A stretch of 36,034 nt of DNA from Pseudonocardiales bacterium. GTDB taxonomy: Bacteria > Actinomycetota > Actinomycetes > Mycobacteriales > Jatrophihabitantaceae. Both the position numbers and the translations under genes were made by a program. The DNA is taken from positions 1 through 36,034 of the forward strand of contig JAVEET010000219.1 of the NCBI GenBank assembly GCA_030840295.1, in the 5' to 3' direction. The notes below the pieces were generated by a model, which did not search any database, was not told where the DNA came from, and saw nothing but the letters and a program-made list of their open reading frames with translations. Of the stretch, positions 1 to 36,034 are shown in pieces (position 1 is the first letter of the stretch; the number at the start of each line of letters is the position of its first letter).

Positions 1-107
1 TCAGCGAGCTCGTTCGTCAGTCGGCGGCCATCCTTGAGGATGAACTCTTCCTCGTCCAGGTCGAGGTCGGGTCCGATCACGTACTCAGTCTTCGTCTTTC
101 TCGCCAT
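1..107 (-). CDS. Ribbon-helix-helix (CopG/BrnA-like) antitoxin, N-terminal part, cut by window edge
   Basis: An open frame starts at an ATG (105-107) with a strong purine-rich ribosome site (AAAGGGG) upstream and runs off the left edge, giving 35 residues. The peptide contains GPDLDLDEEEF followed by LKDGRRLTNELA. That pattern is familiar from actinobacterial CopG-type antitoxins, which begin with a GPD-D-LD acidic stretch, then a D-GRR-T segment before the DNA-binding ribbon-helix-helix; recognition is from memory of the family. The start lies inside the 3' end of the upstream integrase-remnant frame (overlap 85-107), as expected where a toxin gene overlapped its antitoxin. The ribbon-helix-helix itself would lie outside the window, so the assignment is tentative. 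Confidence 0.5.
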   Translation of the reverse strand, partial: MARKTKTEYVIGPDLDLDEEEFILKDGRRLTNELA

Positions 108-576
108 CGCCCTGCCCCTTTCTGAACTCGGTCGGCATCGCGTGAATGACGGCCAGCGTCTCAGGCTTTCGGTCGTCCGGCACTGCAAACAACGCCGACA
201 GCGCCGCATCGTCGAGGATCGGCACTGCCTGCTCGGGAACCGAGGGCGGGCTCATCCGCTCCATCGGCGAGCGAGCGATCTCACCGTCGTCGGTCAGCCA
301 CTTGAAGGGCTGTAGCAACGAGCGGTAGTGCTTGGCCACCGTGGCCGGCGAGAGGCCGCGGTCGCGCATGTCGGCGAGATACTGCTCGACTGCTCGCGAG
401 CGACCGTTGCAGCCTGGTCCGGCCCCGTTGGCGACCATGTATTCGGTGAACGACTCCCCCACCGACAGGTAGGACGCGATGGTGGCCAGCGACCGACCAC
501 GGGCCCGCAGAGAGATCCGCCAGTCGGGCAGCAGCCCGCTCAGGGGCGCCAAAGCGGGCAATTTGAGCTTCGGCAT
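85..576 (-). pseudogene. Tyrosine integrase remnant lacking the catalytic domain, possibly fused to the tail of a toxin gene
   Basis: The 163-residue frame from the ATG at 576 (an upstream GTG at 603 is also possible) matches only the N-terminal SAM-like core-binding domain of a phage-type tyrosine recombinase. It shares the segment [10 protein letters not shown] with the full integrase at 11154-12065, and both continue with a proline-rich linker of the P-VPE--VP type. Similarity stops where the catalytic domain should begin (about residue 133, ALSALFAVPDD). No catalytic Arg, HxxR or Tyr follows. The last 25 residues (KPETLAVIHAMPTEFR onward) resemble the C-terminus of small toxins that precede antitoxins like the one at 1-107. 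I infer an in-frame deletion joining the two. It sits beside the 47-bp attachment repeat at 660-706, in the same arrangement as the intact integrase beside 12198-12244. It cannot recombine DNA by itself. Confidence 0.75.
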
Positions 577-583
577 ACATGAA

Positions 584-603
584 GTGTTACCCGTCTGTAA
601 CAC
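584..603. promoter_or_regulatory. Perfect 7-bp inverted repeat at the integrase-remnant start
   Basis: GTGTTAC and GTAACAC are perfect inverted copies separated by 6 bases. They lie just upstream of the remnant integrase's probable start codon at 576. The position suits an operator for an autoregulator or excisionase. This is inference from symmetry and position only. Confidence 0.4.
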
Positions 604-659
604 CGATATGCGGGATCGCAGACCTCTGTAGATAAGCCAGATACCCTTATTCCAACTGA

Positions 660-706
660 GATTGTGGGGCGGGTCGGGCTCGAACCGACGACCCAGGGAT
701 TATGAG
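660..706. repeat. Distal attachment site (47-bp displaced tRNA 3' half)
   Basis: This 47-bp stretch is identical to 12198-12244; the flanking bases 659 and 707 differ from their counterparts. It covers the tRNA discriminator base, acceptor 3' strand, T arm, variable loop and anticodon arm up to the anticodon, but the 5' half of the tRNA is missing, so it cannot encode a tRNA. It is the crossover copy left at the element end farthest from the functional tRNA. It also forms the junction with the neighbouring element remnant to its left. Confidence 0.92.
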
Positions 707-822
707 GCCTGTTGCGTTAAGCGGTGTGCGTACCCCCTGCAACCCAGGGGCTACGGGCCATGTCCGCGAGCGTGAATCGCACAATCCTGTGCGTTTCGAG
801 GCCCACCAAGGGAGGCAACACA

Positions 823-1017
823 ATGAGCGTAACAGCGCACGACGACAGCAATCTCGTTTCGATCCGCGCGGAAGGCGGCCCCGATCCCGAGGGCGTCTAC
901 GTGCAGGCGGAGATGTACGTCGAGATGCAGAGCGGCGGGCAGTCCTTGCGGCTGACCAAGGCCGACGCCACCGCGATGGGCACGCGGCTGCTTGAGGAAG
1001 CGGCCCGACTGCCCTAG
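823..1017 (+). CDS. Small hypothetical protein of the mobile element (64 aa)
   Basis: The ATG at 823 follows a strong ribosome site (AGGGAGG at about 809-815), which decides the start over upstream in-frame alternatives. The 64-residue product is acidic. It has a central segment rich in Glu, Tyr, Val and Met (about residues 23-36) and a C-terminal Leu/Ala helix ending EEAARLP. I recognise no domain. It is the first of two plus-strand genes at the distal end of the element, opposite in direction to the main gene train, and is followed 83 bp later by an HTH gene. A regulatory or accessory role is possible but unsupported. Confidence 0.65.
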   Translation: MSVTAHDDSNLVSIRAEGGPDPEGVYVQAEMYVEMQSGGQSLRLTKADATAMGTRLLEEAARLP

Positions 1018-1100
1018 CCGCCCGACCAGCCCCGGCTGGTGTTTGCCGCACCAGCTCGGGGCCTGTACCGCACCCCTAAATCTGAGTTAGGAGAACGATC

Positions 1101-1451
1101 ATGAACGTATCGTACGAGCAGACACCGACAACATCGCTCACCACAATGGAGGCCGGCCGGGCGCTTGGCATGGCACCGAGCACCGTCCGCCGCTGGATCC
1201 AAACTGGCGGGATAGCCGCGGACAAGATCAGCAGCAACGGTGGCCACCCGCGCTACCGCGTCACGACAGCGGCCGTGGACGGCATCATCCATTGGCGCCG
1301 GGAACACTCCCAGGACGCGCACCTTTGGCGGTTGCGTCAGGCCGCCGAAGCGAAAGCAGCTAGCGGCGGCGCGAAGCTCAGCGCGCACGAGCGCAGGTCG
1401 CTGACTCATCCCCGGTTCGAGCGGAGCGCCCTAACCTGCTGTAAGGGGTGA
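1101..1451 (+). CDS. MerR/excisionase-type helix-turn-helix protein
   Basis: The 116-residue protein starts at an ATG preceded by AGGAGAA. Residues 12-60 form a MerR-like winged HTH: SLTTMEAGRALGMAPSTVRRW gives the two helices of the HTH, and the wing ends in GGHPRYRV, the signature of the DNA-contacting loop in this fold. The remainder is basic and Ala-rich with no effector-binding domain, so it is not a classical MerR sensor. It resembles the small DNA-bending or repressor proteins of phages and AICEs. It lies on the strand opposite the main operon and at the other end from the second HTH gene (10337-10573). It is therefore a candidate regulator of the satellite's lysogeny or excision decision. 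That role is inferred. Confidence 0.8.
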   Translation: MNVSYEQTPTTSLTTMEAGRALGMAPSTVRRWIQTGGIAADKISSNGGHPRYRVTTAAVDGIIHWRREHSQDAHLWRLRQAAEAKAASGGAKLSAHERRSLTHPRFERSALTCCKG

Positions 1452-1495
1452 CAAGACTGTAACGCCGCCAACCGGCGCTAAGGGGCTACGGTCTC

Positions 1496-1543
1496 CCACA
1501 AGCGCCCCCCACCCTTGTGGTCCCCCGCCCGAGGAAACGGGGG
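1496..1543. terminator. Two stem-loops between convergent genes
   Basis: CCACAAG/CTTGTGG (1496-1502 with 1514-1520) and CCCCCG/CGGGGG (1522-1527 with 1538-1543) form two adjacent hairpins in the 105-bp gap between the stops of the plus-strand HTH gene and the minus-strand tape measure gene. There is no clear T-run. The location suggests bidirectional termination. Confidence 0.45.
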
Positions 1544-1556
1544 CGCGAGGTGGGCA

Positions 1557-4500
1557 CTACAAACCCCTGCGGCGCAGCGCCTCGATCAATTGGTCAAAGG
1601 ACTCGTCCACCGCGTCACGGACAGCTGTTTTCACGGACGACGGGTCAGCGTTGTCGCCAAAGGCAACGCTGACTTGGACAGCGCCGGGGTGGACCACCAC
1701 CGGCCCCGCACCACCGCCGGATGCGCCCGGACCCCCGCCGGTGACCCGGGCCATTACGTCCGCTGACGAGCCGGTGTGCAGCGTCACCAGATCGGTCACG
1801 TCCTGCATCAGCATTTCCAGCCCCGGCATCGCGCCCCGAATCCCGTTCTGCAGACCGGCCATGATGGCCTTGCCTTCATCGACCAGCAGGACCTTATCCT
1901 TCTCGATCGGACCCTTCAAGGCCTTGATCTTGCCGGCGATGCCGCTGATGGTGGAGAACAACCCGCCCAGCATGGACGTGATGCCGCTGATGAACCCTTG
2001 GATCACGGCCTGGCCGGCACCGAACAGCAGACTGCCCAGGTTGCCCAACGCCGACACGATCTGGCCCGGCAGCGCCCTGATCAGCCCCAGCACAGTGGAG
2101 ATCCCCGACTGGATGGCTGACACCAGTTGACTCATGGCGGTCTTGACTGCGGTCACGATGGCGTTCCAGGCGGAGATGAAGATCGACTTGATGGTGTTGA
2201 GCGCGCTGGTGATGAAGGACTGCACTGCCGCCATAGCTGTCTGGATCACGCCGCGAATGGTGTTCCAGATGGTTGCGGTGAAAGCGGAAATGGCGGACCA
2301 CACGGTCTGCCACAGTGCCCGGACAGCGTTCAGCCCGGCGGTCAGCAGCGCTTGGATCGCGGCCCAGGTGGTTTGGATGACGGTCCGGATAGCGTTCCAC
2401 ACGGTGGTGGTGATCAGTTGGATCGCGGACCACACGGTCTGCCAGATAACCCGGATGGCGTTGAGGATTGTGGTGATCAGAGCCTGGATTGCCGTCATGG
2501 CCACGGTGATCACGGTCCGGATCAGGTTGATCTGGGTGACGGTGATCTGGGCGATGGCCGCCCAGAACGTGGTCCAGATGGTGCGGACCAGGTTGATGAA
2601 CGTGGTGATGATCGTCTGGATCGACTGGACGGCCACAGTGACCACGGTGCGGATCGTGTTCCAGGTGGTGGTGATGATGGTGACCACGGAGGCCCACACA
2701 GTGGTCCAGATGGTGCGGATCACGGTCAGCCCCGTGGTGATCGCGGTCTGCACGATCTGAATGGCGGTGGTTACCACTGTGCGGATGACGCTCCAGGCCG
2801 CGGTGACGATGGGGGCCAGGGAGTTCCACGCCACCGTCCACAGGGTGCGGATCACCGTCAATGCGACCGTGATCAGGCTTTGGACGGTGCTGATCCCCAC
2901 CTGAACCGCTGCACGGATAGCGGTCCATACAGCGGATACCACGGTGGTCAGGACGGTCCAGTTGGTGGTCCACATGGTGCGGATGGCCGCGAGCACGGTG
3001 GTGATCACCGTCCGGACGGCGTTCAGCCCGGCGGTCACCACCGGGGCGAGCGCTGCCCACAGGGCGTTCCAGATTTGCCTTATGGCCGCGAGGGGTGCGG
3101 CGAAGATCGCGCTGAGTGCCGCCAACTGGGCTCGGATGGTGGCCATGATGACGGACCAGACAGCGGAGAACACAGCCATCAGCCCGGACCACACGGTGCG
3201 CCACGCGGTTGCGATGGCAGCACCGATGGGGGCGAATACGCTGGCTACCTGGCCCAGCGCAGTCCTGATCGCGTTCATGATCAGTCCCCACACGGCGGAG
3301 AACACCGCGGTCAGGCCCGCCCACGCGGTGCGCCAGGCCAGCGCCAGCATCCCGCCCAGGGCCTGGAACAAGCCCAGGATGATCAGCAGCGCGCCTCGGA
3401 TGATTCCCTGGATTTCGGTCCAGGTCCCGGCGAGGATCATCCCCAGCCCCTGCCAGACCTTGCCCCAGTCCCCGGCGATCAGGGCCAGCACCACCTGGAT
3501 GATTCCCCGGATCACCTGTAGGGCACCGGAGACCATCCCGCTGATCACAGCCCAAACCCCGCGGACGATGGTTTCCATCGCGGGCCAGGTGGCGTTCCAG
3601 ACGGCCAGGATCACCTGCAGTGAGGCGACGATCAGCACGCCCATAATGGCCAGGGCCACCTTGACGGCGGTCACGATGTTGTTGAACGCGGCCACCACGG
3701 TGGGCCACATCCCCTGCGCCCATGTGATCATCTTCTGGCCCTCGGACACGAAGAACGCCACCACCACACCCCAGGCTTGGCGAAGCGCGTCCCACACGGC
3801 GCGGGCGGCGGCACCGAACCCGGCGATCACCCCCTGGATCCCGGACAGGCTGGAGGCGATGCTGGGGTCGCGGAACGCGGCCACCAGCAGGTTCCAGCCG
3901 GCCACGATGGCGTTGACCACGGGCATGATCCGGGCCACCATGCTCTGGATGAACCCGACGATTGCCGAGACCACTTGGTTGGTGATGTCCCGGATCCCGA
4001 GGAAGTTGGTGGCGTAGGCCACGGCGAAGAAGGCCACCGCGGCGATCACAATCGCGAACACTCCGACGATGGCGAGCAGCGCCGCGCCGGTGATGCCCAG
4101 GATCGGCACAGTCGCGGCCATGAACGTAGTCAGGACCGACCAGGCCCCGATCAGCAGCAGCACCGGCCCGACCAGAGCCGCTACACCGACGAACGCGCCG
4201 ATGGCGGCCAGTACCGGGCCGGGCAGCCTGGAGAACCACGTGATCAGGTCAGCAAGGCCCAGGGCGATAGCGCGGATGGCGGGCAGCAGCAGCATGCCCA
4301 ACCGGATGGCCACGGTTTCCACGGTTGATCTCAGGGCGTCCAGCGCACCTTTCGCGCCCATGTTGTAAGCGGCGGCCAGTTTTTGAGCCGCACCGACTTC
4401 GCCCACCTTCTGCGCCATGGTGTTGTAGGCGTCAGCCCCGCCCATGATCACCACACGGGCGGCGCGGATGGCGTCCGAGCCGAAGATGGTTTTCAGCGCG

Positions 4501-5360
4501 GCGTCCTGCTGGGCCGGGGACAAACCGCGCAGCGCGTTGGTGAACTGCCCGATGATGGCGGGCATCGGCAGCATATTGCCGTGACTGTCCCGGACGTTGA
4601 TCCCCAGATCGTTCATCACCTTGGCCGCGGTCTGGGTGGGTGCCTGCAGGCTGGACAGCATCGTCTTCAGCGACGTACCCGCGTCCGAGCCCCGGATGCC
4701 GGCGTTGGCCATCAGCGCCAGGGACGTGACCATATCGTTCACGTTCATCCCCGCAGCCGCGAAGGATGAGCCAGCGGCTTGCATGCCCAGGCCCAGGTCC
4801 TGGACGGACGCGCTGGAAGCATTCGCGCCCGCGGCCAGCATGTCGGCCACCGCTGTGGCCTGGCTGCCGGCCAGGTGGAACACGTTCAGGGCGTTACCGG
4901 CGATGGTGGCCGCGTCAGCGACCGAGATCTGACCGGCGGCGGCCAGCATCAGCACACCCCGCGCCGCGGTCATGGAGTCGTTGACGGACAGGCCGGACTT
5001 GGCCAACTCCAGCATGGCCACCCCGGCGTCCCGAGCGGACACCCCGGGAATGCTCACGTCCGCACCTAACTGCAGGGCGGTCTGGGACATCTGCTGCATC
5101 TGCGCCGAGGTGGCCCCGGTGGTGGCTTGCAACACCTGCATGGTCTGCTGGTAATTCGCGGCCAGCACCACCGCGCCGGCTGCAGCGGCCACCACCGGGA
5201 CGGTAATGCCCAGCGTCATCGCCGCACCGACACCCATCAAGCTGGACCCCGCGGCGGCGGTCTGCTGGACAGCGGAGTTGACGCGACCGAGCCCGGTCTC
5301 AGCCTGGACAGTGTCGGCCATCACTTCCACCATCAGCATGGCAGCCGTCAATCCTGGCAT
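1557..5360 (-). CDS. Phage tail tape measure protein
   Basis: The 1267-residue protein starts at an ATG 7 bases after GGAAGG. Residues ~55-280 match the TP901-type PhageMin_Tail core (Ala/Gly-rich, with segments such as VSARDAGVAMLELAKSGLS, GIRGSDAGTSLKTMLSSL and LSPAQQDAALKTIFGSDAIRA). Residues ~350-460 are strongly hydrophobic, a typical tape-measure membrane region. Residues 793-1100 form seven 44-residue repeats, each opening with (I/V)(R/K)xx(W/F) and a second Trp four residues later. 44 is four times 11, a hendecad helical period, and a 33-residue unit precedes them. The C-terminus holds a Gly-rich linker and an acidic helix. In tailed phages this protein sets tail length and aids genome delivery. 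Here it is the last gene of the operon and no other tail gene is present, so it probably assembles into a helper phage's tail; that is inference. Confidence 0.93.
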   Translation of the reverse strand: MPGLTAAMLMVEVMADTVQAETGLGRVNSAVQQTAAAGSSLMGVGAAMTLGITVPVVAAAAGAVVLAANYQQTMQVLQATTGATSAQMQQMSQTALQLGADVSIPGVSARDAGVAMLELAKSGLSVNDSMTAARGVLMLAAAGQISVADAATIAGNALNVFHLAGSQATAVADMLAAGANASSASVQDLGLGMQAAGSSFAAAGMNVNDMVTSLALMANAGIRGSDAGTSLKTMLSSLQAPTQTAAKVMNDLGINVRDSHGNMLPMPAIIGQFTNALRGLSPAQQDAALKTIFGSDAIRAARVVIMGGADAYNTMAQKVGEVGAAQKLAAAYNMGAKGALDALRSTVETVAIRLGMLLLPAIRAIALGLADLITWFSRLPGPVLAAIGAFVGVAALVGPVLLLIGAWSVLTTFMAATVPILGITGAALLAIVGVFAIVIAAVAFFAVAYATNFLGIRDITNQVVSAIVGFIQSMVARIMPVVNAIVAGWNLLVAAFRDPSIASSLSGIQGVIAGFGAAARAVWDALRQAWGVVVAFFVSEGQKMITWAQGMWPTVVAAFNNIVTAVKVALAIMGVLIVASLQVILAVWNATWPAMETIVRGVWAVISGMVSGALQVIRGIIQVVLALIAGDWGKVWQGLGMILAGTWTEIQGIIRGALLIILGLFQALGGMLALAWRTAWAGLTAVFSAVWGLIMNAIRTALGQVASVFAPIGAAIATAWRTVWSGLMAVFSAVWSVIMATIRAQLAALSAIFAAPLAAIRQIWNALWAALAPVVTAGLNAVRTVITTVLAAIRTMWTTNWTVLTTVVSAVWTAIRAAVQVGISTVQSLITVALTVIRTLWTVAWNSLAPIVTAAWSVIRTVVTTAIQIVQTAITTGLTVIRTIWTTVWASVVTIITTTWNTIRTVVTVAVQSIQTIITTFINLVRTIWTTFWAAIAQITVTQINLIRTVITVAMTAIQALITTILNAIRVIWQTVWSAIQLITTTVWNAIRTVIQTTWAAIQALLTAGLNAVRALWQTVWSAISAFTATIWNTIRGVIQTAMAAVQSFITSALNTIKSIFISAWNAIVTAVKTAMSQLVSAIQSGISTVLGLIRALPGQIVSALGNLGSLLFGAGQAVIQGFISGITSMLGGLFSTISGIAGKIKALKGPIEKDKVLLVDEGKAIMAGLQNGIRGAMPGLEMLMQDVTDLVTLHTGSSADVMARVTGGGPGASGGGAGPVVVHPGAVQVSVAFGDNADPSSVKTAVRDAVDESFDQLIEALRRRGL
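2061..2984 (-). repeat. Seven 132-bp (44-codon) repeats inside the tape measure gene
   Basis: The units start at residues 793, 837, 881, 925, 969, 1013 and 1057 with no change in spacing. DNA copies are diverged but keep recurring motifs such as GTGCGGAT and GCGTTCCA. Constant spacing despite divergence implies selection on length and helical register. Unit gain or loss would change the predicted tail length in steps of 44 residues. Confidence 0.85.
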
Positions 5361-5586
5361 GGTGCGACCTTCCGGGGTGCAGGTGCGAACTCTTGATTGT
5401 CCGACAGCTTCGGGGGAAACGGCGGAGAGGACACGCGCAAATGCTGTGAATAGCAGGCCGGCCCGGTCGGCGCAGGCGGGTCAACGGCGGGAAAGGAGGA
5501 CCGCCTCGAACGCCTTGCTTCGCCGCGCAGACGGTCCCATGGCGATCCCGCGGGGCGCGAGTTTGACGCTGCCGGGCCGGCCCAGA

Positions 5587-7071
5587 TCATGCGGCGGACC
5601 TCGCGCTGGGGACACGCTTCGGGGCGCGGCACTGCGGACAGCGGATCGTGCTGCCCGGCTTGGCCATCGTGGTCCACCGATGCGAGCAGTGAGAGCACCC
5701 GACTGGCGTGCCCCGCCCCGGGTCGCCGGGCGGCGCATCGCAGACATCGGCGGTCACGGTGCGCATGTGTTCGGCCGTGTGTTCATATGATTTCGCGTCT
5801 ATGGGCGGTGTTGAACACATGGTTTGGCGTGTGTCAGCCTGCAGGATGTCCAGCCGCTCGTCGTACTCGGTGAAACCGGAACGGCCTTCGGCTGCGATCT
5901 CGGCGGCCCTTGCTGGGGAGATGTGAGCCAGTTGCACCCGCTCGAATTCGCCGGTCTCATCCACCACGGCCCGGCCGGCGACAGGTTCCACGGCCGGCGG
6001 CTGCCGGTCGCCGAACATCATCGTGGACAAGGCCACGTCGAGCTTGCCGCACGCCAGTTTGAACCCGAACTGTGCGCGGCCCTCGGTGCCGCTGGTGACG
6101 GTCGCGTTGGGCTGCTGGCAGCCCTCGACCACATGCAGGTCAGCGGCGCGGGCCTGGCGTAGCACGGTGGACAACGCCGACAAGGCCGGCGGCTGCCCGT
6201 TCACACCTCGAGGTTTCGTCTCCGACCAATCCTGCTTGACCGCGCCGACGAAATCCGCGCCCTCATCGATGATCAGCAGCCGACGAGGGCCGGTGGTGCC
6301 TTCCCGGTACCGCCGATCCATCTCGGCCTTGAAATCGCACACCACGCGCGCCATATCGGCGGCCGATGTCCAGACCCGCACATTGGGCAAGGCCAGGAAC
6401 TCATCGAAATCGTTGGACCGCTTGGCGTCGATGATGTCCACGATCGCGTCCGCTCTGCCGGCCTGGTGGGCCACGATGGCACGCAGCGCGGTGGTCTTAC
6501 CGGAGCCGGTACGCCCAGCGACGAGCGCATGCGGCTGGTCCGGCCGGGCTAGCTGCCAATACAGCGTCCGGCCGTCCCCATGCACCCCGAGCGGCACCCG
6601 GTCCCGACCGCCGGCCAACAGATCCTCGAACGCAACCAGGTCCGGCAGCACCCGCGGCGGAGCCTCCCGGACGAACGTCAGCCGATCGTGCAGGGCGTCA
6701 TGCTGCGCGCGCCACGTACCGCCGGCCAGGGCGTGGATCGTGCTGGCCAGCGTTTCCACCTTCGCAGCGGTCGGCACGAAGCTGCGGGGACAGCGCAACG
6801 CGATGGTTGTTCCGGTGGCCTGATCGTCCCGCGGCCACTGCACGAAACTGCCGGGCTCATCCGTGTCGCCGTAGCCGAGCACGGCGCGGGCCTTGGCCGC
6901 AAGCGACCGCGCGGCGGCGGTGCGGCGGAGGAAGCGCCGACGCACCCCACCCCACCCGAAGCGGTACAGGACCGCCACCGCGACCAAGGCCAGGCCGATC
7001 CAGGTCAGATGAGCGGCCAGCCATGTGACCACGGTCAGCACGGTGACGGGCCGGCCCGATCCTAGGATCAC
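5587..7071 (-). CDS. FtsK/SpoIIIE-type DNA translocase (TraB/TraSA-like) with zinc ribbon
   Basis: The 494-residue protein starts at a GTG directly abutting the TAG stop of the upstream gene, so the two are translationally coupled. Residues ~10-37 are one or two membrane segments. The motor domain carries Walker A GRTGSGKTT (186-194) and Walker B LLIIDE (265-270). The C-terminus has Cys459, Cys462, Cys478 and Cys481 spaced as a zinc ribbon. Proteins of this class are hexameric ATPases that move double-stranded DNA; in AICEs and Streptomyces plasmids they alone drive conjugal transfer. There is no FtsK gamma domain and no relaxase gene. In this element it lies between the small terminase block and the tape measure gene. 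It could serve conjugation-like transfer or DNA handling during helper infection; the sequence does not decide. Confidence 0.88.
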   Translation of the reverse strand: MILGSGRPVTVLTVVTWLAAHLTWIGLALVAVAVLYRFGWGGVRRRFLRRTAAARSLAAKARAVLGYGDTDEPGSFVQWPRDDQATGTTIALRCPRSFVPTAAKVETLASTIHALAGGTWRAQHDALHDRLTFVREAPPRVLPDLVAFEDLLAGGRDRVPLGVHGDGRTLYWQLARPDQPHALVAGRTGSGKTTALRAIVAHQAGRADAIVDIIDAKRSNDFDEFLALPNVRVWTSAADMARVVCDFKAEMDRRYREGTTGPRRLLIIDEGADFVGAVKQDWSETKPRGVNGQPPALSALSTVLRQARAADLHVVEGCQQPNATVTSGTEGRAQFGFKLACGKLDVALSTMMFGDRQPPAVEPVAGRAVVDETGEFERVQLAHISPARAAEIAAEGRSGFTEYDERLDILQADTRQTMCSTPPIDAKSYEHTAEHMRTVTADVCDAPPGDPGRGTPVGCSHCSHRWTTMAKPGSTIRCPQCRAPKRVPSARSAA

Positions 7072-7932
7072 CTAGAGCCGCCCGGCGATGCGGTGATTCC
7101 CATACGCTTCCGGCGGCACCGGCTGCGGACCGAGCAGATCAGCGCTGCCGGGCGTCATCGGCCGGGCGACCCGGTTCCCGTATTTCTTCATCCATTGCTC
7201 GTCGCGTTCCTCCGCCGTCCCGACCCACGGCTGAGCCCCTGAGCTCACCAGGAACGCCAACCGCTGGCGAGGTCCCGCCGGGAACGGGGAGTAGGTGCTC
7301 TGGTGCCGACCGGGCCACATCCCGCCGTACAGTTGCTCCAAATTCAGCACCTCCGCGAACTCGTCCTGGACGTCGAGCTCGACGTGATTAGCGACCAGCA
7401 CGGCCTGGGCGCGGCGGATGAGGCCGTAACGCTCGGCCAGCTTGTCGAACGCGATGGCGGCATTGCGGTGCTTCGCCTCGGCCCTCAATAACTGGGCGTC
7501 GGAGAAATCAGCCACGGCCTCGAAGGCGTCGAGATGTTTGGTCGCTTCGGCAAGCACTTCATCGAGTGCAGGCCGCAGGGCGGCCTCGATCACTTCGGCG
7601 TTACGGATGGCCGACGCCAACCTGTTCTGAGCCTGGCCCAGCGCTTCCTCATGCGCCGACAGCCAGATCTCCCGAGCCTCCAGGGCGCGCGTCTCAATGC
7701 ACACCACATCCGATGTTGGCCAAGCTTCGCCGGACATGGACGCCTCCACGATGTCCCGAATCAGGGTCTCTCGTGCGCCGGCCGGATCAGCCGGCGGCAT
7801 CGGAGGCTCAGCCCGTTCCAACCGCCCCAGGGCATCCCGCGCCTGCAGCACAGAATCCCCCAGCTTGTACGCGCCAGCGTCGTGGCCCGCCAGCACCGCG
7901 GACAACTTGTTCAATTCGCTGCTTCTTCGCAT
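7072..7932 (-). CDS. Unrecognised coiled-coil-rich protein of the mobile element (286 aa)
   Basis: A strong ribosome site (AAAGGAG) precedes the ATG. The protein is mostly helical by eye: residues ~75-190 are rich in Ala, Glu, Leu and Arg without Pro, consistent with a long coiled coil (for example NRLASAIRNAEVIEAALRP). The last ~85 residues are Gly/Pro/Trp-rich and look less regular (LYGGMWPGRHQSTYSPF and later). No signal peptide, membrane segment or nucleotide-binding motif is visible. It lies between the small terminase (38-bp gap) and the FtsK-type gene (abutting). The context suggests a partner in DNA packaging or transfer, such as an adaptor or a scaffold-modifying factor, but I do not recognise the family. 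Confidence 0.8.
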   Translation of the reverse strand: MRRSSELNKLSAVLAGHDAGAYKLGDSVLQARDALGRLERAEPPMPPADPAGARETLIRDIVEASMSGEAWPTSDVVCIETRALEAREIWLSAHEEALGQAQNRLASAIRNAEVIEAALRPALDEVLAEATKHLDAFEAVADFSDAQLLRAEAKHRNAAIAFDKLAERYGLIRRAQAVLVANHVELDVQDEFAEVLNLEQLYGGMWPGRHQSTYSPFPAGPRQRLAFLVSSGAQPWVGTAEERDEQWMKKYGNRVARPMTPGSADLLGPQPVPPEAYGNHRIAGRL

Positions 7933-7970
7933 TGGCGTTTCTCCTTTGAATCATGGTTGATTGACGATTA

Positions 7971-8462
7971 CTAGCTGAGCAGGCGGCGCGGATCGTGGGG
8001 GTTGTGAGGGTCCGTTGGTGAGACGTGTAGGGCGGCCCGGTCGGACGGATTCATCCCGAACCTGCCGCCAATGGTCGTGATCAACTGGGCCGACTCACGG
8101 GCAATCGTCCAGCTCGGGTTTTTCGACAGCCGCGTCAACGCCGTGCCGTCCGCCAACACCCGGTACACGGACACGCTCGCCGTACCGTTCTCGGCCAGAT
8201 CAGCCATGGCCACCCGGTTGATTTCGAGAACCTCGCACAGAAGGCCGAAGGTGTCCACGTCCCAGCTGGTCAAAACGTTTTGAGTGATCAAATCCGGCGC
8301 CAACCGCGCCCAATGCACCTTCGCCGGCTCCGACAGCGACGACGGACACACGACATCGGCCGCGCTGGGTTGAGGCTCGTCCCTGTTGATCCGGGACGGC
8401 CTGGTCTCCCCGTGCAGCAGCCGAAGGGCGGTTGGCATCGGCGCCGGTCCGCGCTTAGCCAT
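7971..8462 (-). CDS. terS: Phage terminase small subunit, P27 family
   Basis: The 163-residue product begins MAKRGPAPMPTALRLLHGE, the usual opening of P27-family small terminases. It continues with a CPSSLSEPAKVHWARLAPDL segment, a helix around WDVDTFGLLCEVL, and the NPSWTIARESAQLI / GRFGMNPSDRAAL segment typical of the family's end. The ATG at 8462 is chosen because it follows AGGGG and matches family starts; an in-frame ATG at 8534 has no ribosome site. TerS recognises the packaging site on phage DNA and hands it to the large subunit TerL. No TerL is encoded here. Satellites such as SaPIs use their own TerS to redirect a helper's TerL and capsids to satellite DNA, and I infer the same role. 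Confidence 0.88.
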   Translation of the reverse strand: MAKRGPAPMPTALRLLHGETRPSRINRDEPQPSAADVVCPSSLSEPAKVHWARLAPDLITQNVLTSWDVDTFGLLCEVLEINRVAMADLAENGTASVSVYRVLADGTALTRLSKNPSWTIARESAQLITTIGGRFGMNPSDRAALHVSPTDPHNPHDPRRLLS

Positions 8463-8591
8463 GCCGATCACCCCTGGGGCGAATTCGAAAAACTTGTCTG
8501 CACCCAGACGCACTTGGGGGGCAGTCATGGCCATATCGGACGTAGGGGGTCATGCCCCACCCCTCGCGTGGACTGACGTGGTGGTTGGTGA

Positions 8592-8771
8592 TCACGCGGC
8601 GTCGTCTCCGTTCGGCGTCTCGTCAGAGTTGCTGGTGTCCGCGGGATCGTCCGTCGATGGGGCAGCGCCGAACAGACGGCGCGCGTGGTCCTCTTGTTGC
8701 TGGCGGCGGCGTTCGAGGTGGCCACGGATGAAGGTGCGCATCCCGTCCGCGGCGGGCGTGTCGTTGGTCAT
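8592..8771 (-). CDS. Tiny hydrophilic protein of the mobile element (59 aa)
   Basis: The ATG (8769-8771) follows a strong ribosome site (AGGAGG, 5 bases upstream) and overlaps the stop of the upstream tiny gene in an ATGA junction, which supports real translation. The product has a basic, Gln/Arg-rich helix (residues ~12-33, including RGHLERRRQQQEDHARRLF) followed by an acidic, Asp/Ser/Thr-rich disordered tail ending NGDDAA. No family is recognised. A basic helix with an acidic tail would suit a nucleic-acid- or protein-binding accessory factor; this is a guess from composition. Confidence 0.7.
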   Translation of the reverse strand: MTNDTPAADGMRTFIRGHLERRRQQQEDHARRLFGAAPSTDDPADTSNSDETPNGDDAA

Positions 8772-8938
8772 TGGTCCTCCTGTGATGTGGTCGGTTGTGC
8801 TGGTTCGTCACCGGGCCAGCGGATCTCGCTAGCGGCGGCCTGGCGCTTCGGCTCAGCCCGTTCCCGTGCGCAAGCTCGGCAGCCCCGGCCGCGCCAGGTG
8901 ACGGTGTGGGTCGGATGGTCCCGGCAGACGAAGGCCAT
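8768..8938 (-). CDS. Tiny zinc-finger-like protein of the mobile element (56 aa)
   Basis: The frame from the ATG at 8936-8938 starts just after the stop of the replication gene (stop at 8942) and ends in an ATGA overlap with the next gene. The product contains Cys5-x2-His8 and Cys20-x2-Cys23, a plausible single zinc-binding knuckle, with aromatic and basic residues between (TVTWRGRG). Small Cys-rich proteins of this kind are common beside replication genes in actinobacterial phages and integrative elements. The ribosome site is weak (AGGGG), consistent with expression by coupling to the upstream gene. Function is unknown. Confidence 0.65.
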   Translation of the reverse strand: MAFVCRDHPTHTVTWRGRGCRACARERAEPKRQAAASEIRWPGDEPAQPTTSQEDQ

Positions 8939-8941
8939 TCG

Positions 8942-9715
8942 TCACCAGCCCCTGACTGGCCGCGCAACAGGGCTCAGCTCCGGCCGGCCGGTGTTGCGCT
9001 CGGGCAGCGGGTCGTCCTCCCAGCTACAGCGGTCCAGCCATGTGGCGGGGTGTGGAATGAATTCACGCTCGGGCAAGTTCGGATCGTCTCGATAGCGGCG
9101 AGCCGCGTCCAAGATCGTTTCGGCTGGAGTGCCCTTCTGAATCGCTTGGGCGAATGCAGTTTTGGCGCTGCCTTTCGCCTCGCGTCTGGGGTACGTGTCC
9201 CAAAACTCAGCGAAGGGATCTGAATCTGTGATCGGCTCGCGCGCTGCACCATGCTCCATGCCACCTGCTACATGCCACATGCTTAGCGTGCTCTTTTTTG
9301 CGTCCGGCTCGGATTCGTCTGCGCCTCGCTCAGATTCGTTTGCGTCCGGCTCGGATTCGTCTGCGCCTCGCTCAGATTCGTTCGGCGATGGTAGGCGAGA
9401 AGGGACCTTCGCTGGTTCGAGTCGCTGATGTTTCGCCAGCTTCGGCAAGAACAAATACACCGCGTTCCGCACTCGGTATCGGTGCGCCTTGCCTGCCTCG
9501 ATCAAGCAGTCGAGCATCTTCTCGATGTCTCCCGCGGTCAGGTCGTCGTCGTAAGCGAACAGCTGACCTTTCACGTACCGCGGATCACCTTGCAGCCGCC
9601 CGTGTTCGTCGGCCAGCCCCCACAGTCCGATGTACAACAGGCGGATGTCGCGGCTCAAGAGGGTGATCTCCTGATCGGCGAAAAACTCGGGCTTCACTGA
9701 TCGCATCCTCGACAT
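8942..9715 (-). CDS. Phage replisome organiser-like replication protein
   Basis: The 257-residue protein starts with MSRMRSVKPEFFADQEI. Its ATG shares one base with the upstream stop (TGATG). Residues ~1-100 are a winged-HTH-like domain (LLYIGLWGLADEHGRLQGDPRYVK, then DLTAGDIEKMLDCL) seen in phage replication initiators. A disordered linker contains a duplicated 14-residue unit. The last ~70 residues (FWDTYPRREAKGSAKTAFAQ to HPATWLDRCSWEDDP) match the DnaT/DnaD-like tail that recruits host helicase or loader in many phage initiators. It probably binds the element's origin and loads the host replisome. Plasmid-type RepSA or a primase is absent. This supports a phage-style replication strategy. 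Confidence 0.8.
   Translation of the reverse strand: MSRMRSVKPEFFADQEITLLSRDIRLLYIGLWGLADEHGRLQGDPRYVKGQLFAYDDDLTAGDIEKMLDCLIEAGKAHRYRVRNAVYLFLPKLAKHQRLEPAKVPSRLPSPNESERGADESEPDANESERGADESEPDAKKSTLSMWHVAGGMEHGAAREPITDSDPFAEFWDTYPRREAKGSAKTAFAQAIQKGTPAETILDAARRYRDDPNLPEREFIPHPATWLDRCSWEDDPLPERNTGRPELSPVARPVRGW
9300..9383. repeat. 42-bp tandem duplication in the replication gene
   Basis: Two copies (9300-9341 and 9342-9383) differ only in their final base. They keep the reading frame and encode two 14-residue units of the acidic pattern NESERGADESEPDA in the linker between the two domains of the replication protein. Near identity indicates recent duplication. Confidence 0.9.
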
Positions 9716-10080
9716 CAGGCACCACCGTCCGAAGATTGCTCGATGCCGCGCCACAGGCGAAGTAATCGGCCGTCTATAGGCGAGATCACCGCGCCGATGC
9801 ACTCGATCTTGCGGGCCTTCCGCGCGCCAGCCAGCAAGGCACCCCAACGGCAAGGATGGTCAGCCGGCAGCCCGACCAGTTCTTGGATCCGGTCGGCTGT
9901 GAAGGGCTGACCGGTCAGTGCCAGATGATCGATCGCGGACATGGTGACCGACCGAAACCAGGAGTCGGCGCGTTCCAGAGCCAGGTCCGGGCCAGTGGAG
10001 GTTAGACTTTGGTCTGTTGTTGTCGGGTGGTTCGGGTGGCGGTTTCTGTGGTGGGAGCCGCCCCTACCCGGCGGACTCAT
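9715..10080 (-). CDS. Small phage-type winged-helix protein (121 aa)
   Basis: The ATG at 10080 follows GGGGAG and overlaps the upstream stop (ATGA). Residues ~38-115 read as a compact domain with a SAIDHLALTGQPFTADRIQELVGLPADHP opening and a GRLLRLWRG ending. Actinobacteriophages carry a family of short proteins with the same plan: a helix, a G-PFTADD element, P-HPN-WG, an Ala-rich helix and a terminal V-VW strand. They sit near replication and regulation genes. A DNA-binding role is likely from the fold pattern but the specific job is unknown. The first ~35 residues are basic and probably disordered. Confidence 0.7.
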   Translation of the reverse strand: MSPPGRGGSHHRNRHPNHPTTTDQSLTSTGPDLALERADSWFRSVTMSAIDHLALTGQPFTADRIQELVGLPADHPCRWGALLAGARKARKIECIGAVISPIDGRLLRLWRGIEQSSDGGA

Positions 10081-10340
10081 CTCGACTCCCCGACTTGTGC
10101 TCGACGCCTTCGCGCCTGAGCCGACCGGAGCGCGAGGCCCGTGAAATAGGCCCGACGCGCCTGCTCAGCTCGCCGCACTCGGTCCTCCGGGGCCAGAACG
10201 CCAGCTGGATCGACTTCCTTCTCGAAGCGGGCCATAGATGCTTTCCGCGCGGGTGCGGTGTGCTGGGTTTCGTCCGCGACACGGGAATGCATCACCAGGG
10301 CGGCGCGGCGGGCGTGCATCGAACGTTCAGCTGGCGTCAC
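10077..10340 (-). CDS. Conserved small basic helical protein of actinobacterial elements (87 aa)
   Basis: The frame starts in an ATGA overlap with the upstream HTH gene and ends in another ATGA overlap with the next gene, so it is embedded in a coupled operon. The sequence includes ARKASMARFEKEVDPAGVLAPEDRVRRAEQARRAYFTGLALRSAQARRRR. This pattern (FE-EVDP-GVL-PEER-RRAE-AR-A-F--LAL-S--AR) recurs as a hypothetical protein in many actinobacterial phages and plasmids. It is likely all-helical and basic. A competing frame on the same strand (10064-10282) has no such pattern and was discarded. Function is unknown. Confidence 0.75.
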   Translation of the reverse strand: MTPAERSMHARRAALVMHSRVADETQHTAPARKASMARFEKEVDPAGVLAPEDRVRRAEQARRAYFTGLALRSAQARRRRAQVGESR

Positions 10341-10573
10341 CTCGCACCGCCGGGAACCATCGGCTGTTGGATCATGGAAATGATCTGCGCCCGTCGCACG
10401 AGAATGGTTCGAGGGCCGATCTTGTAGCCGTCAATCACTCCGGCCTTCGCCCAACGTCCGATCGTTTCCGGGCTCTTGCCTACCAGCCGGCCCGCTTCCC
10501 TCAGCGGGATTAGCTCCGCCTCTGCAACGGATGCCTGATCGTCTTGGCGCGCGACCACCGCGGCCTCGCACAT
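10337..10573 (-). CDS. xis: Excisionase-like helix-turn-helix protein
   Basis: The chosen ATG at 10573 (MCEAAVVARQ) has GAAGGA at good spacing; an in-frame ATG six codons upstream (10591) has no clear ribosome site. Residues ~20-65 form an excisionase/HTH_17 domain: LIPLREAGRLVGKSPETIGRWAKAG is the HTH, followed by GYKIGPRTILVRR as the wing. Xis proteins of this size bend DNA at attachment sites so that the tyrosine integrase excises the element. Here the gene leads the minus-strand operon, separated from the integrase gene by the regulatory region and one plus-strand gene. It could also act as the operon's regulator. Confidence 0.8.
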   Translation of the reverse strand: MCEAAVVARQDDQASVAEAELIPLREAGRLVGKSPETIGRWAKAGVIDGYKIGPRTILVRRAQIISMIQQPMVPGGAR

Positions 10574-10630
10574 GGTTTGTCCTTCGGCCATACTGGACCC
10601 GGCCCCTTCTCTGGTTGGGGTTTTCGAGAC

Positions 10631-10677
10631 GGACCCGGTGCGCTTTCGTTCTTCCCGGAAGTAGGCGCACCGGGTCC
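10631..10677. promoter_or_regulatory. Perfect 13-bp inverted repeat upstream of the satellite operon
   Basis: GGACCCGGTGCGC (10631-10643) and GCGCACCGGGTCC (10665-10677) are perfect inverted copies with a 21-base spacer. A third half-copy GGACCCGG lies at 10595-10602, next to the first operon gene. Half-sites spaced in this way upstream of the leading gene suit a repressor operator or a structured leader. Confidence 0.55.
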
Positions 10678-10745
10678 GCTAGTGAGTTTGACGCGAGTCG
10701 ATCGTATATGGCGTCTGCAGGTACCGCAGGAAACGACGCGCGCGA

Positions 10746-10771
10746 GAATCCCCTTTTAAATAAGGGGATTC
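10746..10771. promoter_or_regulatory. AT-centred perfect 10-bp palindrome, candidate origin or operator
   Basis: GAATCCCCTT and AAGGGGATTC are perfect inverted copies around TTAAAT. The central ten bases are all A/T, a striking exception in this GC-rich element. It lies 10 bp from an iteron array. An easily melted core next to iterons is the usual layout of a satellite or plasmid origin; an operator is the alternative. Confidence 0.5.
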
Positions 10772-10781
10772 ACCGCTAGAG

Positions 10782-10831
10782 ACCGAGCTAGGCCGAGGGA
10801 CGCCGAGCTAGGCCGAGCTACGCCGAAGCGT
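10782..10831. repeat. Five 10-bp iterons, candidate replication origin
   Basis: Five contiguous 10-bp units follow the consensus GCCGAGCTAG: units 1, 3 and 4 are near identical, units 2 and 5 are degenerate. The period of one DNA turn places each unit on the same face, as in iterons bound by replication initiators. The array lies in the only sizeable gene-free stretch (10592-10873) inside the element. Confidence 0.6.
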
Positions 10832-10873
10832 CGTTCCTAGACCTGCTGGGGTTGAACCTGACAAGATCATCCG

Positions 10874-11140
10874 ATGGACGAATACAAGCTCGAAATTTGG
10901 ACGCGGGGCGCAACCGAACCGGTGACCGTGGTGATGCCGGATGAGCCAGGAGCGAGCTCGCGAGATCGCTTTCACGGCGTCTGCGATGCCGTCGAAATCG
11001 GCAGAGCATCGGGCGCTGCGCTGCGCTATGTAACTTGGCAAGACGTGGGGCCTGGGGGCGGCTTTACGATTGACCCCGCGGACACCATCGAGGTCAAGCT
11101 GATAGGGCCAGATGGTGAAGAAAGCAGGACCTTCGACTAG
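10874..11140 (+). CDS. Hypothetical acidic protein of the mobile element (88 aa)
   Basis: The 88-residue frame begins at an ATG with only a weak ribosome site. The predicted protein is mixed alpha/beta by eye: strand-like stretches YKLEIWTRG, VTVVMPD, LRYVTWQDV and TIEVKLIGP, with acidic charge overall. It contains no membrane segment or known motif. It is transcribed away from the regulatory region and converges with the integrase gene (stops 13 bp apart). Its position between the candidate origin and the integrase suggests early or lysogenic expression. I do not recognise the family. Confidence 0.55.
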   Translation: MDEYKLEIWTRGATEPVTVVMPDEPGASSRDRFHGVCDAVEIGRASGAALRYVTWQDVGPGGGFTIDPADTIEVKLIGPDGEESRTFD

Positions 11141-11153
11141 TTGCGGCCCGAAG

Positions 11154-12065
11154 CTATAGCTTGTCGCCCAGGCCCAGGCGTCGGTGCGCGTCCCGGGCGC
11201 GCTCGTCAGCGGCGCTGGCCGCGTACCGGCCGACCATCTGCCTCGACTTCCAGCCCGCCAGCCGCATCAGGTCGTTCTCCTGACCGCCGGCCTGGAGCCA
11301 GGTGTGAGCGAAGGTGTGCCGGAACTGGTGCGGGTGCAAGTGGCCCAGGCCGGCCAGCTTGGCCCGGCGGTCCAACATCATCTTCAGTGCCTCGAACTTG
11401 AGCGGACCGAGGCGGCCCAGCCACAGTTCCGGCCGGTCGGCATACGGGTGCCGCCTGCGGGCTCGCAGATAGTTGCGCAGGGCCTTGCGGGTCTCCAGCC
11501 CGAACGGTACGGCCCTCAGGCGGCGGCCTTTGCCCATGACCACGGCGACGTCCTGCTCGAAATCGAGATCGGTCAGGGCGATGCCCATCAGCTCCGAGCG
11601 GCGGATACCGCAGTCGAGCAGCAGGCGGATCATCGCCGTGTCGCGGACCTCGGTGAACCGGGTGCCCTTGCACGCGGCGAGCAGCTTGCGCACATCCTCG
11701 GAGCTGATGACCGGCACAGGTTTCTCCGGCACCGCGGGCGGACGCATCTTGATGAACGGACTCAGTGCGATCACATCGGAGTCGGCCAGGAAGCGGAACA
11801 GCTGCTGGAGGGACCGGTAGTGCTTCGCCACGGTCGCGGCGCTGATGGTCGGCCGGTCCGACATCTCGGCGAAGAAGTTCTCCAGCTCGACGCGGCCGAT
11901 GTCCTGCACCAGGGTGGACCGCTCGGTGCGGATCAGGAACGCCAGCAGCTCCCGCCCACATTTGAGGTAGGACTCGATGGTGGACGGCGCGCGGTTGAGC
12001 GACCGTAGGTGCGTGGTCCAGTCGGACAGGTACTCGCTCAGGTCATCAAGATCTATGTCGGCCAT
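11154..12065 (-). CDS. int: Tyrosine recombinase (site-specific integrase)
   Basis: The 303-residue protein starts at ATG 12065 ([13 protein letters not shown]), preceded by GGAG; the frame is open further upstream but without support. Residues 8-100 are the SAM-like core-binding domain and 115-300 the catalytic domain. Catalytic residues are visible: Arg155 (GIRRSEL), Lys179 (MGKGRR), His246 and Arg249 (HQFRH), Trp272 (GW) and nucleophile Tyr281 (GRYA). It integrates the element into the 3' half of the adjacent tRNA. Its start is 133 bp from the 47-bp att repeat, the classic layout. It is homologous to the broken integrase at 85-576, and each lies beside a copy of the same att core. Confidence 0.95.
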
Positions 12066-12129
12066 GATCCATCTCCGAAACGGCCCGCGAAGAGGCTCTT
12101 GCGCCCTCCGCCATCTTGTGACAATACTA

Positions 12130-12159
12130 TGCACTATGAGCGCTGTGCGGGATAGTGCA
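12130..12159. promoter_or_regulatory. 8-bp inverted repeat upstream of int
   Basis: TGCACTAT (12130-12137) and ATAGTGCA (12152-12159) are perfect inverted copies with a 14-base spacer, between the integrase start and the att repeat. They could be a binding site for Xis, integrase arms or a repressor. A different palindrome occupies a similar place next to the integrase remnant (584-603). Confidence 0.4.
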
Positions 12160-12197
12160 ACACCGGCCCAGGGCAATGTAGGCCAGGAAATGCCTGG

Positions 12198-12244
12198 GAT
12201 TGTGGGGCGGGTCGGGCTCGAACCGACGACCCAGGGATTATGAG
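12198..12244. repeat. tRNA-proximal attachment site (47 bp)
   Basis: This copy is identical to 660-706. It includes the tRNA from the discriminator base (12203) through the anticodon (12240-12242). Element DNA begins to its left. The offset between the copies is 11,538 bp, which is the predicted size of the excised circle. Confidence 0.92.
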
Positions 12245-12276
12245 TCCCCTGCTCTAACCAGCTGAGCTACCGCCCC
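12203..12276 (-). tRNA. tRNA with CAT anticodon (elongator Met or lysidine-type Ile)
   Basis: The cloverleaf is complete on the minus strand. The 7-bp acceptor stem is GGGGCGG with CCGCCCC, followed by discriminator A; the D arm holds AGCTCAGCTGGTTAGAGC; the anticodon stem is GGGGA with TCCCT around loop CTCATAA (anticodon CAT); the T arm is GTCGG/CCGAC with loop TTCGAGC. The sequence has no initiator-type features, so it is elongator tRNA-Met or the tRNA-Ile that needs TilS; the anticodon stem resembles the Ile type. No CCA is encoded. Its 3' half is the element's integration site. Confidence 0.93.
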
Positions 12277-12594
12277 CTTCACGGATGTCGTTATGCAGCG
12301 AGGCTGGTTTCATGACGTCCGTTTGAGCTGATATTCACTTGTGAGTTTCGCACCCTCATGACCGCCACGTCGCACCACGGCACGTCGAAGCTTGAAACAG
12401 GCTAGCTACTGCCTTCCGGGCACCTCTCATCGCCTCACCACAACCGTGGACCTTGCCTCGCCGATAGCCCTTTCAGCCTGCGTTCGATAAGGTGCCTAGA
12501 CGACCCCGTACCGAGTGAAAACCCACCTGCGGCGGTTCGTGTAGGACCTGGACTCCGCAACGTCGGACGACCCGGTGAGCGTCTGGAATTCCTG
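12277..12594. other. Intergenic stretch without a recognisable gene
   Basis: This 318-bp region between the tRNA and the small membrane protein gene holds no frame with convincing codon use on either strand and no clear RNA gene. It probably contains the tRNA promoter on the minus strand (right of 12276) and the leader of the next gene. Confidence 0.5.
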
Positions 12595-13143
12595 ATGGCC
12601 CGAAACACCGTTTACCGTTCCATGCACGATCTCGGCCTGGCCGCGTGGTTCGGCGGGACGCTCGCCAACGCCGTAGCACTGAACGCGGCCGCATCCGTCC
12701 CGTCCAAGGCCCGTGACCGAGGTCAGGTGGCCAACGTCGGCTGGGACCGTTGGACGCCCGTCAACGCCGCCGCAATCGGCACACACCTGCTCGGCGCCAC
12801 CGGGTTGCTGTGGGCGAACAAGCAGCGCTTGGTCGGGCAGGAAGGTGTCGCATCGATGGCTACCGCCAAGACCGGACTCACCCTCGCGGCACTCGCCGTC
12901 ACCGCCTACTCCCGGCTGCTCGGCAAGAAGGTGTCGGCGCACGCCGACGTTCCGGTCGAGTCCGCAACGGCGCCGGCCGAGAACACACCCACCGACGTCG
13001 CGAAGGCACAGCAGCAGCTACGGATGCTGCAGTGGGCCGTGCCCGGGCTGACCGGCGCGCTCATCGTGGTCAGCGCCTTCGCCGGTGAACAACAGCGCGG
13101 GCACGAGGTCTTGCGCGGCCTGCGCAACCGGCTCATGCCGTAA
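12595..13143 (+). CDS. Small integral membrane protein of unknown function (182 aa)
   Basis: Hydrophobic stretches near residues 13-33, 58-74, 88-105 and 146-163 suggest four membrane helices, with conserved-looking Gly, Asn and Trp residues (GLAAWFGGTLANAVALN; VGWDRWTPVNAAAIGTHLLGA). A polar Pro/Ala-rich loop (about 115-140) precedes the last helix. The layout resembles DoxX-like or other four-helix membrane proteins of actinobacteria, but no signature is certain. The ATG has little ribosome-site support; a start at the in-frame Met10 is possible. It is the first chromosomal gene after the tRNA and converges with the HutD-family gene. Confidence 0.7.
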   Translation: MARNTVYRSMHDLGLAAWFGGTLANAVALNAAASVPSKARDRGQVANVGWDRWTPVNAAAIGTHLLGATGLLWANKQRLVGQEGVASMATAKTGLTLAALAVTAYSRLLGKKVSAHADVPVESATAPAENTPTDVAKAQQQLRMLQWAVPGLTGALIVVSAFAGEQQRGHEVLRGLRNRLMP

Positions 13144-13156
13144 TAGACGGCAGCCG

Positions 13157-13750
13157 CTACGAGCAGCTGATCGTGAGCCGCACGGCCATGCCGGGTCCGC
13201 TCAGCTCGACTCGGCCGCCCTGGCCCACGCGAAGCAGATCGAACTGCTGCAGGGCTGCCGGACTCTGCTGGGCGAGCCCGGCTGCCCTGAGCGGACCAGC
13301 TACCACCAGGATCAGCTCCTCACAATTCGGGTTCGCGACCACGACGATGTCCTGCGCGATCTCCAGGAGCGACAGGTCCGCGCGACAATGCGGGCGCCTG
13401 AGCATGACGTTGAGCAGCTTCACCGGACCGTCCAGCAGCCGGCAGGTCACGACAGCCTCACCCGGGTAGGCCAGGACGCCCGACGGACCCAGCTCGGATC
13501 GGTCCAGACAGTGTTCGATCGAGTCGACCATCAGCGATATCCCGAGACCGCTGAGGACCACCGACAGCCGCTCGATGCCGGCGAAGGTCGAGAAGGCACC
13601 GTCAACGACAATGTCAGCGATGCTCAACCGCCAGTCGGCCTGTTCGGCTTCAGCTCCCGCCGGCGCGGCGAGCAGCGGGTACGTCGTCCCGGCCCCGTTC
13701 TTCCACGGGGTCGGAAGGCGGTCGGCCCATCGCTTGATCTCCGGCCCCAT
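13157..13750 (-). CDS. HutD/Ves family protein
   Basis: The 197-residue protein has the family's opening PWKNGAGTTYPL (canonical WKNGGG-T-E), then DWRLSIADIVVDGAFSTFAGIERLSVVLSG, which corresponds to the W-(I/L)S-A-V---GPFS-FPGIDR motif. The fold is a bicupin-like beta barrel. Family members are found with histidine utilisation genes (HutD) or as the cold-induced E. coli protein Ves, but the biochemical role is not firmly known. The ATG at 13750 is chosen because GAGG lies 6 bases upstream and family members begin about 15 residues before the WKNG motif; a longer frame opens at 13783. No hut genes are nearby, so a histidine link is not supported here. Confidence 0.85.
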   Translation of the reverse strand: MGPEIKRWADRLPTPWKNGAGTTYPLLAAPAGAEAEQADWRLSIADIVVDGAFSTFAGIERLSVVLSGLGISLMVDSIEHCLDRSELGPSGVLAYPGEAVVTCRLLDGPVKLLNVMLRRPHCRADLSLLEIAQDIVVVANPNCEELILVVAGPLRAAGLAQQSPAALQQFDLLRVGQGGRVELSGPGMAVRLTISCS

Positions 13751-13923
13751 CCTCGACCTCATTCCCGGTGCGGTTGGCCTCATACCTCCCGCCGCGGTAA
13801 CGCGTCGATGAGCGATGCGGAGGTCGATGAGCGGTGCCGAAGGCTAGCAGCCCCGGCCGCAGGATCGTGGTCACACGGGCATGCGCCGGTCAGCGGGCGG
13901 TAGGGCATGCTAACTCGGTGTTC

Positions 13924-15132
13924 ATGCCCTCCCGCCGCCCGCTTCGGGACCTGCCGGTCGAGGTGCTCGTGCTCTCGGCTGTCGCCTTCTGCGTGGCCGC
14001 CGGCTTCGGGATCGTCGCGCCTGCCATCCCGGTGTTCGCCCGTACCTTCGGCGTGTCACGTACCGCCGCAGCCGCCGTAGTGAGTGCCTTTGCCCTGATG
14101 CGATTGGTCTCTGCCCTCGGCTGCGGAAAGCTGGTCAACCGGGTGGGTGAACGTCTGGTACTCGGGCTGGGCATCGGCATCGTTGCGGTAAGCAGTGCGC
14201 TAGCCGGTCTGGCCGGCAACTACGCGCAGCTCTTGGTCCTGCGCGGTGTCGGCGGCATCGGGTCGGCGATGTTCACGGTGTCAGCCAGCTCGCTGCTGCT
14301 CTCGGTTGCAGGGCCCGAGCAACGGGGGCGGGCGATGGGCACCTTCAGCGGCGGCTTCCTCCTGGGCGGTGTCGCCGGCCCCGGTCTCGGCGGTCTGATC
14401 ACCGGCTGGTCGCTGCGGGCACCGTTCTTTCTCTACGCCGCAACGCTGGCCGTCGCCGGGACCGTCGGTCTGCTGATGCTGCCACGGCGGCCTCGGTCCG
14501 ATGGACCTGACATCGACCGGCCGGAGCGAAGGACCTTGTCCATCGGCCAGGCCGTTCGGCTGCCGGCCTTTCGCGCCGCAGCCGCCGCCAACCTCGCCGA
14601 CAACTGGGCCGCTCTCGGAGTCAGGGCGGCGATCGTCCCGTTGCTCGTGGTCGAGGTGCTGCATGCCTCCCCCATCTGGACCGGCGTCGGTTTCACCGTT
14701 TTCACCCTGGCCAACATCACCACGCTCATCGTCGGCGGCCGCTTCACGGATCGCTCCGGGCGTCGTCCGGTCCTGCTCGTCGGCTGCCTGGGCAGTGCGG
14801 CCGGTACCGGCCTACTCGCGATTCCGCCATCGCTACCGCTGTTTCTGGTCAGCATGACCGTCTTCGGGCTCGGCAGCGGCCTGCTGGACGTCGCCCCGGG
14901 CGCGATGCTGGGCGATGTGGTCAACGGCCGCGGCGGCACCGTGATCGCCGGTTACCAGATGGCCGGGGACCTGGGAAGCTTGGTCGGACCGCTGGTAGCA
15001 GGCGCCCTGACCGACAGTGCCGGGTTCGGAGCTGCGTTCGGAGTCACCGCCGGCGTCCTGCTGATGGCGGGAGCCCTCGCCGCCCGCGCCCCGGAAACCA
15101 TAACCGCGCAGCCGAGCAGTAAAGCCGGCTGA
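13924..15132 (+). CDS. Major facilitator superfamily transporter
   Basis: The ~402-residue protein has twelve hydrophobic segments in two six-helix halves. Between helices 2 and 3 it has GKLVNRVGERLVL, the degenerate MFS loop motif, and the second half repeats it as GGRFTDRSGRRPVLL. Start placement at the ATG 13924 (MPSRRPLRDLPVEV) puts the first helix about 12 residues in; an in-frame GTG two codons earlier is possible. It most resembles drug:H+ antiporter-type efflux pumps (DHA1 layout), but the substrate cannot be told. It is followed by a DoxX-like gene with its own ribosome site 47 bp downstream. Confidence 0.88.
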   Translation: MPSRRPLRDLPVEVLVLSAVAFCVAAGFGIVAPAIPVFARTFGVSRTAAAAVVSAFALMRLVSALGCGKLVNRVGERLVLGLGIGIVAVSSALAGLAGNYAQLLVLRGVGGIGSAMFTVSASSLLLSVAGPEQRGRAMGTFSGGFLLGGVAGPGLGGLITGWSLRAPFFLYAATLAVAGTVGLLMLPRRPRSDGPDIDRPERRTLSIGQAVRLPAFRAAAAANLADNWAALGVRAAIVPLLVVEVLHASPIWTGVGFTVFTLANITTLIVGGRFTDRSGRRPVLLVGCLGSAAGTGLLAIPPSLPLFLVSMTVFGLGSGLLDVAPGAMLGDVVNGRGGTVIAGYQMAGDLGSLVGPLVAGALTDSAGFGAAFGVTAGVLLMAGALAARAPETITAQPSSKAG

Positions 15133-15194
15133 TCCCTGGCACTGGCGTTCAGCACCTGCACGAAGGAGACTAGCGTCGTGACAGGAGGTTCCTC

Positions 15195-15632
15195 ATGACT
15201 TTGTCGGCCAAGATCCGTCGGATGCCCCTTCGCCTCGCCACGGGCGCGTTCATCCTCAATGCAGGTATTGGAAAGCTGAAGGGCGACGAACAGACCGCGC
15301 AGGGCCTGCACGGCATGGCGTCGGGCGCCTATCCCGCTCTGTCGGGCGTGGAGCCGAGCCGGTTCCTCAAGGTCGTCGCGGTGAGTGAGGTGGCGGTAGG
15401 CGGCGTACTGCTCACCCCATTGGTACCCACAGTCGTCGCCGGCGCCGCCCTGACGGGCTTCTCCGCGTCATTGCTCGGCATGTGGTGGCGGACGCCAGGT
15501 ATGCATCAGCCGGGAAATCCGCGGCCAACTCAGCAGGGCACCGCGGTCGCCAAGGATGTGTGGATGCTGGGTATCGGGCTCGGGTTGGTCCTGGACGCAT
15601 TACTGTCGCGGGATAAGGTGAATAAGGACTGA
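15195..15632 (+). CDS. DoxX-like membrane protein
   Basis: The ATG follows a strong ribosome site (AGGAGG). The 145-residue protein has about four hydrophobic helices. The first holds LATGAFILNAGIGKL, the DoxX-type start where an Arg/Ala-rich helix leads to a G--K segment. A later SEVAVGGVLLTPLVPTVVAG helix and a terminal DVWMLGIGLGLVLDALLS helix complete the plan. DoxX-family proteins are small membrane proteins linked to redox and thiol stress in actinobacteria. The gene lies upstream of and in line with the pyruvate:quinone oxidoreductase gene, 142 bp away. Confidence 0.75.
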   Translation: MTLSAKIRRMPLRLATGAFILNAGIGKLKGDEQTAQGLHGMASGAYPALSGVEPSRFLKVVAVSEVAVGGVLLTPLVPTVVAGAALTGFSASLLGMWWRTPGMHQPGNPRPTQQGTAVAKDVWMLGIGLGLVLDALLSRDKVNKD

Positions 15633-15774
15633 ACCGGGCCGCGGCCCGACCACGGTGCCGGCGCCTGGGCTGAGATCAGCGTCCAGCGGGCTGCGACGCC
15701 AACCGGTTCCGCTCCCGACACGGCCAAGCAGCGGCCGAGGTCCGCACTGCACCGTGACACGGAGGAGTTCCGTC

Positions 15775-17505
15775 GTGCCCACTGTCGCCGAAATGATCGT
15801 CACCGCGCTGGCCGAACAAGGCGTGCGAACTGTCTGGGGTGTGGTCGGTGACGCCCTAAACCCCGTTACCGATGCCATTCGCCGCGAGGAACGTATCGAA
15901 TGGATCGGCGTCCGTCATGAAGAAGTCGGCGCCTTTGCCGCCGGCGCTCAGGCTCAGGTGTCCGGCACGCTTGGCGTGTGCATGGGCACCGTCGGGCCTG
16001 GCTCGATCCATCTGCTGAACGGCTTGTACGACGCCAAGAAGTCGCACGCACCGGTGTTGGCAGTCTGCGGTCAGGTGCCGTTGGAGGAACTTGGCAGCGA
16101 CATGTTCCAGGAGGTCAACAACGACCTGGTCTTCTCCGATGTCGCGCTGTTCACCCGCACCATCACCTCAGCCGCGCAGGCCCCCATCCTGATGGAACAA
16201 GCTGTTCAGGCCGCCCTGAATGGGCCGGGAGTGGCCGTGTTGACGTTACCGGGTGATGTCGGCGGTCTAGCTCTGGACAAGGCGGCGGCCACCCCGCGCT
16301 TCGTGCAGGCCCATCCGGACACCGTGCCGGACGGTGATGCCCTGAACCGGGCCGCCGAGTTGATCGACGCCGCCGGAAAGGTCAGCATGCTGGTCGGCAT
16401 CGGCGCGCGCGAGGCGCGCACCGAGCTGCTGAACCTCGCCGAACGCCTCAACGCACCGATGGTGCTGACCCTCAAGGCGAAGGAGGGTCTGGAGAAGGAG
16501 AACCCATTCCAGGTCGGCCAGAGCGGCCTGATCGGCAATCCCGCCGCCTCCGCCGCGCTGGAGGACTGTGACCTGATGCTGATGATCGGGACGGATTTTC
16601 CTTACCGGGAATGGTATCCCGCGGGCAAGACGGTGATCCAGCTCGATGCCAGGCCGGAGCATCTGGGCCGCCGGACCGCGATCGATCTCGGTCTGGTCGG
16701 CCATAGCCGACCCACGCTGGCCGCACTGCACAGCCGAGTCGCGGCCAAGCCCGATGATAGGCATCTGCGCTCCTGCCGGAACAAGTACCGCACCTGGCAA
16801 GATCGTCAGCGTGCACTGACCGATCCCGACCACGACAACCGCCTGGTCGGCAAGCTCCGGGAGCGGCTGGACAACAGCTCGGGCCGGATTCGTCCCGAAG
16901 CGCTGGCCCAATCCTTGGACAGGCATGCTGCCGCCGACGCAGTTTTCACCGTGGACACCGGCATGTCCACGGTCTGGGTGTCACGCTTCATGACGATGAA
17001 CGACCGACGGGCACTGCTGGGGTCGTTCAATCTCGGATCGATGGCCAACGCCATGCCGCAGGCGCTCGGAGTTCAGGCACTCGATCGGTCGCGTCAGATT
17101 GTCGCACTGTGCGGAGACGGTGGGCTGTCGATGCTGCTCGGCGATCTGATCACGGCCGTGAGCTATGACCTGCCGGTGAAGCTCTTCGTGTTCGACAACA
17201 GCCGTCTCGGTATGGTGAAACTCGAACAGGAACAAGGCGGCCTCCCGGAATTCGGCACGGTGCTGCACAATCCCGACTTCGCCGCCGTGGCTCGGGCCAT
17301 CGGCCTGCACGCTGTCCGCGTCGAAGATCGAGGGGAACTCGACGGGGCCGTCCGGGACGCGTTGGTCCATCCCGGACCGGTACTGGTCGACGTGCTGACC
17401 AATCCGGAGGAGATTTCGGTGCCGGGCAAGGTTAAAGTGTCTCAGGCTTACGGTTTTGCGATCGCCAAGATCAAGGAAACCGTGCTGAGCGAAGGTGACG
17501 CCTGA
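15775..17505 (+). CDS. poxB: Pyruvate dehydrogenase (quinone) / pyruvate oxidase, ThDP-dependent
   Basis: The 576-residue protein, close to the 572 of E. coli PoxB, starts at a GTG preceded by GGAGGAG. The N-terminal ThDP domain has the catalytic-cycle glutamate in RHEEVGAFAAG (Glu50). The central domain (~190-330) binds FAD. The C-terminal ThDP domain carries the GDGG motif at 447-450 and the downstream Asn of FDNSRLGM. The end (KVKVSQAYGFAIAKIKETVLS) matches the amphipathic membrane-binding tail of PoxB. The enzyme converts pyruvate to acetate and CO2 and passes electrons to the quinone pool at the inner membrane. It is typically expressed in stationary phase. The convergent LysR gene follows; no PTA/ACK genes are nearby. 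Confidence 0.9.
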   Translation: MPTVAEMIVTALAEQGVRTVWGVVGDALNPVTDAIRREERIEWIGVRHEEVGAFAAGAQAQVSGTLGVCMGTVGPGSIHLLNGLYDAKKSHAPVLAVCGQVPLEELGSDMFQEVNNDLVFSDVALFTRTITSAAQAPILMEQAVQAALNGPGVAVLTLPGDVGGLALDKAAATPRFVQAHPDTVPDGDALNRAAELIDAAGKVSMLVGIGAREARTELLNLAERLNAPMVLTLKAKEGLEKENPFQVGQSGLIGNPAASAALEDCDLMLMIGTDFPYREWYPAGKTVIQLDARPEHLGRRTAIDLGLVGHSRPTLAALHSRVAAKPDDRHLRSCRNKYRTWQDRQRALTDPDHDNRLVGKLRERLDNSSGRIRPEALAQSLDRHAAADAVFTVDTGMSTVWVSRFMTMNDRRALLGSFNLGSMANAMPQALGVQALDRSRQIVALCGDGGLSMLLGDLITAVSYDLPVKLFVFDNSRLGMVKLEQEQGGLPEFGTVLHNPDFAAVARAIGLHAVRVEDRGELDGAVRDALVHPGPVLVDVLTNPEEISVPGKVKVSQAYGFAIAKIKETVLSEGDA

Positions 17506-17545
17506 TCGGCTACGTCGGCATCGCCAGCCTCTTCGGAGACCGATG

Positions 17546-18451
17546 CTATGGCAGCCTGGTCTGGCGAGCCAACTCCTTCAACTCGTGTACGACCCGCCGG
17601 ACGACCAACCGTTCGGCTCGGTCCGGCCGCATCAGGGCATCGACCTGCCGTCCGGCACGGGTCCCGCTCAGCGGCTTCAGCAAGAACCGGCGCCCTCGGC
17701 GATCACTGGCACTGAACCGGGGAAGCAGGGCAATGCCGTGACCTTCGGCCACCATGGCCTCGACGACGTGGAAATCGTTGATCCGGTGGGCGATCCGGAC
17801 TGGCTCGCCGGAACGCGCGGCAATCGTTTCCATAATGCCGGCAAGCGGAAACCCAGTGCGTACCGCGATCCATGACTCGCCGACCAGATCATCGACGGTT
17901 ATCCGCTCGAGAGGGGCCAGCCGATGGTCCAGCGGCAGCGCCACATCCACGGGTTCGCGGAACAGCGGCAATACCTTGATGGATATTGGCCAGTCCTGGC
18001 TACGGTCCGGTCGATGGGCGACTACCAGGTCGTTTTCCGCCGTGAGGGCCCCGAATTCCGCCTGAGCCACGTCCCACTCGCTGCATTCGAGCGTGACGCC
18101 GGTCAGTCCAGCCACTCGGCTGAGCAGACCCGGGAACAGCAACTGGGCAGCGCTCTGAAAGGCCGTGATCCGCACCGTGCCAGTGGTCCTGGCCGCGGAT
18201 CGATCCGCGGCCGCCTGCGCGCGTTCCATGGCAACGGCGACCTCCACTGCGCTCGAGGCGAGTGCGTGACCGGCCTGAGTGAGTCGGATGCCGCGACCCA
18301 CACGTTCGGTCAGCGCTGTTCCAGCCGTCCGCTCCAGGGCCTTCAGCTGCTGGGACACCGCCGACGGCGTGCGATGCAACACCCTCGCCGCCTCGGTTAC
18401 GCTGCCCCGCTCGGCCACCTCGCGCAGGGTCGCCAACTGGGTGACATCCAT
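17546..18451 (-). CDS. LysR family transcriptional regulator
   Basis: The 301-residue protein has a typical N-terminal LysR winged HTH at residues 1-60 (QLATLREVAERGSVTEAARVLHRTPSAVSQQLKALE, then GRGIRLTQAG). Residues ~90-290 form the periplasmic-binding-type effector domain. The gene is divergent from an EamA-type exporter with 71 bp between the start codons, the classic arrangement of a LysR activator next to its target, often an amino acid or metabolite exporter. A palindrome suited to LysR binding lies between them. The inducer is unknown. Confidence 0.93.
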   Translation of the reverse strand: MDVTQLATLREVAERGSVTEAARVLHRTPSAVSQQLKALERTAGTALTERVGRGIRLTQAGHALASSAVEVAVAMERAQAAADRSAARTTGTVRITAFQSAAQLLFPGLLSRVAGLTGVTLECSEWDVAQAEFGALTAENDLVVAHRPDRSQDWPISIKVLPLFREPVDVALPLDHRLAPLERITVDDLVGESWIAVRTGFPLAGIMETIAARSGEPVRIAHRINDFHVVEAMVAEGHGIALLPRFSASDRRGRRFLLKPLSGTRAGRQVDALMRPDRAERLVVRRVVHELKELARQTRLP

Positions 18452-18466
18452 GAAGCGATGCTACAT

Positions 18467-18481
18467 AGATAGTGCACAACT
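18467..18481. promoter_or_regulatory. LysR-box-like palindrome
   Basis: ATAGT-GCACA-ACTAT is a perfect 5-bp inverted repeat with the T-N11-A form recognised by LysR proteins. It lies in the 71-bp divergent promoter region between the LysR gene and the EamA exporter. It is a likely activator binding site for both genes. Confidence 0.6.
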
Positions 18482-18522
18482 ATTCGATAGATCTACATCT
18501 CCACTTCGACCAGAATGTCCTC

Positions 18523-19518
18523 ATGCCCAGCCGTGACCGCCTGCTCGCCCTACTCGTCGCGGTGTGCTGGGGAGTCAACTTTCCCGCCACCCACCTCGCG
18601 CTGCGGCAGTTTCCACCGCTCTTGCTGGTCTGCGTGCGCTTCGCACTGATCGCCATACCAACCGTCCTCCTGGTCCCCCGACCGGTGGCACCCGCCCGCT
18701 GGCTGCTCGGCTACGGTATCGGCTTCGGCATCCTGCAATTCGCGTTTCTCTACCTCGGCATGCAGGCCGGCATGCCGACCGGCCTCGCCTCGCTCGTCCT
18801 GCAGTCTTCGGCACCCTTCACGGTCGTACTGGCCGCCGTGCTGCTGGGCGAGAGGCTGACCGGACGGCAGGTAGCAGGCGTGGCCGTCGCCTTCCTCGGC
18901 CTGACGGCGATCGCGCTGCACCGCTCCCAGCTGGCCTCGCTGCTGCCCCTTGTGCTCACACTGTGCGGTGGGCTCGGATGGGCGCTGGGAAACCTCAGCA
19001 ACCGCAAGGCACAGCCGGACAGCCCGATGCGGCTGATGCTGTGGATGTCCGTGATTCCACCGCTTCCAATGTTGGCCCTGTCCCTGCTCGTCGAAGGCCC
19101 ACAACGGGATTGGCGATCGCTGAGAACAATCGGGAGCGTGCACGCCCTGCCCGCGCTGGCCGGGCTGCTCTACGTGGTCGTCGTCGCTACCGTCGTGGGA
19201 TCCGGTATCTGGACGACCCTGATGTCCCGGCATCCCTCGAGCACCGTTGCACCGTTTTCCATGATGGTCCCCGTCGTCGGAATGGCCACGTCCTGGCTGT
19301 TTCTCGGCGAACGAGCCGACCTTCTCGAGATCGGTCTCGGCCTGGTCGTCGTTTCCGGAGTGCTGCTGGCCACGGCTGGCCTCCGCGTACCCTGGAGATG
19401 GCACGAGCCACCGCGAGCAGGGCGGCGCGGGTACGGTCGGGAGCATGACAGAAACCACCCCGTTAATGGCGATTGCCCTGGTCTGCACGCTGAACCCGTC
19501 GCCGACGCCGTCCAGTAG
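18523..19518 (+). CDS. EamA family (DMT superfamily) exporter
   Basis: The 331-residue protein has ten hydrophobic helices in two EamA repeats. The first begins LLALLVAVCWGVNFPATHLAL, the typical start of YdcZ/RhaT-like carriers, and repeat ends are marked by LGERLTGRQVAGVAVAFLGL and FLGERADLLEIGLGLVVVSG. The ATG at 18523 places helix 1 correctly; an upstream in-frame ATG (18472) would run into the LysR promoter. The 40-residue C-terminal tail is hydrophilic and overlaps the next gene by 74 bp. It probably exports an amino acid or metabolite under control of the divergent LysR protein. The substrate is not identifiable. Confidence 0.88.
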   Translation: MPSRDRLLALLVAVCWGVNFPATHLALRQFPPLLLVCVRFALIAIPTVLLVPRPVAPARWLLGYGIGFGILQFAFLYLGMQAGMPTGLASLVLQSSAPFTVVLAAVLLGERLTGRQVAGVAVAFLGLTAIALHRSQLASLLPLVLTLCGGLGWALGNLSNRKAQPDSPMRLMLWMSVIPPLPMLALSLLVEGPQRDWRSLRTIGSVHALPALAGLLYVVVVATVVGSGIWTTLMSRHPSSTVAPFSMMVPVVGMATSWLFLGERADLLEIGLGLVVVSGVLLATAGLRVPWRWHEPPRAGRRGYGREHDRNHPVNGDCPGLHAEPVADAVQ

Positions 19519-20062
19519 TGATCTGCTGGGCAGCCAGATCCTCACGGAACTCGCGCGTCATGGCGTGACCGGTCACGCGGTCCGCGTCGTCGATCACGAC
19601 GTCCGGCCCGGCGTCGAGCTCGACATGGGTGACGGAGATGAATGGCCCGCGATTCGACAGCAGATCATCGACGCCGACATCCTGCTCGTCTCCACCCCGA
19701 CCTGGATGGGACAGCACAGCAGCGTCTGCCAACGGGTCCTGGAGCGGTTGGACGCCGAGCTTTCCGAGAAGGACGATGCGGGACGGCTGCAGACCTACGG
19801 CAAGGTCGCGATCGCGGCCGTGGTGGGCAATGAGGACGGCGCGCACCACATCAGCGCGGTGCTGTTCCAGAGCCTCAATGATGTCGGATTCACAATTCCC
19901 GCCGGCGGAGTCAGCTATTGGAACGGCGAGGCCATGAAGGGCGTCGACTGCCAGGACCTCGACGAGACGCCGGAGACCGTGACGTCGACTACGAGAACTT
20001 TGGCGGCCAACGCCGTGCATCTCGCACAACTTCTGAGGGCGGCTAACTACCCGCCATCGTGA
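19445..20062 (+). CDS. NAD(P)H-dependent FMN reductase / flavodoxin-like protein
   Basis: The 205-residue protein starts at an ATG with GGGAG upstream. The N-terminal strand-loop ALVCTLNPSPTPSSSDLLG is a flavin phosphate-binding loop in place of the classical flavodoxin one. The second FMN contact is STPTWMGQHSSVCQRVLERLD, as in WrbA/FMN-reductase-like proteins (TP-Y/W-G---). The later GNEDGAHH segment fits the third loop. Such proteins reduce quinones or free flavins with NAD(P)H. The gene begins inside the tail of the EamA exporter gene, so the two may be cotranscribed, and precedes dps, hinting at redox stress. Confidence 0.8.
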   Translation: MTETTPLMAIALVCTLNPSPTPSSSDLLGSQILTELARHGVTGHAVRVVDHDVRPGVELDMGDGDEWPAIRQQIIDADILLVSTPTWMGQHSSVCQRVLERLDAELSEKDDAGRLQTYGKVAIAAVVGNEDGAHHISAVLFQSLNDVGFTIPAGGVSYWNGEAMKGVDCQDLDETPETVTSTTRTLAANAVHLAQLLRAANYPPS

Positions 20063-20076
20063 CTGGTAGCGTCGAA

Positions 20077-20098
20077 GGTGGCTCAACCGGTAGCCACC
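20077..20098 (+). terminator. Hairpin after the FMN reductase-like gene
   Basis: GGTGGCT and AGCCACC pair with an 8-base loop, 14 bp beyond the stop codon. There is no T-run, as is common in high-GC actinobacteria. It probably separates this gene from dps. Confidence 0.5.
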
Positions 20099-20181
20099 CT
20101 GCGTATCACGGCGGGTGGGCACTGACGCGTCCTCCTCACATCTCACCCGCTCGGTGATTGCCTTGTTGTGAAGGAGATCTC

Positions 20182-20757
20182 ATGGCCGCCACCCGGCGTA
20201 CCGCTCGCAAAACGAACCCACAGTTCACGGTGCCCGGCGTCTCAGCCTCGGATGCCAGCGAACTCATCTCGTTGCTGCAGGACAGGCTGAACGCCCTCAA
20301 TGATCTGGCGCTGACCCTCAAGCACATCCACTGGAATGTGGTCGGCCCACACTTCATTGCGGTCCACACCATGCTTGACCCGCAGGTCGAAGCCGTCCGG
20401 CTGATGGTGGACGAGGTCGCCGAACGTATTGCCACTCTCGGTGGATCGCCGAAAGGAACTCCTGGTGCGCTGGTGGCCGATCGCAGCTGGGATGACTACG
20501 ACCTGGGTCGCGCGGATGCCATCGCGCACCTCGGCGCCCTGGATCTGGTGTACGCCGGCGTGGTGGAATCGAACCGCAAGGCCATTGAAGCCACGGAGGA
20601 ACCGGATCCGGTTACGCAGGACATGCTCATCGGGCATTCGGAGAAACTCGAGCAGTTCCACTGGTTCGTCCGGGCTCACCTGGAGAATTCCAGCGGAACC
20701 CTCGAGACCGCCGGAGCCGCTACGGAGAAGCAAGCGGCCCGCCGCACCCGCCGCTAG
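20182..20757 (+). CDS. dps: Dps family DNA-binding ferritin-like protein
   Basis: The 191-residue protein starts at an ATG with GAAGGAG at ideal spacing. The Dps signature is plain: KHIHWNVVGPHFIAVHTMLD (His50, Trp51, Asn52, His62), then DEVAERI (Asp77, Glu81). These residues form the ferroxidase site shared between subunits of the 12-mer. The basic N-terminus (ATRRTARKT) and C-terminal tail (AARRTRR) suggest DNA binding, as in mycobacterial Dps. It protects DNA by oxidising Fe(II) with hydrogen peroxide and by compacting the chromosome in stationary phase. A terminator hairpin follows at 20770-20801. Confidence 0.93.
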   Translation: MAATRRTARKTNPQFTVPGVSASDASELISLLQDRLNALNDLALTLKHIHWNVVGPHFIAVHTMLDPQVEAVRLMVDEVAERIATLGGSPKGTPGALVADRSWDDYDLGRADAIAHLGALDLVYAGVVESNRKAIEATEEPDPVTQDMLIGHSEKLEQFHWFVRAHLENSSGTLETAGAATEKQAARRTRR

Positions 20758-20769
20758 CCGCATGCCTGA

Positions 20770-20801
20770 GCCCGGCCGCAGGTAACCGCAGGCGGCCGGG
20801 C
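20770..20801 (+). terminator. Strong hairpin after dps
   Basis: GCCCGGCCGC and GCGGCCGGGC form a perfect 10-bp stem with a 12-base loop, starting 12 bp after the dps stop. The next gene starts 13 bp beyond. No T-run follows. Confidence 0.65.
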
Positions 20802-20813
20802 AAGCTTGAACCC

Positions 20814-21713
20814 GTGACTGAGATCGTGACCAGTGAGTTCGACGTACCGCAATGGTTCTCCCGCGCTCTGGCCATTGAGCCGGACATCGGTGCGATCGAA
20901 GTGGCGGGGACGACGATTCGTTTCCGAGCCTGGGGAGATCGCGGCCAGCCGGGCGTGGTCCTCGTCCATGGTGGTGCGGCGCACAGCCGCTGGTGGGATC
21001 ACGTGGCGCCGCTACTGGCCGCAGGTCGCCGGGTCGCAGCAATAGATCTGTCCGGCCACGGCGACAGCGGCCGGCGGACTGTTTACAGCCTGGACATCTG
21101 GGCCGACGAGCTGATCGCGGTCGCCGAGGCGGCCGGCATCGCCGGGCCGCCTGTGCTGGTCGGGCACAGCATGGGTGGCTTCGTAACCCTCACCGCCGCG
21201 AGGCGACATGGAGCAGTCCTGACCGGTGTGCTGGCCATCGACTCGCCGGTACGCGAACTGACACCGGAGGAGAAGGCGGCCCGGGATCGCCAGGCCTTCG
21301 GCCCGCTTCGGGTGTATGCAAGCCGCGAAGAGGCGCTCAAGCGATTCCGCCCGATCCCCGATGAGGGTCCCGTCCTGTCCTACGTGGTCGATCACATCGC
21401 TGCCGAATCGATTCGTGAGGTGCCAGGCGGCTGGTCGTGGAAGTTCGATCCGAAGATCTTCGGACGCCCGGCGCTGAGTCCGTCCCTACTGACGACTGTG
21501 GACTGCCGGGTCGCGCTGTTCCGGGCGGAACGGGGTCTGGTGTCCGAGCAGATGGGCGAGGTCATGTACGACCGGCTTGGACGGGCCGCTCCCCTCATCG
21601 AGATCCCGGACGCCGGCCATCACATCATGCTGGATCAGCCGCTCGCTCTGGTCACGGGTCTGCGCACCCTGCTGGCCGACTGGGAACACTCGCTGCCGAA
21701 CAGCCCCGGCTGA
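20814..21713 (+). CDS. Alpha/beta hydrolase fold protein
   Basis: The 299-residue protein begins at a GTG with weak ribosome-site support. The oxyanion-hole loop is LVHGGAAHSRWWDHV. The nucleophile elbow is GHSMGG with Ser119, and the catalytic His is in DAGHHIMLDQP (His269). The acid is expected around residues 225-245, but the usual D is not obvious; the segment reads LFRAERGLVSEQ, so the charge relay may use Glu. The lid region (~140-200) is charged. The family includes haloalkane dehalogenases, epoxide hydrolases and esterases, and the substrate cannot be assigned. It lies alone between dps and lspA. Confidence 0.85.
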   Translation: MTEIVTSEFDVPQWFSRALAIEPDIGAIEVAGTTIRFRAWGDRGQPGVVLVHGGAAHSRWWDHVAPLLAAGRRVAAIDLSGHGDSGRRTVYSLDIWADELIAVAEAAGIAGPPVLVGHSMGGFVTLTAARRHGAVLTGVLAIDSPVRELTPEEKAARDRQAFGPLRVYASREEALKRFRPIPDEGPVLSYVVDHIAAESIREVPGGWSWKFDPKIFGRPALSPSLLTTVDCRVALFRAERGLVSEQMGEVMYDRLGRAAPLIEIPDAGHHIMLDQPLALVTGLRTLLADWEHSLPNSPG

Positions 21714-21731
21714 CACCTCCTTCGGGAGGTG
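21714..21731. terminator. Bidirectional terminator hairpin with TTCG loop
   Basis: CACCTCC-TTCG-GGAGGTG is a perfect 7-bp stem with a very stable TTCG tetraloop. It starts directly after the hydrolase stop and lies between convergent genes (hydrolase and lspA). Confidence 0.75.
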
Positions 21732-21751
21732 GTCTTTGCCTCTAAGACCTG

Positions 21752-22369
21752 CTACTTGACGGCTTTCGGCAGGCGCTGACCGTCGAGTCCGATTCCGGCC
21801 AGGGCAGTCAGCGCGATGGTGATCGCGCCGAGCGTGATAGCTGAGTCGGCCAGGTTGAATGCCGGAAAGTGGGCCGCATCCGGTCCGAAGACGGAGATGA
21901 AGTCCACCACGCTGCCCTTGAGGAAGCCCGGAGCGCGGAACAGCCGGTCTAGTAGATTTCCCACTGCTCCGCCCAGCAACAGGCCGATGCCGATCGCCCA
22001 CGGAACCGACCTCAACCGCGGCGTGATCCGCACGATCGTCACGACGACGCCGATCGCGACCAGGGCGAACACCGCCGTCAGGCCGCTGGCCATCCCGAAG
22101 GCCGCCCCGGAATTTCGGATCAGCGACAAATAGACCAGGCCTCCAAGGAGCCGTGGCGAGTCGCCAGCGGTTAGGTGCGTCACGATAAGCATCTTCGTGG
22201 TGGCGTCCAGCACCAACGCGAATGTGGCGACCGCGGCGAGCAAGCCGACGCGCCTGGGACGCTGGGGTCGGTCCACCGTCGAATCGTTACCCGTGCCCGA
22301 GGCGGTGCCGGTGCTGTTGCCAGTAGCCGAATCGACAGCTGGATCGTTCCGGCGTGGGTCCTCGCTCAC
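21752..22369 (-). CDS. lspA: Lipoprotein signal peptidase II
   Basis: The 205-residue protein has a ~40-residue Ser/Thr/Gly-rich hydrophilic N-terminal extension followed by four membrane helices. Conserved motifs are present: LDATTK in helix 1, RNSGAAFG, GGAVGNLLDR with the first catalytic Asp, and FPAFNLADSAI with the second catalytic Asp. The enzyme cleaves signal peptides of diacylglyceryl-modified prolipoproteins in the cytoplasmic membrane. It starts at a GTG. RluD usually follows lspA in bacteria but is absent here; the gene stands alone before a convergent terminator. Its substrates would include the lipoproteins encoded at 30656-32935. Confidence 0.95.
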   Translation of the reverse strand: MSEDPRRNDPAVDSATGNSTGTASGTGNDSTVDRPQRPRRVGLLAAVATFALVLDATTKMLIVTHLTAGDSPRLLGGLVYLSLIRNSGAAFGMASGLTAVFALVAIGVVVTIVRITPRLRSVPWAIGIGLLLGGAVGNLLDRLFRAPGFLKGSVVDFISVFGPDAAHFPAFNLADSAITLGAITIALTALAGIGLDGQRLPKAVK

Positions 22370-22973
22370 CCGCCCAGTCTGGCAGAGCCCACCGCTACCA
22401 CCGTCCGGTGATCACATCGGTGCCCGCCTAGTGGTGATCCACTCGCGTTTACCGGGGCAACTTCGGTGATCCACTCGTGCTTACCGGAGCCTGGGAGCCT
22501 GTTGTGTAACTGGCCGTTGAAAACCCTGGATCCAGCCGGTGCGGGTCTTCGTGACCCGCCAGGCCGGATCGGTGAGGTTTGCCTCGGGCTTGCGCGGGAG
22601 CCCGGCGCTGGTCCACGGCCGGCATCGTCCACGGCGGGTGTCCTCCACCGCGGGTCGTCCACGGCGGGTGTCCTCCCACGGGAGGGGGTGTCGCCCCAGG
22701 CGGGCTGCGCAAACGCGACCGGTGACACGCTGTGCACCCCAACCTGAACACTCACCCATCCCCCACGGCCCTGACTCCCGGCCTGACGCTCCACCAACCG
22801 GCAGGTGATCCCAGCGCCGTCGCCGTTGACGGTGCTACAGCCCGGTCCCGGCGCGCGCCAGCCGCTGGGCGGCGGCACGTGACTGGTTGTGCTCCTCGAC
22901 CGGGACTCGACGCAACAGGCTCCAGAGCCCCGAAAACGGGAGATCATCACCAAAAGCCCGACCACGGTGGCCG
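22370..22973. other. Repeat-bearing intergenic region without a convincing gene
   Basis: No frame in these 604 bp has protein-like composition; the long minus-strand frames are Arg/Pro/Ser-rich shadows. Two short direct repeats are present: 22433-22455 with 22465-22487 (21 of 23 bases identical) and 22625-22646 with 22655-22676 (identical, period 30). The region may be the remains of a mobile or duplicated gene, or a spacer grown by slippage. Confidence 0.5.
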
Positions 22974-24023
22974 TTACGGAACCCGACCGATCCATTCCGC
23001 CGTGGCGAACTTGGATTCGATCAACTCGGCGGTTCGGACGGATTCTGCCTGCGTTACCTCGGTCTCGGTCAGTCCATACCGGTTGCTGAAGCTCTTGATC
23101 ATGGCCTCGATGATCTCCTCGCGGGGCAGCCCGGTCTGCGAGCGCAGCGGATCCACCCGCTTGGCGGCACTCGTGGTGCCCTTCATCGACAGTTTTTCGC
23201 GCCCGATCCGCAGCACCTCGGTCATCTTGGCCGCATCGATGTCGTAGGCCATCGTGACGTGGTGCAGCACTGCCCCGTTCGCCAGCCTTTTCTGCGCCGC
23301 CCCGGCAATCTTGCCTCCGGGTGAGGCGATGTCATTCAGCGGCTGATACCAGGCATTGATCCCCAGATCGTGCAGCGCACCGAGCACCCAGTCGTCCAGG
23401 AATGCGTACGAATCCTGGAAGGACAGCCCTTCTACCAGGGACGGTGGTGCATACAGCGAGTACGTGATCGTGTTGCCGGGCTCGACGAACATCGCGCCAC
23501 CACCGCTGATCCGACGGACCACCTCAATGCCGTAACGGGCGGCACCGGCTGCATCCACCTCGTTCTGGACGGATTGGAATGATCCGATGACAACGCAGGG
23601 CGAGGCCCACTCCCACACCCGGAGCATCGGCGGCCGACGGCCCGCGGCGACTTCTTCCAGCAGCACCTGGTCGAGCGCCATGTGGTGCTGGGGAGCCTGA
23701 GCCGGCTCGTGGATCAGCAGCCATTCGTGATCGGTCCAGCTCGTCGCCGCCGACAGCGCGCGCCGAACCGCGGTTGCCACATCGGCGGCCGAGAAGCCGT
23801 ACATCGTCGTTCCCGGCGGCAGGGCTTCTCGCACCCGCGCCGCGAGTTCGAGAGCTCCGGCATCCGCCCGAGCGCCGACGAGCGCACCGTTGATCTCCGC
23901 TAGTGCCTCGTCCGGTTCCAGAAAGAAGTCCCCCGATACCCGCACCTCTGCCAGAGCGCCCTCGACTACGTCGAGGTCGACAACTACCAACTTGCCGGAA
24001 GGCACTTTGAACTCGCCGTGCAT
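22974..24023 (-). CDS. lplA: Lipoate-protein ligase A with N-terminal accessory domain
   Basis: The 349-residue protein (ATG 24023) has the LplA accessory domain first (residues ~1-90: KVPSGKLVVVDLDVV, SGDFFLEPDEAL, YGFSAADVATAVRRAL). The catalytic domain follows (~95-349). Catalytic motifs are RRISGGGAMFVEPGNTITYSL (from 170) and GGKIAGAAQKR with Lys238, which binds the lipoyl-AMP. In E. coli LplA the accessory domain is C-terminal, so the order here is permuted. The enzyme attaches lipoate to E2 subunits and GcvH. It diverges from the PAC2-family gene over a 169-bp gap. A start at 24167 is open but unsupported. Confidence 0.9.
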   Translation of the reverse strand: MHGEFKVPSGKLVVVDLDVVEGALAEVRVSGDFFLEPDEALAEINGALVGARADAGALELAARVREALPPGTTMYGFSAADVATAVRRALSAATSWTDHEWLLIHEPAQAPQHHMALDQVLLEEVAAGRRPPMLRVWEWASPCVVIGSFQSVQNEVDAAGAARYGIEVVRRISGGGAMFVEPGNTITYSLYAPPSLVEGLSFQDSYAFLDDWVLGALHDLGINAWYQPLNDIASPGGKIAGAAQKRLANGAVLHHVTMAYDIDAAKMTEVLRIGREKLSMKGTTSAAKRVDPLRSQTGLPREEIIEAMIKSFSNRYGLTETEVTQAESVRTAELIESKFATAEWIGRVP

Positions 24024-24192
24024 ACCTGTTCCTGTCCGGGGCAACGATCGCCCGCTCGCCATGACCTGTACCTGGAACGTAGCCCACGTCGCCGGGCATT
24101 CCGGAGGTGAGAAACTAGCCTCTGACACGTAACGCAAGAGTCCATGTAGGCACCAACAGGAAAACAAGCACCAACTGTAAAGAGGAGATCAG

Positions 24193-25110
24193 GTGCTGGA
24201 TCCCAGCGAACTGTTCGAGTATGCGACGACGGTGCCGGCACTCGGTGAACCGGTGCTTGTGCAGGCCCTCGACGGCTTCGTCGATGCCGGCGGCGCCACC
24301 CGGCTCAGCCGCGAGCATCTGTTGGCAACTCTCGAGGCGGAGGTCATCGTTACCTTCGACGTGGATCAGCTCTACGACTACCGGGCCCGCCGCCCCGAGA
24401 TGATCTTTGCGACCGACCACTGGGAGAGCTACCGGCAACCCCAACTGGCCATCCACGCGTTACTGGACGCCCAAGGGACGAGCTTCCTGCTCCTGTCCGG
24501 CCCCGAGCCCGATTTCCAATGGGAGCGGTTCGCCGCGGCCATCGAGACGATCGTGCAGGATCTCGGTGTCCGCCTGGTCATCGGCCTGAACTCCATCCCG
24601 ATGGGCGTCCCGCACACCCGCCCCTCGACGGTCATCGCGCACGGCAGCCCTCTCGAACTCGTGTCCGACTACAGCAACTGGCTCGGCACCGTCCAGGTCC
24701 CAGCCAGCGCCGGGCATGTGCTCGAGTTCCGGCTGGCCGAGGCTGGACTGGCCTCCATGGGATTCGCGGTCAATGTGCCGCATTATCTGGCGCATCTGGA
24801 CTATCCGGACGCCGCCGTCACCTTGCTCGACCACGTCGCCCGCGCCGCTGACCTGCAGTTGCCCTCCGATGCGCTGCAGGAGGCCGGCGACACCGTCCGA
24901 GCCGGGGTGGACGAACAAGTCGCCGGATCGGAGGAAGTGGCTGGGGTGGTGCGGGCCCTGGAGCAGCAGTACGACGAGATCGTTGCGGGCCGGGGCAACG
25001 GACTGGTCGCCGACGGCATGCCCTTGCCGACCGCCGATGAGCTGGGGGCAGAGTTCGAGCGCTACCTGTCCCGGCAGCCCGGTCCGGGCGAGGAGCCGAA
25101 GGACTCGTGA
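24193..25110 (+). CDS. PAC2 (proteasome assembly chaperone-like) family protein
   Basis: The 305-residue protein starts at a GTG 5 bases after GAGGAG. The PAC2 fold is recognisable from VLVQALDGFVDAGGATRLSREHLL, the FDVDQLYDYRARRPEM segment, LLLSGPEPDFQWERFAAAI, and GLNSIPMGVPHTRPSTVIAHGS. Family members in actinobacteria are related to archaeal and eukaryotic proteasome assembly chaperones, but their role in bacteria is unsettled. The C-terminal ~70 residues form an acidic helix (EQVAGSEEVAGVVRALEQQYDEI). Its stop overlaps the start of the GNAT gene (GTGA), so both are translated together. Confidence 0.88.
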   Translation: MLDPSELFEYATTVPALGEPVLVQALDGFVDAGGATRLSREHLLATLEAEVIVTFDVDQLYDYRARRPEMIFATDHWESYRQPQLAIHALLDAQGTSFLLLSGPEPDFQWERFAAAIETIVQDLGVRLVIGLNSIPMGVPHTRPSTVIAHGSPLELVSDYSNWLGTVQVPASAGHVLEFRLAEAGLASMGFAVNVPHYLAHLDYPDAAVTLLDHVARAADLQLPSDALQEAGDTVRAGVDEQVAGSEEVAGVVRALEQQYDEIVAGRGNGLVADGMPLPTADELGAEFERYLSRQPGPGEEPKDS

Positions 25111-25604
25111 TCCGAGCCGCGGTCGAAGCCGACGTACCGGCGATCCTCCAGCTGATCCGTGAACTGGCCCGCTACGAACGCGAGCCGGACGCGGTGCAGG
25201 CGGACGAGTCCGGTCTGCTTAAAGCATTGTTCGGTCCAGATCCTGCCGTGTACGCCTTGGTAGTCGAACACGAGGGCTCGGTGGTGGGTTGCGCGATCTG
25301 GTTCGTCAACTTCTCGACCTGGACCGGTCGGCATGGTCTGTACCTGGAAGATCTGATCGTTTCCGACCAGCACCGCCGATCGGGGTACGGCCGAGACCTG
25401 CTGGCTGAGCTCGCCCGGATCTGTATCGAGCGGGATTACGGACGGCTGGAGTGGTCGGTCCTGGATTGGAACGAGCCCGCGCTGTCCTTCTACGCTGCGC
25501 TCGGCGCCGAGCCGATGACTGGATGGACAGTGCACCGGCTCACCGGGACGGGTCTGAGCCAGCTGGCCGAGGGCCGAGATCGCCGTCTTGGTACGCCGGG
25601 CTGA
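25107..25604 (+). CDS. GNAT family N-acetyltransferase (SSAT-like)
   Basis: The 165-residue protein starts at a GTG inside the stop of the PAC2-family gene. The GNAT acetyl-CoA loop is IVSDQHRRSGYGRDLL, preceded by the strand YLEDLI. The helix-strand WSVLDWNEPALSFYAALGAEPM completes the fold. The sequence plan (AILQLIRELARYEREPDAV, YLEDLIV, VLDWN-PA--FY) is that of spermidine/spermine or diamine N-acetyltransferases. The substrate is therefore probably a small polyamine-like or amino-group compound, but this is not certain. It converges with the Smr gene (stops 16 bp apart). Confidence 0.9.
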   Translation: MIRAAVEADVPAILQLIRELARYEREPDAVQADESGLLKALFGPDPAVYALVVEHEGSVVGCAIWFVNFSTWTGRHGLYLEDLIVSDQHRRSGYGRDLLAELARICIERDYGRLEWSVLDWNEPALSFYAALGAEPMTGWTVHRLTGTGLSQLAEGRDRRLGTPG

Positions 25605-25620
25605 GCTCAGCCGGTCGGCG

Positions 25621-25875
25621 TTACTTCCAACGGAAATGGACGAACACCCGCCCGAAGTTGTCCGAATCCTTCTCCACCCGGTGATACAGCGCCTTGATGT
25701 CCTTTCGGTCCAGGAACCGTAAGACATGTTTCTTCAACTGTCCCGAACCTTTGCCCGGGATGATCTCGACCAGCGGTGCCTTCTTGGCCACGGCCTCATC
25801 GATGATGTCGCGAAGCGCACGGTCGATCTCTCCGCCACGGTTGTAGATGTCGTGTAGATCAAGCTTCAGCTTCAC
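25621..25875 (-). CDS. Smr-domain protein (84 aa)
   Basis: The stand-alone Smr domain is nearly complete: LKLDLHDIYNRGGEIDRAL carries the LDLH motif, and EIIPGKGSGQLKKHVLRFL carries the GxGxG-like motif of the nuclease fold. The last strand is FGRVFVHFRWK. Smr domains, first seen at the C-terminus of MutS2, have nicking or RNA-cleaving activity. The short form lacks partner domains. Expression is probably monocistronic, and its target is unknown. Confidence 0.88.
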   Translation of the reverse strand: MKLKLDLHDIYNRGGEIDRALRDIIDEAVAKKAPLVEIIPGKGSGQLKKHVLRFLDRKDIKALYHRVEKDSDNFGRVFVHFRWK

Positions 25876-26698
25876 AGGACCATCGTTTCACGTACGGCCG
25901 GGGCCAAGGAAACCCCACGATCCCTGCCGTCCGAACGGAAAAAAACCCCTTAATCGCAACAGCAAACTTTTCTCGTATCGGCCCTTGACGGTGCCGCCTG
26001 CGGAGCCGCCGTATGGGGGTCCGTAGCACGCCTGCGCCACCGCTGTCCGCCCATGAACACCACGGTGGATACCTGCTCTCAGCACGCCTGGTTGCGCGGG
26101 GCGCCGCTCGGCGGCAACCGGATGCCTTCCTGTTGGAAGTGGCTTTCGGCGGGCCTGCGTGTCACCGAGCGCGAGCCGGCACCCGACCTGACCTGATCCA
26201 ACGACCCGCCGGCAGCAGCCGCCCTGGCCCGCGTAAACGTCTCGACCTTGGCCGGGACGAGGTTGACGTAGCCGTCTTCGTTCCACGCCAGCACGGCGAT
26301 GTAACCATCGGGCCCCGGCTCCGAGCCCGCCGGATCGGCATGACGACCGTCGTGGCCGGCTTCACGCAGACACCCCAGTACTTGTCCTACCGCCAACCGA
26401 TTGCGCTGGATAACCAGCTCGTAGGGCAACGTCCTTGAGCACAACTGAGGCTCGACCATCAAATTCCCCCGAAGGTGCCTCGCTGGCTGCTCGGTTCTGG
26501 ATGAAGGCAGCGACGGCCTCGGATCTGGCGGCCTGACCGACCGCCACATCCGAAGGCACCATCATCGCATCTGCCCACGACAGTCGGGTAGTCACGGAAT
26601 GGACTCATCGACGAGCGGTGAGCGGACCTGCCCAGGGCTGGAGAGGTCGGTGTTCGCTCCCCGCCCCGGAATGCAGACAATGCTTGTACTTTGTCGCC
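25876..26698. other. Poorly coding stretch between the Smr gene and the ABC transporter
   Basis: Apart from a possible broken minus-strand gene (26079-26595), nothing convincing is seen. A run of A and T (CGGAAAAAAACCCCTTAATCG-like composition around 25936-25955) is unusually AT-rich for this genome and may belong to a promoter or terminator near the Smr gene. The last 100 bp should hold the transporter's promoter. Confidence 0.45.
26079..26595 (-). pseudogene. Possible frameshifted hypothetical gene
   Basis: Two overlapping minus-strand frames look partly coding. The first (GTG at 26595) reads MTTRLSWADAMMVPSDVAVG and stays protein-like to about 26420. The second, in another frame, reads well from about 26430 to 26190, for example GPDGYIAVLAWNEDGYVNLV with typical high-GC third positions. 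Together they could be one ~130-residue protein broken by a frameshift near 26420-26440. I recognise no family. A plus-strand frame over the same DNA is less protein-like. The call rests only on composition. Confidence 0.3.
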
Positions 26699-27673
26699 AT
26701 GGATGGCGTGCTGCTGCAGGTGGTACTGGCCGGCCTGGCCGAAGGCGCCGTCCTTGGTCTGGTTGCGCTTGGCTTCTCGCTGGTCTCCGGGACTGCTCGC
26801 GTCCTGCATTTCGCGCACGGTGACATCACGATGGGCGCGGTCTTTGTCGGTGTCCTCGTCGTTGTCGGCAACTCGCCGACCGCAGCGGGGCTGACGCCGC
26901 TAACGTCGCTGCTGCTCGTCTTGTCGATCATCGCGGCGGGCGCGGTGCTGTCGGGGCTGGTCGCGATGCTCGTAGTACTTCCGAACTTGCCCAGCGTGAG
27001 CGATGAAAGTCGCAGGCGGTTGGCCGGCGTTCCGGGCTGGGTCGCAGGCGGATTGGCCGCTGGGTTGCTGCTGCGGGCGGTGCTCGGCCTGTTGTTCGCG
27101 CAGCAGAGTTACGCGGTGCCCGACCCGTTGCGGGTGGATGCGCTGACACCTGATGGCCTGCTGCGCCTACCGGGCGGCAACACGCTCGCGCTACGGGCCG
27201 TCGTCGTATTGGTAATCGGCGTCAGCCTCGGACTCATCGCCGAGCGTTCAGTAGTTCGGTCGCGCTTTGGCCGCTCGTTGCGCGCCGTGGCCGACGACCC
27301 GGCCGGTGCTGCGTTGTGTGGCGTTTCCGTTCGCCGCGTCGTCCTGGGAGCCTTCCTCGTTGCCGGCCTGCTCGCAGGCGCAGCCGGCGTGCTGGCAGCC
27401 CCTGGCCGGGCGGTGTCGGTGGACGAGGGAGCGGTCCTCGGACTGGAAGCGGCGGCCGCGGCCGTACTCGGGGGCGTGGGTTCGCTGCGTGGTGCGATGG
27501 CCGGTGGGTTGGCGGTCGGGCTCTTGCAGGCCATCGCCGGGTACCTCCTCGGCGCGGGTTTCTATGACCTCGCGCCCCTGGCGCTGCTGGTCCTGCTGTT
27601 GGCAGTACGTCCGCAGGGCGTCGCTGTCCGGTCGTTCGCTTGGCGAGCCAACGGATGGCGGGCCAGCGGATGA
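26699..27673 (+). CDS. Branched-chain amino acid-type ABC transporter permease (LivH-like)
   Basis: The 324-residue permease starts MDGVLLQVVLAGLAEGAVLGLVALGFSLV. The LivH hallmark GLVALGFSLVSGTARVLHFAHGDITMGAV is present (G--LA-GF-LVFG---V-NFAHG in the family). The coupling segment RFGRSLRAVADDPAGAALCGVSVRRV matches the EAA-like loop of this transporter class. About eight membrane helices are predicted. The start at 26699 is chosen because it places helix 1 correctly; upstream sequence is not protein-like. It is followed 10 bp later by the fused permease-ATPase gene. Substrates of this family include branched-chain amino acids, urea and short amides; none can be chosen here. Confidence 0.9.
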   Translation: MDGVLLQVVLAGLAEGAVLGLVALGFSLVSGTARVLHFAHGDITMGAVFVGVLVVVGNSPTAAGLTPLTSLLLVLSIIAAGAVLSGLVAMLVVLPNLPSVSDESRRRLAGVPGWVAGGLAAGLLLRAVLGLLFAQQSYAVPDPLRVDALTPDGLLRLPGGNTLALRAVVVLVIGVSLGLIAERSVVRSRFGRSLRAVADDPAGAALCGVSVRRVVLGAFLVAGLLAGAAGVLAAPGRAVSVDEGAVLGLEAAAAAVLGGVGSLRGAMAGGLAVGLLQAIAGYLLGAGFYDLAPLALLVLLLAVRPQGVAVRSFAWRANGWRASG

Positions 27674-27683
27674 GCCTCAACGG

Positions 27684-29384
27684 ATGAGCGTCATCAGCAT
27701 GGCTCAGGCGCTGTGGTTGCTCCTCGCGGCCTTAGGCCTGGCACTGTCGGTGTCATACGGAGGGCTGCCGCTACTGGGGCAGAGTGTGTTCGTCGCGGTA
27801 GGCGGCTACGGGGTGGCCCTGCTCGGACCCGGGGGAACCGGCCTTCCCCTCGGCCTCGCTGCCCCTATCGCGGTACTGCTCGCAGCTGCCCTGGGCTACC
27901 TCACAGCTCTGAGCTTTTCGCGGCTCGACGGCGCCTACTTCGCGCTCGCGACCTGGACGCTGGCGTGGCTCGCCCAGCGGGTGCTGGTTGCCTTTCCCGA
28001 TGCGTTCGGCGGCTCGGAAGGCCTCACCAGACCGGTACCGATGCACCTTGTCTCACGCACGCTCGGTGCGGACCTGGTGCTTACCGGCACGGTCAATCTG
28101 TGTTTGGCGGCCGGGCTGTGTGTGGTGGTGGTGCTCGCCCTGGTCCGGATCGGCAACGGCCCAGCAGGCCTGGATCTTGCCGCCTTGCGCGAGTCGCCCG
28201 AGCTCGCCGCGTCGCTGGGTGTGCCGACAACCTCGCGGCGTCGCATGGTGCTGGCAGCCACTGCCGCTCTCGGGGCGGCGTCCGGTGTCGGCTCGACCGT
28301 CCTGCTCGGCGTGATCTCCCCCTCGGATGTCAGCCCGTTGCTGTCGCTGCAACTGTTCGTCGCCGTGATCCTGGCAGGCTCGGCGCACTGGTGGGGGCCG
28401 GTGTTGGGCGTAGCGCTGATCTCTGCTCTGCCGCCGGCAACGGCTGTCATTGCCGACCTCGTCGGCTTTCATGCCGCGCCCCTCCAAGGTGTCCTGACTG
28501 CCGCCCTGATGGTCGGTGCGATCGGCGGGCGTGAACTCCTGCGGCGGCGACCGGGGGTGCCTCAGCCGCGAGCGTGGGCGCTCCCAATCGCCGGGCCACG
28601 CTCCGACCCCGCGACGCAGGAACGGTCGGTTTCGTTGGAGGTCGCACATGCCCATGCGTCCTACGCGGGGGTACTAGCTCTGGACGACGTCAGCCTCTTG
28701 CTGCGCGGTGGCCAGGTCGGCGCGCTGGTCGGACCGAACGGCAGCGGGAAATCCACTCTGTTGAAGGTCCTCGCAGGAGAGGCCGGCACCGGAGAGGTTC
28801 GGATCGACGGTAAACCGCACCGCGCTCGCTCTGTCCAGGATCGCGTGCGGGCCGGCGTGGTACGTACGTCGCAACGTGCCACCGTGCTCGCCGGGATCAC
28901 GCCGGCACAGCAGGTTGCGCTGGCCGCGCGCGGTGCGGGCCGGTCGCGTCAGGTCGTCGCACGTCACCTGTTCGCGACTCCACGTTCGCGGCTCGACGAA
29001 GACCAGGTCCGGGCCACGGCGGCGGCCGCACTGCGAGACACCGGCCTGACCCACCTCGGCGACATCGATCCGATCCGGCTCAGCGTGGGTGAACGACAAC
29101 TCCTGCAGATTGCTCGTGCGGTGGCCACCGGGGCGTCGGTTCTGCTGCTAGACGAACCTGCAGCGGGTATGACTCCCGGTGAGCGCGATACATTGCGGTC
29201 GGTACTTCGTGGCCTCGCCGCCTCGGGAAGCGCAATCCTCGTCGTGGAGCACGACATGCTCTTCGTGGGCTCGGTGGCGGACTGGGTCACGGTCCTCGAC
29301 GCCGGACGGATCATCGCGGCCGGAAAGCCAGGATCGGTGCAAGCAGACCCTGCGGTTCGCGAAGCGTTCCTGGGAACGGCCTGA
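27684..29384 (+). CDS. Fused LivM-type permease and LivG-type ATPase
   Basis: The 566-residue protein starts at ATG 27684, 10 bp after livH. Residues ~1-300 are a LivM-like permease: GQSVFVAVGGYGVALLG is the G---F-GIGAY motif and RLDGAYFALATWTLAWL the central helix; the coupling loop is ESPELAASLGVPTTSRRRMVL. Residues ~330-566 are an ABC ATPase with Walker A GPNGSGKST, signature LSVGERQLLQIA, Walker B VLLLDEPAAGMTP and switch VVEHD. LivG-type GMTPxE is followed by the expected helix. Most systems encode LivM, LivG and LivF separately; here M and G are fused and no LivF follows, so the ATPase may work as a homodimer. Confidence 0.9.
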   Translation: MSVISMAQALWLLLAALGLALSVSYGGLPLLGQSVFVAVGGYGVALLGPGGTGLPLGLAAPIAVLLAAALGYLTALSFSRLDGAYFALATWTLAWLAQRVLVAFPDAFGGSEGLTRPVPMHLVSRTLGADLVLTGTVNLCLAAGLCVVVVLALVRIGNGPAGLDLAALRESPELAASLGVPTTSRRRMVLAATAALGAASGVGSTVLLGVISPSDVSPLLSLQLFVAVILAGSAHWWGPVLGVALISALPPATAVIADLVGFHAAPLQGVLTAALMVGAIGGRELLRRRPGVPQPRAWALPIAGPRSDPATQERSVSLEVAHAHASYAGVLALDDVSLLLRGGQVGALVGPNGSGKSTLLKVLAGEAGTGEVRIDGKPHRARSVQDRVRAGVVRTSQRATVLAGITPAQQVALAARGAGRSRQVVARHLFATPRSRLDEDQVRATAAAALRDTGLTHLGDIDPIRLSVGERQLLQIARAVATGASVLLLDEPAAGMTPGERDTLRSVLRGLAASGSAILVVEHDMLFVGSVADWVTVLDAGRIIAAGKPGSVQADPAVREAFLGTA

Positions 29385-29401
29385 ACCCGACAAGCCGGGC
29401 A

Positions 29402-30643
29402 TCAGGACTTTCGCCAGAGGACGAACCCCAGTCCGGCCAATACCAGCGCGCCCACAACAGCCAGGCTGATCGAAAGGGGTCTGGGGCTCAGCGGAGCGGC
29501 GGTTGTGCCGGCAGACAGGGTGGCGGCCAGCATGTAATGGAAGGTCGTCTGGCCGCCACCCTCCAGTTCCGATCCGAGGTAGGGGCTGTAGGCCGAGGCA
29601 CGCGAACCGGTAGCGGCGGTCTGCACCAGAACGTCGAGTGCCGCTTTACGTTCGGCGATAGGCGGATCGGCAGCAGCCCAGGCAGACCAGGACTTAGCTC
29701 CGCGCGGCGGAAGGAGCGTATCCGCGTCGAGTGCCGGCACCGCGGTCAGATCCAAAGCCAGGCTGCCCGGACCTGGTACGGACAGGGTGAAACGCGAGGT
29801 ACCCGTCAGCATTGTCTCCAAGCCGACGATCGCACGGCCCGGGGTAGCGCGGCCGGGCGTCGGGTCGGCGGTGATCGAGCTGAGAGTTCCGCGTAGTTGT
29901 AAGGGCATCTGTTGGCTGGCCTGCCTTGCGGTGGCACCGACGACGGAAAGTTCGGACGGCAGGCCGGTCCGGTCGGTGGGCAGCCGGGCCGGTGCGGCAC
30001 TGCGCGCGGCGGCCAGCATCCGGTCGAGTACTGCGGCCACCGGTCGGGCCGGCGCATCTTGCGCTGTCGGAAGGAGCACCTTCTGTTCGGTGGTGTTGCT
30101 GACAGTCAGGGTCACGGTGCCCTGGCCCGGTACCCGGGCCCCCGGCGCGAGTGAGATCTTGCGACCGTCCGAGTCTGTGAACGCCAGCCGGACCTGTAAT
30201 GGAAGATGATGGGACTCGATGTCGGGATCCAGTTCCAGTTGGGCACTGAGCTGTCGGCTTCCGGTCGAGAACCCCTGCCAGATGACGTCGCCGAGATTGA
30301 GCACCGGTGGTTCATCGCCGGTCGCAACAGCACGGCGAGCGGGCCCGGCCTCCCGGATGAAGTAGTCGCCGCTTCCGTTGACCCGGATCCGCTGATCATC
30401 CAGCACCTGCTTCACGGAGCCGTCCGCGGACACCGTAACTTGCACGAGCTCGTTGTTGCTTACCGGACCAGGGAGAATGTAGCCGGGAAGCTGGTCTGTG
30501 GGGGTGCCGAGCGTCCCGAGGAGCTCTACTCCGCTCAGCTGCTCCGATTGCGGCGCGGGCAGCTCGATCGTCTCCGCGCTTCCCGGCAGCGCCGGCAACA
30601 GCAGCAGCGCGGCGACCACTGGCACGGCCAGGCTTCGCCTCAT
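29402..30643 (-). CDS. Secreted membrane-anchored protein of unknown function (413 aa)
   Basis: An N-terminal signal peptide (MRRSLAVPVVAALLLLPALPGSAE) and a C-terminal membrane helix (ISLAVVGALVLAGLGFVLWRKS, with a basic end) frame a large extracytoplasmic region. The middle is rich in beta-type Ser/Thr/Val segments, including SAQLELDPDIESHHLPLQV, VPGQGTVTLTVSNTTEQKV and SRFTLSVPGPGSLALDL, which suggests Ig- or beta-sandwich domains. Topology resembles cell-surface proteins anchored through a C-terminal helix. No family is recognised. It lies 12 bp after a lipoprotein gene in the same direction and converges with the ABC transporter, so these genes may form one envelope module. Confidence 0.85.
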   Translation of the reverse strand: MRRSLAVPVVAALLLLPALPGSAETIELPAPQSEQLSGVELLGTLGTPTDQLPGYILPGPVSNNELVQVTVSADGSVKQVLDDQRIRVNGSGDYFIREAGPARRAVATGDEPPVLNLGDVIWQGFSTGSRQLSAQLELDPDIESHHLPLQVRLAFTDSDGRKISLAPGARVPGQGTVTLTVSNTTEQKVLLPTAQDAPARPVAAVLDRMLAAARSAAPARLPTDRTGLPSELSVVGATARQASQQMPLQLRGTLSSITADPTPGRATPGRAIVGLETMLTGTSRFTLSVPGPGSLALDLTAVPALDADTLLPPRGAKSWSAWAAADPPIAERKAALDVLVQTAATGSRASAYSPYLGSELEGGGQTTFHYMLAATLSAGTTAAPLSPRPLSISLAVVGALVLAGLGFVLWRKS

Positions 30644-30655
30644 AACGCGACGCCG

Positions 30656-31168
30656 CTACTGCTCAATGGTGTAAATGACGTCTAGGTAGCCCGAACACAG
30701 TGCCCGCACCCTGAGGTTGCCACGATGTGGGCCATCGAAATCGGCGTCTGCCTCGAAGCCCGGTTCCTGGTCGGACCCGGTCTTGACGTAGCCGGCAGCG
30801 CCAATCGCAGCGACCGCAGCGTCACGCATAGCCACGATTTCGCCGAGCTCCGCCGGTACGCTGCCGTGGATCGCGTGTGTCCTGCCCTGGGTCACAACTT
30901 CCGTCGCGCGCCAGCCGGTGACAGTCGGAAAGCCGGCGGGCAGCTGTCGTGCCGCCTTCGGATCCGGCCTTGCCGCCGCGCCGCACGGTGCCGACGCGGC
31001 ACCCGCGGACGGACCGTCGGTATCAGTTTCCGATGCCGATGCCGTTACCGACGTCGACGCAGCGGTCGCACTGCCCGACCTGGCGCCGCCCCCGTTGTTC
31101 GTCGTGCTGGCACACGCCGGCAGGCTCAGTGCGAGGACTGCGGTCGCGACGATGACCGGAAGCTTCAT
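30656..31168 (-). CDS. Lipoprotein of unknown function (170 aa)
   Basis: The ATG at 31168 follows a GGGGG ribosome site; the longer frame to 31315 would run into the divergent gene. The signal peptide MKLPVIVATAVLALSLPAC ends in a lipobox (LPAC) with the acylated Cys. A Gly/Ser/Thr/Ala-rich linker of about 45 residues leads to a ~95-residue domain with GFPTVTGWRATEV, MRDAAVAAIGAAGYVKTG and a final LCSGYLDVIYTIEQ. The domain aligns by eye with the lipoprotein at 32513-32935 (helix then GY, TG-like turn, RVR strand, Cys, ending in Q/E-rich I-E-). It shares a divergent promoter region with the substrate-binding lipoprotein gene. Confidence 0.82.
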   Translation of the reverse strand: MKLPVIVATAVLALSLPACASTTNNGGGARSGSATAASTSVTASASETDTDGPSAGAASAPCGAAARPDPKAARQLPAGFPTVTGWRATEVVTQGRTHAIHGSVPAELGEIVAMRDAAVAAIGAAGYVKTGSDQEPGFEADADFDGPHRGNLRVRALCSGYLDVIYTIEQ

Positions 31169-31290
31169 CGGACCCCCTAGCCTCCGTCCCCGAATCCGGC
31201 TGGGCGAAAACGATCGTCGCCGGCGCCGTGACGGTCGTGCGAGTATAGAGCGTCCGGTCCCACGGCCTCGGTCTGGCGAAGAGGTTGGCC

Positions 31291-32505
31291 ATGCGCTTGC
31301 TGCTCGCCGTCTCAATGGTGTGCAGCGTGATGTTCGCGGCCGGTTGTCAGGAAATCGGCCAACCCACTTCGCCGGCCGGCGACGGGCCGCTCATCGTGGT
31401 GTCGGCGCCGCTGGCGTCGCGACCGTGGATCGGGCGGTTCATCGAACGCGGGGCGCAACTGGCCAGGAGCCAACTGACTGCATCGGGCACTGAGTTGCAA
31501 CCAATGCGGCTGGAGATCCTCGACAACAGCGGCTCGCCGAGTATGGCCGTGGCGAATGCCCGCACCGCGGTGGCCCACCGCGCGGCGGCGTTGATCAGTG
31601 ACGGCATCGGCGCGCTAGCCGTGTCGCGGGTGACCGATCCGGCCTCGCTTCCATATTTCGTGGTATTCGACGGCGGTGGGTCATTCGTCGACGCGCGGAA
31701 ACACCCGACGGTCTTTCGGCTTGCGCCAGCGGACAAGTTCATGAGCCGGCGCCTGGCCGATTATCTGGCGGACAAGGCGGCGTCGGTGGCGGTGTTGAGT
31801 GACGATTCGTCCTACGGACGCGATGGCGCCGCGCAGCTCGATGCCGACCTCAAGCACGACGGCTTGGACGTCGTGGCCAGCGCGGTACTGCCGGTCGGCG
31901 CTGACGATGTGAGTGCTCAGGTGCTGTCGGCCAGACGGGCTGGTGCGCGGGCACTCGTCATCTGGGCCGGTGCGCCGCACATCGCACAGATCATCAGAGC
32001 GGCCCGATCCGCTGGATGGGACGTACCGATCTACACCGGTCCAGCCGGTGAGGATCCGCTGGTCCGTCAGCAGTTGGCAGATCATCCGGGATGGCTTGAC
32101 GGAGCCACGTTCGTATCTTTCCGAATCACCAGCGAGCAGGGTCCCGCACCTTTCAACCGCTTCAGAGCCGCATACGAGGACCGGTACGGAGCCGAGCGTG
32201 TCGGCGTCTTCGCCGCCGGCCGACCGGTGATCCAGCCCCCGGACTGGGCGATGTATTCCTACGACGCCGTGTTGCTGGTCTCCGCTTCGCTGGCCATCAC
32301 GTCCGGTAGGACCGGCGCACCGTTGCTTGCCGCGGTCCAGACGGTATCGATCACCGGGGCGAACGGTGACCAGCGCGGCTTCGGCCCCGACAACCGCGAG
32401 GGTGTCAGCTCGGGCGACATGTATTTCGCTCGTTTTCGTGACATGCGGTTTGTTCCGGTCACCGATGATCTGCTCTCGACCCAGCTGCCCGGGGTCGATC
32501 AGTGA
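31291..32505 (+). CDS. ABC transporter substrate-binding lipoprotein (LivJ-like)
   Basis: The 404-residue protein has a signal peptide ending in a lipobox (FAAGC) and a type I periplasmic-binding fold. The first-strand motif is LIVVSAPLASRPWIGRFIERGAQLA, later LEILDNSGSPSMAVANARTAV, then LISDGIGALAVSRV and the second-domain start SVAVLSDDSSYGRDGAAQL. These are the marks of LivJ/AmiC-type receptors. ATG 31291 is chosen (GAAGAGG 6 bases upstream); a TTG two codons earlier is in frame. It is the likely receptor for the fused LivHMG transporter although 1.9 kb and two minus-strand genes separate them. The ligand is unknown. Confidence 0.9.
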   Translation: MRLLLAVSMVCSVMFAAGCQEIGQPTSPAGDGPLIVVSAPLASRPWIGRFIERGAQLARSQLTASGTELQPMRLEILDNSGSPSMAVANARTAVAHRAAALISDGIGALAVSRVTDPASLPYFVVFDGGGSFVDARKHPTVFRLAPADKFMSRRLADYLADKAASVAVLSDDSSYGRDGAAQLDADLKHDGLDVVASAVLPVGADDVSAQVLSARRAGARALVIWAGAPHIAQIIRAARSAGWDVPIYTGPAGEDPLVRQQLADHPGWLDGATFVSFRITSEQGPAPFNRFRAAYEDRYGAERVGVFAAGRPVIQPPDWAMYSYDAVLLVSASLAITSGRTGAPLLAAVQTVSITGANGDQRGFGPDNREGVSSGDMYFARFRDMRFVPVTDDLLSTQLPGVDQ

Positions 32506-32512
32506 ACGAGGG

Positions 32513-32935
32513 TTATGCCTCGATCTGCCAATTCGTTGTGCACGGGTCCGTAGCGGTCAGCCGCAACACGCCGGGCGAGCCTTGCTTGGTGAAGGGCAGT
32601 CGGCTCTCGCTGGCTCCCACGATCCCACGGCCGACCGTGTATTGCGCCCGCCGCAACGCGGAAATGGCGAACAACAGGTTGTCATGAACGGATCCCGGGC
32701 TGACGAAGGCAACCACCGTGAAGCCGCTGGCCAGCGGGTGAACCGAAATCAACCGGGCGCCCGGGGGCAACGGCAGGTCGGCATCCATGCCCACCGGCCA
32801 GCTGAAGCCAGACACTGACGCGGACGCGGACGCGCACGAAAGGGCGGGCCGGGCTCCGCGTTGGGCATCTTTGCCGGGGCATCCGGTGGCCACCAGCACG
32901 CTCAGCAGCACAGCGACGCCAAGACGGTGACCCAC
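32513..32935 (-). CDS. Small lipoprotein related to the one at 30656-31168 (140 aa)
   Basis: It starts at a GTG. The signal peptide MGHRLGVAVLLSVLVATGC ends in a lipobox (ATGC). The mature part has DADLPLPPGARLISVHPLASGFTVVAFVSPG, then LLFAISALRRAQYTVGRG and ESRLPFTKQGSPGVLRLTATDPCTTNWQIEA. The last 60 residues follow the same plan as the C-terminus of the lipoprotein at 30656-31168: helix with AL-RR-Y, G turn, acidic Ser/Glu stretch, PF/DF, RVR/VLRL strand, Cys, W/Y and terminal IE. They may be paralogues. Both flank the substrate-binding lipoprotein gene. Function is unknown. Confidence 0.8.
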   Translation of the reverse strand: MGHRLGVAVLLSVLVATGCPGKDAQRGARPALSCASASASVSGFSWPVGMDADLPLPPGARLISVHPLASGFTVVAFVSPGSVHDNLLFAISALRRAQYTVGRGIVGASESRLPFTKQGSPGVLRLTATDPCTTNWQIEA

Positions 32936-33033
32936 GCCACGTCACACTAGTCACTGACTACCCCTGGTCCGCCCAACCAGCCGATTCGAGGACGACCAAA
33001 CGATCGGGCGACATTCGAACCTGCCGGTCCACA

Positions 33034-33897
33034 TCAGTTCTGGCCGTGAAGCCCGTACCACGAGGCGACGGTCGAGCCGAAGATCGCGGCGGCGTCGGCC
33101 GCGGAACAGTCCGCGAGCAGCTCACGGGTCAGCGTGACCACGTCGACGTACTCCGCGCGCAATGTGCACACCGGCCAGTCGGAGCCGAACATGATGCGCT
33201 GCGGCCCGAACGAGGCCAGCAGGTGCTCGACGTACGGCCGGATCGTATCGACGGTCCAATCCGGAGCCGCCTCGGTGAACAGCCCGGACAGCTTGACCGC
33301 GACATTGGGCAGTGCCGCCAGCGCGGCAATATCCCGGCGCCAGGGCTGGGTCTGCCCCGTGGCGATCAGCGGCTTGCCGCCGTGGTCGAGGATGAAGCGT
33401 AGGTCCGGCAGTTCGCGGGCGGCTCCGATCGCGGCCGGCAACTGGGACGCCGTGACGATCAGGTCGTAGCTGAGCCCAGCGTCGGCGACCGCCGCAAGGC
33501 CATGCAGCACATCGGGTCGCACCAACCAGGCCGGGTCGGCCTCGCCTTGGACCTGGTGCCGGATGCCGACCAGCCAGCGCCCGCCCGGCCCGGACCGCAG
33601 CGATTCCAGACGCTCGGGTACGTCCGCCGCGGTGAGGTCGGCCCACCCCACCACACCGGCGATCTCGGGCGTCCGCTCAGCGAGCGCCAGGAACTCCGGC
33701 GTCTCATCGGCGACCGTGATCGTCTGCACGAGCACCGTCGCGTCGATGCCGGCCTCGGCGAGCTGCGGGCGCAGTTCATCGAAGCCAAAGCTGCGGCGCA
33801 GCGATGGGAGGTGCGCCGTCCACGGCTGGTCGCGGACCGCAAGGTCCCAGACATGGTGGTGGGCGTCTATCCGCAGATCGGGCAGCGGATCAGTCAA
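33034..33897 (-). CDS. Amidohydrolase, L-fuconolactonase-like
   Basis: The start is the TTG at 33897, preceded by GGAGGAGG inside the end of the previous gene; an ATG at 33936 is open but lacks a ribosome site. The 287-residue protein has the metal-binding opening RIDAHHHVWDLA, then LVQTITVADETPEFL, VGIRHQVQGEADPAWL, LDHGGKP with the fourth-strand His, and MFGSDWPVC with the terminal Asp. The order fits COG3618 lactonases (L-fuconolactonase, 2-pyrone-4,6-dicarboxylate hydrolase relatives). It overlaps the rhamnose mutarotase-type gene by 8 bases, suggesting a deoxyhexose catabolism pair. Confidence 0.88.
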   Translation of the reverse strand: MTDPLPDLRIDAHHHVWDLAVRDQPWTAHLPSLRRSFGFDELRPQLAEAGIDATVLVQTITVADETPEFLALAERTPEIAGVVGWADLTAADVPERLESLRSGPGGRWLVGIRHQVQGEADPAWLVRPDVLHGLAAVADAGLSYDLIVTASQLPAAIGAARELPDLRFILDHGGKPLIATGQTQPWRRDIAALAALPNVAVKLSGLFTEAAPDWTVDTIRPYVEHLLASFGPQRIMFGSDWPVCTLRAEYVDVVTLTRELLADCSAADAAAIFGSTVASWYGLHGQN

Positions 33898-34210
33898 GGT
33901 GGAATACCTCCTCCATCGGCGCCCACCACTGCCCATCTTCGGCAGTGTCCACCGGCTGCTGGCAGGGATCGGTCAGTTCCCACCACCGCTGCGTTTCGGG
34001 ATCGGCCGCCATCACCGCCATATCGGCCTCGAAGTCGGTGCCGTCGTACTCGAGGTAGGAAAACAGCAGGCCGTCACGAAAGAAGATCGAGTAGTTGCGG
34101 ACGTGCAGGTCGCGCAGCTTTGCCAACACGCCGTCCCACGCGTCGGCGTGCAGCGCGCGGTACTCCGCCGCCTTCTCCGGACGCAGCCTGATGACCGAAG
34201 CAAAGCGCAT
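33890..34210 (-). CDS. rhaM: L-rhamnose mutarotase family protein
   Basis: The 106-residue protein is the normal size (about 104). Conserved residues are visible: the catalytic His in AEYRALHADAWDGVL, the YSIFFRDGLLFSYLEYDG strands and QRWWELTDPCQQPV with the WW pair. The family interconverts anomers of L-rhamnose, and related members act on L-fucose. It is the first gene of a two-gene unit with the lactonase-like amidohydrolase. The combination recurs in L-fucose or L-rhamnose breakdown clusters; the kinase/aldolase or dehydrogenase steps are not in this window. Which sugar is used is open. Confidence 0.88.
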   Translation of the reverse strand: MRFASVIRLRPEKAAEYRALHADAWDGVLAKLRDLHVRNYSIFFRDGLLFSYLEYDGTDFEADMAVMAADPETQRWWELTDPCQQPVDTAEDGQWWAPMEEVFHLD

Positions 34211-34437
34211 ATCTCATCTCCTCTTCACGTGCCGATCGCCCTCGTCTGCCGATCGTCCGCGCTGATCTTCCCTCATGCGCCGATGGTCCTCGTGGTCGGC
34301 CGATCGGCCTTCGGTGTGGTCCGGGGACCGCGCGCGCAGCACCACACTCTTCGGCGGCTCCGGTTACATCGCGAAGTCGGTGGCCGGCACGTTGTTATAA
34401 GCAGCACTCGCAGTCGCGCCACAGATCTCCGCTGCGT
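34211..34437. other. Intergenic region with no recognised gene
   Basis: The 227-bp gap between the pentapeptide-repeat gene's stop and the mutarotase gene's start holds no protein-like frame. It contains a locally repetitive CGATCGTCC / GATCGGCC-type stretch (34222-34310) and presumably the mutarotase promoter on the minus strand. Confidence 0.45.
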
Positions 34438-35298
34438 TCAGGTTGGTGGACCTTGCCGGCGCTTCTTCGACCAGTGAGTTGGGCGGGTATGCGACGCCGG
34501 AATGATGGTCCTCGCGTCCCCCCGCGCCGCCTCGAGCTGGGGCCGGGTGAGGAAAATGCTGGTGCCCAGGTCGGCTCCGCGTAGATCGGCGGCCCGCAAA
34601 TCGGCTCCGAGGAGGTCGGCGTGACTGAGGTCGGAACCACGAAGATCCGCGCCGATCAGATAGGCGCCTCGCAGGCTGGCGCCGCGCAGATCCGCGCCTC
34701 TAAAGCTGGCCTGGACGAGGTCCGCCCCCCGATGGTCGGTGATCGGATGCCCCAGCGGTGTGCGCACGAAGTCGCTGACGCGCCCGAGCAGCGCGCCGAC
34801 CTGGAGCCGATAGCCGGCCGCGTCGAAGCCCGCGAGCTGATCAGCTCCGGACTGAGTGTGGCGTTCGGTCCGATCGCGGGCATCGTCGACGTCGAGACGA
34901 AGTACGCCCCCCGGCACCAGGGTCTGTGCCTCGGTCAGGTACCAGAGCAACTCGTGGAGCTGACGCATGACGGTGAATACGTCGAACATCGACGCCGCAG
35001 TCTCCGGATCGCGTCGCCAGTCCTGCCCACCGAAGGTCACCTGGGTGACTTGTTGACCGGCGCCGAAGCAGTCGAACACGACGCAGCCCTGGAAACCTCG
35101 CGGTCGGAGCTCCTCGTGGATGCTGCAACGGGAGTCTGGCAGCAGATTCAGGCAGGGTCGCCCGGCAGGCTTATCGATGGCGAAGTCGGCCGACGCTGCA
35201 AACGCCGGCGCAACACAGCACAGCCCAACGCACCGACTGCAATCCGCCTGCAGATGTTGCAGGGCAGTGCCCGGCCGGTCGCCTCCATCCCTCCGCAC
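34438..35298 (-). CDS. Cys-rich pentapeptide-repeat protein
   Basis: The N-terminal ~90 residues hold many Cys in the pattern [10 protein letters not shown] ... PCLNLL ... [26 protein letters not shown], likely a metal or Fe-S site related to the YkgJ/CxxCxxCC class. A helical middle follows. The C-terminal part has pentapeptide repeats (A(D/S)LRG, about 15 units, for example [21 protein letters not shown]), which fold as a right-handed beta helix. Actinobacterial homologues share this Cys-rich plus pentapeptide design; the function is unknown. The start is uncertain: GTG 35298 lies in the arm of the rtcB terminator, while family members would start some 12-18 residues later, where only CTG codons are in frame. 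Confidence 0.8.
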
Positions 35299-35336
35299 GG
35301 TCCAATACTGCCCGAGGACACTATTGGACCGTGCGG
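35293..35336 (-). terminator. 15-bp perfect inverted repeat after rtcB
   Basis: CCGCACGGTCCAATA (35293-35307) and TATTGGACCGTGCGG (35322-35336) are perfect inverted copies with a 14-base spacer. On the minus strand the hairpin begins 20 bp after the rtcB stop and ends at the likely start of the pentapeptide-repeat gene. It may end rtcB transcription or control the downstream gene. No T-run follows. Confidence 0.6.
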
Positions 35337-35356
35337 ACGGCAGCTCGCGGCTCCTG

Positions 35357-36034
35357 TCAGTCACCCTTGACGTTGACGATCTGCCGCAGGGTGTGCCGAA
35401 CCTCGACCAGATCGGCCGCGTCGCGCATGACGACATCAATGTCCTTGTACGCGTCAGGGTGTTCGTCGAGGAACGCGTCAGAGCGGCCCCACGCGATGCC
35501 CTTCATGCGGTCCTCCAAGTCGCCACGGGTAAACCGCTTCCTCGCGGCCGAGCGAGAGAAGTTCCGCCCAGCGCCGTGCGGTGCGGAGTTCAGGCTGAGC
35601 TGGTTGCCCTTGCCCACGACGACGTAGGACGCCGCACCCATGCTGCCGGGGATCAGACCCCGCACGCCCTCGCCGGCGTCGATAGCACCCTTGCGGGACA
35701 GCCACACCTTCTTCCCGAAATGCTCCGCCTGCTCGGTGTAGTTGTGGTGGCAGTTCACCGACTCGGTCGTCTCAACGGGCCCGTGCCAGTTCTCGAAGCA
35801 CACAATGACGCGATCCATCATCTCTTCCCGGTTCAAGTAGGCGAACCGCTGCGCCCACCGCAGTGCCTCGATGTAGGACCAGAACTCCGTATCGCCCTCG
35901 ACGAGGTACGCCAGGTCAGGGTCGGGCAGTTGGATCCACCGCTTGACGCACTGCTGTTGCGCGACCTTGATGTGCTTCATCGCGAGCCGGTTCCCGACGC
36001 CCCGGGAACCGGAGTGCAGGAACAGCCACACCCG
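35357..36034 (-). CDS. rtcB: RNA-splicing ligase RtcB, C-terminal part (5' end outside the window)
   Basis: The frame runs in from the right edge. It contains the RtcB landmarks [13 protein letters not shown], the [23 protein letters not shown] segment with the metal-binding His residues, [43 protein letters not shown] (carrying the guanylylated His) and [12 protein letters not shown]-like end. RtcB joins RNA ends bearing 2',3'-cyclic phosphate or 3'-phosphate with 5'-OH using GTP and Mn2+. The protein is ~475 residues in most bacteria, so about half is seen. An archease or RtcA gene is not adjacent downstream. Confidence 0.95.

Follow-up and report, generated by a model that had tools for sequence, protein, structure and literature searches.

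Well-studied phage satellites had been thought to use the tails of their helpers whole. The SaPIs, near 12 kb in size, carry an integrase, an excisionase, a replication initiator and a terminase small subunit gene (terS), occupy a specific attachment site and are not known to contain capsid genes. In 2026, one satellite family, PLE of Vibrio cholerae, was shown to substitute the tape measure: the satellite protein is incorporated into chimeric tails that are 10 nm shorter, and without tmp, in deletion mutants, transduction falls by 96-99.9% (PMC12987554). Putative tmp genes are also reported for a sampling of cf-PICIs (PMC12987554, Extended Data Fig. 10). Here, we analysed 36,034 nucleotides from a Pseudonocardiales bacterium (the window, meaning the whole stretch of DNA) and found an element with the following features.

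660-706, no strand: distal attachment repeat, 47 bp, a copy of the tRNA-Met 3' part (exact match to 12198-12244)
1557-5360, minus strand: tape measure protein, 1267 aa (TIGR01760, PF10145, PHROGs)
1566-2252, minus strand: tape measure C-terminal part, about residues 1037-1265 (alignment to phage L174)
2250-3281, minus strand: central 44-residue tryptophan repeats, about residues 694-1037 (alignment to L174)
4479-5084, minus strand: PF10145 domain of the tape measure, residues 93-294 (Pfam match; alignment to L174)
5587-7071, minus strand: FtsK/SpoIIIE-like ATPase (PF01580, 28.2 bits, cut-off 24)
7072-7932, minus strand: p286, predicted helical (one homologue known)
7971-8534, minus strand: terminase small subunit (terS), P27 type (PF05119, 58.7 bits, cut-off 24.7; phrog_83, E=9e-25)
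8942-9715, minus strand: replication initiation protein (phrog_2149, E=3.6e-30, from residue 49)
9715-10080, minus strand: small protein p121, replication region (satellite homologues)
10077-10340, minus strand: small protein p87 (phrog_2842, weak)
10337-10591, minus strand: excisionase-like HTH protein (HTH_17, E=1.2e-4; phrog_66; TIGR01764 below cut-off)
10874-11140, plus strand: 88-aa ORF without NCBIfam match, the sole opposite-strand ORF (ORF list)
11154-12176, minus strand: tyrosine integrase (PF00589, E=1.8e-29)
12198-12244, no strand: attachment repeat within the tRNA-Met gene (exact match to 660-706)
12202-12276, minus strand: tRNA-Met (CAT), integration target (ARAGORN)

Because the exact 47-bp repeats lie at both ends, the element is about 11.6 kb long and the tape measure gene makes up 33% of it. 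We defined a PICI-like satellite by an integrase and an excisionase, defined attachment repeats and a length of 8-20 kb. The element has all of these, its excisionase being an xis-like gene, together with its own replication gene and terS, and it lacks the genes for a complete virion. Its one packaging gene is terS (TIGR01558 gives 40.7 bits, slightly under the cut-off of 45.6). Searches with Pfam, PHROGs, NCBIfam and actinophage HMMs recognised no capsid, portal, TerL or tail tube gene in the element. HMMs for tail chaperones and major tail proteins, built from actinophage cassettes, had no match in the window, where a divergent chaperone is possible. The replication initiator ORF as listed extends to 9853; its homologous part begins near 9715, and other replication-initiation PHROGs match from residue 47.

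Several of these genes have relatives in other satellites. The integrase (E=1.8e-54) and p87 (E=5e-20) match an element of Actinotalea fermentans (L140), and p121 has homologues in L046 (6e-12), L071 (2e-9), L035 and L158. The homologue of p286 in Arthrobacter pascens (L159, E=1.3e-17) also lies directly upstream of a satellite tape measure. Peptide-pattern searches found no relative of p286 in viral contigs, and none of the FtsK-like protein in viral or genome contigs; weak FtsK matches are present in relatives. Near the N-terminus of the FtsK-like ATPase lies a stretch that looks hydrophobic by eye. A structure model of p286 was discarded as too poor (pLDDT only 54).

The element is like Gram-positive PICIs and SaPIs in size, integrase, excisionase, replication initiator, terS, attachment site and absence of capsid genes. 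It differs in its tape measure, which is not among their reported genes in the satellite literature compared. Family searches recognised no Stl/Str regulators, capsid-size genes, ppi or cpm in it, but such genes may be among its small uncharacterised ones. The cf-PICIs make their own capsids, whereas this element has no capsid gene. Mulch and Flayer of Streptomyces are likewise actinobacterial phage satellites (PMC10690885), but they are reported to encode encapsidation genes, and the words 'tape measure' are absent from that paper's text. Actinomycete integrative and conjugative elements share the integrase, xis, rep and FtsK-like gene beside a tRNA; unlike them, the element has terS, a tape measure and a phage-type replication protein. 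The likeness to PLE1, PLE4 and PLE11 lies in a satellite-encoded tape measure whose length is not that of a phage's, and chimeric tails are proposed here by this analogy. However, the victim of PLE is ICP1, a lytic phage with a contractile tail, and every PLE variant encodes a chaperone, some of them a hub protein as well. The actinobacterial element has a tape measure of siphophage-cassette type together with terS and an FtsK-like gene, and a tail chaperone is not recognisable beside the tape measure. It is apparently an unrelated, undescribed counterpart of PLE in actinobacteria, set apart by host and gene content.

The minus-strand ORF at 1557-5360 encodes 1267 aa uninterrupted by stops, with an SD-like GGAAGG immediately 5' of its ATG and a coding-like codon structure (GC1/2/3 of 0.60/0.50/0.87). 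We assigned TP901/PF10145 membership by the curated cut-offs of the two models, and the ORF exceeds both, with 196 bits for TIGR01760 (tape_meas_TP901; NCBIfam cut-off 28.8) and 165.6 bits for PF10145 (E=1.8e-48; Pfam cut-off 33.2). Many PHROGs tape-measure families match it as well, and it has long repeats between conserved ends, with length varying with repeat number. The ORF is a tape measure protein. The initial annotation had described the largest gene, one third of the element, as a full tape measure and the only tail gene, and this was borne out: Pfam, PHROGs, NCBIfam and HMMs recognised no other.

We then compared its ends and repeats with those of phage tape measures. A single-sequence search of viral contigs with the tape measure found nothing, and the two matching phages, L174 and L175, were found only by an alignment-based search. 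The tape measure of L174, a metagenomic phage, has 1895 aa against 1267 aa here. Identity to it is 68-73% at the N-terminus (68% across 470 ungapped residues, 2-471) and about 58% at the C-terminus (56-60% in the main blocks). The L175 protein (1676 aa) is 55% identical at the N end and 56% at the C end; C ends of other close viral matches reach 36% at most. The 628 extra residues of L174 lie mostly in the central tryptophan repeats, which have a 44-residue period, and W-x3-W motifs number 11 in the element's protein and 23 in L174. At 0.105-0.15 nm per residue, those 628 residues would predict tails that differ in length by roughly 65-95 nm. The initial annotation had proposed a comparison with prophages of the same host, in which shared ends with a different repeat number would favour co-assembly and a lack of similar ends in related hosts would speak against its reading. 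Such a lack was not seen, as both ends match L174 with a different repeat number, but L174 is metagenomic, and the resident prophage of this genome has a distant tape measure, with just 34% identity in the N-terminal domain. The TerS of that prophage had no recognisable closeness to the element's TerS.

The dN/dS ratio was about 0.3-0.5 between the element's gene and that of L174, where dS is near saturation, and 0.04-0.28 between satellites elsewhere. Near pairs were given more weight because dS is nearly saturated in distant ones. With dN/dS below 1, the relaxed selection that the initial annotation had named as evidence against its reading was not seen, indicating that the gene is constrained.

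Next, we asked how often such elements occur. Small elements with a tape measure accounted for about 21 of 60 PF10145 loci in the host's order, in addition to 27 named actinobacterial loci, and they held 0-1 phage structural families per locus against 3-21 in phage loci. The Arthrobacter pascens element (strain DSM 20545) sits exactly between dprA and comM and consists of a recombinase, xis, a primase, the p286 homologue, the tape measure and three small ORFs without assignment. Satellite and phage tape measures are interleaved in a tree, with 25 label changes, at least 13 of them forced. A 216-aa family (F9) occurs in about 20 satellites and in no phage locus, and a 350-aa satellite marker family occurs in only 4 of the 115 genomes from its host family, too few to gauge selection on it; profile comparison detected no relationship among p286 and these two families. 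Some other surveyed satellites have a capsid gene (L064, L080).

Six Microbacterium-type satellites, which lay outside the HMM training set, encode a tail chaperone directly upstream of the tape measure without a tube protein. In Microbacterium azadirachtae ARN176 (L122), the gene order is terS-chaperone-tape measure. The satellite chaperone model hits the chaperone of a Microbacterium phage (E=4.7e-7). A Foldseek search of the PDB with this model gave nothing significant, and the VIA list includes 3klu (YqbN, Z 5.2), 5ir0 (PLE1 ORF19, the chaperone of PLE, Z 3.6) and 2ob9 (HK97 chaperone, Z 3.2), each of them weak. By the weak match of the model to 5ir0, these chaperones may share a fold with that of PLE1.

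Compared with the nearest phage, the satellite tape measure was shorter in 21 cases and longer in 10 (sign test, p=0.07). As this is not significant, we rejected the notion that they are always shorter. Many other actinobacterial elements seem to act likewise, using their own tape measure for their own tails. Whether tape-measure satellites form a large unrecognised class in Actinomycetota we regard as evenly balanced: such a class, with varied recombinases and sites, would repeatedly take a local siphophage tape measure, sometimes with its chaperone, and build tails of its own length from helper parts, here about one third shorter than the tails of the phage with matching ends.

Phage-matching ends with fewer middle repeats lead us to expect particles whose chimeric tails are shorter and of a length specific to the satellite, and the element probably builds such tails from helper virus parts. 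In the mechanism that we favour with moderate confidence, a PICI-like actinobacterial satellite supplies its own tape measure. The element would excise via Int and Xis and replicate with its own initiator, its TerS would direct the helper to package element DNA, and tail chaperone, tube and baseplate proteins from the helper would assemble on the satellite tape measure to give shorter chimeric tails. We infer that the tape measure is expressed and incorporated and that the element depends on a helper; the selective reason may be that tails of its own evade interference aimed at tails, or that they suit small capsids. The demonstration in PLE provides a precedent for this mechanism. The co-assembly and satellite-specific tail length suggested by the initial annotation thus gain support from 1) matching ends with a different repeat number; 2) constraint on the gene; 3) recurrence in many unrelated satellites; and 4) the PLE precedent. 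Its other suggestions, in which the tape measure may label satellite particles, block helper tails or alter host range, are conjectural. Several points count against helper-built tails: no helper phage was found for the element, its FtsK-like gene is left unexplained, the tail chaperone that PLE and the Microbacterium satellites carry is not recognisable in it, and the tendency of satellite tape measures to be shorter than nearest-phage ones falls short of significance.

Matching ends would also fit a competitor, a dominant-negative tape measure that poisons or titrates helper tail assembly and is absent from satellite particles. Satellites and prophages are known to encode defences against the assembly of tails or virions (Tai, PMC11364771; PMC10884400; Rta, PMC12987554), but the known blockers are dedicated defence factors, not tape measures (Rta has 80 aa). 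A full-length constrained protein with intact ends and repeats, and chaperone co-carriage in related satellites, better suit a building part, making interference unlikely. The intact and constrained gene equally argues against a shrunken prophage remnant whose last tail gene is now functionless. Cryptic prophages are frequent in actinobacteria (PMC10023795), and the tape measure, as the longest tail gene, would be noticed most often. Random decay, however, should leave varied tail genes, whereas tens of elements, some flanked by intact host genes, share one reduced set, and satellite-only families such as F9 adjoin the tape measure; we consider a remnant quite improbable.

The FtsK-like gene bears on another reading, in which a conjugative element of AICE type, whose core is int-xis-rep-FtsK, acquired terS and a tape measure, either as cargo or for a second mode of transfer. 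The hydrophobic N-terminus of the ATPase and its weak similarity to TraB and EccC would fit this. Yet NF041214 (TraB) gives 19.6 bits against a cut-off of 800, only the general FtsK_SpoIIIE domain passes, a search of the other tape-measure satellites gave no relative of the protein (its one match lies in a phage locus), and the replication initiator and TerS are phage-like, so that an AICE-like origin is very doubtful. We give least credence to a tape measure that chiefly alters DNA entry or host range through ends acting at ejection, tail length being a by-product. Satellites move between hosts, and tape measures participate in genome entry (HK97 work cited in PMC11364771), but the ends here have not been replaced and are conserved between the element and phage L174.

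If helper-built tails of the satellite's own length are correct, tape measure substitution arose many times in another phylum and is common there, at about one third of PF10145 loci in one order. Nature would then offer pairs in which a long and a short tape measure have the same ends. Why satellites want tails of their own, and what lets chaperone, tube and baseplate recognise a tape measure, would become directly testable.

The ORF at 1557-5360 on the minus strand, correctly placed by the initial annotation, encodes a protein of 1267 residues uninterrupted by stop codons and is preceded by the ribosome-binding-like GGAAGG. Its identity as a tape measure was borne out by TIGR01760 (196 bits; cut-off 28.8), PF10145 and many PHROGs. 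An exact 47-bp repeat at 660-706 and 12198-12244, whose sequence is the 3' portion of a tRNA-Met gene, encloses an 11.6-kb element, of which the gene makes up 33%, in agreement with the proposed third. The window is the complete contig C147 of a 4.65-Mb draft genome in 375 contigs. All ORFs of the element except one of 88 residues share one strand.

Features inside the element
tyrosine integrase, adjoining the tRNA
excisionase-like HTH protein
two small proteins
phage-type replication initiator
P27 terminase small subunit (TerS)
p286, a protein with no function assigned
FtsK-like ATPase
1557-5360, minus strand, tape measure
10874-11140, 88-residue ORF with no function assigned, the only one on the opposite strand

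The element contains no recognisable gene for a capsid, portal, large terminase, tail tube or baseplate, and HMMs made in this analysis from phage cassettes to detect the actinophage tail chaperone and major tail protein gave zero matches in the window, consistent with the claim that the element holds no other tail gene. Just beyond the distal repeat lies a truncated tyrosine integrase (85-603) related to that of the element (E=8e-21), probably left behind by a second element using the same tRNA site.

Next, we compared the tape measure with those of phages. An alignment-based scan of IMG/VR for viral relatives revealed two phages, L174 (a 21.6-kb contig) and L175 (62.6 kb), whose tape measures match that of the window along the entire length. 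Identity to L174 is 68% over residues 2-471 (ungapped) and 54% over the following 223 residues; in the C-terminal 165 residues it is about 58%. The L174 protein has 1895 residues, nearly all of the 628 extra ones lying within the repeats or nearer the C-terminus; both proteins have a tryptophan period of 44 residues, with 11 W-x3-W motifs in the window and 23 in L174. Both ends of the 1676-residue L175 protein also match (55% and 56%), whereas C-terminal similarity was at most 36% in the other 18 close viral matches listed. Phages with similar ends thus exist, and the different repeat number that had been suggested as a sign of co-assembly is seen against L174. The tail cassettes around both phage genes have an ordinary layout, and L175 carries a P27-type TerS only remotely similar to that of the window element.

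Relaxed selection, the other outcome that would have spoken against the proposed role, was not found. For the N-terminal block of window and L174, dN was 0.27 and dS 0.92, the latter near saturation and the figure adding up both lineages; conservation was highest at second (0.81) and lowest at third codon positions (0.53). Satellite pairs are also constrained: L156 and L157, from named Microbacterium strains, gave dN/dS of 0.05/1.15, to be read cautiously because the L157 gene appears split between two frames, and other pairs above two-thirds identity gave about 0.14-0.28. The L157 gene (97-3400, Microbacterium sp. MYb66) was called as ORFs of 614 and 314 aa, 93% identical to the intact L156 one; the frameshift may be either real or a sequencing error.

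A PF10145 search of 399 genomes of the order yielded 60 loci, all of whose neighbourhoods were read. Once genes had been called and clustered, 36 loci shared 3-21 phage structural families, 21, including the window, shared 0-1, and three were ambiguous; individual assignments may err, since they rest on a simple gene-calling script and family sharing. The 0-1 group contains recombinases (in the stretch read for at least 16 of 21), excisionases, primases and terminase subunits. Some members have capsid genes (protease and major head protein in L064, major head protein in L080), and no tail tube gene was recognised in any of the 21. A scan of named genomes, biased because its seeds were mainly satellite tape measures, added 74 loci: 27 combined a recombinase in the stretch read with 0-1 phage families, and 26 had at least four families, none with a recombinase there. 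Satellite hosts include Klenkia marina, Blastococcus, Modestobacter, Arthrobacter, Microbacterium, Actinoplanes and Actinotalea.

A 10.7-kb element of Arthrobacter pascens DSM 20545 (L159) fits precisely between dprA and comM. It encodes a serine recombinase, an excisionase, a primase-helicase, a p286 homologue (E=1.3e-17) and a tape measure of 1325 residues, along with three small ORFs. The Actinotalea fermentans element (L140) has a tape measure together with homologues of the window's integrase (1.8e-54) and of p87, one of the two small proteins of the window element (5e-20). The order in Microbacterium azadirachtae (L122) is integrase, excisionase, primase, terS, chaperone and tape measure. 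A 216-residue family is encoded a short way upstream of the tape measure in about 20 satellites and at zero phage loci.

Several side observations concern individual satellites. A large ATPase gene, OLD-like by eye, lies between the L122 tape measure and the satellite end (12130-13728) and is possible defence cargo. L080 (2375-11720), from the same genus as the window, spans 9.3 kb between comM and dprA and encodes a serine recombinase, a major head protein and an 824-aa tape measure but neither tube nor baseplate; it is a candidate minimal capsid-forming satellite. A small cluster in Mycobacterium interjectum (L125, 6721-16018) encodes a major head protein, a 1530-aa tape measure, a 778-aa protein and a TerS-like protein related to that of the window (E=5e-7). 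L046, L052 and L053 have no capsid gene and carry, 5' of the tape measure, a conserved pair (phrog_15531 head-maturation-protease-like protein and a 350-aa coiled-coil-like protein), possibly a capsid-assembly modifier; the L046 tape measure (6661-10626) bears a C-terminal NHYDHVHAD motif, peptidase-domain-like by eye only. Two locations recur among the insertion sites of the satellites L034, L035, L047, L071, L080, L084 and L159, the tad pilus locus and dprA/comM (genes named by eye); most of these elements have serine recombinases.

The chaperone HMM matched directly or nearly directly 5' of the tape measure at L132, L135, L137, L156, L157 and L161 (E 3e-12 to 4e-6), all absent from its training set; the tube HMM had no matches at these six loci. 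When the confident L156 chaperone model (pLDDT 90) was compared with viral models, the only significant match was to the tail assembly chaperone of Microbacterium phage Footloose (E=4.7e-7); the PLE1 and HK97 chaperones were among the weak structural hits. Without a recognisable chaperone, the window element would have to depend on that of a helper. The genome of the window contains a prophage, apparently divided between contigs C110 and C25 (loci L092 and L030), whose 1428-residue tape measure is only 34% identical to that of the window in the N-terminal domain; this prophage could therefore be a helper, though not a matched one. C110 has integrase, primase, TerS, TerL, portal, protease and major head protein genes, and C25 the tape measure with tail genes downstream; they are probably a single siphophage prophage.

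By analogy with PLE, the best reading of the window element is that it would provide its own ruler, on which chimeric tails would assemble. Such tails have been demonstrated for PLE. The PLE tape measure is present in particles, tails are 10 nm shorter with 95 fewer residues, and tmp loss lowers transduction by 96-99.9% (PMC12987554). According to the same paper, a tape measure had been reported for no other satellite, with putative ones named in PLE-like elements and cf-PICIs (PMC12987554); a survey of actinobacterial prophages merely suspected satellites among small elements (PMC10023795). Our literature search, of limited breadth, found no description of actinobacterial tape-measure satellites. 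An alpha helix rises 0.15 nm per residue; by this rise or the PLE scale, 628 residues would shorten the tail by about 65-95 nm relative to an L174-type phage. This direction is no general rule, the satellite tape measure being the shorter one in 21 of 31 pairs with the nearest phage (p=0.07).

Finally, a tree of 102 N-terminal domains required 25 changes of the satellite label, at least 13 of them forced by supported branches, and the label clustered no more than in shuffles. In a smaller tree, satellites nest among phages of their own host families; family f16 corresponds, via named duplicates, to Modestobacter, Blastococcus, Geodermatophilus and Klenkia. Judged from these label changes and this nesting, tape measures seem to have been exchanged often between satellites and phages, which would fit a part that needs to match the local helper.

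Follow-up and report, generated by a model that had tools for sequence, protein, structure and literature searches.

The 36,034-nucleotide stretch of DNA analysed here (the window) is the entire contig C147 of a 4.65-Mb genome in 375 contigs. It carries an element of about 11.5 kb that we interpret, with a probability of roughly 70%, as a PICI-like phage satellite integrated in a tRNA-Met gene, with a small terminase subunit (TerS) for the large subunit (TerL) of a helper phage and a tape measure protein for a helper-built tail. Because TerS and the tape measure are present without the motor, the shell, and the other tail parts, the element most likely spreads by borrowing these from a helper virus, as judged from its gene content.

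Borders and genes of the integrated element

The element is bounded by exact 47-bp direct repeats that lie 11,538 bp apart. The features of the window are as follows.

85-603, minus strand: N-terminal integrase remnant (Pfam, PHROGs), outside the element, left of attL
660-706: attL, 47-bp exact copy of the 3' part of tRNA-Met (exact direct repeat)
1557-5360, minus strand: phage tail tape measure protein, 1267 aa (PF10145, E = 1.8e-48)
5587-7071, minus strand: FtsK/SpoIIIE-type ATPase, 494 aa (PF01580, E = 1.6e-6, 28.2 bits, cut-off 24)
7072-7932, minus strand: helical protein, 286 aa (no Pfam or NCBIfam family)
7971-8462, minus strand: P27-type TerS, 163 aa, intact (PF05119, PHROG 83; start from alignment)
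8592-8771, minus strand: 59-aa ORF upstream of TerS (gene caller; upstream GGAGG, a good ribosome site)
8942-9715, minus strand: replication-initiator-like protein (PHROG 2149, replication initiation protein, E = 3.6e-30)
10337-10591, minus strand: HTH protein, excisionase/AlpA-like (PF12728 HTH_17, E = 1.2e-4, below the cut-off)
11154-12065, minus strand: tyrosine integrase (PF00589, E = 1.8e-29)
12198-12244: attR, the other 47-bp copy, overlapping the intact tRNA-Met gene
12202-12276, minus strand: tRNA-Met (CAT), intact, the integration target (ARAGORN)

A 21-base pattern of the tRNA, with up to two mismatches allowed, occurs at only two places in the genome. Except for three short plus-strand ORFs, all called genes of the element lie on the minus strand, in the order integrase, HTH/excisionase-like gene, short ORFs, initiator-like gene, TerS, helical gene, FtsK-type ATPase, and tape measure. 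The integrase ORF opens at 12176, with a coding start probably at 12065 (gene caller). Profile matches to the initiator-like ORF begin at residues 47 to 49, i.e., at an ATG near 9715, and PHROGs assigns this initiator to a phage family. The HTH protein also matches PHROG 66 (excisionase and transcriptional regulator; E = 1.5e-4), and the 59-aa ORF matches no NCBIfam family. The integrase remnant at 85-603 shares 40% identity with the element integrase over 125 aa. Because this kindred remnant lies outside attL, the tRNA-Met site was probably occupied more than once, the remnant being a likely trace of another element.

The sequence-only reading of this DNA had placed TerS at 7971-8462, and these coordinates are exact. 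The minus-strand ORF at 7971-8534 (187 aa) holds a TerS whose start we place at 8462 from an alignment with eight relatives (MAKRGPAP... in the window, MGKRGPAP... in the relatives). The protein matches PF05119 (Terminase_4; E = 7.9e-16, 58.7 bits, cut-off 24.7) and PHROG 83 (terminase small subunit; E = 9e-25), and it scores slightly below the NCBIfam cut-off for TIGR01558 (P27; 40.7 bits, cut-off 45.6). A TerS profile search against the PDB gave TAL-effector repeat and photosystem matches alone, which we judged spurious. TerS, the helical gene, the FtsK-type gene, and the tape measure gene are intact and collinear, with gaps of 38, 0, and 226 bp. That TerS is followed by an uncharacterised gene and an FtsK-type ATPase had been recognised before and is borne out by the 286-aa helical ORF and the PF01580 protein. 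The tape measure and the att repeat, both of which matter, were absent from that reading.

The family scans covered the ORFs of the element other than the plus-strand ORFs 823-1451 and 10874-11140; for the ORFs 8592-8771, 9715-10080, and 10077-10340, this was the NCBIfam scan only. A TerL reference set gave no match in the window at E ≤ 1e-5. A tblastn search of the element for a TerL remnant, with 33 structural ORFs and references, gave chance-level matches alone (best E = 0.038), in agreement with the earlier claim that TerS stands here without TerL. The one PF03354 TerL of the source genome is on another contig, C110. Among the families in Pfam, PHROGs, NCBIfam, and the tblastn references, the element shows no recognisable gene for a portal, a capsid, lysis, or any other tail part; specifically, Phage_capsid, portal, and protease had no match (Pfam, PHROGs, tblastn), and neither a tail assembly chaperone nor a baseplate hub was found among the scanned ORFs (Pfam, PHROGs, NCBIfam). 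The gene caller placed no gene within the 226-bp gap ahead of the tape measure.

Such a gene content could also result from decay of a siphoprophage that lost the block from TerL to the tail tube, the distal tail genes, and the lysis genes and kept TerS and the tape measure. Both proteins belong to ordinary phage families and stand in phage order, and orphan or broken TerS genes do exist: 5 of the 28 TerS matches from other genomes in the order survey described below hold a stop, and the TerS of locus L203 is an orphan. However, tblastn and reference matches revealed no broken structural remnant in the element. The genes that it does carry are uninterrupted and collinear, and TerS and the tape measure are separated by two intact ones. 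Moreover, because the 47-bp att repeats are exact, great age of the element is not to be expected. We therefore regard a decayed prophage as unlikely.

The 286-aa protein is all-helical in a single-sequence AlphaFold model of low confidence (pLDDT 54). When it was compared by hhalign with two helical proteins together, one encoded beside the TerS of locus L163 and one beside the tape measure of locus L091 (both loci are described below), the probability was 80.9 (E = 1.3e-5, 88 columns); the pairwise E values were 1.5e-4 for L091 and 0.007 for L163. No close sister of the helical gene was found in the viral contigs or the phage collection, and the 397 genomes of the order gave weak partial matches at most. 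A capsid or scaffold function was considered and set aside: the protein has no family match, and a model of this quality does not suffice for a fold search.

The FtsK-type ATPase has a Walker A motif (GRTGSGKT) and, by hydropathy, one hydrophobic N-terminal segment, and it matches FtsK in the PDB (E = 1e-5). FtsK/HerA motors are used by some viruses. Nothing supports the ATPase as a substitute packaging motor here, and its hydrophobic N-terminal segment argues against this role. Matches were found in 105 of 72,556 plasmid records (E limit 1e-8) versus 7 of 50,697 phage records (E limit 1e-5). Since the protein thus resembles actinobacterial plasmid proteins more often than those of phages, an AICE-like ancestry is possible, and the protein may have been retained, as a DNA translocase, from an ancestor that was integrative-conjugative. 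AICEs of actinomycetes carry an integrase, an excisionase-like gene, a replication gene, and an FtsK-type translocase, and the element shares these four components (the last by its PF01580 match, with a predicted transfer role). Unlike AICEs, it carries TerS and a tape measure.

It is conceivable, then, that the element is itself AICE-like and integrative-conjugative, its ATPase moving double-stranded DNA between cells, with TerS and the tape measure as passengers or as anti-phage functions. In addition to the plasmid-like FtsK/SpoIIIE resemblance, L163 unites TerS and a helical gene with FtsK-like (710-aa) and DUF2637 proteins. On the other hand, the scanned ORFs of the element hold no Spd-like family (Pfam, NCBIfam) and no DUF2637-like gene, the initiator comes from phage families, and conjugation offers no role for a tape measure of 1267 aa. 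MOB-suite predicts 82 of the 105 matching plasmids to be non-mobilizable, a typing that is not expected to cover FtsK-type transfer. A purely conjugative element is thus quite unlikely. A dually mobile element, i.e., an actinomycete integrative element that would have retained an FtsK-type translocase of double-stranded DNA for cell-contact transfer and acquired TerS and its own tail ruler for travel in phage particles as well, is unlikely; the Saccharothrix locus L163, with TerS, helical, FtsK-like, and DUF2637 genes between repeats, would then be a second, independent form of it.

Relatives of TerS and the candidate helper

In the order survey, TerS matches were found in 21 of 397 genomes, the source genome included. 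TerL was detected by tblastn in 16 of the 28 loci around these matches (in one as a fragment); one of the 28, L072, is a mere continuation of another locus. The genus (9 genomes) and the family (24 genomes) hold no TerS relative outside the source genome, and a class-wide search added three genomes of 394, all with TerL. In the named genomes, 65 TerS loci were collected, of which 56 have a TerL match (alignments shorter than 200 aa in 4 cases) and 9 have none, and TerL is on the locus in all 80 kept TerS loci of the viral contigs (out of 233 relatives). The 80/80 and 56/65 counts uphold the earlier statement that a P27-type TerS normally precedes terL. That a TerS apart from TerL is the hallmark of satellites was put too strongly: a satellite is supported here, but other TerL-less loci resemble prophage relics, for example L203, where an orphan TerS lies among chromosomal genes beside a GntR/FCD regulator. 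In one genome of the order, G345, five TerS matches are present (L054, L056, L061, L065, and L069). TerL accompanies one of them and a TerL fragment another, and the rest look like prophage relics.

The best cellular TerS matches are those of L163 in Saccharothrix sp. NRRL B-16314 (54% identity) and L197 in Streptomyces sp. 378 (53%), both without TerL. L163 is flanked by a 44-bp repeat at tRNA-Lys, with copies 13.3 kb apart. It encodes an integrase, a DUF3987 protein, a helical protein, and TerS, and then, on the opposite strand, the 710-aa FtsK-like protein (recognised from the sequence by eye, with no Pfam match) and a DUF2637 protein. L197 encodes an integrase, an HTH protein, a capsid protein (PF05065), and TerS, and its contig stops 1.2 kb past TerS. 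The question of whether the closest TerS homologues come from TerL-less islands or from phages with TerL thus has a divided answer: the two best cellular matches lie in TerL-less integrated elements, but the TerS of phages L228 (57%) and L230 (51%) is accompanied by TerL. A terL remnant in sister elements, which the sequence-only reading took as a sign of recent decay, was not found (best E = 0.15 in L163 and 0.049 in L197). A further point against a decayed prophage is that the nearest cellular relatives, too, belong to compact elements that lack TerL and have att repeats or an integrase. No sister with the full gene set of the window element was found.

Two further TerL-less loci have a capsid gene as well as TerS. 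In an Acidimicrobiia MAG (L210, 8165-10480), a capsid gene is followed by TerS, with an integrase-like ORF nearby (by eye). In L070 of the order survey (G198, contig C29), the genes are integrase, DUF3631 protein, TerS, prohead protease, and capsid, a layout that we take to be phiRv1/phiRv2-like.

TerS phylogeny was inferred twice. The first tree, with 49 rows (the window and 48 TerS ORFs of 140 to 200 aa from the 65 genome loci), joined the TerS of the window, L163, and L197 at 99/99. For the second tree (68 rows), phage TerS from at most 21 loci hand-picked for spread, plus L230, were added, and the long rows L214 and L220 were dropped beforehand. Here, the window TerS, a long branch (0.88), pairs with phage L228 (99/76) and L163 with phage L230 (100/98), both pairs lying within a 100/99 group with L197. 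When the three TerL-less rows are constrained to a single clade, the tree is disfavoured (p-AU = 0.02); that group had been chosen with the first tree already in view. A satellite-only TerS lineage was thus withdrawn, its group having been broken up once phage TerS were added.

The TerLs of phages L228 and L230 are 57% and 54% identical to the Dumbo TerL. In our reading of the second tree, TerS may have passed repeatedly between satellites and phages of a group whose TerL is of Dumbo type; this mixing agrees with several captures of helper-type TerS and less well with a single decayed prophage. The probable helper is a phage with a TerL like those beside the L228 and L230 TerS, i.e., of Dumbo type, rather than the resident prophage. 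The latter (L005/L006/L009) is a siphoprophage apparently split across the end of C110 and the start of C25, with a TerS-like ORF, TerL, and a 1428-aa tape measure (34% identical to that of the element over 305 aa); it is the sole other locus found in the genome with TerL or a Pfam tape measure. As a helper it is disfavoured by low similarity, its TerS being about 20% identical to that of the window (E = 0.39) and its TerL 27 to 29% identical to the L228 and Dumbo TerLs.

TerS and the tape measure, if free in the cell, could also act as decoys that poison the helper motor and tail assembly, the element being an anti-phage island with self-packaging in a minor role. Tail assembly is a published defence target (PMC11364771, PMC12987554). 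However, the window TerS retains residues common to its TerL-paired relatives: 33 alignment columns, including the C-terminal LL of RLLS, are invariant in it and in the eight aligned relatives, which are mostly located before TerL, whereas no terL follows the window TerS. The integrase, HTH, and initiator genes likewise point to a mobile life. Such an island is very unlikely.

Tape measures in the window and in other elements of the order

The tape measure of the element, in addition to its PF10145 match, matches PHROG 1272 (E = 1.8e-107) and TIGR01760 (E = 8.1e-58). Tape measure proteins are expected to show an 11-residue periodicity, and the middle of the protein does so: the identity reaches 0.24 and 0.29 at lags of 11 and 22 residues, respectively, and stays within 0.04 to 0.16 at the remaining lags between 5 and 29. 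A look for repeats, clt-type transfer repeats being a feature of AICEs, showed that the largest families of ≥14 bp lie mostly within this gene.

A search of the order gave 40 tape-measure loci, most of which have a normal-looking row of tail genes (gene calls read by eye). L132, L144, and L148 (genomes G295, G166, and G287) share the order protease-like gene, 348- to 351-aa gene, and tape measure, the protease-like gene being named by PHROG in L132; L148 carries TerS and a Terminase_6 TerL besides. These three small elements look like a family of tape-measure-bearing satellites. Kinship between their 348- to 351-aa genes and the helical gene of the window was rejected (hhalign probability 0.1). 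On contig C69 of genome G198 (L091/L092), a tRNA cluster is the site of two adjacent elements, both with a large tape-measure-like gene. One has a helical gene and a 1353-aa tape measure. The other has an integrase, AAA_25, a capsid, a 24-bp bordering repeat, and a 778-aa gene whose tape-measure-like label comes solely from partial similarity to the tape measure of L132. Judging from these loci, satellite tape measures appear to be no rarity within the order, as seen in a small reference set rather than by a formal count.

Proposed mode of spread and comparison with known satellites

Satellites hijack capsids and packaging, and TerS picks the DNA and passes it to TerL. For the element as a PICI-like satellite, we propose the following course. 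Once a helper siphophage infects the cell or is induced, the element would excise and replicate by means of its own initiator. Its TerS would bind a site in the element DNA and dock on the helper TerL, and helper proheads would be filled with element DNA. The element tape measure would replace that of the helper in helper-made tails, giving chimeric tails whose length it would set. Tails measure 0.15 nm per tape-measure residue, and this value would give about 190 nm.

Both halves of this course have precedents. In SaPIs, the satellite TerS redirects the helper motor, as described in PMC6092414. In PLE11, satellite tape measures were demonstrated to form chimeric tails, replacing that of the helper and setting tail length (PMC12987554). 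By analogy, we infer packaging by helper TerL and tail chimerism for the window element.

Among known systems, the TerS-bearing SaPIs and PICIs of Staphylococcus and relatives resemble the element in being small and att-bounded, with an integrase, a replication gene, and their own TerS without TerL, the motor being supplied by the helper (PMC6092414). The element has the PICI features of att repeats with an integrase, an initiator-like gene, and TerS, the last being present in a subset of PICIs; TerL, lysis genes, and a full structural set are absent among the families in the scanned libraries and references. Unlike SaPIs and PICIs, it has a tape measure, an FtsK-type ATPase, and an actinobacterial host, and no known capsid-resizing gene or Stl-like divergent repressor was recognised in it. 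The master regulator of PICIs is a divergent Stl or Rpr or else AlpA or MerR; the element has one HTH_17/excisionase-like gene, which is co-directional and below the Pfam cut-off. Capsid-forming PICIs have their own capsid, protease, and portal/adaptor genes, which the element does not (Pfam, PHROGs, tblastn). Candidate mycobacterial PICIs, also actinobacterial, have a partial structural set and an integrase often at a tRNA, but are defined by a capsid gene, of which the element has none; the term "tape measure" does not occur in PMC10654092, where these candidates are described. Vibrio PLEs, like the element, encode a tape measure without a full tail set; theirs comes with a tail chaperone and a baseplate hub (PMC12987554), neither of which was recognised in the element, which has TerS. 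L163 is similar to the element in its TerS, the lack of TerL, the TerS-adjoining helical gene, the FtsK-like gene, and the repeat at a tRNA, and differs in having no tape measure, in its DUF3987 and DUF2637 proteins, and in another integrase and tRNA.

According to PMC12987554, tail replacement by a satellite was first reported in March 2026, for Vibrio PLEs, and tape measures are predicted in PLE-like elements and some cf-PICIs. The open-licence PMC literature that we found describes no actinobacterial satellite with both TerS and a tape measure. As a putative TerS-bearing satellite, the element stands out for having a tape measure and an FtsK-type ATPase alongside TerS. If our interpretation is true, the element encodes just two specificity parts, one for the DNA to be packed and one for tail length, with the two roles cleanly separated. 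Helpers could in turn be predicted from TerS kinship, given that satellite and phage TerS are intermingled in the tree.
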